Assembly (NCBI GenBank): GCA_038501195.1
Contig: JBBPUQ010000008.1
Span: 1,866,001-1,930,000 of the forward strand
Length of the DNA: 64,000 nucleotides
Direction of reading: 5' to 3'
From: Nemania diffusa
Taxonomy: Eukaryota; Ascomycota; Sordariomycetes; Xylariales; Xylariaceae
The notes beneath the pieces are model-generated. The model worked only from the letters and a program-made list of their open reading frames with translations, had not been told where the DNA came from and did no database searches. Numbering within the stretch: the first letter of the stretch is position 1; the number at the start of each line of letters is the position of its first letter. Shown here piece by piece: positions 1 through 64,000 of this stretch. Position numbers and translations under genes: made by a program.

Positions 1-1896
1 GAAGACGGGATGTCTTGTATGCTACACTACTTGAAAGCTTCTATGAATTTAGTCTCATTCGCATACGCTCCCTGCTAATTAAATTAATCAACGAGCGAGT
101 ATTCGCTAGCCACTCGACTTAGTGGCGATGCGAGCCTAAGATCGCCTCAACCTCTTCGCCAGCGATGTGGTATAGTAGATGAGAGCTAGAAATGACCCAC
201 AGGTTGATGGGGCACTGGGGTCGCTGCGATGCACTCATACATACATATATGTAGGTCTATGCACGTAAGATACTAGATACCTGTGTTACGCTCACTTGGT
301 GGGTGGAAGTGCCGCCGGCATCTGTACATATATGCAGCCAGAATGACAATGATGGAGAGGAGGACTGGAGTCTTATTATACCGGCATCGTCCCTCATACT
401 GTGCAAGCATCACACATCGCGGGGCTATCGCTGTCAATTTTAGGATACATTAATTAGCATTTAATAAATTCCGTATAGCATAAGAGAAAATCGGATTAGA
501 CTAGCAGCTTTTGTCGGTGCTGACGACGCGAAGAACGGAAGAGCCCTCATATGGAAATCGTCCTGCGTACAATTTGTGAAGTAGCACTAACACGCCCTGT
601 CCAGAAATTGATATTACACGTACAATACATCAATGAAATGAGCATAGTAAAGCCCATGTTGAATCAGAAATGATTGCGTAGATGTCCTCTCCCGGATAAA
701 TAAAAAGACGATCAAAATATACTTTCAATCCCTTGATTGATTGATGGTCGATTGTTGGAATAACTCCCCGCTCCCCTGAAGATCGACGCTAATAAGTCGG
801 AAAGTTTATCCACAGCATGCACCCGCCCACCTAGTAAACTGGGATTCAGGTGCTGAATGGGGCTGCAGCTACGTAATAATGCACTTGCAGTACCTAAGCC
901 CTCCTAGGGGTAGGTAGGTACTTACCTAGGTATGTAGAATCAGACACCTTAGGTAGGGACCTACTCTAAAGCAGATTTCTGTTTTACTCTAAACTTCGAT
1001 ATATTCATTTGAAGAGAGAATAACAATAAAAAGTTACCTAGGTAACAACTTGAGCTGAATTAGATAGGTAGCTATGTAGGTAGATAGATACCTAGATTCT
1101 GACCTAGACTAGAAGACTGGGGTCTGGATCTGGATCCTGACAGGGGCTTGCTCCAGGAGACCCAATGCGCGACCTGTACAGTGGGGGGACGCAGGCCTGA
1201 AGACGCCATTGATATCATAGTGGGTAGGTTAGTAGCTAATCCTGATTCCACACTCTTTTGGTCTGCATCTACGAAGTCTTTTGCGAAGATCCTACCTAGA
1301 TATTAGAGTGTAGATGCGTACCAACTCCACGCTCTTGCCCATTATTTATATATTATAAGCCAGGTTAATTGAGGGCTGCTAGCATCGTAGTAGGTACTCG
1401 GACACCGACTGCGACGAAGCATGCTGCATCCCTACAGTGCAGCGCTTGACATACGTACGCATATATACAGAGACCTGAACCCCTTGTCAATGTCCATGTA
1501 AGTAGTGTAACACTGGGGAAACTGGGGCACGCACTGAAACCTGCAGCTCTTTTTCTGGGTTGGTTTGGGTCCGGCGACACGCATCATCACACATCTTCGG
1601 GGTTGTCCCAGATTTTGGTGGCTGAATATAATATCCACGCCATTGTTGTTGGTTCTCTTTCCCCCGATCTCTTGGGCTGCCTACAAGACTACCTATAAAC
1701 TGTCAACGATCGAGTTACGCCACCGGGCCGATACGACACGCACATTGGCAACGTAGACCGATAGAAGTTTGGCGGAGCCTAGTTCGGCGCACGACAGCGC
1801 AGCTGGGAGAGAATCCGGGAGGAGGTCCTAGAGGAATCCGAGTAGGAGCCGGCGCGAAGGAAGTGGCTGTCTGAAAAGACCTGGCCTGGCCTCATC
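1..1896. other. Intergenic stretch, no gene seen
   Basis: No reading frame here looks like a real gene: the frames are short, overlap on both strands and have no recognisable domain. Around positions 890-1100 there are repeated CCTAGGTA / GGTAGGTA motifs, a low-complexity signature that recurs elsewhere in the window. The last few hundred bases presumably hold the promoter of the transporter that starts at 1897. Confidence 0.6.
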
Positions 1897-3503
1897 ATGG
1901 CTCTCCTCGACGTTACAACGGGGTTGCCACAGATGGCGCGGGGTCCAACACTCCTGGGCATGCCTCTGAAGCACGTTTCTCTGATAACGGTACGTAGGTC
2001 CTCTGGTTTAGCGAGATTGCGCAGCGGAACCACCTTTCTAAAGTGGGAGGCCCGTCGACGACGTTAAGTCCTATCGCCATACTTGATGGTAATACTGACG
2101 GTTATGGCTGGCTATCTAGTTAACATTGCAAAATTCGGCTGTCACCCTCATTGCGCACCATTCACGAATTATGCCCCCTAGTGGCGACCATCGATATTTC
2201 ACATCCACCGCCGTATTCCTCACCGAACTCATTAAGCTTGCTATCTCTCTGACTTTTGCCATCTACGAAGTTTCGAGGACCCTTGCCCCTTCTACACCCG
2301 CGACTGTTTTATTCCAGCAGATCTACAATTCTGTCTTCAAAGGGGACGGCTGGAAGCTGGCCATACCGGCGACGCTCTATACTCTACAGAACACCTTGCA
2401 GTACATAGCTATAGAGAATTTGGACCCAGTTCACTACCAGGTTATACTACAGCTAAAGGTGTGATACTCCCACAGCACACTTTGACTCCTTCAAATCTAA
2501 TGACAACTGTGCAGATACTTACGACGGCGCTGTTCACCGTGACTATATTAGGGCGGTCTTTATCGCATAAGAAATGGATCTCACTGGTAATCCTGACGGT
2601 CGGAGTCTCGATTGTTTCAATCCCGTCGTCGGAATCGAAAGAGAACTCTTTTATCATTCATGACATGACCGACCACTTCTTCCCTCGATCAGTCCATGAA
2701 CTGGGCCAGGTTGCTCATAGCCTCAGCGATGTGGCTAGGGAACTAACAAAGCGTTCAGCTACGTATGAAGGAATTGAAGAAGACCAAAACAACCCCCCTG
2801 CCATGGATTATTCAATTGGCCTTTTTGCCGCCCTGGCTGTTGCTTCACTTTCAGGTCTAACAGGGGTGTTCTTCGAGAAGGTGTTGAAGAATCCGCATAC
2901 GACCGCGTCGGTATGGATACGTAATATCCAACTCTCCTTCTATTCTATCATCCCTGCCTTCTTAATCGGGATAGTCTACAAGGATGGCGAAGAGATTGCC
3001 AAGCACGGGTTCTTCGATGGCTATAGCTGGGTTGTGTGGGCTTTGATCATTCTCCAAGCTTTCGGCGGCGTGCTGGCCTCGCTTTGCATCCATTATGCTG
3101 ACAACATCGCCAAGAACTTCGCTACGAGTATCAGTATTATCATCAGCTTTCTGTTTACCGTTTTACTCTTCACGTGCGAGATAACCCTAACCGTAAGATT
3201 ATACGTACACTCCCGAAACCTATCATATATACTAACCTATTGTAGTTTTTCCTTGGCACATCATTGGTCCTTTTTGCGACCTATCTCTACACAGGCCCAG
3301 ATCGCAAGCGAGGTCGCCCACCGCCTATCAACATTGTTAGTTTCGAAAAGACTACGATCGATCCTACGAATACGCCTCGATCAACCGACAGGCTCGAAGT
3401 TCCTAACCAGCTAGACGGAGTAAAAAATCTAGGCCTTTCAACGTCGCGGCCCGCTTCACCACTCCGCCATCACATTCGTGCTACGAAGGACTACGACGAA
3501 TGA
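1897..3503 (+). CDS. UDP-galactose-type nucleotide-sugar transporter (SLC35A family)
   Basis: Four exons, 1897-1989, 2120-2458, 2515-3192 and 3246-3503, give 455 aa; all three introns are phase 0 with GT-AG ends (last one with ACTAAC before the acceptor). The family carries nucleotide sugars into the Golgi lumen in exchange for the nucleoside monophosphate. Seen in the sequence: N-terminal GMPLKHVSLITLT followed by QNSAVTLIAHHSRIMPP and HRYFTSTAVFLTE, the conserved opening of Gms1-like transporters; YIAIENLDPVHYQV; GVFFEKVLKN; and a hydrophobic end IIISFLFT...FFLGTSLVLFATYLY, consistent with about ten membrane segments. A hydrophilic loop of about 60 residues follows SIPSSESKEN, and the C-terminal tail is long and basic. 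The start ATG is the only one that keeps the conserved first exon. AATAAA at 3516 is a possible poly(A) signal. Substrate (UDP-Gal or UDP-GlcNAc) is inferred. Confidence 0.9.
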
Positions 3504-4492
3504 TAACACGAATTCAATAAATAGATACAAGTAAATTGTGCGCAATCCTCGCAATGACGATGCGACATCTGGATGTCGTGTAATTACTGCGCCGCGTTTT
3601 TGCACAGGGGGTCACACAATGCGTGTATTATACCGCATTTGTTCAGTCTTTGTGCTTGTTCATGTCCGTCGCCGAAGCGGTACAAAATCTCATGCGATCA
3701 CTGGGCAGAATATAGAGAGAATTTGAAGTTTGATCGGATTATAGAAAGTGGAAACTTGATATATGTGTGTACAGTGTTCACTTTGGACCAGGTTCCTAGA
3801 ACTTCGAGTTGGAGTGTCAGAAATTAAGCAATAGCGAGACCAAAGGGGAGTCCGAAAGGACGAAGAAAACCAGTAGATTCTACTAGTATCCTATACAAGA
3901 GTCAATCTATGCCTATGCTCTATATTTCACTCCGTTGCTACTACGCTACCCCCATATGAGAGTTGTAGACTCTTTGCGTACCATAGCCAGATTTGATATC
4001 GCCTTGATATCTTAAGGTCACCAAAGCAACTAACAAATTGAGATTTCAAAAATGGCATTAGCAGATAAGAGAGGCTGCTCAAAGTTCCAGTATCAAGTGT
4101 ACCGATGATTCGTGAGGCCCGTCTATCATGGCAATATTGATACCACTGCTCCGAATTTCATCATATCCTCCTACTAGCTCTCACGTGATTATCAGCCATC
4201 ACTTTTGTAAAGGAAAGACCACCCACTGCCTTACAGTGAGCTTCATAGCGCCATCTCTGGAAAGAGCGAACATGAAAAGAATCAAGGCAATCGCGGCAGT
4301 AAAATCTGGGCGGTATACAATCGGCATTTCCCCCCTCTTTATGCCTCTTATGTTCTCATACCTAACCTGTATCTTCCCCTTTACATCTCATAACAGCCAT
4401 ATTCAGAATCAGACTATCGGCGCCATCCTGTGATGAATATCTCTCCTATATATTAATAATACAGCCGTCGGTAACCCACTCTTTGCTACACT
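3504..4492. other. Intergenic stretch, no gene seen
   Basis: Lies between the transporter stop and the MER3 start on the same strand. Short frames (for example 4128-4433) show no domain or splice support. It should contain the transporter 3' UTR and the MER3 promoter; no clear TATA box or repeat stands out. Confidence 0.5.
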
Positions 4493-7400
4493 ATGTCGGG
4501 GCGTCCCCAAACCAGCAGTCATGACCACATCTACGGCCTCCCTAGTGGTGGTGATTATGACAAACACATTGAGCGAATTATTGACCATACCAACAGCCTG
4601 TTTTCCGAGAGCCAATATCAACTACCGCGCATATTTACACCCTCCACTAGCCACTGGAACGGAGAGAGTGTTTCTAGAGGGTTAGGTTACATTAGGGACG
4701 ACTCAACTCTATACGGAGGTCTGGAAGATATTGGTACGCTCCTTTATTACCTTCATGCCATTTGGTCAACTTGTTTAATAAACTGACTCTTTATTCTGTC
4801 CTCTCTGTAGACCGGACTATACCTGGCTATCTACAGCCTACATATCATCCCCCGGACATTCGGAGACTCACTAATACCAGTGATAGCCAACGTCTGTCAT
4901 TGCCCCTGAATACTAATGCCGATAGGCCGAGTCGTATACTTGGGGATGCAAGCCACCACTTCAGGCCATTTGTGTCTAGAGACTCTGACCACCGATCGCC
5001 ATTTCAAAGCACTCCACATCACTATGGTAATGAATCTATAGAGTTCGATCGCCCATCTTCCATTCATGACATTCAACTCCCTTTCGATTCTCCTCGAATA
5101 TTCCCACACCAGTTGCAGGCAAGGACAACACACCTGTCTGAGTTCGAATCACCTTCACCCTTTCCGCTTTCAAGTCGAAATAGTGTACAGAGAGTTGGGC
5201 AGCTTCAGAGCCGCGCCGACATCTTCAACCCGCCATTCTATAATGGTGAGGTCTATAAATAAACCTATCAATATAACTGATAGCTGATGCATCTTTAGCA
5301 AAGAAAACACCATCAGAAAAATCCTCTCTAACGAGTAGCTCGCCTTCAGGCGCTGGGCAGTCCAGTCCTTCTACTCGAATAAGCTTGGAGAGGCAGAGAC
5401 AAGCCAAACACAATAATTTAGCCCCAAAATGGAACAAAAACTTCCAGCTCGACCTAGACCATGCCTCTGATCTACCGCCCATTATCAACAATACGCGCCT
5501 CGTTGATCCGCGACAATCGCTGCCTGACAAATTCAGACCTATCTTCCCATTTCAGCTCTTCAACGCTGTACAATCAAGGTGCTTCCCTTTAGTCTTTGGC
5601 ACGAATGACAACGTTGTAATTTCTGCGCCTACTGGCTCTGGCAAGACTGCCATATTAGAATTGGCCATCTGCAAGCTTGTGTCAAGCCAGGGAGGAGACA
5701 ACTTCAAAATCGTCTATCAAGCTCCAACCAAATCTTTATGCTCTGAAAAGGCAAGAGACTGGCAAACGAAATTTAGGCACATGAACTTACAAGTCGTTGA
5801 GCTGACTGGAGACACTTCTCAAGCTGAAGCTCGCCGCGTTGGCAGCGCGTCCATTATTGTTACTACCCCTGAAAAGTGGGATTCAATTACAAGGAAATGG
5901 AAGGATCATCGGAAACTGTTGGAGTTAGTTCGCCTTGTACTGATTGATGAGGTTCACATTTTGAAAGATCCTCGAGGCGCAACCTTGGAGGCTGTAGTTT
6001 CTCGTATGAAGACTATTGGGGCTAGCATTCGATTTGTTGCAATCAGTGCCACTGTCCCCAACATTGCGGACGTCGCCCAATGGCTCGGCCGTGATCACCA
6101 AAATCAACTTGAACCAGCAAGGTTTGAAATGTTTGGAGAAGAGCTGCGACCCGTCAAGCTGCAGAGACATGTATATGGCTATGAGGGTGCACCGAATGAC
6201 TTCATCTTCGAACAGACACTTGATGGAAAGCTAAATCTTTTACTTGCAAAACATTCCCAGAAGAAGCCAATCATGATCTTTTGCTTCACACGCAGATCAT
6301 GCGAACGCACAGCTCGATCTCTGGCAGAGTGGTGGTCGACCTGCCGCGCCAATGATCAGCCATGGCCAGCACCAAGTAACCACGTTCCGGTACTATCTCA
6401 GGACCTACAAGAGCTGGTCCGTTGCGGTGTTGCTTTTCATCATGCAGGACTCGATACCAAAGATAGGGCCGCGATCGAGGCGAGCTTCCATAACGGGCAG
6501 CTTCATGTTATTTGCTGTACATCGACTTTAGCTGTTGGTGTAAACTTGCCTTGTCACACTGTTGTTCTTAAAGGAACCAATCACTACACGGATGATGGAC
6601 CTCAGGAATATTCGGATTTGGAGGTTGTGCAAATGTTGGGGCGTGCTGGCCGCCCACAGTTTGACACCAGCGCTGTTGCGATTATCATGACGAGGCTAGC
6701 AAACACCGAGCGATATAAGAAACTCGTTTCGGGCGAAGAAGTTCTCGAGAGTACGTTACACCGAAATTTACTGGAGCATCTGAATTCCGAGATCGGACTT
6801 GGAACGATTCAGGATATCCGAACAGCGAAGAAATGGATTGGCGGCACATTCTTATGTGTTCGAGTACGGCAATCGCCATCTCTGTACGATCTTGAGAATG
6901 TGCAAAATTCAGCTGGGGCAGACGAACAAATGGAGGAGTGGTGTGAGCGTGATGTCAAGCTCCTACAAGATCATGGTCTAGTGACTAAACGTATACCACT
7001 TATGTGCACCGAGTATGGCCAAGCCATGTCTAGATACATGATTCAGTTCGAAACTATGAAACTTCTTCTTTCTATTCCTCACGCTGCGAGTATTGAAGAG
7101 ATGGTACGTAAGCCCCGCCAGATAGCTGCGCCATTGCCTGTTAACATGCTGGTAGCTCACGGTCATTTGCAAGGCTATAGAATTTAAAGACTTCAGGTTT
7201 AAGCCAGCTGAGCGAGCTGTTTTTCGAGAACTAAATAAATCACCTCTTATTCTTCATCCGATCCGAGAAACTCTGACACTTACTTGGCACAAGATCTTTA
7301 TGATGGTACAGATTTACCTTGGAGGTGTTGATCTACCAGCAGATAAGGACAGTAACTTTATTCGTCAAGACTTAATGAGAGAGAAGCGAAAAATATTTGA

Positions 7401-9558
7401 CCGTCTAAAGCGCCTCGTTCGTTGCGTTATCGACTGTAAAGCATTTGAAGGTGACGGATTAGGGACCAAGGCCGCACTAGAGCTTAGTCGCTCTATAGCG
7501 GCCCAAGCTTGGGAGAATAAACCAGCCCAGTTGTCCCAAATCCCAGGTTTTGGGCCAGTTGCCGTACGAAAATGGATAGGTTGTGGAATCCACACAGTTC
7601 TGGGTGTGGCAGATAAAGGTGTCCTTGATATCGAGCGAATTGCAAGCAGAAACCCTCCGTACGGTCGCAATGTGCAAAAAATACTGGAAGACTTCCCACG
7701 GCTTACCTTGAAAGCCGACCTTGTTGAGTCTAGAGCACCAAATTTCGAGTCGGATGATCCTATTTCGGTTACTGTTAAAGTATGCCTTGGGCACCGCAAT
7801 ACTAAAGCAGTACCATTGTGGAAGGATAGAATTCCCGCGTTGACTTTCATCGCTCTGACATCAGACGGAACCCTTGCATATTTCTGGCGTGGAAGTATGA
7901 AGAAGTTCGACAAATCAAATGCGCTAGACATGAAATTTCCGGTCGCCCTTATTGCACCAAACCAGACTATATTCTGTTATTTCAGTTGCGAGGAGATCGT
8001 AGGCACGGAAGCTGTGAAGACCCTGGAGCCGAATATTCCAGAATCAGTATTTAAAAGCATTAGGCCCCGAGCAGCTCGACTAAATGTTTCTACTCTAGAC
8101 TCGGCTGACATCGAAGAGGACTATGGAGATATCTCGGACGAAGCCATGCTTAAAGCGCTCGGCTCACCGAGATCTCCCAACCCCGAGCCTTGCTTGCAAC
8201 CCTTTAACACTAGCGAGGAGAATTTTCCACTTATTGATGAGATCTTATCGCAAGAAGATATTCTATCCGAAACCAACCTGCATAAAATGGATAATGGGAA
8301 ATACGTCTGTAATCACCACTGTCAAAATGGCGGGCTTACGAAACTCGGAAAACCCTGCAATCATAAGTGCTGCCGAGAAGGGGTTGACAAGTATCGAGCA
8401 CCAAAGTCATTAAAGTTAAATGATACAGGAAATAGGGGCCAGAATAGAAAATTCTTGCTATCGCCCTCTGAGATCTCGCAACCTCCTAAGAATGCTAAGC
8501 AAGGGAATAATAAACACAACTTAACTCAGATTTCAACAACGAGTTCAAAGACGGACAGTCGTCAAACCAATGGGGGAGTTTGCCAACAGAACATATCCAA
8601 AACCAAGCGGGCACACTCTTCAAGCCGGGCTCGTACGCCTAAGCGAGCTAAGCTACCACGTCTCGATTCGCCGTCTAGCCTTTTCTCAAATATTGAATAC
8701 GTTGACTTATGTAGCATGAGCGACGACGCCGAAACCTCGCCGATGGTAAAGACGCGGCTTCGCAACACAACTCAGAGTCATCGGCAAAAGCTGTTATGTC
8801 TCCATGAAGAAGTAAAAGGCCATGGAATCATTTCACCACGCTTAACTAAAGGTTACAAAGAAAAGCCAAGCCCCACTGACGACAGACATAGAAGCCATGT
8901 GGTGAATAATGATAGAAGTGCTGTCGCAACTACTAACGTCAATGCTATTTGTACATCTGTGGAGGACGACCCGTTTAGTGACAAATACGACGATATGTCA
9001 GACCTACCTGATCTGGAGGAATACTTTGGTATTAAGAAAGGTCTCGGAGAGCCGAATCCAGGTGAGATGGCATCGCCTCGAGTAGCCTGGACGGCCGACG
9101 AGACTTTGTATCCTGGCGTAGTACATACTCTGAAGGAAAGCATAGATTACGGTTAGGAACCGAATCTTAGCTTTACAACCGTTGATGAGCTACAGAAAGC
9201 ATCTGATAGATTTGATTTACCCTCGACCGACGATACAGTCAAATCATCCCAAGCTATATTCCAAAACCAAAGCCCCCAAAAGTCCCATCTCCTCTCATCA
9301 AGCTCCCCTCTACCAGGGTTCGATGTGACTGCCCCAGGTTCTCCCCAGCCAAAAGATACATTAACGGATGGTGGTCTCTCTACGGGTGGCGGCCGCCCTG
9401 GTAGCGCCAACTCCCCCGCCCTCGTATGGCAGCCAGGAGATGGCAGTGAATATTGCCCACTAAATGGAGTCTCCGAATCTAGTGAGGTAGACTGGCTGTC
9501 TGAATTTGACCCCTGTCTAATCGATAGTCTTCGAGGTGTGGTTAACTTCGTTGACTAG
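4493..9558 (+). CDS. MER3/HFM1-like meiotic ATP-dependent DNA helicase
   Basis: Superfamily 2 Ski2-like DNA helicase of the ZMM group, which stabilises recombination intermediates for meiotic crossovers. Exons: 4493-4733, 4811-5245, 5299-7107, 7181-9120 and, inferred, 9196-9558; total 1595 aa. Seen: Walker A APTGSGKT (K about 341), DEVH box (about 442-445), SAT motif, VAFHHAGLD, TSTLAVGVNLPCHTVVLKGT, QMLGRAGRPQFD; then a Sec63-like region with helix-hairpin-helix QIPGFGPVAVRKW, and a Cys/His cluster (CNHHCQNGG...CNHKCC, about 1203-1230) followed by a low-complexity tail. The intron at 7108-7180 uses GTAAGC and is phase 1, joining EEMV to QFKDFRFKP. A TAG at 9154 interrupts the frame, but the same frame is open to 9558; a 75-nt phase-0 intron at 9121-9195 (GTACAT...CTACAG) would remove it. 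If that intron is not used the protein ends at 9156. Confidence 0.9.
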
Positions 9559-10180
9559 AGGACGAGGGGCGAAAATTGCGCTATCTTTGACCATAAATAC
9601 CTTAGACTGCGATATTCACATGGCCTATAATTGCACCTCACGATATTGCTATATATAAGTATGTACCTAATTGAGAGACTTATTCATCACGATAGCTAGC
9701 AGAGCTTCTAATCTGTTAAAGATGTTCTCTTGAATCTCACATTATCACCTGTAGTTTAAAGTTTAACTAGCTATGTGCTACGAATTTTATGTGACTCCAA
9801 AAAATTTGTTATTGGTATTAAAGATATTGAAATGTAGATATACATATTATAGATAGAAAATATAGGAGAGAAGCCCCTTGCCCTCTGAGAGGTATTAGAC
9901 TGGTTAAAAGTGATCTCGATCTGCAAGCACATCATTATAAAGCTCTCGTTTTTTTATTACAATTGGAAGGTCAGCTAAAAAGAAATGAAGAGTTAATATT
10001 AAATTGAATTAGTTGTCTAGGCTTTCTAATTCACTACATGGCTGTTGCCGCTATTATACACGCTTTGTCATTCCTGTGCGCCTTAACCCCTATATGCCGA
10101 CTATATAATCTCAATCTTAGTCAATTATCTAGGCCTCCTAGTAGTTATATCTACCTAGGTAGCTATGTTGGTTAATATGC
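9559..10180. other. AT-rich intergenic stretch between convergent genes
   Basis: Space between the 3' ends of MER3 (+) and the M4 peptidase (-). It is AT-rich with a T run near 9951 and a CCTAGGTA-type motif near 10152. No frame, RNA or repeat could be supported. Confidence 0.5.
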
Positions 10181-11640
10181 CTATGCGTGTGTCTTACGCA
10201 CCACGCCCACTTCGTTCCAGGCTTTGCGCACAATGGCAGCCGCGTCGTCGCCGAACAGCTCCTCGGCCTTGTCGACGGTCGCGTCGGCGAACTGGATGAA
10301 CTTGCACTTGGGGGGGATTTGCCCGCTCTTCATCGTCTCCCACCATATCTTGCCGGCCTTCTCCCATCTGTTATCAGAGCGTTAGTTGGCGTGCTTAAGC
10401 TGATAAAGGGTGAAGGTGCCGCATATGAAAGTTCGATGCTTGGCATATGCAGTACAGGGCAGTTTTGTAAAGGTTAAGAGTACGTGGGACGATAGGTAAA
10501 GGGGGTAGAGAAGAAGTGGGGAGATAGAAAGATGGAATAGACTTACGAATAGCCTCCAAAGGCGATTGAGGAAAGATAGAAGGCTTTGTTAGGGATACCC
10601 GAGTACAGGTGCACGCCGCCGTTGTCGTCGTCGGTGGCCTCGTAGTCCTTGAAGTTGTCGGGCTGGGGGTCCTTGCCGAAGCGGGGGTCGTTGTAGGCGG
10701 TGCCGGGGGCCTTCATGCTGCGCAGGGCGACGCCCTTGACGCCGGGCATGAGGCACTCCTCGCCGATGAGCCAGTCGGCCTCGGCGGCGGTCTCGTTCTG
10801 CACGCGCTGCTTGACCATGATGCCGAAGGTGTCGGAGACGTGCTCGTTGAGGGCGCCGCTCTGGCCCGTGTAGTCGAGCGGCGACGTGTGCTCGGTCACG
10901 GCGTGCGTGAGCTCGTGGCCGATGACGTCGACGGCGTTGGTGAAGTTGCCCAGGAAGTCGTGGCCGTCGCCGTACACCATCTGCGCGATCTCGGGGTCCC
11001 AGAACGCGTTCTCGTAGTTGCGCCCGAAGTGCACCGAGCTCACGACGTTCTGGTTGTTGTTGTCGATCGACTTCCAGCCGAAGACGTCGAGGTAGAAGCT
11101 CAGCACGTTGCCGGCGTTGTCGTAGGCCTGGTTTGCGGCCGCGTCGCCGACGGCCTTCTGGCCCTCGACGCGCACCACGGTGCCCGGGAGGTTGTCCTCG
11201 TCCTGATCGTTGTGGGCGTCGTACACGGCCCGGTACGTCGTCTTCGCCTTGGACGGCGCTGCCAAGGTGGCGAGGGTCTTAGGCTCTGCGGCGATGCCTT
11301 GGGTCTCTTGGTACTTGGCCTGGATTTTCGTGATGTGCTCGAGGTCGTGCTTGGCGCAGGCCCGGGTGTCCTCGTCGACATCCTCGCAGTCGGAGATATG
11401 CTTCAGCAGGGCTCCGGGGATGATGCCTTGAGTGCGCCGGGGTGCGGCAGCACCGCGGGCCCCTCGCGGCGCTGTGAGTTCGGCGAAGACACGCTGGCGC
11501 TTGGCGATATAGGTCTGGCTGAAGTTGAGGCAGTGACGCGCGGATTGGCGGATGATATCGCTGTTGTGCTCACTCTCGGCGAGGGCATGGAGAAGATAAG
11601 GAGGGACGACAGAGCAAAGAGTATGGTGGTGTGTTGTCAT
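10181..11640 (-). CDS. Protealysin-like M4 (thermolysin family) metallopeptidase
   Basis: Zinc endopeptidase of the thermolysin clan. Two exons, 10547-11640 and 10181-10367, joined by a 179-nt phase-2 intron (GTAAGT...ACAG), give 426 aa, which restores GGYS-WEKAGKIWWE and the normal thermolysin C-terminal domain. Seen: HELTH at residues 242-246, third ligand in NEHVSD (E266), and NGGVHLYSGIPNKAFY carrying the transition-state histidine. No signal peptide is visible; instead the N-terminus has CSVVPPYLLHALAE, the short propeptide motif of protealysin-like M4 enzymes, and a second similar block at residues 73-111. This propeptide type is mainly known from bacteria, so ancient transfer is plausible, though the intron shows the gene is now fungal. 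Local GC is much higher than in MER3. A TATATAAC-like box lies about 120 bp upstream (near 11764-11772). No inhibitor gene resembling emfourin is seen beside it. Confidence 0.88.
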
Positions 11641-13241
11641 TTTGGATATAGGCTTAACTGACGAACGAGTGTACCTGGTATTAGTAGAACGCTGGACGTG
11701 AGCGTGTGTTTAGACTAGATGAATGAAGTGTACAATGATGAACGAAGTGAGTTGCGGTTCTAGTTATATACATTAAAGTCTTCGTGAGATAAGCAGGCCT
11801 ATACTCAAGGGCACACGCTGGCCTTATGTACCTACTCAAGAGTGTGAGATCACCGAAGAGCCCAAGAAGGGAGCTAGCTGCCTTGGAAAGAGGCATTGCC
11901 GCCCCCCCTCCCCCTCTCTAGCCTTGGGTTGGCCGCGATTCACAGGGCTGAAGAGAAGCCTGAATGACAGGTATGTGTCACAACATGAAGGTATAGTCTT
12001 GTCACGCTGCCAAGGCACCCTGTAGATACGAATGCCACCAAGTTTCTAAAGTGCCGTGGACATGTGATCAACTTAGCGCAGACAGCCTGAAGCTGCTGGA
12101 ACCAAGTGATTTGAAACCACAAAACATTGGGAGTATGCTGTGGCCTTACTGCAGTCGGTTCATGATCGACTAAGCCATCCGGATGGAAATAATACGGCAC
12201 GTTGGATGTTAGCTTGCGGAATCAGGACAGGTCTAGATTAGCTTACCTCATATGAACCCGCCTTGATATAGAAGCAGAAAGTTATTGGTCACAGGCTACA
12301 GCAGCTACTATTACATGGTCCGTGGGGTCTTGTCATACTATCAATTATCCTAGCACATCCTGGGGAACGTGGCTGAGCAAGCATAATGCGATGCCTCAGT
12401 GATTTTCGACGAATTAACATTCAGTAGCCCTTCTTTCCCTACACATTAGTGTTCGATCGGTGAAGCATCGGCTCGCTCGTTCTCTACTCGTAAATTATCG
12501 TTTTGACACGAGGTTGTCTTGATGGCCAAGAGCATCCAGCTCAGGCTAGATAGTGTGTAGCCTAGTGTAGTATGTAGGTATAGACGAGATAGGTTATGAA
12601 CGACACGCATCCCACGGCATCGGGATGACCTGCAGATACCTAGCGTGGATTATGTCATGCCGTAGTGTGATATCTAGCTACAAACACTTCTTGGCCGAAC
12701 CGACGATTGCTCAATTCGGGGCGTTGGCATGCTAGAGTATGACTGCCTGGGGTATCATATTTAGCAACGAGCTTGCGGCAGTAGTTCGATTTCACTGTCG
12801 TTAGCGGCAGCTTATCACAGCCTGCCTGCGCAGTGTTCCACCGTAGGCTCCTCCTAACACGCATGGCATAGTATGTAGTGTAGGTAAAAAAAGGAAACGC
12901 TTTACTTGACCCAGCCAGCCACCGTGAATGCATGGCGAGTCAGAGTATGATCCTAGCTCGACAGTCTCAAACGAGGGGAGCCTGCACTCGGTGCTGCCGT
13001 CCGATAGGTATCTAATAAGGTTGAATCGACGTTCGAAATAAGAACTATGCAGATAGCCAAGTCCCCGTGATTACTTTGTTTCTCATGATTAAGTATAATA
13101 CCTAAACCAACAATAACCTGCGGGCTGCTGACTGATGTAGGCATTGCGAATGACAAATGACGAATGATGTTGGATTTGTTGGATTGGGGGTTGGATGCGT
13201 ACTAGCACCCCTCGCACTGTGACATAAACATCGAATTATGA
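11641..13241. other. Intergenic stretch, no gene seen
   Basis: Upstream region of the M4 peptidase and further flank. All frames are short, mostly on the minus strand, with no domain or plausible exon chain. Several GTAGGTA-type motifs occur near 12570. Nothing else could be supported. Confidence 0.5.
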
Positions 13242-13379
13242 GGCCGAACTTATTTATATATACCCAATAAGAGTATAAAATCATGCTCGGATAATAGTTT
13301 TATTAGATGTATGCAAATATCGTTCAGCCCCGCTATCCCACTTTGAAGTCACGGTGCCGAGTGGGTGCTTAAACGGATA
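13242..13379. repeat. Dispersed palindromic repeat, copy 1
   Basis: The first 38 nt (starting GGCCGAACTTATTTATATAT) are identical to a copy at 23736, and the downstream part (ATCCCACTT, AAGTCAC, GTGCCGAGTGGG, GCTTAAA) is also shared with a few substitutions. This copy carries about 25 nt more than the other between the two conserved blocks. Family unknown; it could be a fragment of a larger transposon or a small structured repeat. Confidence 0.75.
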
Positions 13380-13674
13380 TCTACTGATCTAGATAGGGTG
13401 TGGGAACCCCTGTCTAATCCCTGTTTTAGTCTAGACTAGGGGTCACTTTGACCTAGTCAGGCTGACGTATACACTGTAAATCCTCAACCACTGCCTGCCT
13501 TATACTGCTAACTAGCTTTTACCTGACTGCTTGTAATCGTGTGACCTATCTTCACTCTGGACCTTATCTCCTGACACAGTATCCCGTCCATTGCGCTGTC
13601 GGGAGTGCCAGAGACTATCCGATGCTGGCAATGAGACTTGGTGTCGTGTCTATGGAAATATGAGCCTGTATCAG

Positions 13675-14172
13675 CAGCGCCGCACACAGGCAAAGTAATA
13701 CTTTGACTGCTTTTCAATTAATTGATATAATCCAGGCAAAACAATCGGTTTTAAATTAATTGCAGGCAAAGGGATAGTTTAGTATCTGACTTGATACTTC
13801 ATAATTACTTCCAATTATTTTTCCTATTTTTCAATAATTCTTTTGGTTGTTTTTATGGTTAAAAAGATGCTTCTTTTCCTAGGTAGGCTGGGTGGCACCC
13901 TGTTTTTAGACCCACTTACTTAGCATCCATATGGCCACTTACCAAGCCACTTACCGAGCCACTTAACTTACCTACTTACTTTTTACAACTCTGTACGCTC
14001 TATTATAACATCTAGCAATTTACGTCATTGCTCGGATTATTTAGTCAATTAACTTGATCAATTCAAGCAATAGATTCAGGCAAGTCAGTCAACTAAGCGG
14101 TTTTTGCGATCAATTTAGGTAAAACAAGTTTAGAGGCTATTATTTGACTGATTTTACCTGTGGGTAGCGCTG
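13675..14172. mobile_element. hAT-type MITE, diverged copy
   Basis: Sister of the complete element at 24220-24854. The right end TACCTGTGGGTAGCGCTG is intact; the left end CAGCGCCGCACACAGGCAAAG is a mutated form of CAGCGCTACCCACAGGTAAAG. The subterminal blocks ACTTTGACTG, CAATTAATTGA and CGGTTTTAAATT, and the near-right-end block TTTGCGATCAATTTAGGTAA, are shared. The internal AGCCACTTA repeat array is shorter here. The 8 bp on each side (TGTATCAG and TGTGGTTT) do not match, so any target duplication has decayed. There is no transposase frame. Confidence 0.8.
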
Positions 14173-14293
14173 TGTGGTTTAGCGTTGCAATTCTGTTCTG
14201 CGACAATCAATGTTCATGGAAACGACGCATTGAGCTAGATACAGAATTTGCTGGATTATTTTCAAAATAAAATGATGGGGTGATAAGCCTCCC

Positions 14294-14677
14294 CTAAAGT
14301 TTATACTCTATTACTTCATAGATCTTGAAGTTCCTTTCAAATATCATGCTCTCCCCAGGAACTATTTCCATGTCAAATGAGCAGAGGACACTTGCAATGT
14401 CTTCATGGATAGCAAACTCGGACCTTATCTCGTCAACCAAACAGCGCAAGGTCTGTGGTTCTAACAAGAATAGCATGAGAGTACATTGAAACTGGGCAGA
14501 AGTCGGCTCATATCCAGCAATCATCAAGTGCCCAATCGTCACCTCGATAGGCTTTTCCTCTTTTATGCTTGGAAGTGGAGCGTCCGCCGGAAAACATTGT
14601 TCAAAGTGATGGAAATGTTGCTTTTTAGTCTGATTCTGGATGCTGATCCCTAACTCTTCTCGATTGATACGCTCCAA
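14294..14677 (-). pseudogene. Cytochrome P450 relic with internal deletion
   Basis: An open frame of 127 codons. Residues about 45-93 (IEVTIGHLMIAGYEPTSAQF, then LLEPQTLRCLVDEIRSEF) resemble the P450 I-helix, where the usual text is close to LIIAGSETT, and the following helix ending LxxEIRxxF. Immediately afterwards comes ASVLCSFDMEIVPGES, which resembles the extreme C-terminal strand region of fungal P450s. The K-helix ExxR motif and the heme-binding FxxGxRxC loop, which should lie between, are absent, so this cannot be a working P450. The N-terminal half of a P450 is also missing upstream. It lies about 120 bp from the hAT-type MITE. The family assignment is from pattern recognition only. 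Confidence 0.6.
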
Positions 14678-15102
14678 TTTGGAAAAACTCGCAATAGTCG
14701 ACGGTGGGATGCAGAGAAATTTAAGGAACGAAACGCAGGGGACCTTTTGGAGATCTGATTTGCTATGACGAAGAGGTTCACAGCCTATAGCTGATCTAAG
14801 AATGGGACTGTTTTCACTTTGGGGGTTTGTTAGCAGATTTATTGCAGAGCTGGGTATTACGGCTTAATCTAGGAACTCATTGTTTCGCACGTTGTTCATC
14901 TCATGGCTGTACGCCGTATATGCGCTTATATCCATAGCCAACCAATCCGCCAACTGGAGAAGCCAGTCAGGTAGTTGTCATTTATAACGCCACTATCAAT
15001 GTTACTTACAGTCTTCAAATCTATCCCCCCCCCCCCCAACCCTATTCCCTGACTACCCTTTTTCTCCTGTTTCCTAACCCTCTCTTATCTCGCCTACATT
15101 GC
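14678..15102. other. Intergenic stretch with a 13-C tract
   Basis: Space between the P450 relic and the 3' end of the pectate lyase gene. A run of 13 C lies at 15025-15037. No other P450 exon could be recognised here. Confidence 0.5.
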
Positions 15103-16356
15103 TTAGAAAACAAGGTTCTGTCCCGCGTTGGCAACGACAGAGCTCTTCGTGTTGGCGGATCCGAGGAGCGAGTAGCTATACGGGACGCTGGTGAGCGTGC
15201 CGACCGGGGCCGAGTTTGTGCTGCCGCCTAGGGTGACGTCCCGTACCACGGCGTATCCCGTCGTGTCGCTATCGGCGAAGTAGATGGCCTTGGTGCCGGA
15301 GCTCTCAAAAACGTCGCTCTCCACGAGGAGCTGGGCGCCCAGGCGCGTGTTGATGGCCGTGCTGACGTTGTAGTAGTAGTTGTTGTAGATGTGGCCGGTA
15401 CCGAAGCGGAACGAGGGCCCGCGGCTGTTCAGGTTCTTGAAGTCTACGGAAACACACAGTTAGCTGCTTTATTCCAAGCAGTGGCGGGCTAGATGTAGGG
15501 ACAAGCGGAGATGCAAGCCCGCGAGCGATCATCCATTCCTACTTCTCCGGCTGTCGAAAGGGGGAACTTGGATTAGCAGGGGTCCATACAGTTGTTGGCA
15601 TAAGTGACGATGAGATGACCAGTATCCTCGGCGGCGTTAGAGTCGCTGTGGCCCACGAGGGAGGCCTTCCAATGGTCGTGAATGTATGTGTTGGAGATGG
15701 TAATGTAGTCGGAAGCATGGGTCACGTCGATCAAGCCGTCGTAGTAGTCCTTGTCATGGTCTAGATCGCTAGACACGTCGCTGTGGTCGACCCATACGTT
15801 CTTCGAGGCCTGAATGGTGATAGCGTCGCCATACTCGGCTAGGACTTTGGAGATCTTCATGTTCCGAATGATGACATTGGATTGTTTGTTGATTGTAAGA
15901 CCAATTCCCGTGAGGCCTAGGTGAAGCAAATCAGTCTTGCTATTTAACAACTATCACCCCGAGGATTCCAAACTTACTGGAACCCGATGCGCCGATGATG
16001 GACTTGTTAGAAGTCACTGCAACCTTGGCAGCCCCCGAGAGGTTACCCTTCAAGACGATGACATAAGCGCCGTCGGCGGCGGCTGCGGCAGTGAAGGCTG
16101 CGAGGGTCGAGACGGTCGTCGTGGTGCCACCTGCTCCGCCCTTGGTACTGCTCACGGATTAGTACGGCCCCATTTTCTTGTATTAGGGGGGGAGATATTA
16201 CCCGCCATTCTGCTGAGCATAACCCACGTTCGCAGTATCAGTGATACTCGCTCTTTTCTCGATGACGCGGGCATCCAGCGGGCGGTCCACAGTGGGCGTG
16301 GGAGAGGCGGACACACAAGCCGCTAGCACGGCGACAGCAACAGATGTGAACTTCAT
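15103..16356 (-). CDS. Secreted pectate lyase (PL1 family)
   Basis: Cleaves polygalacturonate in plant cell walls by calcium-dependent beta-elimination. Four exons on the minus strand, 16202-16356, 15978-16147, 15590-15916 and 15103-15443, sum exactly to 330 aa, normal for fungal PL1 enzymes. Introns are 54, 61 and 146 nt with GT-AG ends; the last (GTATGG...CGTAG) joins YANN to YFKNLNSRGPSFRFG. Seen: signal peptide MKFTSVAVAVLAACVSASP, a possible Kex2-type site at IEKR, KSIIGASGSSLTG, the vWxDH-type motif NVWVDHSDVSSD with DYYDGLIDVTHASDYIT (calcium-binding acidic residues) and NSRGPSFRFG with the likely catalytic arginine. The conserved stacked-strand core is complete, so the gene looks functional. 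A TATAAAG box lies about 100 bp upstream. Confidence 0.95.
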
Positions 16357-16455
16357 GATGCGCAGATTGAGTAGGTAGGAATGATTCTGTCTGGGGTCCC
16401 GATGCTGGTCTGTCGTGCTACTCTCTATCTTAGCTCTGGGTGCAACTGGTCTATC

Positions 16456-16462
16456 CTTTATA
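16456..16462 (-). promoter_or_regulatory. Likely TATA box of the pectate lyase gene
   Basis: TATAAAG on the minus strand, about 100 bp upstream of the pectate lyase start codon at 16356, in the context GTATAAAGGATAG. Position and match are what is expected for a strongly induced secreted-enzyme gene; not proven. Confidence 0.55.
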
Positions 16463-18795
16463 CATATTGACTCGGGCGTTGTCCTGTGATGCTTTCAGAT
16501 CATTCCATAAGTAGAATGATTCTATAGTAGTCAATCATCACGTAGATCACGAAATGAGGAATGGAACCAAAAGATTATCCTCGAATCAGTGGCAGCTTTG
16601 GAGCCTCGCGACCCCCTCGAAGGGCATACGACATCACTCCATGGAATTACCTAAGAGATATTCCAGCTCGCACATCCTGCTCCGTCCGCTGGAGAGGTCT
16701 GCCCAAGCGGCTGCATTTGAGAGCCGTCTTCTGGAATTGTGGGTATGTCAACTTTAGGAAGCATGTGTTGTTACAGGTTCGCGATGGATGCTGGAATTAT
16801 TCCCGAAGAAAAGAGTCCGGGAGATGAGGCCGCATGCATCAATGATCGGCAATATGGGTTTGACGAGACTAGCTCCCGCTCGTTTGTTTTTTTCTTCCCC
16901 TGTTAAGAGGAACCCCTGAGTATAGGGAGTCTAGTCCCCATTCTGGGTTTCATTCTCGAGTTAACTGATTAACTCTTCCTCAGGGACAATTTTGAAATCG
17001 CGAGGTTATCAAACAAGGCTGGTAGAACACTCTATCATATGCTCTATTATAATAAGGTGCTCGTTTCACGAATTGAACTACTTGCTGTTTTCATCAGCGC
17101 CTTCTTCGCAGTCCGATCAGCTCGCCATAAAATACAAATAGAGAAACGTGCCAAGGCAACTGTACCGTATCTGGTCCGGCCAATATACGCCAATACCTGG
17201 GGTAAGTAGGGAGGGTTGCACTGCGAATGAATCCTACGAAGGGGGACGAAAGGGCATTGGCGCAAAAAAAAAAGCTTGGAAAAGTTAAATAGACTGCCAG
17301 ACTTAGTCATTGGAGGAAAAAAGGCGAGCGGGAGCTTTATTAAGAGTGCGCGGCCGCCTTGGCACCTTCTACCAGCCTACGGCATCAGATAAATGAGATC
17401 GGACTTGGCAGCGCCTAGCATTATTCTGAGCTGGCGAAGCCCCGAAAAGATGGAATGAAATGAACAACACGTTGATTCGGAAAGATCCAAACGCCCGGCA
17501 TATAACTTTACGACCAGAATATCCAACCCTATAGCTCGTTGGCATAAAGAACGAAGACATCGGTGCAGCGAGCGTCACCACGTTGTCTAGGTAGGTTGTG
17601 AGTGCCGAATGCAGATGGGAGTCCTGGCGCTTTGTATACCCCAATGTTATCGGAGGATGCTATTAGGTAACAGAGAGAAGAACTTGTTGATTAATTAGAT
17701 TTATAGGTTAAATAACTCCGAAGACGATAAAGTGAAGAGAACAGCAGAGTAGGAAGAGAGCTTGACGGCGAGAATAGAGTTTGGAGTTTGTTGCGGATAA
17801 CTCTGCCTCAACGCTTGCTACTAGTTAGTTCCCTGAAGTGACTACAACTACTTAGCGTTACCTACTCAGTTCGTTCGAGAGCTACAATGATAGCACATGA
17901 TGAGATAGTAGAAATACTAGTTGAATAACAAGGTTTCAAAGAAGGTGAGTTGCTGACCTAGCCCTCATATTGATCGCAACGGAGCTTCCATTGGTGGGAG
18001 AGGAAGCACCACGGATACTAACCGACACGCGTTTTTACGGCCTATACAGTTGGTTACGGCGAGTGTTCGAACGTGGCGGATTCTACTTTAGTAGTGCGGA
18101 AATTGAAACTTAGATAACTTCTGTCTAGACTTTTGCTGATTGAGTTTCGCCGTGTCATATTCTTAGTGATGAGAATGATCGCCTTATGCTAAAGGTTCAT
18201 GGATGACCATATAAGTAGGTGAGCCCCCGAGTTAGACGTGACCCTATTCAACTACCTAGGTAGGTAGGGACCGAGATTATCATACCTTCCATCAGGTAAA
18301 TGGATACCATAAGGGTATTGTGGGTGGTACTTTCGAGACGAATATAAGGGGCGTATATTGGCAATATCGGCTACCTTGTAACTTACACCTTTCTCATGGA
18401 TTGAGTACATACTTAAGGTAGGCACCCATTACTTCCCTACGTTGGTAAGGAGCTCTTTCACTCGGAAAGAATGAGAGGCTAATATAAGAGGTAATTTAAA
18501 AAGAGAGAAAGAGCAGCCGTAGGATACAGGTTGAGGTATTAGATCGCTTTAAAAAGCTTCCTGACAATCTTGACCTTCTTTTCCGTCTCTTCTCATCCTT
18601 CTCAACCACTTCGCCTCAGTATTCTGCCGTCATCATCGTATTGTCTTTCGGCATTTTGGACTGACAATTGCTTTATTATTCGTCGCTCCAATATCTCTAA
18701 AGTCCCAATACAGACCCTCTATTCCTCCAGGGCGTGAGAAAGGTCGAGATTCGGCGTCCCACTAGACCAACCGAAGTCTGCCTTAACAATCCAAG
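16463..18795. other. Intergenic stretch between divergent genes, no gene seen
   Basis: Separates the pectate lyase (-) from the IgE-binding-like gene (+). Frames such as 16554-16827 and 17047-17310 show no domain and no exon partner. Features seen are an A tract near 17265, a CCTAGGTAGG motif near 18255 and a pyrimidine-rich stretch at about 18560-18740 that may be the 5' UTR of the next gene. Confidence 0.5.
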
Positions 18796-19577
18796 ATGCA
18801 TTTCCTGCTGTCTCTGGTAACCGCCGGTCTCGTCTCGGCGGACGTGTTCTCGATCAATGCCTTCATCCCTGGCAGCAGTATTGACGGGTCACTACTCCAT
18901 GCGTCCCACCACGGCCTTTACAGTGGTCTTACGGAACCAGCAACCTACTGCCCTCTCAATCCCCCTTTCGACTGTCCTCAGGTCGCCGGCACGCTGGTGA
19001 CGCAGAACATGGGAGCTATGGCAGTAAGTACTCATGCGTTGATGCACCAAGTTCCCTTGTTGAGTCGTAGCAAATTAGCTACACCATCCCTCTCAATCGT
19101 CTCTTCATTCTTCTCAATCCTTGCCCCTATTGCCTACCTAATACACCTCGCCGGGGTCTATAATATCAACCAGCAGCAGCTCATATCAATTACTCTTAGC
19201 GGACGCAACTAACCTTCTGTGTGAACTTTTAGGTTGCCGTAGCCGGGGGTCAGCAAATCTATATTCAAGCCGACGGACAGGTCAAATATTCAATCCCCCA
19301 TTCAGCATATATCCCCCCAGGCTCGATACGCAGCGGGTGGTATCACAAGACAGTCACCTCGCCGGCCCGGGTGCCGATGCAATATGACCTGCTTGACTTT
19401 GACGACGGTCGCGGCCACAGCGGCCTAGCCCTCTGTCCCGACACCAACTTCTCAGAAGGGGGTATTCATGCATTATACGCCAAGACTGAAGGCTTCAACA
19501 CGGGTTTGTGCATAGACGTCGCCGGATTGATTTTGACCAAGTCAGAATCTAATGTTGGGTGCTGGCAATACGATTGA
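18796..19577 (+). CDS. Small secreted IgE-binding-protein-like cell-wall protein
   Basis: Two exons, 18796-19023 and 19233-19577, with a 209-nt phase-0 intron (GTAAGT...TTTTAG, ACTAAC inside), give 190 aa. Seen: signal peptide MHFLLSLVTAGLVSADVFS, then ATYCPLNPPFDCPQVAGTLV, VAVAGGQQIYIQADGQVKYS and HSAYIPPGSIRSGW, a layout like the fungal extracellular proteins annotated as IgE-binding or allergen-like (ATYCP near the start, GGQQVYV, HSASIPPGS). Six cysteines are visible in the mature part. The biochemical role of the family is unknown; members are secreted or wall-associated. The start ATG is the only one that gives a signal peptide. Confidence 0.75.
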
Positions 19578-19869
19578 TAATAGCCAGGGGCAGTTGAAAG
19601 GGGCAGGGTTTTAGTTTGTCTTGTAATATTCTTCTCAACAACAGTCATAGGTATTCATTCATAGAGCTTCTTCAAGCAGGAATCATTAGTGTTTATTATA
19701 AACGCCGATATTTTTTTATCCAGATACCAAGTATTTCCAGTATGTCATTTATCCTGAATTCGAAAGAGGAGTCGGAGCGAGTAAGAGCTTACTAGGAGGT
19801 AGGTACTCTGTGTTGGGCATCCTATGTTCACTCATAACGTCAATACCAAAAAGGCCAATTGTGATATAC
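19578..19869. other. Short gap between convergent genes
   Basis: 3' ends of the IgE-binding-like gene (+) and beta-galactosidase (-) face each other here. Nothing beyond AT-rich 3' UTR-like sequence is seen. Confidence 0.4.
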
Positions 19870-23265
<3,396 letters not shown>

Positions 23266-23733
23266 AATGAATGAGCATAAATGATGAAATTATGAGATCA
23301 TCTGTGGTTTTTAGTCTACGCGCAATAAGTGTTTAGGCGCAATTTTGAGCTAGCCGAATACAATAAGGGGCTTTGAAAAGAGATCCAATTAAGAATGCAG
23401 TTCAACAGATCCTGTCAACTTGATGAGTGGGAGATATCAATTTCAGGAGTACAGAGTAACCAATTAGCTGAACATCCAAGCAGCCTATAGAATCGTGAAG
23501 CTAATACCAAGCAGGTGAACAATACAATTCAGCGAAGGGCCATTAGTGAGCGTTGTGTGGTGACCCCAGGCCTGATGCTCAAAATGCGGAGGTTGGTTAG
23601 TGGAGGTTGGGGTAGAACGGATAGTGCCGCACGTAATAGGTAGCTACCTTAGGTACCTACCTACCTACCCTAAGTACTTACGTCACTATATCATTACGTA
23701 AGCGATTAGATAAAGCATCCTAAATTACCTAAT
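23266..23733. other. Beta-galactosidase upstream region
   Basis: Presumed promoter of the beta-galactosidase gene. A cluster of (C)CTAGGTA/TACCTACC motifs at about 23637-23682 is the only structure noticed. Confidence 0.4.
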
Positions 23734-23846
23734 GGGGCCGAACTTATTTATATATACCCAATAAGAGTATAAACTCGTACTCGGATATGTTCGGCCCTGT
23801 TATCCCACTTTTAAGTCACTGTGCCGAGTGGGCGCTTAAAGGGATA
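23734..23846. repeat. Dispersed palindromic repeat, copy 2
   Basis: Second copy of the repeat at 13242. Here an inverted repeat is clear: GGGCCGAAC near the left end and GTTCGGCCC about 55 nt later, followed by a second potential stem, TTATCCCACTTTTAAG against CTTAAAGGGATAG. In this copy the two conserved blocks are directly adjacent, so it may be closer to the original form. No coding capacity and no known family. Confidence 0.75.
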
Positions 23847-24065
23847 GCAAATTAGGTACTTACAAAATATCATCAACAATACCATTCTCGTAGCAATGCC
23901 GGCAGAATTATCTTTTGGATGGAATACAAGATAGTATGAACGGTTGTGGACTTCTTGCTCACACAACGCAGGGCCCACCCAATGCAAACATGAATGTGGA
24001 ACCAAGTTCTGTGTAGGTGATCTCTTAAAATAATCCCCCTTTGCCCCTTGTACAATCATGTAATC

Positions 24066-24147
24066 TGTTAGAAATACACATTTGGAAAGAAAGATCAATA
24101 ATTGACCGGTCACGCCAAATCTTTTGGCGCAGTATTATTTTCTAACA
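24066..24147. mobile_element. 82-bp TG...CA mini-element with 5-bp target duplication, copy 1
   Basis: Begins TGTTAGAAAT and ends TTTTCTAACA, so the ends form a 9-bp inverted repeat and carry the TG...CA ends of integrase-type elements. It is flanked on both sides by TAATC (24061-24065 and 24148-24152), a perfect 5-bp duplication. The core holds a 10-bp palindrome TGACCGGTCA and a CGCCAAA/TTTGGCG stem. A second copy with a different 5-bp duplication lies at 52453. Confidence 0.85.
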
Positions 24148-24219
24148 TAATCCCAACCGATCAGACAATATGCCATTGAAAAATCATTTCATGTTTCATG
24201 TTGGTTAGAGTGTGGAATC

Positions 24220-24854
24220 CAGCGCTACCCACAGGTAAAGTAATACTTTGACTGACTGTCAATTAATTGACCCAATCCAGTCCAAATAATCGGTTTTAAA
24301 TTGATTGCAGATAAAGTAATAATTCTTTACCTGACTTGTTACTTGTTAATTACTTCCAATTAATTTTTCTATTTTTTTAAATATTTTTTTGTTGTTTTTT
24401 TTAGTAAAAAAGAGGCCTTCTTTTCTTAGGTAGGCTAGGTGGCACCCTGTTTTTAACCCCACGTCCTGCCCACATATTCAGCCACTTACACAGCCACTTA
24501 TACAGCCACTTATACAGCCACTTCTCTAGCTACTGATTTAGCTACTTACATTTACATTCTATTACCTTACTTACTAACCACTTTATTAACCACTTTATCT
24601 ACTACCTTATCTATCACCCTACCTACTTACTTACTTACATCTACTTACACCTACTTACACTTATTTATCTATTTACCTTGCTTTCTACAATCTGTACTTT
24701 TTATGTACATTGCTTAAGTTACTTAGTCAATTAACTTGATCAATCCAGTCAATAGATTTTAGCAAGTCAGTCAAACAAGCGTTTTTTGCGATCAATTTAG
24801 GTAAAACAAGTCAAGAGGCTATTATTTGACTAACTTTACCTGTGGGTAGCGCTG
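24220..24854. mobile_element. hAT-type MITE, complete copy with 8-bp target duplication
   Basis: 635 bp. Ends are inverted repeats starting CAGCGCTACCCACAGGTAAAG and finishing ACTTTACCTGTGGGTAGCGCTG. The flanks are identical 8-mers, GTGGAATC at 24212-24219 and 24855-24862; an 8-bp duplication and CAG ends are the mark of hAT elements. No transposase is encoded, so it depends on an enzyme made elsewhere. The middle contains an array of short degenerate units such as AGCCACTTATAC and CTACTTAC, longer than in the copy at 13675. Confidence 0.9.
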
Positions 24855-24862
24855 GTGGAATC

Positions 24863-25165
24863 TATCCGGACAGAGCCCCCTTTAGTTAGCTCTAGATATT
24901 AGAAACGTTGACACGCTTACAAGGCTTAAGAACAACTAATCATGTGACCGGAATATATTTCAGTTCCATAGCATGTAGGTAGCCTATGTCTATATCTTTA
25001 CCCCAGCGCCACACTTCTTAAACTAAACGCATTACGCTCACTAAACTGTAAGCCCCAATAGCTACCTACTCTTAACAATTCATCCTGGCGGTCTCACAAT
25101 CTGCTCCTATGATACCTCCTTGACGAGGTCAGACCTCTTCAATGGTCTTCTGTAGTTGCGAGAGT
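24863..25165. other. Short intergenic gap
   Basis: Between the hAT-type MITE and the stop of the DUF7924-like gene. Nothing recognised; presumably the 3' UTR of that minus-strand gene. Confidence 0.4.
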
Positions 25166-26374
25166 CTACTGAGCAGCCCCCAGTGAATTTCGGAATCTAG
25201 AGTTCGCATCCTGAATAAAGGCATCCCGGTATTGCTTAGCTAGATCTCTAACATTTCTAAATGCGGTAACACCCTCAATAAACACCTCCAGCGTACCAGT
25301 GAGGGAATACGAGTTGACCTGGGCCATATGATACTCAGGTCGCGCACTGGAAGCTGTGGGCAGCATGGCGTAATGCGCATAAATTTTGAGAGTCCCTTCA
25401 TGATATGTGACGCTAAACGAGCACGCACGGCCGTCGTAGGTCGGCTCGTCGACGCCGTAGTTCCTGAGATAATGCATGCCACGAGCCCCGACGGCTCCAT
25501 CGTAACAAACTTGTCGATTTGCTACCGCCATGTCCCCGGAAGGACCTTTGAGTTCTATAAAGAAATTGGGGGCTAAGGGCTTATGAAGCATTGAAGATGG
25601 GATAATGTAACCACTGAGATCTTTACGAACCAAAGGTTCGAGGTCTCTCGGGTTTGCACCATAATATAAATCCGGCTGAGGTGCCGCGATTGACCCGTCG
25701 GTAAGTGGTTGAAGGTTGCCAAATTGTGTGTTCCAGGCAGGCAGGTAGTCTGTTGTACCTAGAATAGTCGGCATTACGTTAACTTTAATATCTTCTTCAT
25801 CCTTTGCGCGAAAATTAGCTGCCTGGAAGCTCCGAAAATCGAAGTTCGAAAATTCCGATATGGGCCTCTCCGCCGAGAGAATGGGCTTAATCCATTCTAG
25901 GTCCTGAACTTGTGACTCTGAACAGAGATAGATGCCGTAATCGGCCAGATGGAGTTCAAAGCCGAGATGATAGACTGTTGCCGTCCTTTTAGTCTTGTAT
26001 GTGCCCGTGTTAGGTGTCGTCGTTGATTGGCCTTGTAAAGAATTCATCTTGGAGCTTCGGAGGGCGTAGCCTCGCAGGTCAGACAAATCTGGGCCGCCGT
26101 TGCTTGCAAACTGGAGAAGCTCGTTGGCACCTGTCACGCCCGGCTCGCTGATTATAGCAGGTGAGGGAAAGCAGAGTCGCGTACGGTTGCGACGGTCGAA
26201 CTCTTTCAGCGCTCGGGGTACTAATGGAACACGCGAGAGGCGATCCCAGAACTCGGGAGGCTCTTGATTCTCTCGTCGCTGGATCTTCACTGGGCGAGTG
26301 TCGGGACGAGGATCATCAGAAGCAGTAGATTTGCTCTCTATGCGTCGTCTCTTGAGGGTTTGAGGTCTCTCCAT
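25166..26374 (-). CDS. DUF7924-like protein with PD-(D/E)XK nuclease signature
   Basis: Single exon, 402 aa. The sequence resembles a family common in filamentous fungi, now labelled DUF7924, characterised by a block like NFFIELKGPSGDMAVANRQ followed by CYDGAVGARGMHYLRNYG. The pattern PD (234-235) ... E274-L-K276 fits a PD-(D/E)XK nuclease core, so a nuclease-like fold is likely, but catalytic activity is not established for the family. The N-terminus is basic (LKRRRIESKS, PVKIQRR) and could be a nuclear localisation signal. The gene lies between small mobile elements and a long gene-poor stretch. Such proteins are often found in many copies per genome; whether that is so here cannot be seen. 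Confidence 0.75.
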   Translation of the reverse strand: MERPQTLKRRRIESKSTASDDPRPDTRPVKIQRRENQEPPEFWDRLSRVPLVPRALKEFDRRNRTRLCFPSPAIISEPGVTGANELLQFASNGGPDLSDLRGYALRSSKMNSLQGQSTTTPNTGTYKTKRTATVYHLGFELHLADYGIYLCSESQVQDLEWIKPILSAERPISEFSNFDFRSFQAANFRAKDEEDIKVNVMPTILGTTDYLPAWNTQFGNLQPLTDGSIAAPQPDLYYGANPRDLEPLVRKDLSGYIIPSSMLHKPLAPNFFIELKGPSGDMAVANRQVCYDGAVGARGMHYLRNYGVDEPTYDGRACSFSVTYHEGTLKIYAHYAMLPTASSARPEYHMAQVNSYSLTGTLEVFIEGVTAFRNVRDLAKQYRDAFIQDANSRFRNSLGAAQ

Positions 26375-29300
26375 GATATATAAATAGGAAAATCAAGTTC
26401 AGTGCAAGCTGGCGTTGGCTTAGGTGTTTTGGTGTAAAGCAAACATTTAGAACCTTGCATCACAATAACAGTCTCGTGATGAGCTCTTCATCGAAATGAA
26501 AGAGCAGATGTTTACATGCGGTGTCTCTAGTTAGTAACACATGTAACTAACTGATGGAAAGCGAGACAACGAGAAGCGCCGCACTTAGGGTGCACCCGGT
26601 CTGTAAGGGAGATCGAGGTAGTACGTGATACAATAGGTCAACTAACAGTGGATAGATTCGCAACTAACCTAAGTTAGTAATGTAGAGGGGCTAACCGCGG
26701 ACAACTAAAAATACGTAGATTATTCTAGTAGAGAGAAACCATGATTGATATAAAAGTGATGCTAATCGAGTTAGCTACGAAGCCGTCTATGGTCAGTAAT
26801 ATCGATCTAGAATTGGGGATATATTGATTAGTAAAAGTCAATTGGTGGTATATATGTAGACAAAACCCCGCAAACCACAAATGTGCATTTTAACTTTCCC
26901 AAGTCAGAGCTTAGACAAGCATGTCGAAGTTTACTAACGAAAGAATGAAAACCACCTTGGACTAGAATTAAACTGTATTAAAGATACGATTATAGTAGTT
27001 TCAACTAGGTTTCTAGACTTTCCTCATGACTATGCCTTCGAGGGATTAATTATAGCACACGTAAATCTAAAGATCTTGTCTACTATTTGAGCTAGATATT
27101 ACTAGATATCTGCCTGAGTAGGCTACTTTTATATTTTATAAGGCGCGCGGAAATATTTTCTTCTTAAATAAGTAAACATGAATTGCTATGCTATTTCCTA
27201 ATCTATCTCGATTGAAAATGCCGCTTTCACGCTTTCTAAAAATGTTGTAGTTTCCTGCTCAGCTCATACTGAGGGTGGCTTGTTTATATGGCATATTAGA
27301 TACGTACCTAGGTACTTATAAGAACCCGGGAGCCTTCATCTGAATACGTATTGATTGACCTACCATCAATTAGGCCCCAAAAGTAAGCTGGCTGCTACAG
27401 CCTAGAACCTTCCGATAACTAAAAATTGACAGGTGGGCGGGTACGTAGTGTGTTAGGCCTACATAATAAAGCTCATCTGGCTTGTTTTTGGCCGGTAGCT
27501 CCTCCTATGTTGAGACGGTGTGGGTAACCTGACCACATGGGGGTTAGATTGATTAGGTCATCAAGGCCTAGTTTTTCTTTTCTTTATTTAAGATAGTTAG
27601 CCCATGCCAGTTAGAGATAGTCGGCACGCCTCTCGCGCGGCCCCCTTCGGGGGTCCGCTACACTCAAATATACGTTTGCGTCACTTATTTACTATTTTTC
27701 TAAGCCTCAAATCTCTAGAAGTGATCTATATGACTGTGGTCGGTCCTCTAGAGTGCGCAGTGTGTGTGTGTTACATACTTCGTTTCAATGTTCGTTTGGA
27801 TTTAGGAAAACAAAATTCTCTTGCCTGGAGATCCTAACTCCTCTTGTTTTAAATTGTAATGTCCGGGTATGGGTTAGTCTACACCTTCTCCTGGGATTTG
27901 ACTCATTCGTTCTCATCTTGGTATTATCCCGTCTTCATATCCCTCCTCTTGTCTTCTCTTGTCACGAGGCAGAAGCCACATTACAGGAATCCCGACTTTG
28001 GAGGCTGAACTCAGCGCCTCGCCAATACGCGCCTCAGTTTAGGCTCTCATCTGGGTCAAGCTGAGACTTTTTCGGACTACGAACAAGTTGCATAAATAAG
28101 GTGACAATAAGAAGACGATAAAAGGAGGCTTTAATATTCCTTATGGATATATAGAAAAAGGCCCCATAGGTACCAATAAGCTAATGCCTTCCTAACTATA
28201 AGCAAGGACCCTTTAGACCCTAAGAGAACTATTAGCCGAATAGAATAACCTGTTCTTGATAACTCTGATCATTAGCCCTTGCCACATCTCGTCCTCTACT
28301 TGGAGTGTCTTAACTCACGTTATATCTAGCTCCCTCGGTAGTATATGGCACAAATTTTTGAGGTTTACGATGAGATTAGAGCGCATAACATAATGGTAAG
28401 TACATAAATTGTGAGCTTGATAGAAGTTAATGTTCAAGCTTAGAGGAATGTAAAAGCAACAAAGACAAACTTGCAAGAAAATCTAGCATTATTACATACG
28501 CGGATTTATCGCTTTAAGAGATCAGTGCTTGTACGATGAAGAAAAGACGTTGCTCATTAGTATTAGGTAACAATAGGGGCATGTGATGAATAGCCTGGCA
28601 CTAAAGCTATCCAACCGGCTAGTAAGGGATTCAATCCGATCTCAGGCTCAAGGGAGGATGGTCTAGGGAAAATTTTCCTGAAACAGGAGAGTAGGGCCGA
28701 AAAATTCTTTTGGTGGTTGGTGAGAAATCGGCACTTTTCTACCTCGAATTCAAACAGAACTAGAATCCTAGATAGATTGAAGCTTGCGAACACTTGGTGG
28801 CACTAGGATGGTGGTGGTTTCGCACTAGAGCCCCCGCGCGCTAATTTAGCTAGATCTGGGGGGCAGAAAACAGCCGCTAATTGGCCCGCTTACTGCACTT
28901 TGGACTGAGGTAGACTCCCTACAGTACTTGTTCCCCAATGCACAACATGTGACGGTCCTATGTAGACCGCTAAATTCTTCACTACCGGCAGATTCTAGTC
29001 TAAACGGCTTCTCCTACGTACTACTATTGTCATTAGCGAGGTTGAATGCCATTGAGCATAGCCAAGCCGAACGCAAGCCGAGCAAAGACCTTTTCCTCCC
29101 TTTTGTTTCCCGCGCACAGTGACGCACTCCAGTCTACCCATCTACGGTGAGAGAGCTGTACCTAGGCTGTTGACCATCACCTAATATCACGATGTGGGTA
29201 TCTTAATCTTAATAAAGTCGAATCCGCGTCACCTTCAGCCGAGGCATGTATGTATGTATAGACCCTTGATGGTATGTGGCCTGTTATTTTCTGGTTGAAC

Positions 29301-30062
29301 ACACGACATCTACATACATTGTCCCGGAAGCCGAGCGCGCAAGATTATCCCCTAATAAGGTCTAGCTACCCAATCTATCCCATGTAAACTTCCACTCCAC
29401 CAAGTACTGGACTACATGCCTACACACGTACGCATTGAGATGGTTAAGATCATTGTAACTAGCTAACATACACACTGCCTCTGCCTCGGGAAGTAAAGGT
29501 GTGGGTTTCATTACTGCTAGGACGTAGACGGAGGGAGACCGAGAACTAAGGATCTTCGAATCGAACAAGAGGGGGTTGCAGCGCAGCTAACTTCGAGTCT
29601 AGATCGAATACCTATCTAGATAGCCAGTCGTATTGTCCTTTACTGGGACGGAAACCGGGTCATCGACATGGGGCTTACCCAGATTTCCCCAACATCCTCG
29701 ATCCAGCATCCCCGCACTTTGGTTTCTAGTCCCAGGACATCGGTGCCCTATCGAGTTATCCTCCCGAAGGGTGCTTCCGTTACACTACCGAGAAACGCCA
29801 ATGGCCTGCTGTTGGGAACCTGCGCCAACTGGGTCGCATCACCTGCTATGCCAATGCCATCCAATAGGGCTGGAGGAAGTGTAGTCGGGGTGATATTGAC
29901 CGAGCACGTTATAAGCAAAGAGAAGCCCCTCGCGCAGCCATTCCAGGTTTTTTCTTCCCACTGCGCCGTAACGCTTTCCCCTCGCAGACTCTGGGAGATC
30001 TGGTAGTCTTTCGGTTCTTACTCTGATCTTACGAGCTCGCTACCAGAGAACTGTCATCGACA
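26375..30062. other. Gene-poor stretch of 3.7 kb
   Basis: No frame here forms a believable gene. A strong GC-rich hairpin lies at 27637-27658. The interval is otherwise moderately AT-rich. The region upstream of 30063 should hold the sugar permease promoter; frames at 29633-30006 lack any domain and end before the permease ATG. Confidence 0.5.
27637..27658. repeat. Stable GC hairpin with C(UUCG)G loop
   Basis: The 22-nt segment is GCGGCCCCC, loop TTCG, then GGGGTCCGC: four GC pairs next to the loop, one C/T mismatch, then four more GC pairs. It stands out in an AT-rich neighbourhood. It may be a structured RNA end or transposon remnant; no family recognised. Confidence 0.6.
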
Positions 30063-32422
30063 ATGGCGTCTACCACGGGGCACGACCTCAGGCAAATGGA
30101 CTCAATCACTGATGAGAAACATGTTGAGACTCGTGAGATTAACACCGCCTCGGCGGCTCTCGCCGCTGCCGTTGCCCAGCAGAAACCGAGGCTTCTCTCA
30201 CCAAGCATGCTCCGACTCTACGTGATCATGGGTATTGGCTATCTCGTCTCGACCATGAATGGTTTTGATAGCTCGTTGATGGGTGCTATTAATGCCATGA
30301 AACCATACCAAGAAACCTTTGGACTAAACGGGGCTGGTTCAACTACTGGTATCATCTTCATCATCTATCAGATTGGCCAGATCGTAAGCTTTCCATGTAA
30401 GTCATAACGTAACATGCCAATGAGGGTGACACATAGTTCTAATCCTTCCATGTAGTCTGCGGTCTGATCGCTGATGGCTGGGGCCGTCGATGGTGCATCT
30501 TCGTCGGTTGCTTCCTCGTATTGGTTGGAACTGCGATTCAAGGCTCTGCCAACCATCTCGGGCAATTTATTGGGGGCAGGTTCATCCTCGGATTCGGGGC
30601 CTCTATCGCCTCAGCGGCAGGGCCTGCATATATCGTGGAGCTAGCCCATCCGGCTTATCGAGGCACTATGGCTGGAATGTAGGAGACGATCGCTTCTGAA
30701 TCTAAGTAACTTTTTTCCGATTGCTAACTTTTCGGCAGGTACAACAACTTCTGGTGGGTTGGGAACATTCTTGCAGGTTGGACAACTTACGGAACAAACT
30801 TGTACACTGGTCTTCATCCCAAACCCTATGTCCCTTGACTAACAAATGGTAGACATATCAGTACCTCTTGGGCATGGAGGACCCCTACCGTCGTCCAGGC
30901 TGGGATTCCCGCTGTCGTTCTTGTTTGTATAATGTTCCTCCCTGAAAGCCCAAGGTGGTTGATACATCATGACAAGTGAGTTAATATGCCCCATTTTTAG
31001 ATGAGGGATGAATGAAAATACTGATGAAGGGTAGAGCCGATGAGGCACTTGCGATCTTTGCCAAATACCATGGTGAGGGCGATCCGAACTCGCCTTTAGT
31101 CCAACTCCAGTACCGCGAGATTGTTGAGGAATATCACGCATGCAAGGACGAGAATCCCTGGTGGGACTACCGTGAGCTAGGCAACACTAGGGCTGCTCGC
31201 TACCGCTTAGCTATGGTTATTCTCATGTCCTTCTTGTGAGTAAATCTCAAACTCACCTACTCCCTCTCAATAATATTATTTCACACAGTTCGCGCTAACT
31301 ATTGATAATGCAGCGGGCAATGGAGTGAGTCTTCTAGATTCAAGTGTGATAAAGCTAGCTTGTACTAACTGAAGTGAAAAAGGTGGCAACAACGTCGTGT
31401 CCTATTTCCTAGTGAGCATGATCCCAACCCTGTCTAGAGACTTAGTAGGCCTAACACATCACAGCCTGAGATGATCGCAGCTGCTGGCATCACTAACACG
31501 AACACACAACTACTCATCAATGCTAGTAAGTAGTAATCGGAGCCCTTCTTTTGGGGGGTTGGTCACTCTCAAATTGAAATCATTTCTCGGAGGTTTCTCC
31601 TGGTTTCGAAGCAGCAACAGACCGCACTCGAAACAACCGTAACTGACTCCATATACTATAGTCAACCCCATATTCTCATTTCTGGCAGCAGTTTACGGAG
31701 CAACATGCCTCGACAAACTCGGCCGTCGTCCGATGATGTTATGGGGCCTTGCAGGCTCCTTGGTCTTCTACATTCTCCTTACGGCCTTCACCGCGGAGAC
31801 AATTCATCACCCTAACTTGTCATACGGAACAATCGTCTCGATCTACTTGTTCGGAATCTGCTTCGCATGGGGTTTCACACCGTTGCAGACGCTCTACGCT
31901 GTTGAATGCCTCGGCAACAGGACGCGAGCTAAGGGATCCGGTCTCAACTACCTGTTTTTGAACATCGCAATCATTGTCAACACTTACGGCATTAGCGTCG
32001 GCATCAGTGTGATCGGGTGGAGATTATATGGTTCGTCCCTATCTACACTATACTCTTATTCTATCCCATGTCTAAACCCTGCTAACTTCTCTTTAGTATG
32101 TGCTATCCCGGGCCCTGCCTGATACCTCGTATCGGGCTCTCTAGGAGCTTCCCACTCCCTGAATCATCCCCATCCATCATCTTATCTTCCAGTTTAGACT
32201 CCCGCAGTACTAACCCATTTCCAGATCGTGTACATTGGCTGGATCGTCGTCGAGATGGTTCTTATCTACTTCTTCTTCGTAGAGACGGCAGGCAAGACAC
32301 TAGAAGAGCTGTCCGAGATCTTTGAGGCGCCAAACCCGCGCAAACACAGTACTAGGAAGGTGAAGCTGGAGGTCACAAGAACTGGTGAAGTAGTTGGCAT
32401 TAGCGACGTACATCAAGCCTGA
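30063..32422 (+). CDS. MFS sugar permease (lactose/hexose-type)
   Basis: Twelve-segment sugar porter, about 536 aa. Exons read as 30063-30396, 30456-30678, 30739-30801, 30853-30975, 31035-31235, 31314-31324, 31383-31411, 31465-31525, 31662-about 32029 and 32225-32422. Phases agree at every junction except the last. The 11-nt exon and the 29-nt exon together encode GQWSGNNVVSYFL, a conserved segment-7 motif, so they are real. Other motifs: DGWGRR after segment 2, PESPRWL, LDKLGRRPMM, and VETAGKTLEEL at the end. NNFWWVGNILAGWTTYGTN resembles Lac12- and cellodextrin-type permeases, so a disaccharide or hexose substrate is likely but not fixed. At the last junction RLY must join IVYIGW, yet the only nearby donor (GTTCGT at 32031) leaves one extra G, so either the splice site is unusual or the allele is frameshifted near its end. 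Confidence 0.85.
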
Positions 32423-33230
32423 GACCAGCTATGAAATGGTTTGTTTGGACGAAAGACATGGTCAAGGGGGGCGGAAGAGATGGTAGATAGCGTTACCGTA
32501 TGATCCAGCTCTTGGGGCCTAGAACTACATGGTCTATAGATATATATACCTTATAGCGGTGTAGATAGAAGAAATTCATGTTGGCTATGAACCACTAAAA
32601 TCCCCATGGTAATGGAACGATTATTTGACCCAACTTAATATTTAGCATCGAAGAACATAGCTACAAATGTAAAAAGGGTCTTAACTTTACTACATATTGC
32701 CCGGCTAAGTAAACCGATACACGGTGGGTTTCAATACTTTTTGCTCAGGAGACATAACTATCTATCTGTTGTTTAATAGTGTTACTGCATTCTTTTGCTC
32801 GCGATATCGTGGCTTTGATTAAGCCCGTTACATTGGGATTGTATATTGAAGTATTAGTACTAGCTAACTACCTCTCACCCATGTCTTTATGCTTTTACGA
32901 GTTAAGTATAGGCTTATCATTTAGTGATAGGCGTATCACAAGGCATCTCTTCGTATTAATCGCGTCACTTCGTAATCTCCTCGAGTTCGCACTCAAGACT
33001 GCAGCCCTCAAAAACAGGAGCACCGACCCAAGCCGTGTCCTGGTTTTTTCGATCTCTATATTTTTATCAGCGATGAAACACCTACGAGCCTACTTTCAAA
33101 TAGCCTCGCCTCGTGTACCAGTAAGCTGGAAAACGCCGTAGTCCTAGGACCAAGTAGTGTCTATAGAATAGTTCCGAATCTTATTGAATGTTAGCATGGC
33201 AAACCTTTGAGTAGGAGGGCACAGCGAGGC
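32423..33230. other. Gap between convergent genes, no gene seen
   Basis: Lies between the 3' ends of the sugar permease (+) and Aha1 (-). A frame at 32779-33141 has no domain. Nothing else recognised. Confidence 0.4.
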
Positions 33231-34314
33231 TTACCCAAATGTCCTCTTAATGGACCTGACATAATACTCGTCCCAGTTCCGCTTAGTAACTTCCTCTTGT
33301 CCAACAGGAACACCGCTCCATTCGACGCGCATAACTGTTACGCCATCGACATCGTTCTGGTCAAAGAGGATGGTCTGTTGCGAATAATGGCCTGCAGGCC
33401 ATTGTTTTAGCCGCCAGGTCTGGACGATCTTAGTAGGCTCTTGTAGCTCTTTATAACCGCCGGCGACGTTCCCATCAAATAACTCCCACAAACCGCCTAC
33501 TTTGGCCCCATCAAATCTCTTCGGAGGGGCGCGGGTGAAAGCAGTAAGTCTTTGCGGATCAGTGAAAGTCTGGTACAATTCTGCGGCAGTAGTTCTGAAT
33601 TCCTCCTGCTCTGACAAGCTTGTGGTATTGACGGTGCTACCGGTGTTCTTCTGAGTACTGGAAGTTGTTTCGGGCTTTGGGGTAGAGCTACTAGGGGTAT
33701 GAAACTTAGGAGTTGAAAAGCCGCTTGACGGATTGGAACCGGCAGCATGCTGGATGTCCTTGCCATGCTCTGCAATCATGGCAGGCGCAAGTTTCAAGAA
33801 TTCCTTTCGCAGTTGTGGCACGAGCTTGGAGCGGATCAAATCTTTAACGGGCTGCTTCTCCTTCGACTCGGAATGAATGTCGATGTCAAACTATGTGGCG
33901 TTAGTATACAGTGTGTTGGTACTAAGGGTGAAAGTACTAGCAAGTACATACAACGAACTCATCTTCCTCTGTATCGTGAGCTACTTCGGGTACGGTGATA
34001 GTCCCCGACACGTCATCTGCCTCAGGTGCAGACCCTAGAAATGGTCAGAAGGCGGGATTCTCAAATTGATCTGTGGTGGTCAATAGCATACCTGAGTACT
34101 CGAGCACAAGCTTCACATCGAAAATGGTAATGACTTTTCCCTTTCGTTGACTGACATCCACGTCACCGTCCATGCTGAGCACCTTGCTAATCTTGGCTGT
34201 GACCTCTCCATCTTGGACTGAGAGCTGGGTCAGGTTGTCCTGGAACCAGTCCTGGGCCCACTGCGAGGTATTCTTGCTGACCCAATGCCAGTTGTTGGGA
34301 TTGTGGAGGGCCAT
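33231..34314 (-). CDS. Aha1-type activator of Hsp90 ATPase
   Basis: Cytosolic co-chaperone that binds Hsp90 and stimulates its ATPase. Exons 34092-34314, 33952-34034 and 33231-33890 give 321 aa; introns of 57 and 61 nt. Seen: MALHNPNNWHWVSKNTSQWA, where NxNNWHW is the conserved N-terminal motif of Aha1; the Aha1_N domain runs to about residue 150 (VITIFDVKLVLEYSG, FDIDIHSESKEKQPVKDLI); a Ser/Thr-rich linker follows; then an AHSA1 C-terminal domain with TTAAELYQTFTDPQRLTAFT, GGLWELFDGNVAGGY and IVQTWRLKQWPAGHYSQ. The ATG at 34314 is chosen over one further upstream because it gives the conserved first residues. Confidence 0.95.
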
Positions 34315-36613
34315 TGTGACGCAAGTTACAGTAGCGATGATCCGCAAGAAGTATCTGGACAAGATGCTAGAAAGCAGGCGCCTATGTTAGCAAATAACAA
34401 TGTGGACTAATCGTGCGATGTGACAGATTAGGACAAGCGTTTTAAATCAGAGTACGGCCTCTAAGGGCCTCAGCATATTGGTCATCAATGAAAGGGAGTA
34501 CAAGTCGCTCTATGACTGGTGCCAGCTGGTGTCTCATCAGGAGAAACGCTAAGGTTATAGGGAAGCTTGAGGGGAAATGGGAGAGCATGGAATAAGCTGG
34601 GTCAGATTCCAGAGTCGAGAATGCTAGGTTGTATGGGGAGTAGTAAAGGGAAAGGAAAAGGAAAAGGCCAAATAAAGGACATACGCACCAATGCAATGAA
34701 TGACAGATGGACGGGACGAGGCAGGACGAGGTAGCTACTCGGTTATCATCCGGTGAGCGAGGTGGGCAAAAGGTGGTAGTGGTGGGAGAATTGTCGGCAT
34801 GGGGGGCTCACAAGCCAACTGACCCTTTTGACGTTTGAAAACGTGACGCCGCCGAAAGCTCTAGAAATTCCTTGAGGGAGGGACTGTGTAGGTATTTAAG
34901 GCTTGGTCAGGGAGGATCAAGTTTTGCTAGAGGGGTACGCTAGGTACACCTAGCGCTATGGGTCTTGTCGGCTCAATATCGGACCGTCCAAAAAAATGCG
35001 GCTGACTGCAGATTCGCATGGTACTTATTCACTCCTTCGTTTTCATTTATTCCCCAACCCACCTACCTAGATAGTAGGGCTATTCTGACGTAATATGGAG
35101 GTAGCTGTATTATAAATACCCAGGTAGGTAGCTTATGCGTAGCTTTCGAAGTCCTAACCGGTGATTCAGAAAAAGTACTACATGGTGGCATAAGGTAGCG
35201 GGTATTCTTCAGCAAGAAATGCCAAAATTTCAGTTGCCTGCCATTAAGGCTAATAGCACCTACATGCACGAACATAGACAGTTAATTCTGGTTATACTTT
35301 GCTTCAACTTTGACACTCAACCCTGTCATTAGTAATTTGACCATTGCAGCAGCTGCTCAAATCTCGCCAGTGACGTAAATATTCATTTATTCAGTTGTGA
35401 GATGATCATTTTCGCAAATTCATTATTCAATGAGAGAAGCTTCGTATTTCCTAGTGCTTCCTTTTTTTTTTAAACTTTTAGAGCTCAACAAAGTCCATCT
35501 CATGCTTCCTGAGCTCACACTTTACATTGTTGAGTTTGATAGTAATGATTGAAGACTTTCACACGCTTATGTATATTTTTCGTGCCTCTAAAATCCAGAA
35601 AAGCTCAGTTAATAGTGTCCTTTGTCCTCGCCGGTTTTTTATTCCACGGTGTTATTTGAGAATATATGCAGTCAGTAAGCTAGGTTGTAGGAACTTTCTA
35701 GGCACTGTGAAGCTAGACCCCGACATATTACCGACCCGGCTGTTCTGGGATAGTTGAGTGATAAGAAATCTGCCGTGAGTCTTGGGTTTATTATAAAGCC
35801 TATGAACATCTCAAATCTCTCACCCGAGAAGGCGACATTTTTCGAAATTCCAGGACTACATGTTGGCGCGATTTGACCGAAGTGTAGTACAATGCTGTAT
35901 GTTAGCTATTATTAAACTGAAATCGTTTTCTCTTTAATAGCAATATATATTGGGGAGCTTTTTCTGGTGAATTTTATCATTTCTTTTTCACATCTCCCAC
36001 ATGCTACTATGCTGAACTATCTTTTGTTCCCTTTTTTAATGCCCATTTGAGAGTAGACCTGTAGTTAAAACGAAAATGGTGGGGTTGACTCAGGGAGCAG
36101 AGTTCATATTTGGTGTAAACCCCTATTTAAACGCTATATTCCTACAGTTGAAAGCAGGATATATAGTAAGGGGCTAATTTATATGCCAATTAATGAGCTT
36201 TGTAAGAAGAGCTAAAGACCGTCCTGGTAACATAGTAGCACGCAAGCCTTACCGTACTACTTGACTGCGGATGGATGGCGATACACGATATAGCCATATT
36301 TGCAGTAACAGCACTGGCCACTTCAACCCCTAATGATGTCTACATATTCACTTAGGCTTCCACCGAAATCAAGCCATTGTTTGACTACTCTTACCTAGCC
36401 AATTAAGTCTATATACGGGGTTTTAAACCCATTATATAATATCGACTCAATATAAGACATGAACACGGTTTGCAAGTCTGACTAATAGCTCTATGCAGGA
36501 GAATGGGGCTAGACTCCACCAGAACATCGAATCTATTGATTCTAATACCCTAGCGTCACAAAATCAACAATTCCTTTTATACACAGTACTGCAATTAATT
36601 CACACAAGGAAGC
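34315..36613. other. Intergenic stretch, no gene seen
   Basis: From the Aha1 start to the first tRNA. Only short frames with no domain; an AGGAAAAGG-type purine run lies near 34650-34670 and a T run at about 35463-35471. No promoter element could be assigned with confidence. Confidence 0.5.
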
Positions 36614-36693
36614 GGCTCTTTGGTCTAGAGGTATGATTCTCGCTTTGGGCTCAAAAATGCGAGAGGCCCCGGGTTCGAATCCCGGAAGAGCCC
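36614..36693 (+). tRNA. tRNA-Pro (UGG) with 8-nt intron
   Basis: Acceptor stem GGCTCTT pairs with AAGAGCC, T arm is CCCGGGTTCGAATCCCGG, anticodon stem CTCGC pairs with GCGAG. The seven-base anticodon loop is TTTGGG+T with the anticodon TGG, interrupted after position 37 by CTCAAAAA, the normal place for a nuclear tRNA intron. Discriminator base is C. No T4 terminator follows before the next tRNA. Confidence 0.93.
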
Positions 36694-36759
36694 ACATCTT
36701 AAGCGAAGGAGATATTGAGACGGTTACTCCGGCAGTACTCCATCGAATCATAATTTGCA

Positions 36760-36830
36760 GCATCAGTGGTTTAGTGGTAAAATCCATCGTTGCCATCGAT
36801 GGGCCCCGTGTTCGATTCACGGCTGATGCA
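36760..36830 (+). tRNA. tRNA-Gly (GCC)
   Basis: Intronless, 71 nt. Acceptor stem GCATCAG pairs with CTGATGC, anticodon stem CATCG with CGATG around loop TTGCCAT (anticodon GCC), T arm CCGTGTTCGATTCACGG, discriminator A. Starts 66 bp after the tRNA-Pro on the same strand. Confidence 0.95.
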
Positions 36831-36833
36831 TTC

Positions 36834-36838
36834 TTTTT
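36834..36838 (+). terminator. RNA polymerase III terminator
   Basis: Five T residues three bases after the end of tRNA-Gly. This is the first T4-or-longer run after the tRNA-Pro start on this strand, so it may end transcripts of one or both tRNAs. Confidence 0.75.
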
Positions 36839-39800
36839 CCTCTCTAATTCTATTTTATTCGGGCATGTTAAGTTTAACTTCTTTATGTGGTGGTAGGTAG
36901 TAGTTTTAACAAGTTATATTAAAAGTAGCTCCTTACTACGAGGAAACTTGCATGCAGTGGTGTTAGGAAGCACTATGCGTGTAAAATTACCGTGTTTTCA
37001 GTGGTATGATAAACTATATTCAATAAAGACTCTGCAATTATTATTAATAGTAAGATTATGTATATATAGGCAGTCAGTCTAGCACGTCTACTGCTCCTAT
37101 ATGTTAAAAAGCTGTAAGAGAAAACCTTACAGGAAAAAAACTGTATAATCGTTGTTATAGACCTCCGTATAGCGCTGCGGCATGTACAAATTATTATTAA
37201 ATATAATGTACCTAAGGTACACTAAAACTCTCACCCAGACTAGAATTATTATTGTATGTAGATGTTCTCTTAGTTGTGGAACTATATCATCTTTTAGAGT
37301 ACGTTCAGTATGTCTTTAAAACAAGAATGCACATCAATGAAATTCGCCTATTATGGAACCTAGGCGCCAGTCGAGCATAGGTTATATATTAAACGTACCG
37401 TTCAATTAGATAGATGTGTTCTATGCAGCCCTCCACGAATCTTTAAGTATGGATTCTTAAGATAGTCGACCAGCGAAGGGGTAAGTAGGTAAAATGCCTC
37501 ATAGTTGAAATGTAATATTTCGAATCGACGGACTGACCCTACTTAGGCTCATTGGCTGTGAAAAGGTCGCCACCTTCTATAGTAATAGGCAGCTATCAAG
37601 GACTAATTAACATAGATAATGCCGAATAGATCTAGGATATGAGAGCGTAAGCAGCAACATGAATATATAGACATACAATCACTGATAGGTAGAATACTTG
37701 ACGAGAAACAGCTGTGTGAACTGTACTCCGTGTCAACATGATATGGAATCGATTCTGACGGCCACCCCTTTTTTAATTCTGTTCACATAAAAGTATAACT
37801 GCTAGTACGGTCTATTGCCTTTGCATATCGCTAGGGGCATGTCGTGAGTCTAGCAGTGCTTGTAATGAGGGCAACTAGGTACATTACAGTAATATCTAGG
37901 TAGAAGCGGGATAAGGCTTCACTTATGCTGATATTATTTCAAGAATATGACTTCTTGATAGAAAGAAAACGCACGGGGTGCATGCCTACTAAGGAAAGGA
38001 TACATAATAGCCATGGGAAGAATGAGGGAGTATGGAGTAAGTATACCTGATAATGGAAGTTTAGACTCGCAAACTCAAACCGTACATTTTTAGCTTATTA
38101 GTCCTTAACTAGCATAAGTGGTCATTGCTCAAGTTGAAAGTGGTAATCGCTTGATTTGGTATTCGGTAGAGCTATAACAGTGCAGCGCTTAGAAGTTTGG
38201 TCCATCATGCTGGCGGTAGTGCAGACCCAAGCTGTCGGTTCGGGACAAGACGCTAGCCATTTTACGAGACCCCTCGGGCTGTTTCTATTTTCGTCCTGGG
38301 TACTCTGTATGCGCACTGTTAAAATAAAAATTTATTTATTATTCCTTGCCCTGGGTTGCGGTAAAATTTTAAAATTTGTGTGTTAAATGTCGGGTCACAC
38401 AGTTCCGATTGGTAAATACGCCCTAGGTAATAGTGCTTTGTCGCCGTGCGAGCTCTATGATATGATCAAGTGCATAGTGCAGCGACGGATTCCACTAATA
38501 GACCCTATCTCAACCAACAGCTTTCCTGGAGACCCAGGCCATTCGTCACACTTCGTTTCTATTTTCGGACCTGTCCCACCGGAAGCCTACGGTAGATAGC
38601 GTTGTCGATTAGGTGCCTAGATATCTGGATGTTTGTTAGTGGGGTTACTATACTTACATAGTTATTTTAGATGCCCGTGTTTCTTGCTCTTTGAGGCTTC
38701 ATGATGAATATTCTTTATTATGTAATATGGCATACTATAAAAAACCTTTGGGCTTAGTGTGAGTTTTCGAAAGACTACGCCGCCGCCGATTACCAGGGTG
38801 ACTATTTTGAAGGCTCCGCACTTCGAACTTCGAACTTCGAACTTAGTAGACGCGGGGTGAGATGTGGACTTTATTTGTAGTATAAACCTATTATAATCGA
38901 CGAATCTTATTAGCAATTATCTAGTAGGGGTGGGTGACTTTGCAGCGGCTCGGACGGCGAGCCGTCTGACTGCAGGCGACTGACAGCTTATTCCTGCCTA
39001 CCTACACTATGTGTTATGTGACGTGTGGTAACCTTTGAGATACTTAAAATGAAGGAAACCAATGCGGCTTGCGATTCGTACCACGATAATCGAGCTACGA
39101 CCAATGGCTTCAGCTGAAAATCTCGATCTCAAAAGGAGAATGGTAATCATGAATGAGGGCGTAGTGGTGTGGTACCATCTATCTTTGCATCAACATCACC
39201 TTTTTGGTCACTCACTCCTGTAATGTAAGCGCCAGGCACCGCGAGGGGGATGAGGGGTCTGAAGAGACGTGCCAATGAGACTCGTTCCGACTTTTAAGAG
39301 CCCAAGTATAGCCTAGGGTTCGCTGGGACCCGCTGCCCAGAGACCCAATCACCAGCGAGGAATTATACAGGGGTTAAACTGCCATATCCTTGGCGCTATG
39401 TTCCTCCCGCGGTAGGTATGGTGCACAGCAGCTGATATAGGTGGGTATAGTCCTGTATGCCTTCTGACTTTGCTCTTTTCGGCCGTTATAAATTGAGGCT
39501 GGGGTCCATTTCGGCTGATCGGACTGCCCATCGGTACCTTAGGGAGGGAGTAAGAGCCGAGGACTAAAAGAGTTGGTGAAGCTATCTCCCATAACTACTC
39601 TGTACGAGATATCTTTTTGTACATTTGATAATTAGAATCAGGTGGGGGAGTACCAAGTACATAGGTAGTGTATTCTGTATTATAGGTGTACCTACCTACC
39701 TAATGTAAGTATCCACCTCTGTCTTGTACTTCATGTAGGTACGAATAGGTACTGTAACAACAACCACTGAAACTGCAGCTAAAGATAGTACATAGGCCTG

Positions 39801-40501
39801 AAGAGGCAGGCCACTTCCATGCGATTCCAACCTCGCTCTCTCTACCTAATCATTCAGAGGCGGGTAGGTACGCCGAAGATGATCCCAACCTCTCTCTGTT
39901 CCTTACGGCATTTGGTCTAGAATTGGACTGGGCTCCGCCTGCAATACCTACCTACATACTGTACTCGCACCAGTTTATGCAGGAGGTTTGTTTCAATGCA
40001 TCAGAAGATCTGCCAAGAGACTAGATTAAACCCCCACTCCACGACTGACTGACTGTGACTGTCATGACCAGGTTACCTATCTTGTTAATGCACTCCTTTT
40101 CGCTTCTTGCATCTTGCTCTCAAGTCAATCGGCGCGAGGATTGTCTCTTGCCGTAGCGCTGTCGCTATTTTTGATTTTGATATTGATATTGCTGTTGTTG
40201 TTATTATTATCGCTACCTAGTCAACTTGAAATCAATTTATCTCATCACGCCCGTCGTTGTCACTTACCTCACGAGCTTGGGGACTACAGGGCCATGGGTC
40301 TGGTTGGCGACAGCATTACACTCTCATGCCGAGTTTGAAGGGAAAGGGAATTACGAAGTAGGCGCAGCAGTCAAGACGGCCTCGAAAGCGTCACCACCAG
40401 GTCGAACCACGAGCGAGCTTTAAGCCTATTATTTTCGGCTGTTGAAACGCCTTTTTTCGATCGGCATTGGCTGTTGAAATCGACGGCGCTCAGAAGCAAC
40501 G
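36839..40501. other. Gene-poor stretch of 3.7 kb
   Basis: No gene recognised. Noted structures: three tandem copies of CTTCGAA at 38821-38841, and CTACCTACCTAAT/GTAGGTA motifs around 39660-39740. Frames at 38122-38916 and 40114-40423 have no domain. The last several hundred bases are probably the promoter and 5' UTR of the large gene at 40502. Confidence 0.5.
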
Positions 40502-43500
40502 ATGGCTAGCGCTCGCGATACTACTTCGCGACTTCGTCAAACCCTCAATCCATTACTGACATCGACATTGGGCTTCCACAACCAAAATAATACGCCTCGA
40601 TCTGCTGTGTCAATGAGCTCACCGCATGTGCTGGGCAGCGTGACACCGGCCAGCTCGATCCAGCCATACAATCCCCAAGAATGGATTCCCTCGCCCGCCG
40701 TTGGTCCAGAAAGGACACACCAATACCCGCCACAGTCCGCCTTTCGTGACGCGCAGCCTGGTAAGCATCCATGCATCTTCCTCTTCCTTTCCCTCTATAT
40801 ATCAACATAGTATTTACTGGAGCAAAAGTTGCCGCACCAGCACCTCCGCCGCCATATTCCCCGCCGCGTAGTCAACGACCTGCCCCTATCAACTACGAGA
40901 CCCCTCCCGCCAACACGTCTGCTGTTCGTATACCATCAGGTGCGCACCGACCGTCGCCGGAACCAGCTGCTGCCCAGAACTTTCCCCCGCCACCTGGATC
41001 GGCAGAGCGGAGGGTTTCTCGCGAGAGACGATTTGGTCTATCCTCGCTCGGAAGGCGAAGGGATCGGGAACAGGTCGATTCTGTTCCTAGCCCGGACACT
41101 CGTCCATTAGCGCCTGTTCATAGGCCACAGACGTTGATGATCAATATCCCCCCAGCTATTGACCCTGCCGATAGTCTTGTGCCTGTTATACCACCTAATG
41201 CTCGTAGAGCTGCCTCGGCGAGTGCGATAGAGACGCCTATATCCGCTCGATCTCGATCAGGGTCACAGTCAAGATGGGACCCTGCTATGCCGCTCCCGCC
41301 TCCTCCACCGGGCCCGCCGCCTTCAGCGCAATCCCGCTCTCAGAGCCTGAACCGACCAAACAGCATGAACCCTCCTATTGCCTCCCCGCCCACGAGGCGA
41401 CCGCCGCCTGGAGGAATTACTGCCCTAGGACCTGTGCCCCCGACCCCGGCTAATTGGGTCGACGAAGAACACCAGCAACAGCGCGTTACAACACCGAACC
41501 AACCCGAATTAGCTGTACGAACATCTGATCTGGGCAGCACTCCAACGCAGGGTGTACCGGAATCTGCTACGGGCGCAAGCCCTAGTGGTGGCCTGAGTAG
41601 AAACGGTGCGATCCGAAGTGAAAAGACTTTGCGGGAAAGACGGAATGAAAGTCGCACTAGACATCAAAGGGCTGAGTCAAGCACGGACGCAGAGCAGCTG
41701 TCAGATATTGTGGTCCCTCCAGGCTCAAACTTATCTCGTCGATTTTCTGTCCATCGTGGAACGCCTCGCAGTGCAGGAAAGATGGTGGTTGAAGTTGCTA
41801 GGTCTCCCGATGATAATGCAGACTCACGCCATTCAACACCCCGGGCCTCGGCCGCATTGCCGCCAGAGTCGGCCACGCCACCCTTCTCACCTCATCCTCA
41901 GAAAGCCTTCCATACTGCGGAAGCTGCGCATGTCATAGCCCCGAAAGCTTTACCCACGCCACCACCGCAAAGTCGGTCGGTCTCAAGTTCATCTCACGTT
42001 CGACCAGATATGTATAGCTCGATCAACAGTGTTGCTTCTACTCCCCTAGCCTCCCAGCCTTTGGCAAAGCAAGTTGTTGTAAGCCAAACGGCTCAGCAAT
42101 TTTGCCAGGGGACGATTGAGCGTTTCCAAATCTTCGCCGAAAAAGAAGTGTCTGCAAAGACTGATGCTGACCGCGTGAAGCTATTCGCTGACTTCGTTGT
42201 TAACGAGTCGAGATTGAGACGTGAGAGATATTCATCGGCTATTGGCGCCATGGGGTCTGAGATTTTTGATCTAACAAGAGATCTATTCCGCCCCATGAAG
42301 GCGAGGCGAGACTCAAATAGCTCACAGATGAGCGACTGGACGCCTCAAATGTCCGAAACAAAATCAAATCGAAACTCTATGACGTCTCTGGTCCGCGAGC
42401 AGCATCAGCCAAACTCTGCGCCAGCGTCTGCAAATCTTCCCATGTCACCTAGCGGGCCTCCGCCGATCAATACGAATTGGACCTCGAATCAATACATGCC
42501 ATCGCTTTCGCCAATTCTTAGTATGAGCGTCAGCGCACGCGACGAAGCGGATTCCCGAGGTAGACCCGCAAGCCGATGGTGGGAGTCGGATTCCACGGGC
42601 GAGGGGAACCGGATTGAAAGGTCAAAGCGTGAATCAAAATACATGGGTGTACCGAAGGAGGCGAGAGAAGCATTGCAATGGCAAGATGCATCTGGGAGTG
42701 TCCCTGGACCTTCCGGGTCGAGCGAAGGATATCTCGCAGACGAGTACCCCCCTGAGAAGGTCGGCTGGCATGAACCACAACCGACAAAGGCATCGCATCC
42801 ATTTCGCCAATCGCTTTTATCAATCGCATCATCAGCACCCAATACGCCGAGTCCGTCCCATCTTGACGTCTCCCGGCTGGTCACACTGCCTCCCCCCTAC
42901 CCCCGCCATCACCCAGCAGTGAACAATAATCACCCGGAACTAACCTCTATCCGAACTCTCGTACGAGCGGTTAGTGATCTAACCGAAGTCGAGGCAACCA
43001 AACAAGGTTTTGTGCTAGATAGCCAGAAAATACGTGACGAAGCAGCTGAAGCAGCTAAGGCGAGGCGACAAGCGCTACGTGTCAATCTGCAGGAAGAGAT
43101 TACCGCCGGGAACATGTCGTATGCCGAAGCTGGAGCGATCGAGGCCGATACCCAAGAATCCGAAAAGGCACAGTCGAAAGAACTGGAGAAGAAGGAATTC
43201 GAGCGGTTCCAGAATGTGGTGGTTATGCCACTCAACGAGCTTCTCACTAGCCGCATTGCTAAAGCCACCGTTCTGTTTGACGAGCTTCGTTCATTGCTTT
43301 TCGTCGAGACGCAGGCGCCTAATCCCAACATGCCTCAGGAAGAAGGCGACGAACAGCCTGAACTGCTTGAAAAGCTCACGCTACTCAAGTGGATTTTTGA
43401 AGCACGCGAGACTCTGCATCGTGAAATTTACGATCTACTAAGCGACCGTAATAATCGCTATCGTGAGATGGTTATGACGCCGTATCGACTATCAGGCAAC

Positions 43501-44133
43501 GAGGAGAAGCTACGCCATGCGGAAGCCTTTTTTGCCGAGGACGCGAGTAAGCGGCAGGCGGCATTCGCAAACGAGGTGCTGCAGCGGACGCGCGAGTTTC
43601 GGGATGTGGTGGAAGAGAACGTAACACGCGGCGTTGATATGCAATTAAATGCATTCTGGGACATTGCACCGCCGTTAAAGCGCCTGCTCGACAAGATACC
43701 AGCAGCCATTGATGGACATTTCCGCATCCAGATCCCGCCCCTGGAGTTTGAGGAGAACCCGTCATATCACCAACACCCCCTACAGTACCTCTACAGCTTG
43801 TTGCTACACGCCGAGAAGAGCACTTATCAGTTTATCGAGTCCCAGACAAACCTGCTGTGTCTCCTACATGAGGTCAAAGAAGCGGTTGTAAGTGCGAGTG
43901 CCAAAGTTAGCGATGCGGAGGGTCGCGATTCCCACTCTACCGAGGGTGAGCAAAGAGGCGAGCGCGAGCGACTGACTGATGATCTGAAAGAAAAAGTTCG
44001 CGTCGTTCAGGATCAATGGGACGGTGCACTTGGGGACGGCATGCGAGGTGTGAAAGAGAGAGTTGGCGAGTGGCTTCTCTCAACCGGCGGCTGGGACGAG
44101 AGTCTGGAGGACGGTGGTGTCGGTGGTGTTTAG
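40502..44133 (+). CDS. Large proline-rich conserved fungal protein, function unknown
   Basis: Two exons, 40502-40760 and 40829-44133 (68-nt phase-1 intron, GTAAGC...AAAAG), give 1187 aa. The first half is low in complexity: Pro/Ser/Arg-rich with PAPPPPYSPPRS, PLPPPPPGPPP and similar runs that could bind SH3 or WW domains, and RRFGLSSLGRRR. A folded helical block is likely around TIERFQIFAEKEVSAKTDAD, followed by NESRLRRERYSSAIGAMGSE. The last third is rich in charged helix (ELEKKEFERFQNVVVMPLNE, EARETLHREIYDLLSDRNNR) and ends in a Gly-rich tail. No enzymatic motif, signal peptide or membrane segment is visible. Codon use is even across the long exon and there are no stops, so it is certainly a gene. 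A scaffold or cortex protein is a guess only. Confidence 0.85.
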
Positions 44134-44675
44134 ACTTCCAACGTCTACAAGAAAGACAAGGGGTGGTGCATGTTGGCATTTGGCTAGCGAGATTTTGAGT
44201 GATACCCCTTCAGTTGTTGCATTTTCATTACTTTATTATCATTTGCACAGTACCTAGGAGGAACTTTTGGGTATTTCTGATCTGAGGAAAGATGCTTTGG
44301 AGCTGCTACAAATGACGTTTTGTAGGGAATATATAGTTAAAAGAAAGAGCACTCACCTAGCTCGTGGCAGCAATGCTCGAACCATGTATAATGAAAATAA
44401 CGAGAGATGAATCGTCCGCATTTTCTCCTGACTATTTTTGACGTGCTTGCATCTATTCTCTATGGTATTGAGCCCTTGTCTATGTTGCTGGGATATTTAT
44501 TGTTGTATTTTATTATTTTACCTGTTTTTATTGCCTCCCACGTGGAGGCATAGACATTCTTAGTAATATCAGCGCCAAACTGCTTGGTTTTAGGAAGTTA
44601 AAACCTGGGTATATACAATCACTCCTTCCCTCCCAAACCGTGTCTATTCTAATTACAAACGAATACGACGAGACC
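44134..44675. other. Gap between convergent genes
   Basis: AT-rich 3' flanks of the proline-rich gene (+) and the zinc-cluster gene (-). No feature recognised. Confidence 0.4.
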
Positions 44676-46451
44676 TTAAAGCCTACCGCCTTTCGAGGCA
44701 AACCACCCCTTCGCCTCGTCGATGCCCATGCCCGAGGTCATGAGGATGCGCCCCAGCTGATCGATGTCGTCGGGCTGGGCGGCGTCGATGCGCCGCCAGA
44801 TGTTCCAGGGGTGGGCGACGAGGTGCTTCTTGTCGCGCCAGGCGACGGCGAACTGGACGGGGTCGCGGGCGTGCCAGAGGTGCGCGGAGAGCGTGAGGCT
44901 GCGGCAGAGCAGCAGGCGCGGGTCGCACTTGGCGGCGTCGGCGGCGAGGGGGGACTCCTGCATGGCGTGCCGGATGGCGGCGATGGTGGACGCGTCGGCC
45001 GACGACACGCACGAGGGCGGGTCGGCCATGGACGCGGGCGGCTCCCCGGTGGCGGCGGCCACGGCCGCGAAGGACTGGGCCATGAAGGTCGAGAAGTCGG
45101 CGCGCATGAGGCACTGCAGCTGCGTGAGCAGGAAGGCGACCAGGAGCGTCCGCCGCAGCGACTCCTGGAAGGTCCAGTCGTGGTAGAGCGCGCGGGCGGC
45201 GGTGAGCGGGTACAGGGGGATGTTGCGCGCGGGGTCGGCGGCGCTGCTGTCGCCCTCGTCGTCCTCGGACTCGTGGCGCACGAAGGCCATGAGCGCCATG
45301 GCCGAGTCGCCGAGCGCCGAGATGGTCTCCTCGGCCAGCGCGCGGGCCGCGCAGGACGAGGCGTCGTCGAAGAAGAGCATGATCTGGTACAGGATGAGCG
45401 CGTGCGTGCGCGCCATCAGGTCCGCCGCGCCCGCCGCCGGCGCGATCGGCGCCGTCACGAGCTTCTGGTAGCGCAGCTCTAGCACCCGCTGGATGACGGC
45501 CGAGTTCTTCGCGTTCTTGGCCCTGTGGAGGGCGCAGGCCCCGAGCGCGTCTGCGGGTCGTGTTAGCCTGGTGCGGGATAACTACTTTGTTTGTGATTCG
45601 GGAGTTTATAATCCTCTAGCAGATGTTTTACGTTGGGGGGATGAAAAGGGGGCGCGTATTAATAACGTACCTTCTAAACACGTAGGCATAGATTCTTGGT
45701 AGAGGGCCGGGTGACTCCAAGGCGTGCCGCCCTCGAGAACCATCTCCTCGGGTGCACGCTTAAACGTGTCCAGTGAATAGCTTAGACGCTTCTCTATCAA
45801 TTCCGAGGCTGCGCGTAGCAGCTGTATTCTTGGCAGGGAGGCGATCTGAGGTTTGGGTGACCGCAAAACTACAGGCAATGGTTCCTCTGGCTCCAGTTCC
45901 AGTCCCAGTCCCGGTGTCGGTGACATAGAGCTTAAGGTGTTGTCCATATTCACTACCTCATCGAAGAACTCGAGCCCTGGGATGGCTGGTGTGTCGAAGG
46001 CCATGGTTGGGAAAGATGTACATGCTGGATTATACGAAGACGAAGAAGGGCTTAGATCCATATTGAAATCAAAACTCGCCTCCCACGAGACCATCTCGGC
46101 CAAGGGATCTTTCATGAATTCTTGCGCTTGCGCAGCGGGACTCATCACCGCCGACGAGGAAGTAGTGTTGCTGCTGCTCCGCCTTATGCCCTCAGGGTAG
46201 GCGCAGTCGATTTTCCTCTGCGAACAGCGCAGACATGATGGCTGGCGAAGGTCACATCGCCGTTTTGCTTTGATGCACGCAGCGCACTAAAATAACCAAG
46301 TTAACAAGCGGCTCTCGCGGGCATGGTGCAGGTATGTATGGTGGGCGCAGAATGGCGTAGGTAAACAAGCATGCATACTGTAGTGATGGCTTACGGATTT
46401 CCGCCTGGGCGGCGGGTTGCCACGTTCTACAGCTGAAAGGGACGGCGGCAT
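44676..46451 (-). CDS. Zn(II)2Cys6 fungal transcription factor
   Basis: Three exons, 46395-46451, 45671-46286 and 44676-45550, give 515 aa; introns are 108 and 120 nt. The first exon encodes only 19 residues (ending PPPRRKS) and joins directly to CAACIKAKRRCDLRQPSCLR, giving a complete binuclear zinc cluster with cysteines 20, 23, 30, 37, 40 and 47. Typical of sequence-specific nuclear regulators. A serine-rich stretch and acidic segment follow (FDEVVNMDNTLSS, LELEPEEPL), possibly activating. The C-terminal half is helical with no clear fungal_trans domain, closer in style to AflR-like regulators. The last exon is very GC-rich. The start codon is inferred from the zinc cluster; a one-gene distance (1.1 kb, divergent) separates it from the secreted zincin gene, which it might control, though nothing in the sequence proves this. 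Confidence 0.88.
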
Positions 46452-47560
46452 AGTCGCCTCTGGTTGCCACGCGACAGGAATTCAAATCTCGTTGGGCCGA
46501 TGCTCAAATCCGGTTGCTCTGTTCTTTTTTACGCGACTGAGTTGTCTCAGAAGATGAATTCTTACAAGTAGTGCTCAAATTGTACTCTAATCTTGTGTTC
46601 TGCCTGACTCGGTCAGCCTTTGTCTCCTTTTCTGTCGGAGTTCCGCTGGTGAGCACGTACGAAGTAAGCACTAACAGAAATGCTGCTTGAGTCTTATAGT
46701 TATTGTTAGAGTGAATTAGGCGGAGCTCCGCCAACTAGGGGAGCATGCTGAAGGGATCCAATCAGAGGGTGAGGTAAGGCTAGTTCGCCCAGCAGACAAG
46801 TATCTATCTATCTAGAGAGCAGGCTGCCATTCCTTCTCAAACTGCTCACCAATCGCCTTTTTTACTGCTACGTATTTACAATTGACCTGCTTTCTAGCAT
46901 TGGAGTACAGTGTTGTAATTGGAGTATTATCAGTAGGTAGACAAATACCATTTAGTATCTCTAGTCTACCATGACTATTAGTGTAGGGTCTATTCATCCC
47001 CCTGAATAACTAAAATTCATAACTTTTCATGAAACTGACATGACCATTACGGAATTAGGACCTATGTGTATGTATGTAGATAGTTGGAGGTAAATTTGCC
47101 TTTTAAGGCACATACGTGAGCAGTGCATGCCCAGTCTTTCTGAGCTTTGGGCACATCGTTGTGCTACTCCGGGCAACCTCTTATCTCAATTCTTCCTTCA
47201 ATCAAAATACACCGGGACAATATACACCATCAATAACTTACGACGTACCAACTCCTTTTTCTTGGAACGGGATCGGCGAAAAGCCAAGTCCCGAATCAAG
47301 GAGGTCCTTTAGATATCTAGGTATCAGCCAAGAATGTTGACAACCTCCACAGAATAAAGAAGTGTTGAGCTGGTTCAATTCTAGATAGGAGTCGGCCTAC
47401 GATCGGGTCGTCGAAAACACCATGGCGGCGGCATTTATGAAAAGATTTCCCGGGCTTTACTTATATAATACTATGACCTGGTATTGTGCCCCTGAGAGCT
47501 GTCCTATAACGCACGCTCTCAAATAAGTCCGAGGCTTAGTAGGCAAGCCCGTTTGTCAAT
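46452..47560. other. Divergent intergenic region
   Basis: Shared upstream region of the zinc-cluster regulator (-) and the secreted zincin (+). No gene is supported; a TATA-like box lies at 47462-47470. Confidence 0.45.
47462..47470 (+). promoter_or_regulatory. Likely TATA box of the secreted zincin gene
   Basis: TATATAATA about 95 bp upstream of the start codon at 47561, at a plausible distance for a core promoter. Sequence match only. Confidence 0.45.
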
Positions 47561-49011
47561 ATGGCGTCTAAAGGCACATTCTCGGCTGCGCTCTTCCTCT
47601 CCCTCTACACGGCTCGCATCGCCGCGGTACCCCTGAATCAAGCAGCCTCAGCCACTCTGACTGCTGCAGCGCCGCCTGCTACGTTCACAGCAAACCCGAA
47701 CATAGGACCCGGCGGCAGCACTTACACGGACTCGGCACATTTCCGTGTCTACGGCGCAACCGGGAATGCCGCGACGACGTCGTTGAACCTACTCGAGGGC
47801 GCCTACGATTGCTTCGTGAACACCATCGGGTGGCGCTCGTCAGGTCTATCCTACAACTCGGCTAACGACGACGGGCCGTTCACCAAGGTCAACCTGTACT
47901 CGGTCGCGAGCCTGCCGGGCGCCGCGGGCGTCATGCACTCGGACGCCGCGACCGGCATGGCATGGCTCGAGGTGCAGCAGGCCTACGTCGCCGTCCCGGG
48001 CGTCGTCGTGCACGAATGGGGCCACGGGCTGACCTACACGGAGCGCTACTGGGTCGACCAGGGGCGCACCGGGGCGTGGTGGGAGACGGTCGCGAACTGG
48101 ATCGCCGACATGTACAAGACGTCGTCGACGTGCGCGAGCGCGCGCTCCGCGCACGGGCAGTCCGCGACGGCCACCGAGATCGACCTGCAGAAGGTCATCG
48201 GCGACTCGTTCCAAGTACTCGTCGACGGCTCCGCCGACTCGGGCAATTACTACGAGGCCTGGCCCTTCTTGTCCTACATCACGGCGAACCCGGACGGGTA
48301 CGCCGGGCTCGGTCTGACTGCCGTGCGTGACATGATCCGCCAGTATAGTAGGGGGAGCAATGAGACGCCGCTGCACTCGCTCGACCGCATCGCGACGGGC
48401 AACACGGCGCAGCAGATCGTCGCGCGTTATTGGGCCCGTATGGCATATGTTGACATCGGACACGCTACCGCCCAACAGGTCTTCCTACAACAGCGCAGCA
48501 GCATCAACTACGCCAATCTTGATGCCCAGGGTACCGCGGGAACCTATAAGGTGAAGAGTGCAAGGCAACCACGATACTTGGGTGCTAATAGTGAGTTATT
48601 CCAAGTCCTATCCCATTTATATTCCCCCGAGTAGTCGAACTCTATTTTCCATCTTATTGCAGCTGGCGTTTTGAAATCATGCATAACACAGAGATGACAA
48701 GTACTCTCTATTGACTATGCACGTTAGTTATTCCACTCAAGAAGTCCGGCTCTGTCACTGTTACGGCCAAGGTCACTGCTAGCAAAGCTTTTACGGCAAC
48801 TTTGGCTGTCCGGAACACGAGCACCGGCGCTACAAGGTACATCGACTTAGCTAGCGGCTCCGGGTCAGCTGCCGTGAGCTCTACCGAGGAGGCGAGTCTT
48901 GTTGTTGTCAACACACCAGCATCACTCATTCTATTTGACCCCTTTAGTCTCGGGAGCGATGTCCAGGCTGGGCTCGACTACACGGTGACGCTTACGGGAG
49001 CTACTGCTTAA
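47561..49011 (+). CDS. Secreted zincin-like metallopeptidase candidate (DUF6055-like)
   Basis: Two exons, 47561-48590 and 48728-49011, with a 137-nt phase-1 intron, give 437 aa. Seen: signal peptide MASKGTFSAALFLSLYTARIAA, then SAHFRVYGATGN, a zinc-binding HEWGH at residues 151-155, and GAWWETVANWIADMY whose E175 is the likely third ligand, as in gluzincins. This layout resembles fungal and bacterial proteins labelled DUF6055; peptidase activity is inferred, not known. A beta-rich C-terminal part follows the intron (IIPLKKSGSVTVTAKVTASK). The other in-frame acceptor near 48660 leads to a stop, so the acceptor at 48727 is preferred. GC is high in the first exon. The intron is bounded by 10-bp direct repeats. 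Confidence 0.8.
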
Positions 49012-49840
49012 ATGTAGAGTATAATACAGTTCTCGTAAACCATGGGCTTGGATGACTAGGGTAGTTTATTAGCAGTATGAGTACTGAAATCAAGTAATGG
49101 GATATGCAAATATGACGGTCGGTATGCATGTAGTAATCAACTTCAAAGAAATCTTTAATCGATGAATTAACTGCCACACGGCCAAGGGCTATATGCATAA
49201 GTGCCCAACAGTCTAAGACCTAACCCGCCTGTATAGAGGCTATTGGAGGAGACAGGTCATCTGGGCCTGCAACCATGTGCAAGAAAAAGCCAACAGCCCT
49301 AGAAGTACCAGATTGTATAGACTATAGCCTAGGAGCCTTGGGGTACAAATAGCACTGATTCCTCCAGACTGAAAGGAAAGAGGGAATCATGGACCTTGTT
49401 CCAAGCCCTAGATTATTAGCCTTTGTCACATTAACACAATATTAAATACTTAGCCGACCTCGTATTCTTCTCGCTCTATTCATTAGACAAGGCATGCGAA
49501 GTCGATATTGGCGTTCAATAGTAAGTTGTGCTCTCTGTAATCTCTAGGATGAATTTACAACGTTTACGTAATCATGAGCACGCCATTGAGGCTTTCTGGA
49601 GGGTGATTGTTAAGTAAACTCGGTCATGTACCTAGAGTTAGAAACACGAATTCGGGGGTTTAGACAACCCTAGTACTCAGGGCGGAAGACCGCCAAACCA
49701 AGACCCCAGGGAAGTACAGCATACTTAAAGTGAGGCATACCTAGCTGCTCAATAACTAGCATTCCGCGTCTTCTTCATATGTGGAATTCACTTGAGTGTT
49801 TAATCAGTACTTTCTATCATTAGCCCATCTCACTTTAAAC
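49012..49840. other. Intergenic stretch, no gene seen
   Basis: Between the zincin and NmrA-like genes on the same strand. No frame, RNA or repeat recognised; expected to hold a 3' UTR and a promoter. Confidence 0.4.
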
Positions 49841-50755
49841 ATGGCTCGTGCAATTTTTGTTGTTGGCGCAACTGGCACACTTGGAAAGGCCTTAGCCTTT
49901 GAGCTTAGAAAGATAGACTGGAATGTCCATGCAACAGTTCGAGACCCTACTTCTCCTGCAGCGAGAGACCTTGCAGCGGTGGGAGTTAAGCTCTTCACTG
50001 CAGACTGGGATAACGAAAAGGTGCTTCGAGATGCAATTGCTGGCTGCGACGGCCTATTCTTAAACCTCTTTCCAAGCTTCACAGACCAGGATGCCGACGC
50101 TCGACAAGGGAAAAATATACTTACCATCGCAAAGGCTGCAGGGGTCAAACACGTTATTCATTCAAGTGGAGTAACCGACATGATCGAAACTCGTTTCGAT
50201 CCCACGAGCCTCCCAGCGAAATTTCTCAACAATAAGAAGATAGTCGAAGACGCCGTCCGTGCCACGGGTTTCGAGACCTATACTATTCTGCGCCCTGCAG
50301 CGTTCATGGCTAACTGGCTTGCTCCCAAGGTGGCTATGTACCGTGGGTTGGTGGAAACAGGTATATTCACGACGGCATTGAGACCTGACACGGTGATCCC
50401 TTACGTCGATGAGTATGATGTCGCTGCGTTCTCCCTTGCGGCTTTCAAGGACCCTGTCCGGTTCCATCGCCAGGAGATTGGGGTTGCGTCTGCGACGTAT
50501 AAGACCGAAGAAATTATGAATATACTATCCAAAGCCACGGGCCGGCAAATCAAGGCTGATTACTGGTCCGACGAAGATATCGCAACGAAAGCTAAGGAAG
50601 ATATTTTTCTACAATCCCAGGTGGGCTCTCGATCGATGGCGGAATATTTTAACATGGACGACATCGCAAAATGGGGCATACCCCTCCACACGTTCGAGGA
50701 GTTTCTGGAGCGGGAGAAGGCAAGCTTGGAGCAGACCTACAGTCGAATTCAATGA
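49841..50755 (+). CDS. NmrA-like NAD(P)-binding protein
   Basis: Single exon, 304 aa. Atypical short-chain dehydrogenase related to the nitrogen regulator NmrA and isoflavone reductases; members either act as redox-sensing regulators or as reductases. Seen: N-terminal Rossmann motif IFVVGATGTLGKALAFEL (GxxGxxG), then TVRDPTSPAARDLAAVGVKL and AIAGCDGLFLNLFPS. No Tyr-x3-Lys catalytic pair is obvious, in line with the NmrA group. The ATG at 49841 is used because the upstream extension in this frame begins with GTG and has no ATG. Confidence 0.9.
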   Translation: MARAIFVVGATGTLGKALAFELRKIDWNVHATVRDPTSPAARDLAAVGVKLFTADWDNEKVLRDAIAGCDGLFLNLFPSFTDQDADARQGKNILTIAKAAGVKHVIHSSGVTDMIETRFDPTSLPAKFLNNKKIVEDAVRATGFETYTILRPAAFMANWLAPKVAMYRGLVETGIFTTALRPDTVIPYVDEYDVAAFSLAAFKDPVRFHRQEIGVASATYKTEEIMNILSKATGRQIKADYWSDEDIATKAKEDIFLQSQVGSRSMAEYFNMDDIAKWGIPLHTFEEFLEREKASLEQTYSRIQ

Positions 50756-52452
50756 GCCCGGCCGGTAACAGAGGTGATCATAGCTTTGGGACGTGGTGTA
50801 AGGTTCATTAACTCTATACACCCTAAAAAATCACATTAACAAAGTCAATCGCAAATCACGAAGAATAAAGATATCACAGTGCCAAGTAAAAGCAGTTAGC
50901 AGTGAACAGACGTAATGAAATTCCTGTCGAGGCTGCTAGCTAGCTTGCAGTCACCTTCGGTAGCTGATCTTTGGCGAGCTGCAAGCCAGCTGGGTATCGT
51001 GTCCTTGCGTGAGACAAAGAGCTGATTATGCTCATAACATGTACGTGCTCCAGAAGCTGAGCCATCCCGTTCGAATCCGTCGCCCCCTAATATTCTGCTC
51101 ATAACCTAATTTGCTTCGGAAACTAAGCCATCCCAAACTGATCCCGTCTTCTCCATTGGTTGACGCTCATAACTGTCGCGTATTCGGTGCTCATAACTTG
51201 CTTGATGTGGTCGCTTCTGGGAGAGCCATTCTCATCCGACGCCTTCTAACACCACCGACATTCGCTTTGTGCCGCTTCGGGACTCCGCGAATGTCCTTTG
51301 TGCCTCCCCTATGAAGGCCGAGTGTCACGACCTCATACAGGCACCCCAGGCACTGAGCGCAGAGCTAAATGCCTAACCCGGCTGAGTTAGCGAATGCCCT
51401 CTCCCCGTTATGCGAATGGCAGGTGACTGGAAAGACGCTCTTACCTTCCCCTCAGCGATGGAGCCGACCGACACGGAGGTCACGGCGACCATGACAACAG
51501 CAATGATAGAGCTGATAGCGTCCATTCTGCTTGGCTGCTGGGGATTGGGGAAAAGTTTGTTGAAAATTGGGTTGAAAAGGGTGTTGATTGAGTCAAGGCT
51601 CAGCCTCTGGTCTTCTGAAACTTGTAGGGTGTGGGATTTCGACCACTCTTTATACCGATACACCAGACGAACCAAACCACCAAACGGTTCGTCATCGTCA
51701 CCCAATTCATCGGTTCTGGCGGTAGCGACCCGCCCTGAGTCTAATGAGTGGCTACGGATTCCACGCGTCTCATACCATGCCGCGAATTAAACCCCCTGAA
51801 GAGCGGTGAGATCGCTCGTTAGTGGCCACCGGCTTTGGCCCCGGCGGCCATTCACGACCAACATCACCTAATGCCCTGCAGACGGCCTATGAGACGACTA
51901 GACTATCCATTGCAAGCACGCGAGAGGTCCTACTGTGTGACATGTTTACCAACCTCCCTCTGGTTCTGCTGGCATTCCTTCATTGGCGAAGTGGTCGCTT
52001 GGCTAGATCCCAATCTCGCCAATCTGCTGGATTGGGCAACGCTAGCGCCAACGATTTGTTGGCATGGGAGAAAGGAACGACTAATTTGGTCGAATGCCCC
52101 CAACTTTTCGGGTTAGGTCGTGGATTATCCCCACCTGGTGTTTTCTAGCATGCGGGAAATTGTAGTTAGTCCCCTTTTGATCCTAAGGTATCTATACGTA
52201 GAAATAGCTACTCTACCCTCCGGTAGGTACCTTAGGATCACGGACTGTCAATAGGTACATTGAATACACATTTTGAGTCTTCATAACATTATATTAGGTA
52301 GCTTATTCCTTCAAGCGCCCATTCGGCTTAGTGACTTATTAGTATAATAATGGAGGTTCTTACATCATCAGCTACACACAATACAACAATTATACTATGC
52401 TTCGGGAGACCTTCATTAGTATATTTTGCATATGCAAGAAGACCATTCTACT
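50756..52452. other. Intergenic stretch with a degenerate tandem repeat
   Basis: Contains the roughly 67-bp diverged repeat at 51031-51260. Several short frames on both strands (51373-51705, 51822-52148) lack any recognised domain or exon partner. Nothing else supported. Confidence 0.5.
51031..51260. repeat. Diverged tandem repeat of about 67 bp
   Basis: CTCATAAC recurs at 51031, 51098, 51166 and 51190. In the first two units it is followed at matching distances by GCT, GAA, AGCCATCCC and ATCC..TC; the copy at 51190 also has AGCCAT and ATCCGACGCC. The unit at 51166 looks truncated to 24 bp. Not coding as far as can be seen. Confidence 0.65.
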
Positions 52453-52532
52453 TGTTAGAAATACACCTTTAGAAATAAAGAAAATAATTGACCGGTCACG
52501 CCAAACTTTTGGCGCAGTGGTTTTTTCTAACA
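52453..52532. mobile_element. 80-bp TG...CA mini-element with 5-bp target duplication, copy 2
   Basis: Same element as at 24066: ends TGTTAGAAAT and TTTTCTAACA, identical core ATAATTGACCGGTCACGCC and TTTTGGCGCAGT. Flanked by CTACT at 52448-52452 and 52533-52537, a perfect 5-bp duplication different from that of the first copy, which proves an independent insertion. About 88% identical to copy 1 by eye. Confidence 0.87.
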
Positions 52533-52747
52533 CTACTCATTAGTCACTTAGGTAGCTGAATAATCCACATCATTATTCAATTGCTTTGCATGTATCCAAA
52601 ACTAATATTTCAAAGGTTTATATTCTAGTTAAATTATTGTATATTGTTCAAACCTCACTTGAACGGGTATAAGGATTGTCCGAGTCTGTAGCGACTTCTC
52701 ACATTAGGAAACCATTTATAGCTAGTAAACCACGGCGCCGACGGCCG
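52533..52747. other. Short intergenic gap
   Basis: Between the 80-bp mini-element and the stop of the rhodopsin-domain gene. AT-rich, nothing recognised. Confidence 0.35.
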
Positions 52748-54108
52748 TTAGCTTGATATACTGAAATTCCGGTCATTTGGCCCGCGAACAGCGGTGGATA
52801 ACTCGACCTCCTTCACCACATGGATTTTTCCATGGTACAAATCATCGTTGCTAGAACCCGATCTCCTCAGAACGGCTGCCGCGACAGCTTGGGGTTGCAG
52901 AGGAGTCCCGGTTAGCATCGCAATTTCGACATCGGAGGGGATTTCGGTGCCGCCCTCTGGGGACGATCGAGTAGTCAGCCACCAACGATGGGAGTTCTTA
53001 GACGTTTCTGGTAGAGACGGTTTGTTCGAATGCCTCCGGTCGTCAGACTCGTGCGAGCGATAACCCTCGCGTCGCCGCTGAAACGTTTGGGACCACATCG
53101 GGTATATAGAAGGTATAGAACCACACATGATAATCAGTAAGGCCTCTGTGCTCAGCCAGACGTATACGTCGAACAAGTCCCACGTGTAGTCTGTTGACTG
53201 CCTCGCTATGTAGGAGCTCTTGGCCGCGGCGGCCCCGGCCGTAAGAAGTGTGAGCCCGAGGCCGGCGGTGAGGATGCGTTTACGTCGTGTCGGCATGCGC
53301 AGTCTCCAAACGATGAAAATGGGCAGAATAGAGAAGGAGAAGTCGACGAAGGCCTGCCAGACGGCTGTGAATGTTGTATATCGATTGAGGGCCGCAGGAT
53401 CGATGCATGTAGCAGCCGCGTGCAACTCAAAATCCCAAATTGCGCGGGGGTCACGGCCACACTGGAAGAGGCTGATGAAAATGTCGATAATGGAGCTGAC
53501 GGTTGTCACCGCAATGATAGCCCATACTACCCATCGTTCACTCGACGACGCGGAGCTGACGATACGGAGAATTGTGGCCCCAATGGCAATCTTTCCCAAT
53601 GCCGTGCACAAGATGCTAACAACCAAGACGACATAGGTTATTTCCAACTGAAAAGATATCTCCTGTGCCGTGAGGTATACCTCATGTCTCAAACCGCCGC
53701 TTGACTGGGCGGCAAATTGGACTGCCGGCTTCATTAGCCATCATCTCTCTTAGGGTAAGGGGATGCACGCGCTCGGCCCGGGGTGTCGTCTTCAGGGGCA
53801 CCGGGGGTCGGGCTAGAGCAACGCAGTTCAGAACGTACCGGCTGTCGCAGTTGCAATAAAAAACAACTAAATTATGTTAGTATGAAGCGCTTCGAAACAT
53901 CGATAGCAGAGTCAATTGAAATGTTAAAACTCCAGCGTACCCATGAACCAGTCATCAAGACATCATCAAGGCCAAGACTGAGCCTCAGGTATCGGGTCGT
54001 CAAGCGGAGGAAGATGAAGACGGTAGCAACTGAGAACTCGGTCCATAATAACGCCTCCAGCGCCGTTGCGCGACTCTCATCCGGAGGGAGCGGTGCTGAC
54101 ATTGACAT
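52748..54108 (-). CDS. Fungal rhodopsin-domain integral membrane protein
   Basis: Exons 53941-54108, 53839-53866 and 52748-53721 give 389 aa; the middle exon is only 28 nt (FFIATATA within segment 2) and phases agree. Seen: seven hydrophobic stretches; LRLTTRYLRLSLGLDDVLM after segment 1; CTALGKIAIGATILRIV; WDFELHAAATCIDPAALNRY with a conserved extracellular cysteine; FVDFSFSILPIFIVWRLRMP; and STEALLIIMCGSIPSIYP. This matches the large fungal rhodopsin-domain (PF20684-type, SAT4/PTH11-related) family, of unknown ligand. It has no CFEM domain. The C-terminal cytosolic tail is about 110 residues, hydrophilic. The first of two close ATGs is used; a longer upstream frame exists but lacks conservation cues. 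Confidence 0.85.
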
Positions 54109-57100
54109 TGGATAGGTACAACCAGCCCGTTCGTTTTCCTTCAAAAAGGTCGACGAGGTTGAATAAAACTTCACTTCCCTCGCACCCGGTACCTAAGCGG
54201 TACCCAAGCGTCTTGTTTTATCTAGCTCTCGAGACTTCCTTCACTTATCATGCCTTTTTTTCGACAGGGCATACGCGTGCTGCCAAGCCGGGTGGTCCTG
54301 GTATGGGAGTAAGTCGTGGGTATTGCATCATCATCAATCATCGCGACCCTCTCTGCCTTTGACAAGGTCTAGCGATAAGATGTGTCATATGGAGTTCCTC
54401 TAATGGCAAGGAAAAGCCGTCAATTTTCGCTCCATCACACACATCAAGATGTGCTACCGATACACCATGTGGAGGGTGCTTGGAGGGTATAGTCCCAATC
54501 AGACCCCTCTCTTGCCCTAAATCGTCAGGGAGTATAATAGCAGCCAGTGTTTCCCGTGGAGTTGGAATCCACTCACCTTCCGGATTGATCGACCCTCTGC
54601 GTCTTTGCAGGAGATAAGGTTATCGCTGATTACTTTCCCGTTCTGTCCCCCGCATTTAGGGTTGGAGAGTATCCAATCTGGTGGGAGAAGACTCGGGGTT
54701 TGTGTAGTAAGCATCCGAGTGTCTACCATGGGTTCTGATAGTGAATTGGAGTTATTGGTCTACTTCAATCCCGCCGAGCACTAAACAGAGAGACTTCAAC
54801 ACCATCACTTTCGAATCAATACAGCTCTATCTAGCCTCCACTTCTCATAGCCGCCAGATCGGTAGTTAATCGGGATCGACGACCACCTTAGTGTTGCATG
54901 TTCGTATCTCGTTGCCTTTCTTATATAGTAGATTAATTGATATTCAGCGCTTGGTATTGTCATGCTTTCGGTTCTTTGAGCTCTTTTTGGGCGCATTATA
55001 GAGGGCACACAACACACCGATGCATTATTTCCGAATTCTAGGATTGGAAGTCGACTGACGGTAGTTGCATACCTAGGTAGGTGGACCGGGGAAAATAGGT
55101 GCTGGATACATTTCTCCGGAACGTACTAAACTAGGCTCCCAGCTGGGTCCATACTATAATACTTTGAGTTCAATGCATAGTAAGTAACCACTTTTGTAAA
55201 ACCCACGATTTAGACTTGGATATAAATAGTGCCGCCTTCGCCTATCGCAACGACGAAGACGAAGACAACCCTGATCGAGGTTCTACGCTGACTTCGGTAA
55301 CTATACTCTAGAGTCTCGAGATGAATAGGAATATTGTATGGTACCATCCCACGGCCTTTTGTTGTCGTGTACTAGAACTCCCGAAAATACGAGATTAGCG
55401 TTGTTTTCGATGAAAGGATTTCGTAATACCGCCTAGTGCCTTTTTCGTCTACTAGCATGTGACGAGAATTCTATAGTCTACAAGCCGGCGGTTTTGTCAT
55501 CCAGATGTAGAACGGCGGCCGCTAGGTTCCAATATACATATGAAAAAAAAACATACTCTAATTATAGTCCTCGTGCCCAAAAGGGAAAAAGGTGTCGAAG
55601 CATAACTACTCATACTCAAATCGCTGTAAATAGATAGCCTAGACAAGAGACATACTTGATTAGTATACGAGTTTCGGTATAAGGTCTGAAAACAAGATGA
55701 TCAGACCAGTTGAAGAGATAAGACTAATATCACTCGTAATAAATATATCTACTTACGAGAGCCCGCCGTGTCGCCGTAACATACGTAACAACCAATCATG
55801 TATATCCCTAATGTTACAGCTTTACAAATTGAAACTAGCTTCTGGAAATGGTGTACCCAGTATATTTTATATCTTACTTTGGCCCAATATTACGACTGCG
55901 GTTGATAGGAATTGATCATCAACCTTTCGATGCTGAGGCTACATATCCCTATGCGGTGGCTTGGATATTTAAATTTAGTCCATTGAAGTACAGGAACCTT
56001 TCTGTTTCCAAGTGATAATAATTTTAGAAAGTCTCATAATCAAGCCAACCACGCGAACGCATCTCTTTCACATTAGAAGGAGATATCATATTACCGGCGA
56101 CTCGTACATCTCTAATATGGCGATAGAGAGACGTAGACTCTATATAGGCCAATTTTCTTAGCTATTGCTGCCTATACTTGCTGAGTAGAGATAGCCGTAG
56201 TAGTTATTCACTCAACCTCGTAGTGAAATATGTCTGTAGCACTGGCCTACATACTTGGCTTTCTCATAATTCTACCTCTTTCCTTCTCCTTACTTGGCTC
56301 CCTAATCATCATATTGACTCAGGAGACTCAGATTCTCCAGCTAAACATCTGTCCGATATGCTAGTACAGGCGGGCCCCCTATTATCAAAACCGTACTACC
56401 ACTTGGTCAGCAGCGTCCTTCAGAATCCGACCACTTCTGCTTGAGTATCGAATCATTGTTATGTTGTGCCGTTTTGGCCGGTCTGCTTCGAAACTATTCT
56501 ATTAGGCTATATCCTCTTTAAAGCTGATCGACCCTGAACAGCGAGAATGTTAGGGTCCAGCACCGAGCGAATTCGCGAGCAAATGGCCTTGAAGAATCTC
56601 ACCGATACAATCGTGGGTGACGGCCAGGGCAACGGGGTACCTGACAGTAAAAGAATTTCTTACTGTCATCGCAGAGAGACTGTGCGATAAGTTATAGGCA
56701 TTTGATACCCTAAATAACATGGACGACGTGTTAATCATTTCATACTGGAGCATCCACTTGAGCATCTCGAATGATATTACCGAGTATTCTCGCGGGGCAA
56801 ATCAACGGCTTTTCGGCTGGACCCGGGAATCTCCTTGCTGCTCTCTATGACTTATCTCCCGGTTGAACGAGGACCGACATAACAAAACGCCCACCGGAAG
56901 TTCGTATTTGAGCTGCCATGGCTTTTCCTAGCCCATGCCTCAACGACGACTCGCTAGGTCTCATTGTTACTTGATTTTGCGGAAACTTCGACTTAATCGA
57001 GATAATATTCCTCTCCATCGTGCTAGTGAGCGTGTTCGTCGCCTTATACCTAGCAAACCTGGTGATCTTATCGTTTACGTTTAGGGGTAGGACACAAACG

Positions 57101-57626
57101 TAAGGAATATTCTAATCCAAGACCTCTAAGATAACTTATATCCAAGTTTCATCAATTCCAGATTGCCAATTTCTAAACTATTCAATCCCAGTAAAATCAT
57201 AGAGCCGGACATTCATAAACTGTTTGAGTATAAATGACACTACATAAATCGTACATAGTTTTACGCAGCGCATATGAAATTCATCATCTATAGAAAACGC
57301 ATTGGCTGTACAACAACAGGTTAATTGTTTAACTGATACATGGATATTAGTAACTAGTAAATGCCCCTGAGACTGTGCGGTTAACACGTGATTTGGAACA
57401 ATAGAATAAACAGAACAAAAGATTAAATACAACGATGGGATTGTATACAAAGAGTATTGAAATAAACCAAATATAAATAGGTTTAAAGTCTCCAACAACT
57501 CAAAGAACTTTTTTGACCACTGACACAAGACCGATTATAACCACATTCAGAGAATCTACCACTTGATAGTTCTGCATACATTACTGACTAAGGACACATA
57601 CGAAGTGCGGCTTCGTAGAGACGAAC
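54109..57626. other. Gene-poor stretch of 3.5 kb
   Basis: Frames such as 54517-54729, 55697-55915, 56178-56444 and 57178-57528 show no domain, no codon regularity and no exon partner. A CCTAGGTAGG motif occurs near 55071 and an A tract near 55542. No RNA gene recognised. Confidence 0.5.
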
Positions 57627-58530
57627 ATGTCTTCAAATCATAAGCCCCTTCCCGAATTCCAAATATGTCCAGAGGCGGCCAGGTTTAGGTCTACAGAGCA
57701 TAACTACCCAGTAGAGATTCGACATATCAATTGTCCCGGGTATGACGAACCAACATCAGGCGGGAGAGGGGCGACACCAGGTAGCTCATGTTCGTGTGAT
57801 ACCCTGGTGGAAATCCTTGAGGAACCAAACCAGTGGATGGAAGTCTGCCCAGGCGAGTGCAACGAGACCACGGGAGTCAGTGATTCAACGATCACAGTGG
57901 TACTGCATGGGATAGCTCGGACTCTCTATGAGAGTGCTCATTCGCGGAATGGTCAATCCATTGAAGTCGTCGATACACGGATAATATGGTGCCCGGAATC
58001 GCCAATACCAGCGTATTTCTCTCCACGGTGGGGGCGAATAACTCCACACAGCTCAACGATTACAAGTGGACATCTTGCTCTTATTCAAGCACGAGGTTTC
58101 GCAGACCATATTCGCGTGGACTTTCGGACTCACGAACCCCGAATGGTCACCAGCAATGGTTCCGCTCCCGCCCCAGCTGACACAATTGATCGACAACCTA
58201 GGAGTCGCCGCCATCACCATGAGCAGTCCAGTAGCGAGAAATCAGACCGCAAAGTAAGTTCAAGTTGGTTGGGGAGGCTGTTGAGTCCCAGCTCACGACT
58301 TCAGAGGTCTCCTTCCCGGTCTCGACAACCTATAAAGTCGCGCCAAGCTCCGAAGAAACCCACGCAACCGCCCAGGTAAGTGAAAGCGGACTTCTCTAGA
58401 TTTAGTTTGTAGGATTACGGTAGCTAACTTGAGTTTTTGACATAGCGCCAATATTCTGTTATTTAATTTAATCATAGTTCTTGTTATTTTTCTCTACCTT
58501 TCTCTACTCAGCTGGTTTCAGCCAACATAA
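57627..58530 (+). CDS. Unrecognised gene, cysteine-containing N-terminus and basic tail
   Basis: The first exon runs 57627-58375 and would end in AGGTAAGT; unspliced, the frame stops at 58379 (250 aa). Splicing a 136-nt intron (58376-58511, GTAAGT...CTCAG) adds a six-residue end (SWFQPT) and stops at 58530 (256 aa total, so the change is small). Seen: a first part with several cysteines (QICPEAARF, HINCPGYD, SCSCDTLVE, EVCPGECNE) that has no match I recognise, a middle section with WCPESPIPAYFS, and a C-terminal third rich in Ser, Arg and Pro (RSRRHHHEQSSSEKS, SPSRSRQPIKSRQAPKK), likely disordered. No signal peptide or membrane segment. It lies about 1 kb from the AT-rich block, a typical place for young or lineage-restricted genes. 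Confidence 0.6.
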
Positions 58531-59444
58531 GTATAATGATAAAGATCATAGCACTTAAATGCTCCATTTTTGTTTTTTCTATTGTTGAAACGTCCTTTAT
58601 ATAAAATTACAATATTTTGTTTTACCTACTGGAAGGACGCGTAGAGGGTATAAGCGTGCACTGAAATCATATTTACGAGATTAGGGGTATAAACAAGCGG
58701 TTAGAATAAGACTAATTGCTATTAGAAGGGATAGAGGATTAGGTGGCTCAGGTCTTACTGTAATTGTAATAAAAACCAATACGTGCTTAGATGTCGAAAC
58801 AGTGCAGCAAGTACATAGGTAGCATACGAGGGTCTTGAAAGTTGGCCTAAAATGCGATGCTCACCTCATACTAACCTCGGGAATATCAAGGGTGTACTGC
58901 ACCAGTTTGAGCACGCCGCATGTGAGATGCCCTTAAAGAATATATCCCCCATGTTCCTGGATATTGAAAGTTGTCATACCATAGGAACCCGTGTCCGAAT
59001 AGCCTATCCGTATGATATATTGTTTCAATTCCCTGAAGCTTTGAAAGTTGAGATGAAGTTCTGCGGGAGAGGAACGGTCTTTTATGTAGTAGCAAAATTT
59101 ATAGAAGGAGAGTGTAGGGACCGAGGGCCTAGGGGTTGGGCCGGCAAAAAAAAAAAAAAAAGTTGGAGAAAGTATTTTGGTAAGTGGATAGTTGGGTAGC
59201 AAGTGTTCAATTGCGACGTTTTGCTGTTTTATCGTCGGCCGATCGCCAAGGAAGCGCAAGGGAAAGGCAGGGGAAGCGCAGAGCAAGTCGCGATGGGAGG
59301 AAAAGTGGAACGCTGGGTGGCCTGTGGTGCGCTGTGGTGATGCTGTGGTGCACTGTGTACGGTCGCCCACAGGGCTTACTGTCTCATAATTCAATTTAGG
59401 TAACTACGTCGACACTACTGAGCCTACCTTCTTTTTCTACCTTC
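58531..59444. other. Transition zone before the AT-rich block
   Basis: Contains a 16-A tract at 59146-59161 after a GC-rich stretch, and four tandem CTGTG(GTG) units at 59322-59358. Overlapping frames on both strands (58852-59199 plus, 58933-59394 minus) have no recognised domain. May be the remains of an inserted element at the border. Confidence 0.5.
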
Positions 59445-62400
59445 TTTCTTAAATCAAACTTGCAATTTAACTTTTTACAATTATTTTTTCAATCTAGCAA
59501 TAATTTATTTAAACTTTTATATAAATTAATATATATATAGTTAATTTAATTATATTTTAAAATAATTATATAAATTAAATGTAGTTTTTTTAAATTAAAT
59601 TTATTATATATAATTTATAAACATATTAATTTTATATAATTTATATACTTTATTTTTTTATTAATTTTATTTTATTTGCTATAATTATTATAGTTGCTAT
59701 ATAATTTTATATAAATAAATTTTATTTTTATATTTTTAATAGTATTAAAAATAACTATAAATATTTTTAAATATTTTAGTTTGTTTTAAACTATATAAGT
59801 AGTTTTTAATTTGCTAATAAATATATTTGTTAGTTATAACTATATTTTATATTAACAAATATTATTTTTATATTTTTAGCAGTATTAATTTTAACTATAA
59901 ATATTTTTAGCTATTTTAGCTAATTTTATATTATATAAATATATTTTAATTTATTAATAAATATATTAAATAATAGCAATAATATTTTATATTAATAAAT
60001 ATTGTTTTTATATTTTTAGCAATATTAACTTTAATAATTAACTTTTTAAAAAATTTAAAACTTTTTTATATTATATAAACTTATTTTAACTTATTAATAA
60101 ATATATTTTATAGTAGCTATAGTATATTATATTAATAAATATTGTTTTAATATTTTTAAAAATATTATTTTTAATTATTAATAGTTTTAAAAACTTAAAA
60201 GTGTTTTAAATAATATAAATATAATTTAATTAAATAATATATATATTTTTATTAAAGCTAAAAAATTTAGTTAATATATTTTTTAATTAAAACTTTTAAA
60301 AATAAATTTATATTATTAATAAAAATATAAATTTATATAAATATATTATTTATATTATAACTATAGTAATATTACTATATAATATTTCGATTATTTTGTT
60401 AATATATTATATAACAAAATATTTAAAAAATTAAAACATAATTAATTAAAATAAAAATAATATTATTAAATAGTATATTTTATTTTTTAATTTTTAATAT
60501 ATTGTTTTTTTTTTGCTATATAAAATTGTAATAATTTTAATTATATTATATAAAATATATAAATAGTTTATTAAAATCAAATTTAATTAAATATATAGTT
60601 AATAATATAGTATTATTAAAGTTTATAAAAATATAAAAATATATAAAGTAATATTAAAGTATATAATTAATTTAAATATTAGTTAATTAATATAGCTTTT
60701 TATTTATTAATTTGTTAATATTTAAACTATTTGTTTTTATTTTTTGTATTTTTTGATTTTTTTATATTTTGCAAAAATTTTTTTTTATATGTTTTTATTA
60801 TATTTTGTTCTGTTTATTTTTTCTTTATTATTTATATATTATTAATTTTTTGTTTTAGTTATTATTATGTTTTTTCGATTATTTTTAAACTTTAAAGTTA
60901 GTAATATATTTTTGCTTATTTTATTTATTATATATATATTAGCTAATAATATTAAAAAATAAACTTTTTTTATTATTAAAAAGTTTTGCTAATATATATA
61001 TAACTAAATCTATTACTTTTTAAATATAACTTTTATATAATTTTTTAATATATTTTATATTATATTAAGCTAATATAATTTGTTATAAATATTTATATAC
61101 TATTATAATTTTAAAGTTATTATATTAAACTAAAAATATTAAAAAGTTAAATATAAAAAAAATATTTAAAAATGTTATATTGCTATTATATATTATTTGT
61201 TTATTAAAAATATAACAAAAAAAATATATATATAATATATATATAGTAAATCTTTTGGTTTAAATAATAAATATATTATTTCTAGTAGCAACAAGTTTAA
61301 TAGTATTTATATTAATTGTTTTTATTTAAGTATTAGCTATAACTATTTGTTTTATATTAATAAGTTATAACTTTAGTTAATTAAATATAAAAAAACAATT
61401 GCTAATTTATATTAATTTAGAAAAAAAAAAGCAAGCAATTGTAAAAAAAATTTAAAAATCTTTTAAAAAATTTATAAAAAAGATTTTTAATTAAATATTT
61501 ACTAAAAAATTAAAAAATTAGCAGTTTATATTTAAACAAGCTATTTATAACAAAACTTTAGTTAAATTATTTTATAAAAAGCAATATATATAAATAATAA
61601 TATTATAAATAAAAAATAAACAAACAAAAAATAAAAAATATTTATATAATAATATTATATTATATAATACTATAATAAAACATTAAGCTTTATTATATAT
61701 ATAAAATTTAATATATTAATTAAATCGATTTTTTATATATACTAAAAAATTTAAACAGTTTAAATCTATATTAATTTAAAATAAAAAGTTTAGTATTAAA
61801 AAACTTTAATTTTTATAAAAATATAATTATTTTATAATATTATAATAGTATATTTATATATAAAATTTATTAGTTTTTATTACAAACATATAATATCGAT
61901 ATAAAATAGATAATTTTATATTATTAGTTTTAAATATAAAATATAATGTTTAAACAAAAATAAATAATTTAAACTAAAAGTTTTAATAAAGCAATTTAAT
62001 ACTGTTATTTTAAGCTTAAATTAAATAATATAGAAATTTTAAAAAAGCTTAAAAAGCAACATTTTCAAATTAGCTAAAACAAACTTAAACAATATCAATA
62101 TAAGCTAAAAATATATTAATAGAAAATATTAGATCAAACTATATATTTGCAAATATAGCTTTGTAAGTTTTTTAGCAAACAGTTGCTATTTTTTTATATA
62201 ATACTACATTTATTACAATATAATTTATATTAATATATATAAAAAACAGCAGCAATTAACTTTTTTTGCAATATTATATTTAAAACATTTAAAAAATATT
62301 ATTTTTAAATATTAATAAAGCAACTATAAATAATTAAAAGTAATTATATTAGCTAAATAATACTAAGTTTAAATTATATATAGTATATTAATAAATATTA

Positions 62401-64000
62401 CAAGCTATAATATTAAAGTTTTGAAATATATAGTACAATTAATATATATTTATGCTATATTATTTAGTTTTATATTAAAACAATAATTATAATAAAAATT
62501 ATAGTATTTGCTTAATATATATATTATATTTAATAAATAAGCTTTTTATTAATAATAATATATTTAAATTAAAAATACAAAATAGTATTAACTATAATAA
62601 TATATTATTAGCTTTTAATAAGTAGTAGCAATATATATTTATTAAAACTATATTAAAACAAACAAAATAAATTAATATATGATTTAAATTAGCTAAATTA
62701 AACTTAATCAACTTTTAAAAAAAACATTAAAAATAAAACATTTCTATTTAAGTTATAACTACTTTAGTTTAATAACTGCTAGTTTTATAAAAAAAATACA
62801 AAAAACTAACAAATTAAGTTTTAATAGAACTAATTATATAAAAAATATAGAATATTTTAATAAATATATTATTTAAAAATATATTTAACTAGTTGTTTTT
62901 AAGCTAATTAAATAAATATAAAACTATTTCTAAAAACTTAAAAGCGAAAAATTGTAAAATAAAACTAACTAATTTGATTAAATTATATTAATATATATTT
63001 ATATATTTTTGCTTTAATATAAACTAAACAATTTTAAAAATAACTAAAATATATATATTATTTAAAAACAAAAAAATCGCTAATATGTTTATATAAATAA
63101 ACTTTAAGTGTTATATTATTAACTAGATCTAGCTTGAATAATTAATTGCTATATTAAATATAACAAATTACAATAGAATATATTATATTAGCTTATTTAA
63201 ATAGCAACAAAATAATATTAGAAATATTTATTTGCAAATATATTATAAATATACAACTAATATATAATTAAATGTTTTTAGTTTAATATAAATTGATTAA
63301 ATTATAAAAAGCTATTATTAAGCGAGTATTATTATTTGTAGCAATGTTTATATAAACATAAAGCAAATAATAAAAAACTAAAGCTGTTTTTATATTTACA
63401 ACTAGAAAAAAGATTTAAATATTTTAAAAAATAAGCAGTACAAAACAATATATATAAAAGCAAGCTAGAAAAAATAAATCAAAATAATAATAAATAAAAC
63501 ATTGTTTAAAAATATAAATTTAAATTATAATACTATTAGTTATAATAAATAAATAACTAAAATAAATTAAAATAAATTAAAATAAATTAAAATAACTAAA
63601 ATTATTAAAATAATAATAATAACTATAATAACTATAATAATTAAAATATTTAAAATAAACTAAAATAAATTAAAATAAATTAAAATAAATTAAAATAAAT
63701 AAAATAAAATAAAAATAATTATAATAACTATAAAAAATAAAATAAATAAAAATAATTATAATAATTATAATAATTAAAATAAATTAAAATAATAATAATA
63801 ATTATAATAAATTTAATAATTAAAATAAATTAAAATAATTATAATAAATATAATAACAATAATAATTAAAATAAATTAAAATATATTAAAATAATTAAAA
63901 ATAAATAAAACAAACTAAAATAATAATAATTATTATAATGATTAAAAAAAAAAAAAATAATTAAAATATAATAAAATAATTAAAAATAATAATAATAATT
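59445..64000. repeat. Extremely AT-rich block, probably RIP-decayed repeats
   Basis: From about 59445 to the window end G+C falls to roughly 5-20% in any 60-base line, with no usable reading frame. The change from normal sequence happens over about 50 bp. The first part (to about 61 kb) is T-rich on this strand and the last 2.5 kb is A-rich, which fits decayed elements in opposite orientation or a strand-biased process. This is the pattern of RIP-type mutation of transposons in Pezizomycotina. Element identity cannot be read any more. The block continues beyond the window. Confidence 0.85.
63560..63700. repeat. A-rich tandem decamer inside the AT block
   Basis: The unit AAAATAAATT is repeated in runs at about 63562-63591 and 63656-63697, with degenerate ATA and AATAATTAT units between and after. 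This looks like low-complexity decay or an original tandem repeat that has lost its G/C. Confidence 0.7.

What the first reader, a model, noticed from the sequence alone, without database searches (positions are those of the whole stretch)
24066..24147. An 80-bp mobile element with TG...CA ends and a 5-bp target duplication
Two copies (82 bp here, 80 bp at 52453) share TGTTAGAAA/TTTCTAACA ends and a nearly unchanged core, and each is flanked by its own perfect 5-bp duplication (TAATC here, CTACT there). Two independent insertions of something this small need an integrase or transposase acting in trans. It could be the shortest form of an LTR (solo LTR or SMART-like), or a non-autonomous Ginger-type DNA element, whose ends also start TGT with short duplications. 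I know of no named fungal family this short.
Basis: partly seen in the sequence, partly recalled or inferred. Interest (0 to 1): 0.75.

Follow-up and report, generated by a model that had tools for sequence, protein, structure and literature searches.

The report
Tiny retrotransposon ends with split promoter
The 80-base repeat is the leftover end of a 358-base parasitic DNA element in a wood fungus, one of several related families that probably borrow enzymes from a larger retrotransposon and may switch themselves on with a tRNA-type start signal split between their end repeat and their middle.

Summary
Both window copies are as described, with perfect 5-bp duplications. The host genome (an ascomycete, Nemania diffusa or very close) holds 39 places for this unit; 28 of 30 copies with both ends intact have a perfect 5-bp duplication. 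One locus shows what the unit is: two identical 80-bp copies flank a 198-bp interior inside one duplication (358 bp). So the unit is an LTR of a TRIM/SMART-type element and the window copies are solo LTRs. A 13-nt primer site beside the 5' LTR matches host tRNA-Lys(CTT). A larger, probably Copia-type family (the copy measured is AT-degraded) shares that primer site, the first 11 and the last 9 LTR bases: a plausible helper. At least five LTR families (68-82 bp) share a 16-17-bp module with a Pol III A box (TGGCGCAGTGG); a B box lies 113 nt downstream, in the interior, not the LTR. This resembles Helenus (TRIMs with tRNA-type promoters inside the LTR; its fungal hosts listed are Basidiomycota) but fails its definition. 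New variant of a known kind. Mobilisation by a helper is likely; Pol III transcription is inferred, not shown, and one relative lacks the A box in its 5' flank.

The parts
24066..24147 (+). solo LTR, family A, 82-bp form
   Evidence: sequence; one of 39 places in the genome
24061..24065 (.). target site duplication TAATC, left copy
24148..24152 (.). target site duplication TAATC, right copy
24125..24135 (+). A-box position in this copy, altered (TGGCGCAGTAT)
52453..52532 (+). solo LTR, family A, 80-bp form
   Evidence: 96% identical to the LTRs of the complete element
52448..52452 (.). target site duplication CTACT, left copy
52533..52537 (.). target site duplication CTACT, right copy
52510..52520 (+). 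A-box consensus match TGGCGCAGTGG

Best explanation
The two window copies are solo LTRs of a non-autonomous miniature LTR retrotransposon (TRIM/SMART type) of 358 bp: 80-bp LTR, 198-bp interior, 80-bp LTR. SHOWN by sequence: direct LTRs around an interior inside one 5-bp duplication; LTR ends forming a 9-bp inverted repeat (TGTTAGAAA/TTTCTAACA); a 13-nt site abutting the 5' LTR and complementary to the anticodon arm of host tRNA-Lys(CTT); many solo LTRs with 5-bp duplications. INFERRED, likely: reverse transcriptase and integrase come in trans from the larger, probably Copia-type family that shares the primer site and LTR termini; solo LTRs arise by LTR-LTR recombination. INFERRED, probable: transcription is by RNA polymerase III from a promoter split across the element. 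The A box lies in the LTR (position 58 of 80) and the B box in the interior, 113 nt downstream. Only a 5' LTR with its interior would then start a transcript, and solo LTRs and the 3' LTR would be silent.
For: Complete element at C1:6771019-6771376: identical LTRs, outer duplication ATAAT. 28 of 30 perfect 5-bp duplications; centre base A or T in 29 of 29 target sites. Larger family, L037 and L038: same 13-nt primer site, same first 11 and last 9 LTR bases. That LTR has 41 listed matches (40 of 82 candidates scored) including four pairs 5.83 kb apart by coordinates; the one of these fetched (L083) has the duplication AGTAC and 11% G+C between the LTRs. Boxes: 1 of 5000 shuffles has A in the LTR and B 20-200 nt after it; the strict A box is in 1 of 5000 shuffled LTRs (tested after seeing them). 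The 17-bp module has 113 places at up to 2 mismatches against 4 for the reversed pattern. Five LTR families share it at 94-100%; eight of ten pairs of their bodies align at 44-59%, shuffled mean 48%, sd 5%. Two diverged partial relatives found through the primer site, not the A box, carry GTTCRA in the interior, and an A-box match or near match in the one LTR each retains (L039 3' LTR, L040 5' LTR). Host tRNA-Lys(CTT): A-to-B spacing 102-108 nt in 4 of 4 fetched; elements 113 and 92.
Against: No transcript data. The 80-bp form has six Ts right after the A box, which should stop Pol III early; families B, C and D have no T run there, so their stop is unexplained. L039 has no A box in the 120 bp before its interior, where only the last 16 bp look like an LTR end. 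The B boxes of L039 and L040 miss the last consensus base. Families D and E were found by searching for the module, so their perfect modules are partly selected for. No tRNA gene with the exact TGGCGCAGTGGT D-arm under the pattern used. The larger family's RT and integrase were not identified: none of the 23 RVT_2 places falls between its four 5.83-kb LTR pairs, four short open frames gave no Pfam family, and no RT or protease motif was seen in forward frames of L083. Two Copia families with long open frames have other ends and primer sites. Solo LTRs far outnumber complete elements, the reverse of grass SMARTs.
Confidence: 0.7

Rival explanations
1. An ordinary Pol II-transcribed TRIM/SMART whose A-box and B-box matches are chance or serve another role (for example RNA packaging or strand transfer in the R region).
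For: Grass SMARTs have the same anatomy (292 bp, 85-bp LTRs, TGT...ACA, 5-bp duplications; passages). T run after the A box in one LTR form. No A box before the interior of L039; imperfect B boxes in both relatives.
Against: The A-box module is the body segment kept across LTR families, 113 places against 4 in the control; A plus B order and spacing rare in shuffles and like host tRNA-Lys genes.
Confidence: 0.3
2. Members of Helenus in the strict sense (TRIM with tRNA-derived A and B boxes both inside the LTR) whose LTR boundary I misplace.
For: Fungal Helenus has 5-bp duplications, anticodon-loop primer sites and Copia helpers.
Against: LTR boundaries are fixed by duplications in 28 of 30 copies and by the identical pair; the B box is at interior position 91, and only 12 bp of LTR follow the A box.
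Confidence: 0.05
3. Non-autonomous Ginger-type or other DNA transposon, 80 bp long, moved directly as such.
For: Terminal inverted repeats; nearly all copies are single 80-bp units.
Against: Complete element with direct repeats inside one duplication, primer site abutting the LTR, related elements with the same plan.
Confidence: 0.03
4. The 80-bp copies are single-LTR integrations (integrase acting on short or one-LTR reverse-transcription products) rather than recombined remains of full elements.
For: Solo copies far outnumber complete ones although the LTRs are only 80 bp, unlike grass SMARTs, where complete copies outnumber solos (passages).
Against: LTR-LTR recombination is the standard source; solo LTRs with 5-bp duplications also occur in Helenus and SMARTs.
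Confidence: 0.15

Closest known systems
Helenus (TRIMp3; Kojima 2024, PMC10886601)
   Same: Miniature LTR element, fungal ones with 5-bp duplications, primer site complementary to a tRNA anticodon loop, Copia families sharing the primer site, conserved A box in the LTR, solo LTRs.
   Different: B box is in the interior, not the LTR; host is an ascomycete, whereas the paper's table lists only Basidiomycota among fungi; tRNA-Lys(CTT) is not among the anticodon-loop primers it names for fungi (Tyr, Ile, Asp, iMet, Asn).
SMART / FRetro129 of grasses (PMC3281118)
   Same: 292 bp with 85-bp LTRs, TGT...ACA ends, 5-bp duplication, solo LTRs of 79-87 bp (passages).
   Different: Plants; complete copies outnumber solo LTRs there, the reverse here; I did not search that paper for Pol III.
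Cassandra and Ajax (TRIMs with 5S rRNA promoters)
   Same: Small-RNA-type Pol III promoter in a TRIM.
   Different: 5S rRNA-derived; no 5S match in the Rfam scan of the complete element.
Larger LTR family of this genome, probably Copia (LTR 204-205 bp; L037, L038, L083)
   Same: First 11 and last 9 LTR bases and 13-nt primer site in L037/L038, 5-bp duplication in L083.
   Different: 5.83 kb at full length; no A box or module in the LTRs of L037 and L038; L083 is AT-degraded.

Membership tests
TRIM (terminal-repeat retrotransposon in miniature) | two direct LTRs around an interior, under 1 kb, too short for retrotransposon proteins | tested here: met
   80 + 198 + 80 bp, LTRs identical
TRIM (terminal-repeat retrotransposon in miniature) | target site duplication of fixed length | tested here: met
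   28 of 30 copies with both ends perfect at 5 bp; complete element ATAAT
TRIM (terminal-repeat retrotransposon in miniature) | primer-binding site next to the 5' LTR | tested here: met
   13 nt complementary to host tRNA-Lys(CTT)
TRIM (terminal-repeat retrotransposon in miniature) | polypurine tract before the 3' LTR | tested here: inconclusive
   G-rich GCTGCGGGGGTG, not a pure purine run; similar ends before the 3' LTRs of L039, L115 and L118 by eye
Helenus | tRNA-derived sequence with A and B boxes inside the LTR | tested here: not met
   A box at LTR position 58, B box at interior position 91
Helenus | Pol III transcription | not testable with these tools
   no expression data; not shown experimentally for Helenus either
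Cassandra / Ajax | 5S rRNA-derived sequence in the LTR | tested here: not met
   Rfam scan of L028 1400-2000, E up to 1: one weak hit, to a Neisseria sRNA family
Retrozyme | hammerhead ribozyme in the LTR (definition recalled) | tested here: not met
   no hammerhead match in the same Rfam scan
Ginger DNA transposon derivative | single unit with terminal inverted repeats, no direct LTR pair and no primer site (definition recalled) | tested here: not met
   direct LTR pair and primer site
Copia superfamily (the proposed helper) | integrase before reverse transcriptase in one polyprotein | tested here: inconclusive
   L037 shows LDSGSNLH, which I recall as protease-like; RT and integrase not detected

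The most novel reading that the evidence does not exclude
A superfamily of very small LTRs (68-82 bp) in an ascomycete, driven by a Pol III promoter split across the LTR-interior border: A box in the LTR, B box in the interior, primer site in between. Only an intact 5' LTR plus interior can start RNA, so every solo LTR and every 3' LTR is transcriptionally sterile. At 358 bp the element would also be too short for repeat-induced point mutation, which seems to have destroyed copies of its larger helper family.
Probability: 0.45. Interest if true: 0.65.

Novelty: new variant of a known kind. Interest (0 to 1): 0.52.

Why it matters
It would extend Pol III-driven miniature LTR elements to Ascomycota and show that the promoter need not lie whole within the LTR, which changes how such elements should be searched for (LTR-only tRNA scans miss them). 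It also gives a testable case of an element small enough to slip under the fungal repeat-mutation defence while larger relatives are degraded. The length threshold (over 400 bp) is from one passage of PMC4522978.

Tried and rejected
ARAGORN found 0 tRNAs in the 29 family A loci scanned of 30 held (L027, the twin of L028, left out), at default settings that do not read introns, so it says little about targeting. Rfam found nothing credible. Copia families at C10 and C2 were examined as helpers and set aside: other LTR ends and primer sites. A pattern for a host tRNA with exactly the same A box gave 0. Pfam on four short open frames of the larger family gave 0 families; tblastn of three of them against 25 sequences (the RT loci and the C10 and C2 elements) gave no hits. 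A hairpin in the LTR (GCCAAA...TTTGGC) was considered as the functional core and dropped: B, D and E do not keep it by eye. L115 and L118, family D 3' LTRs behind sequence unlike the short interiors, might end a longer element with the same tiny LTR; not resolved.

Full report
WHAT IS THERE. The window is C8:1866001-1930000 of a 55.6-Mb genome in 16 contigs. A protein of the window (52751-53734, minus strand) is 100% identical over 99% of its length to one named for Nemania diffusa, and the other named hits are mostly Nemania and Xylaria. The host is thus a Xylariaceae ascomycete, Nemania diffusa or a close relative (one protein only).

GENOME-WIDE COPIES. The 82-bp query finds 39 places. An 80-bp copy as query finds 40; the added place is a copy of a related family, C, and one of the 39 (L101) also looks like a C fragment by eye. 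Setting aside the two LTRs of the complete element and 7 truncated or altered copies, 30 have both ends; 28 have a perfect 5-bp duplication, none extends to 6, and mismatched pairings agree in 7 of 870. In 29 target sites (28 plus the complete element) the centre base is always A or T. The 3 kb of flank (1.5 kb a side) has 12-52% G+C in the 29 loci measured, 41-52% in 26 of them.

THE COMPLETE ELEMENT. At C1:6771019-6771376 two identical 80-bp copies in the same direction enclose 198 bp, with a single outer duplication ATAAT. That is the plan of an LTR retrotransposon; the 80-bp unit is the LTR and the single copies are solo LTRs. The interior is found in three places only, one whole and two partial; two further matches are inverted matches inside two of these. 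Before the 3' LTR is a G-rich stretch, GCTGCGGGGGTG.

RELATED FAMILIES. A pattern search at the LTR/primer-site junction gave 74 matches at up to 2 mismatches, no more than its control (36 and 38 against 36 and 35), so single hits were judged by their flanks. Two are relatives: L039 (C1:2162325) has a 191-bp interior and a diverged 80-bp 3' LTR, with only an LTR-like last 16 bp on its 5' side; L040 (C5:4915689) has a 77-bp 5' LTR and a similar interior start, with no 3' LTR found. L040's LTR has five more places; four of five carry a perfect 5-bp duplication, one 4 of 5, and the C copy L107 has GTAGC on both sides. A search with the 17-bp A-box module gave 113 places at up to 2 mismatches, 4 for the reversed pattern (its list was cut short). 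These add families D (77-82 bp) and E (68 bp). Of the 12 terminal bases, 9 or 10 match as inverted repeats in every family; A, B and D have 9 or more in a row, each with its own sequence, as expected if one integrase must recognise both ends.

THE LIKELY HELPER. The same junction search hit L037 and L038: a family with a 204-205-bp LTR that begins TGTTAGAAATA and ends TTTCTAACA like ours and has the same 13-nt primer site. It has 41 listed LTR matches (40 of 82 candidates scored), with four pairs 5.83 kb apart and four pairs 2.2-3.9 kb apart by coordinates. One 5.83-kb copy (L083) sits in an AGTAC duplication and has 11% G+C between its LTRs, and 33 of 36 matches to its 142-residue frame carry stops, nearly all TAA. 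I read this as repeat-induced point mutation from composition only; no RIP index was computed. A protease-like motif (recalled) is visible in L037, but RT and integrase could not be shown: 0 of 23 RVT_2 places lie between the four long LTR pairs, and searches found nothing. So 'Copia' rests on the half-tRNA primer site, the 5-bp duplication and that motif. Two Copia families with RVT_2 and long open frames have different ends and primer sites.

THE PROMOTER READING. The LTR contains TGGCGCAGTGG at position 58, a perfect tRNA-type A box, and the interior GTTCGAATC at element position 171, a B box; besides the 3' LTR's A box these are the only consensus matches on that strand, and there are none on the other (consensus sequences recalled). 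In shuffles the combination occurs in 1 of 5000; the test was made after seeing the boxes. Across five LTR families the module is 94-100% alike, while eight of ten pairs of bodies align at 44-59% against 48% (sd 5%) for shuffled bodies; A/C and B/D bodies are closer, 76% and 71%. D and E were found through the module, so for them this is partly selection; B was found through L040's LTR, and L039/L040 through the primer site. L040 carries TGGCGCCGTGG (one base off the A box) in its 5' LTR and GTTCAATTA inside; L039 carries TAGCGTAGGGG in its 3' LTR and GTTCGAATA inside, but no A box in the 120 bp before its interior. Spacing between A and B starts is 113 nt (main) and 92 nt (L040); four of four fetched host tRNA-Lys(CTT) genes (of 11 matches) have 102-108 nt because of an insert in the T arm, so such a spacing is at home in this fungus. 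Against it also: six Ts behind the A box in the 80-bp form, and no T run there in B, C and D.

COMPARISON. Anatomy is that of SMARTs (292 bp, 85-bp LTRs, 5-bp duplications; passages of PMC3281118). The promoter idea matches Helenus (PMC10886601: abstract, introduction, first part of the methods, all results, discussion, legends and tables), whose fungal members have 5-bp duplications, mostly anticodon-loop primer sites, and Copia families with the same primer sites. By Kojima's definition the tRNA-like sequence is in the LTR; here only the A box is, so it is not a Helenus but works like one. That paper's main text has no 'ascomyc' and its table lists Basidiomycota only among fungi. Ordinary TRIMs have been annotated in ascomycetes (Venturia, passages of PMC4646964; a TRIM detection step in Pseudocercospora, passage of PMC13041039). 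Searches for TRIMp3/Helenus, for TRIM with ascomycete and Copia, and for LTR retrotransposon with RNA polymerase III promoter and fungal showed no ascomycete Pol III TRIM in the held library (listings; passages of some). Most listed papers were not opened; subscription papers and Repbase were not searched.

SOLO EXCESS AND RIP. One complete element against 29 solo LTRs with both ends is the reverse of grass SMARTs. Recombination is the simple reading; direct single-LTR insertion is not excluded. RIP is said typically to act on sequences over 400 bp (passage of PMC4522978); a 358-bp element falls below that, which fits its unspoiled copies beside a degraded larger family. That link is inference.

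Noticed in passing
L079, L080, L081, L082 (C1:4129242, C3:1306399, C3:3897527, C4:4842862): Four of four fetched host tRNA-Lys(CTT) genes (of 11 pattern matches) carry a 57-63-nt GT[AG]AGT...AG insert in the T arm just before GTTCGACC, with CTAA near its 3' end. It looks like a spliceosomal-type intron inside a tRNA gene; without it the T arm would be canonical. Two paper searches (listings only) showed nothing on it.
   Followed up: partly
window 13675-14172 and 24220-24854: A dispersed repeat (72-88% in three blocks) starts 73 bp downstream of the first LTR copy; by eye a third, inverted copy lies at C8:117900-118030.
   Followed up: no
window 59480-64000: AT-rich tail with a 140-bp periodic repeat (59550-60387) and many short tandem units, looking like RIP-degraded repeat DNA.
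   Followed up: no
C2:4402145, C3:4363826, C4:2589163, C7:3300373, C8:1947038, C10:2785090: Six Copia copies 97.8-99.9% identical over the 3.5-kb loci held, with open frames of 584-1688 residues and, at C2, identical 308-bp LTRs TGTTGGACC...ACCAACA: apparently recent, where most of the other RVT_2 places carry many stops.
   Followed up: partly
C10:3766406 to about 3772947: A Copia element with a 2041-residue open frame and identical 154-bp LTRs whose BLAST boundaries are not TG...CA.
   Followed up: no
L115/L129 (C8:117900-118450) and L118/L130 (C1:96770-97318): Family D LTRs preceded by a shared 3' interior end and then by sequence unlike the short interiors (AT-rich at C1); a long element with a 77-80-bp LTR may exist.
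   Followed up: partly
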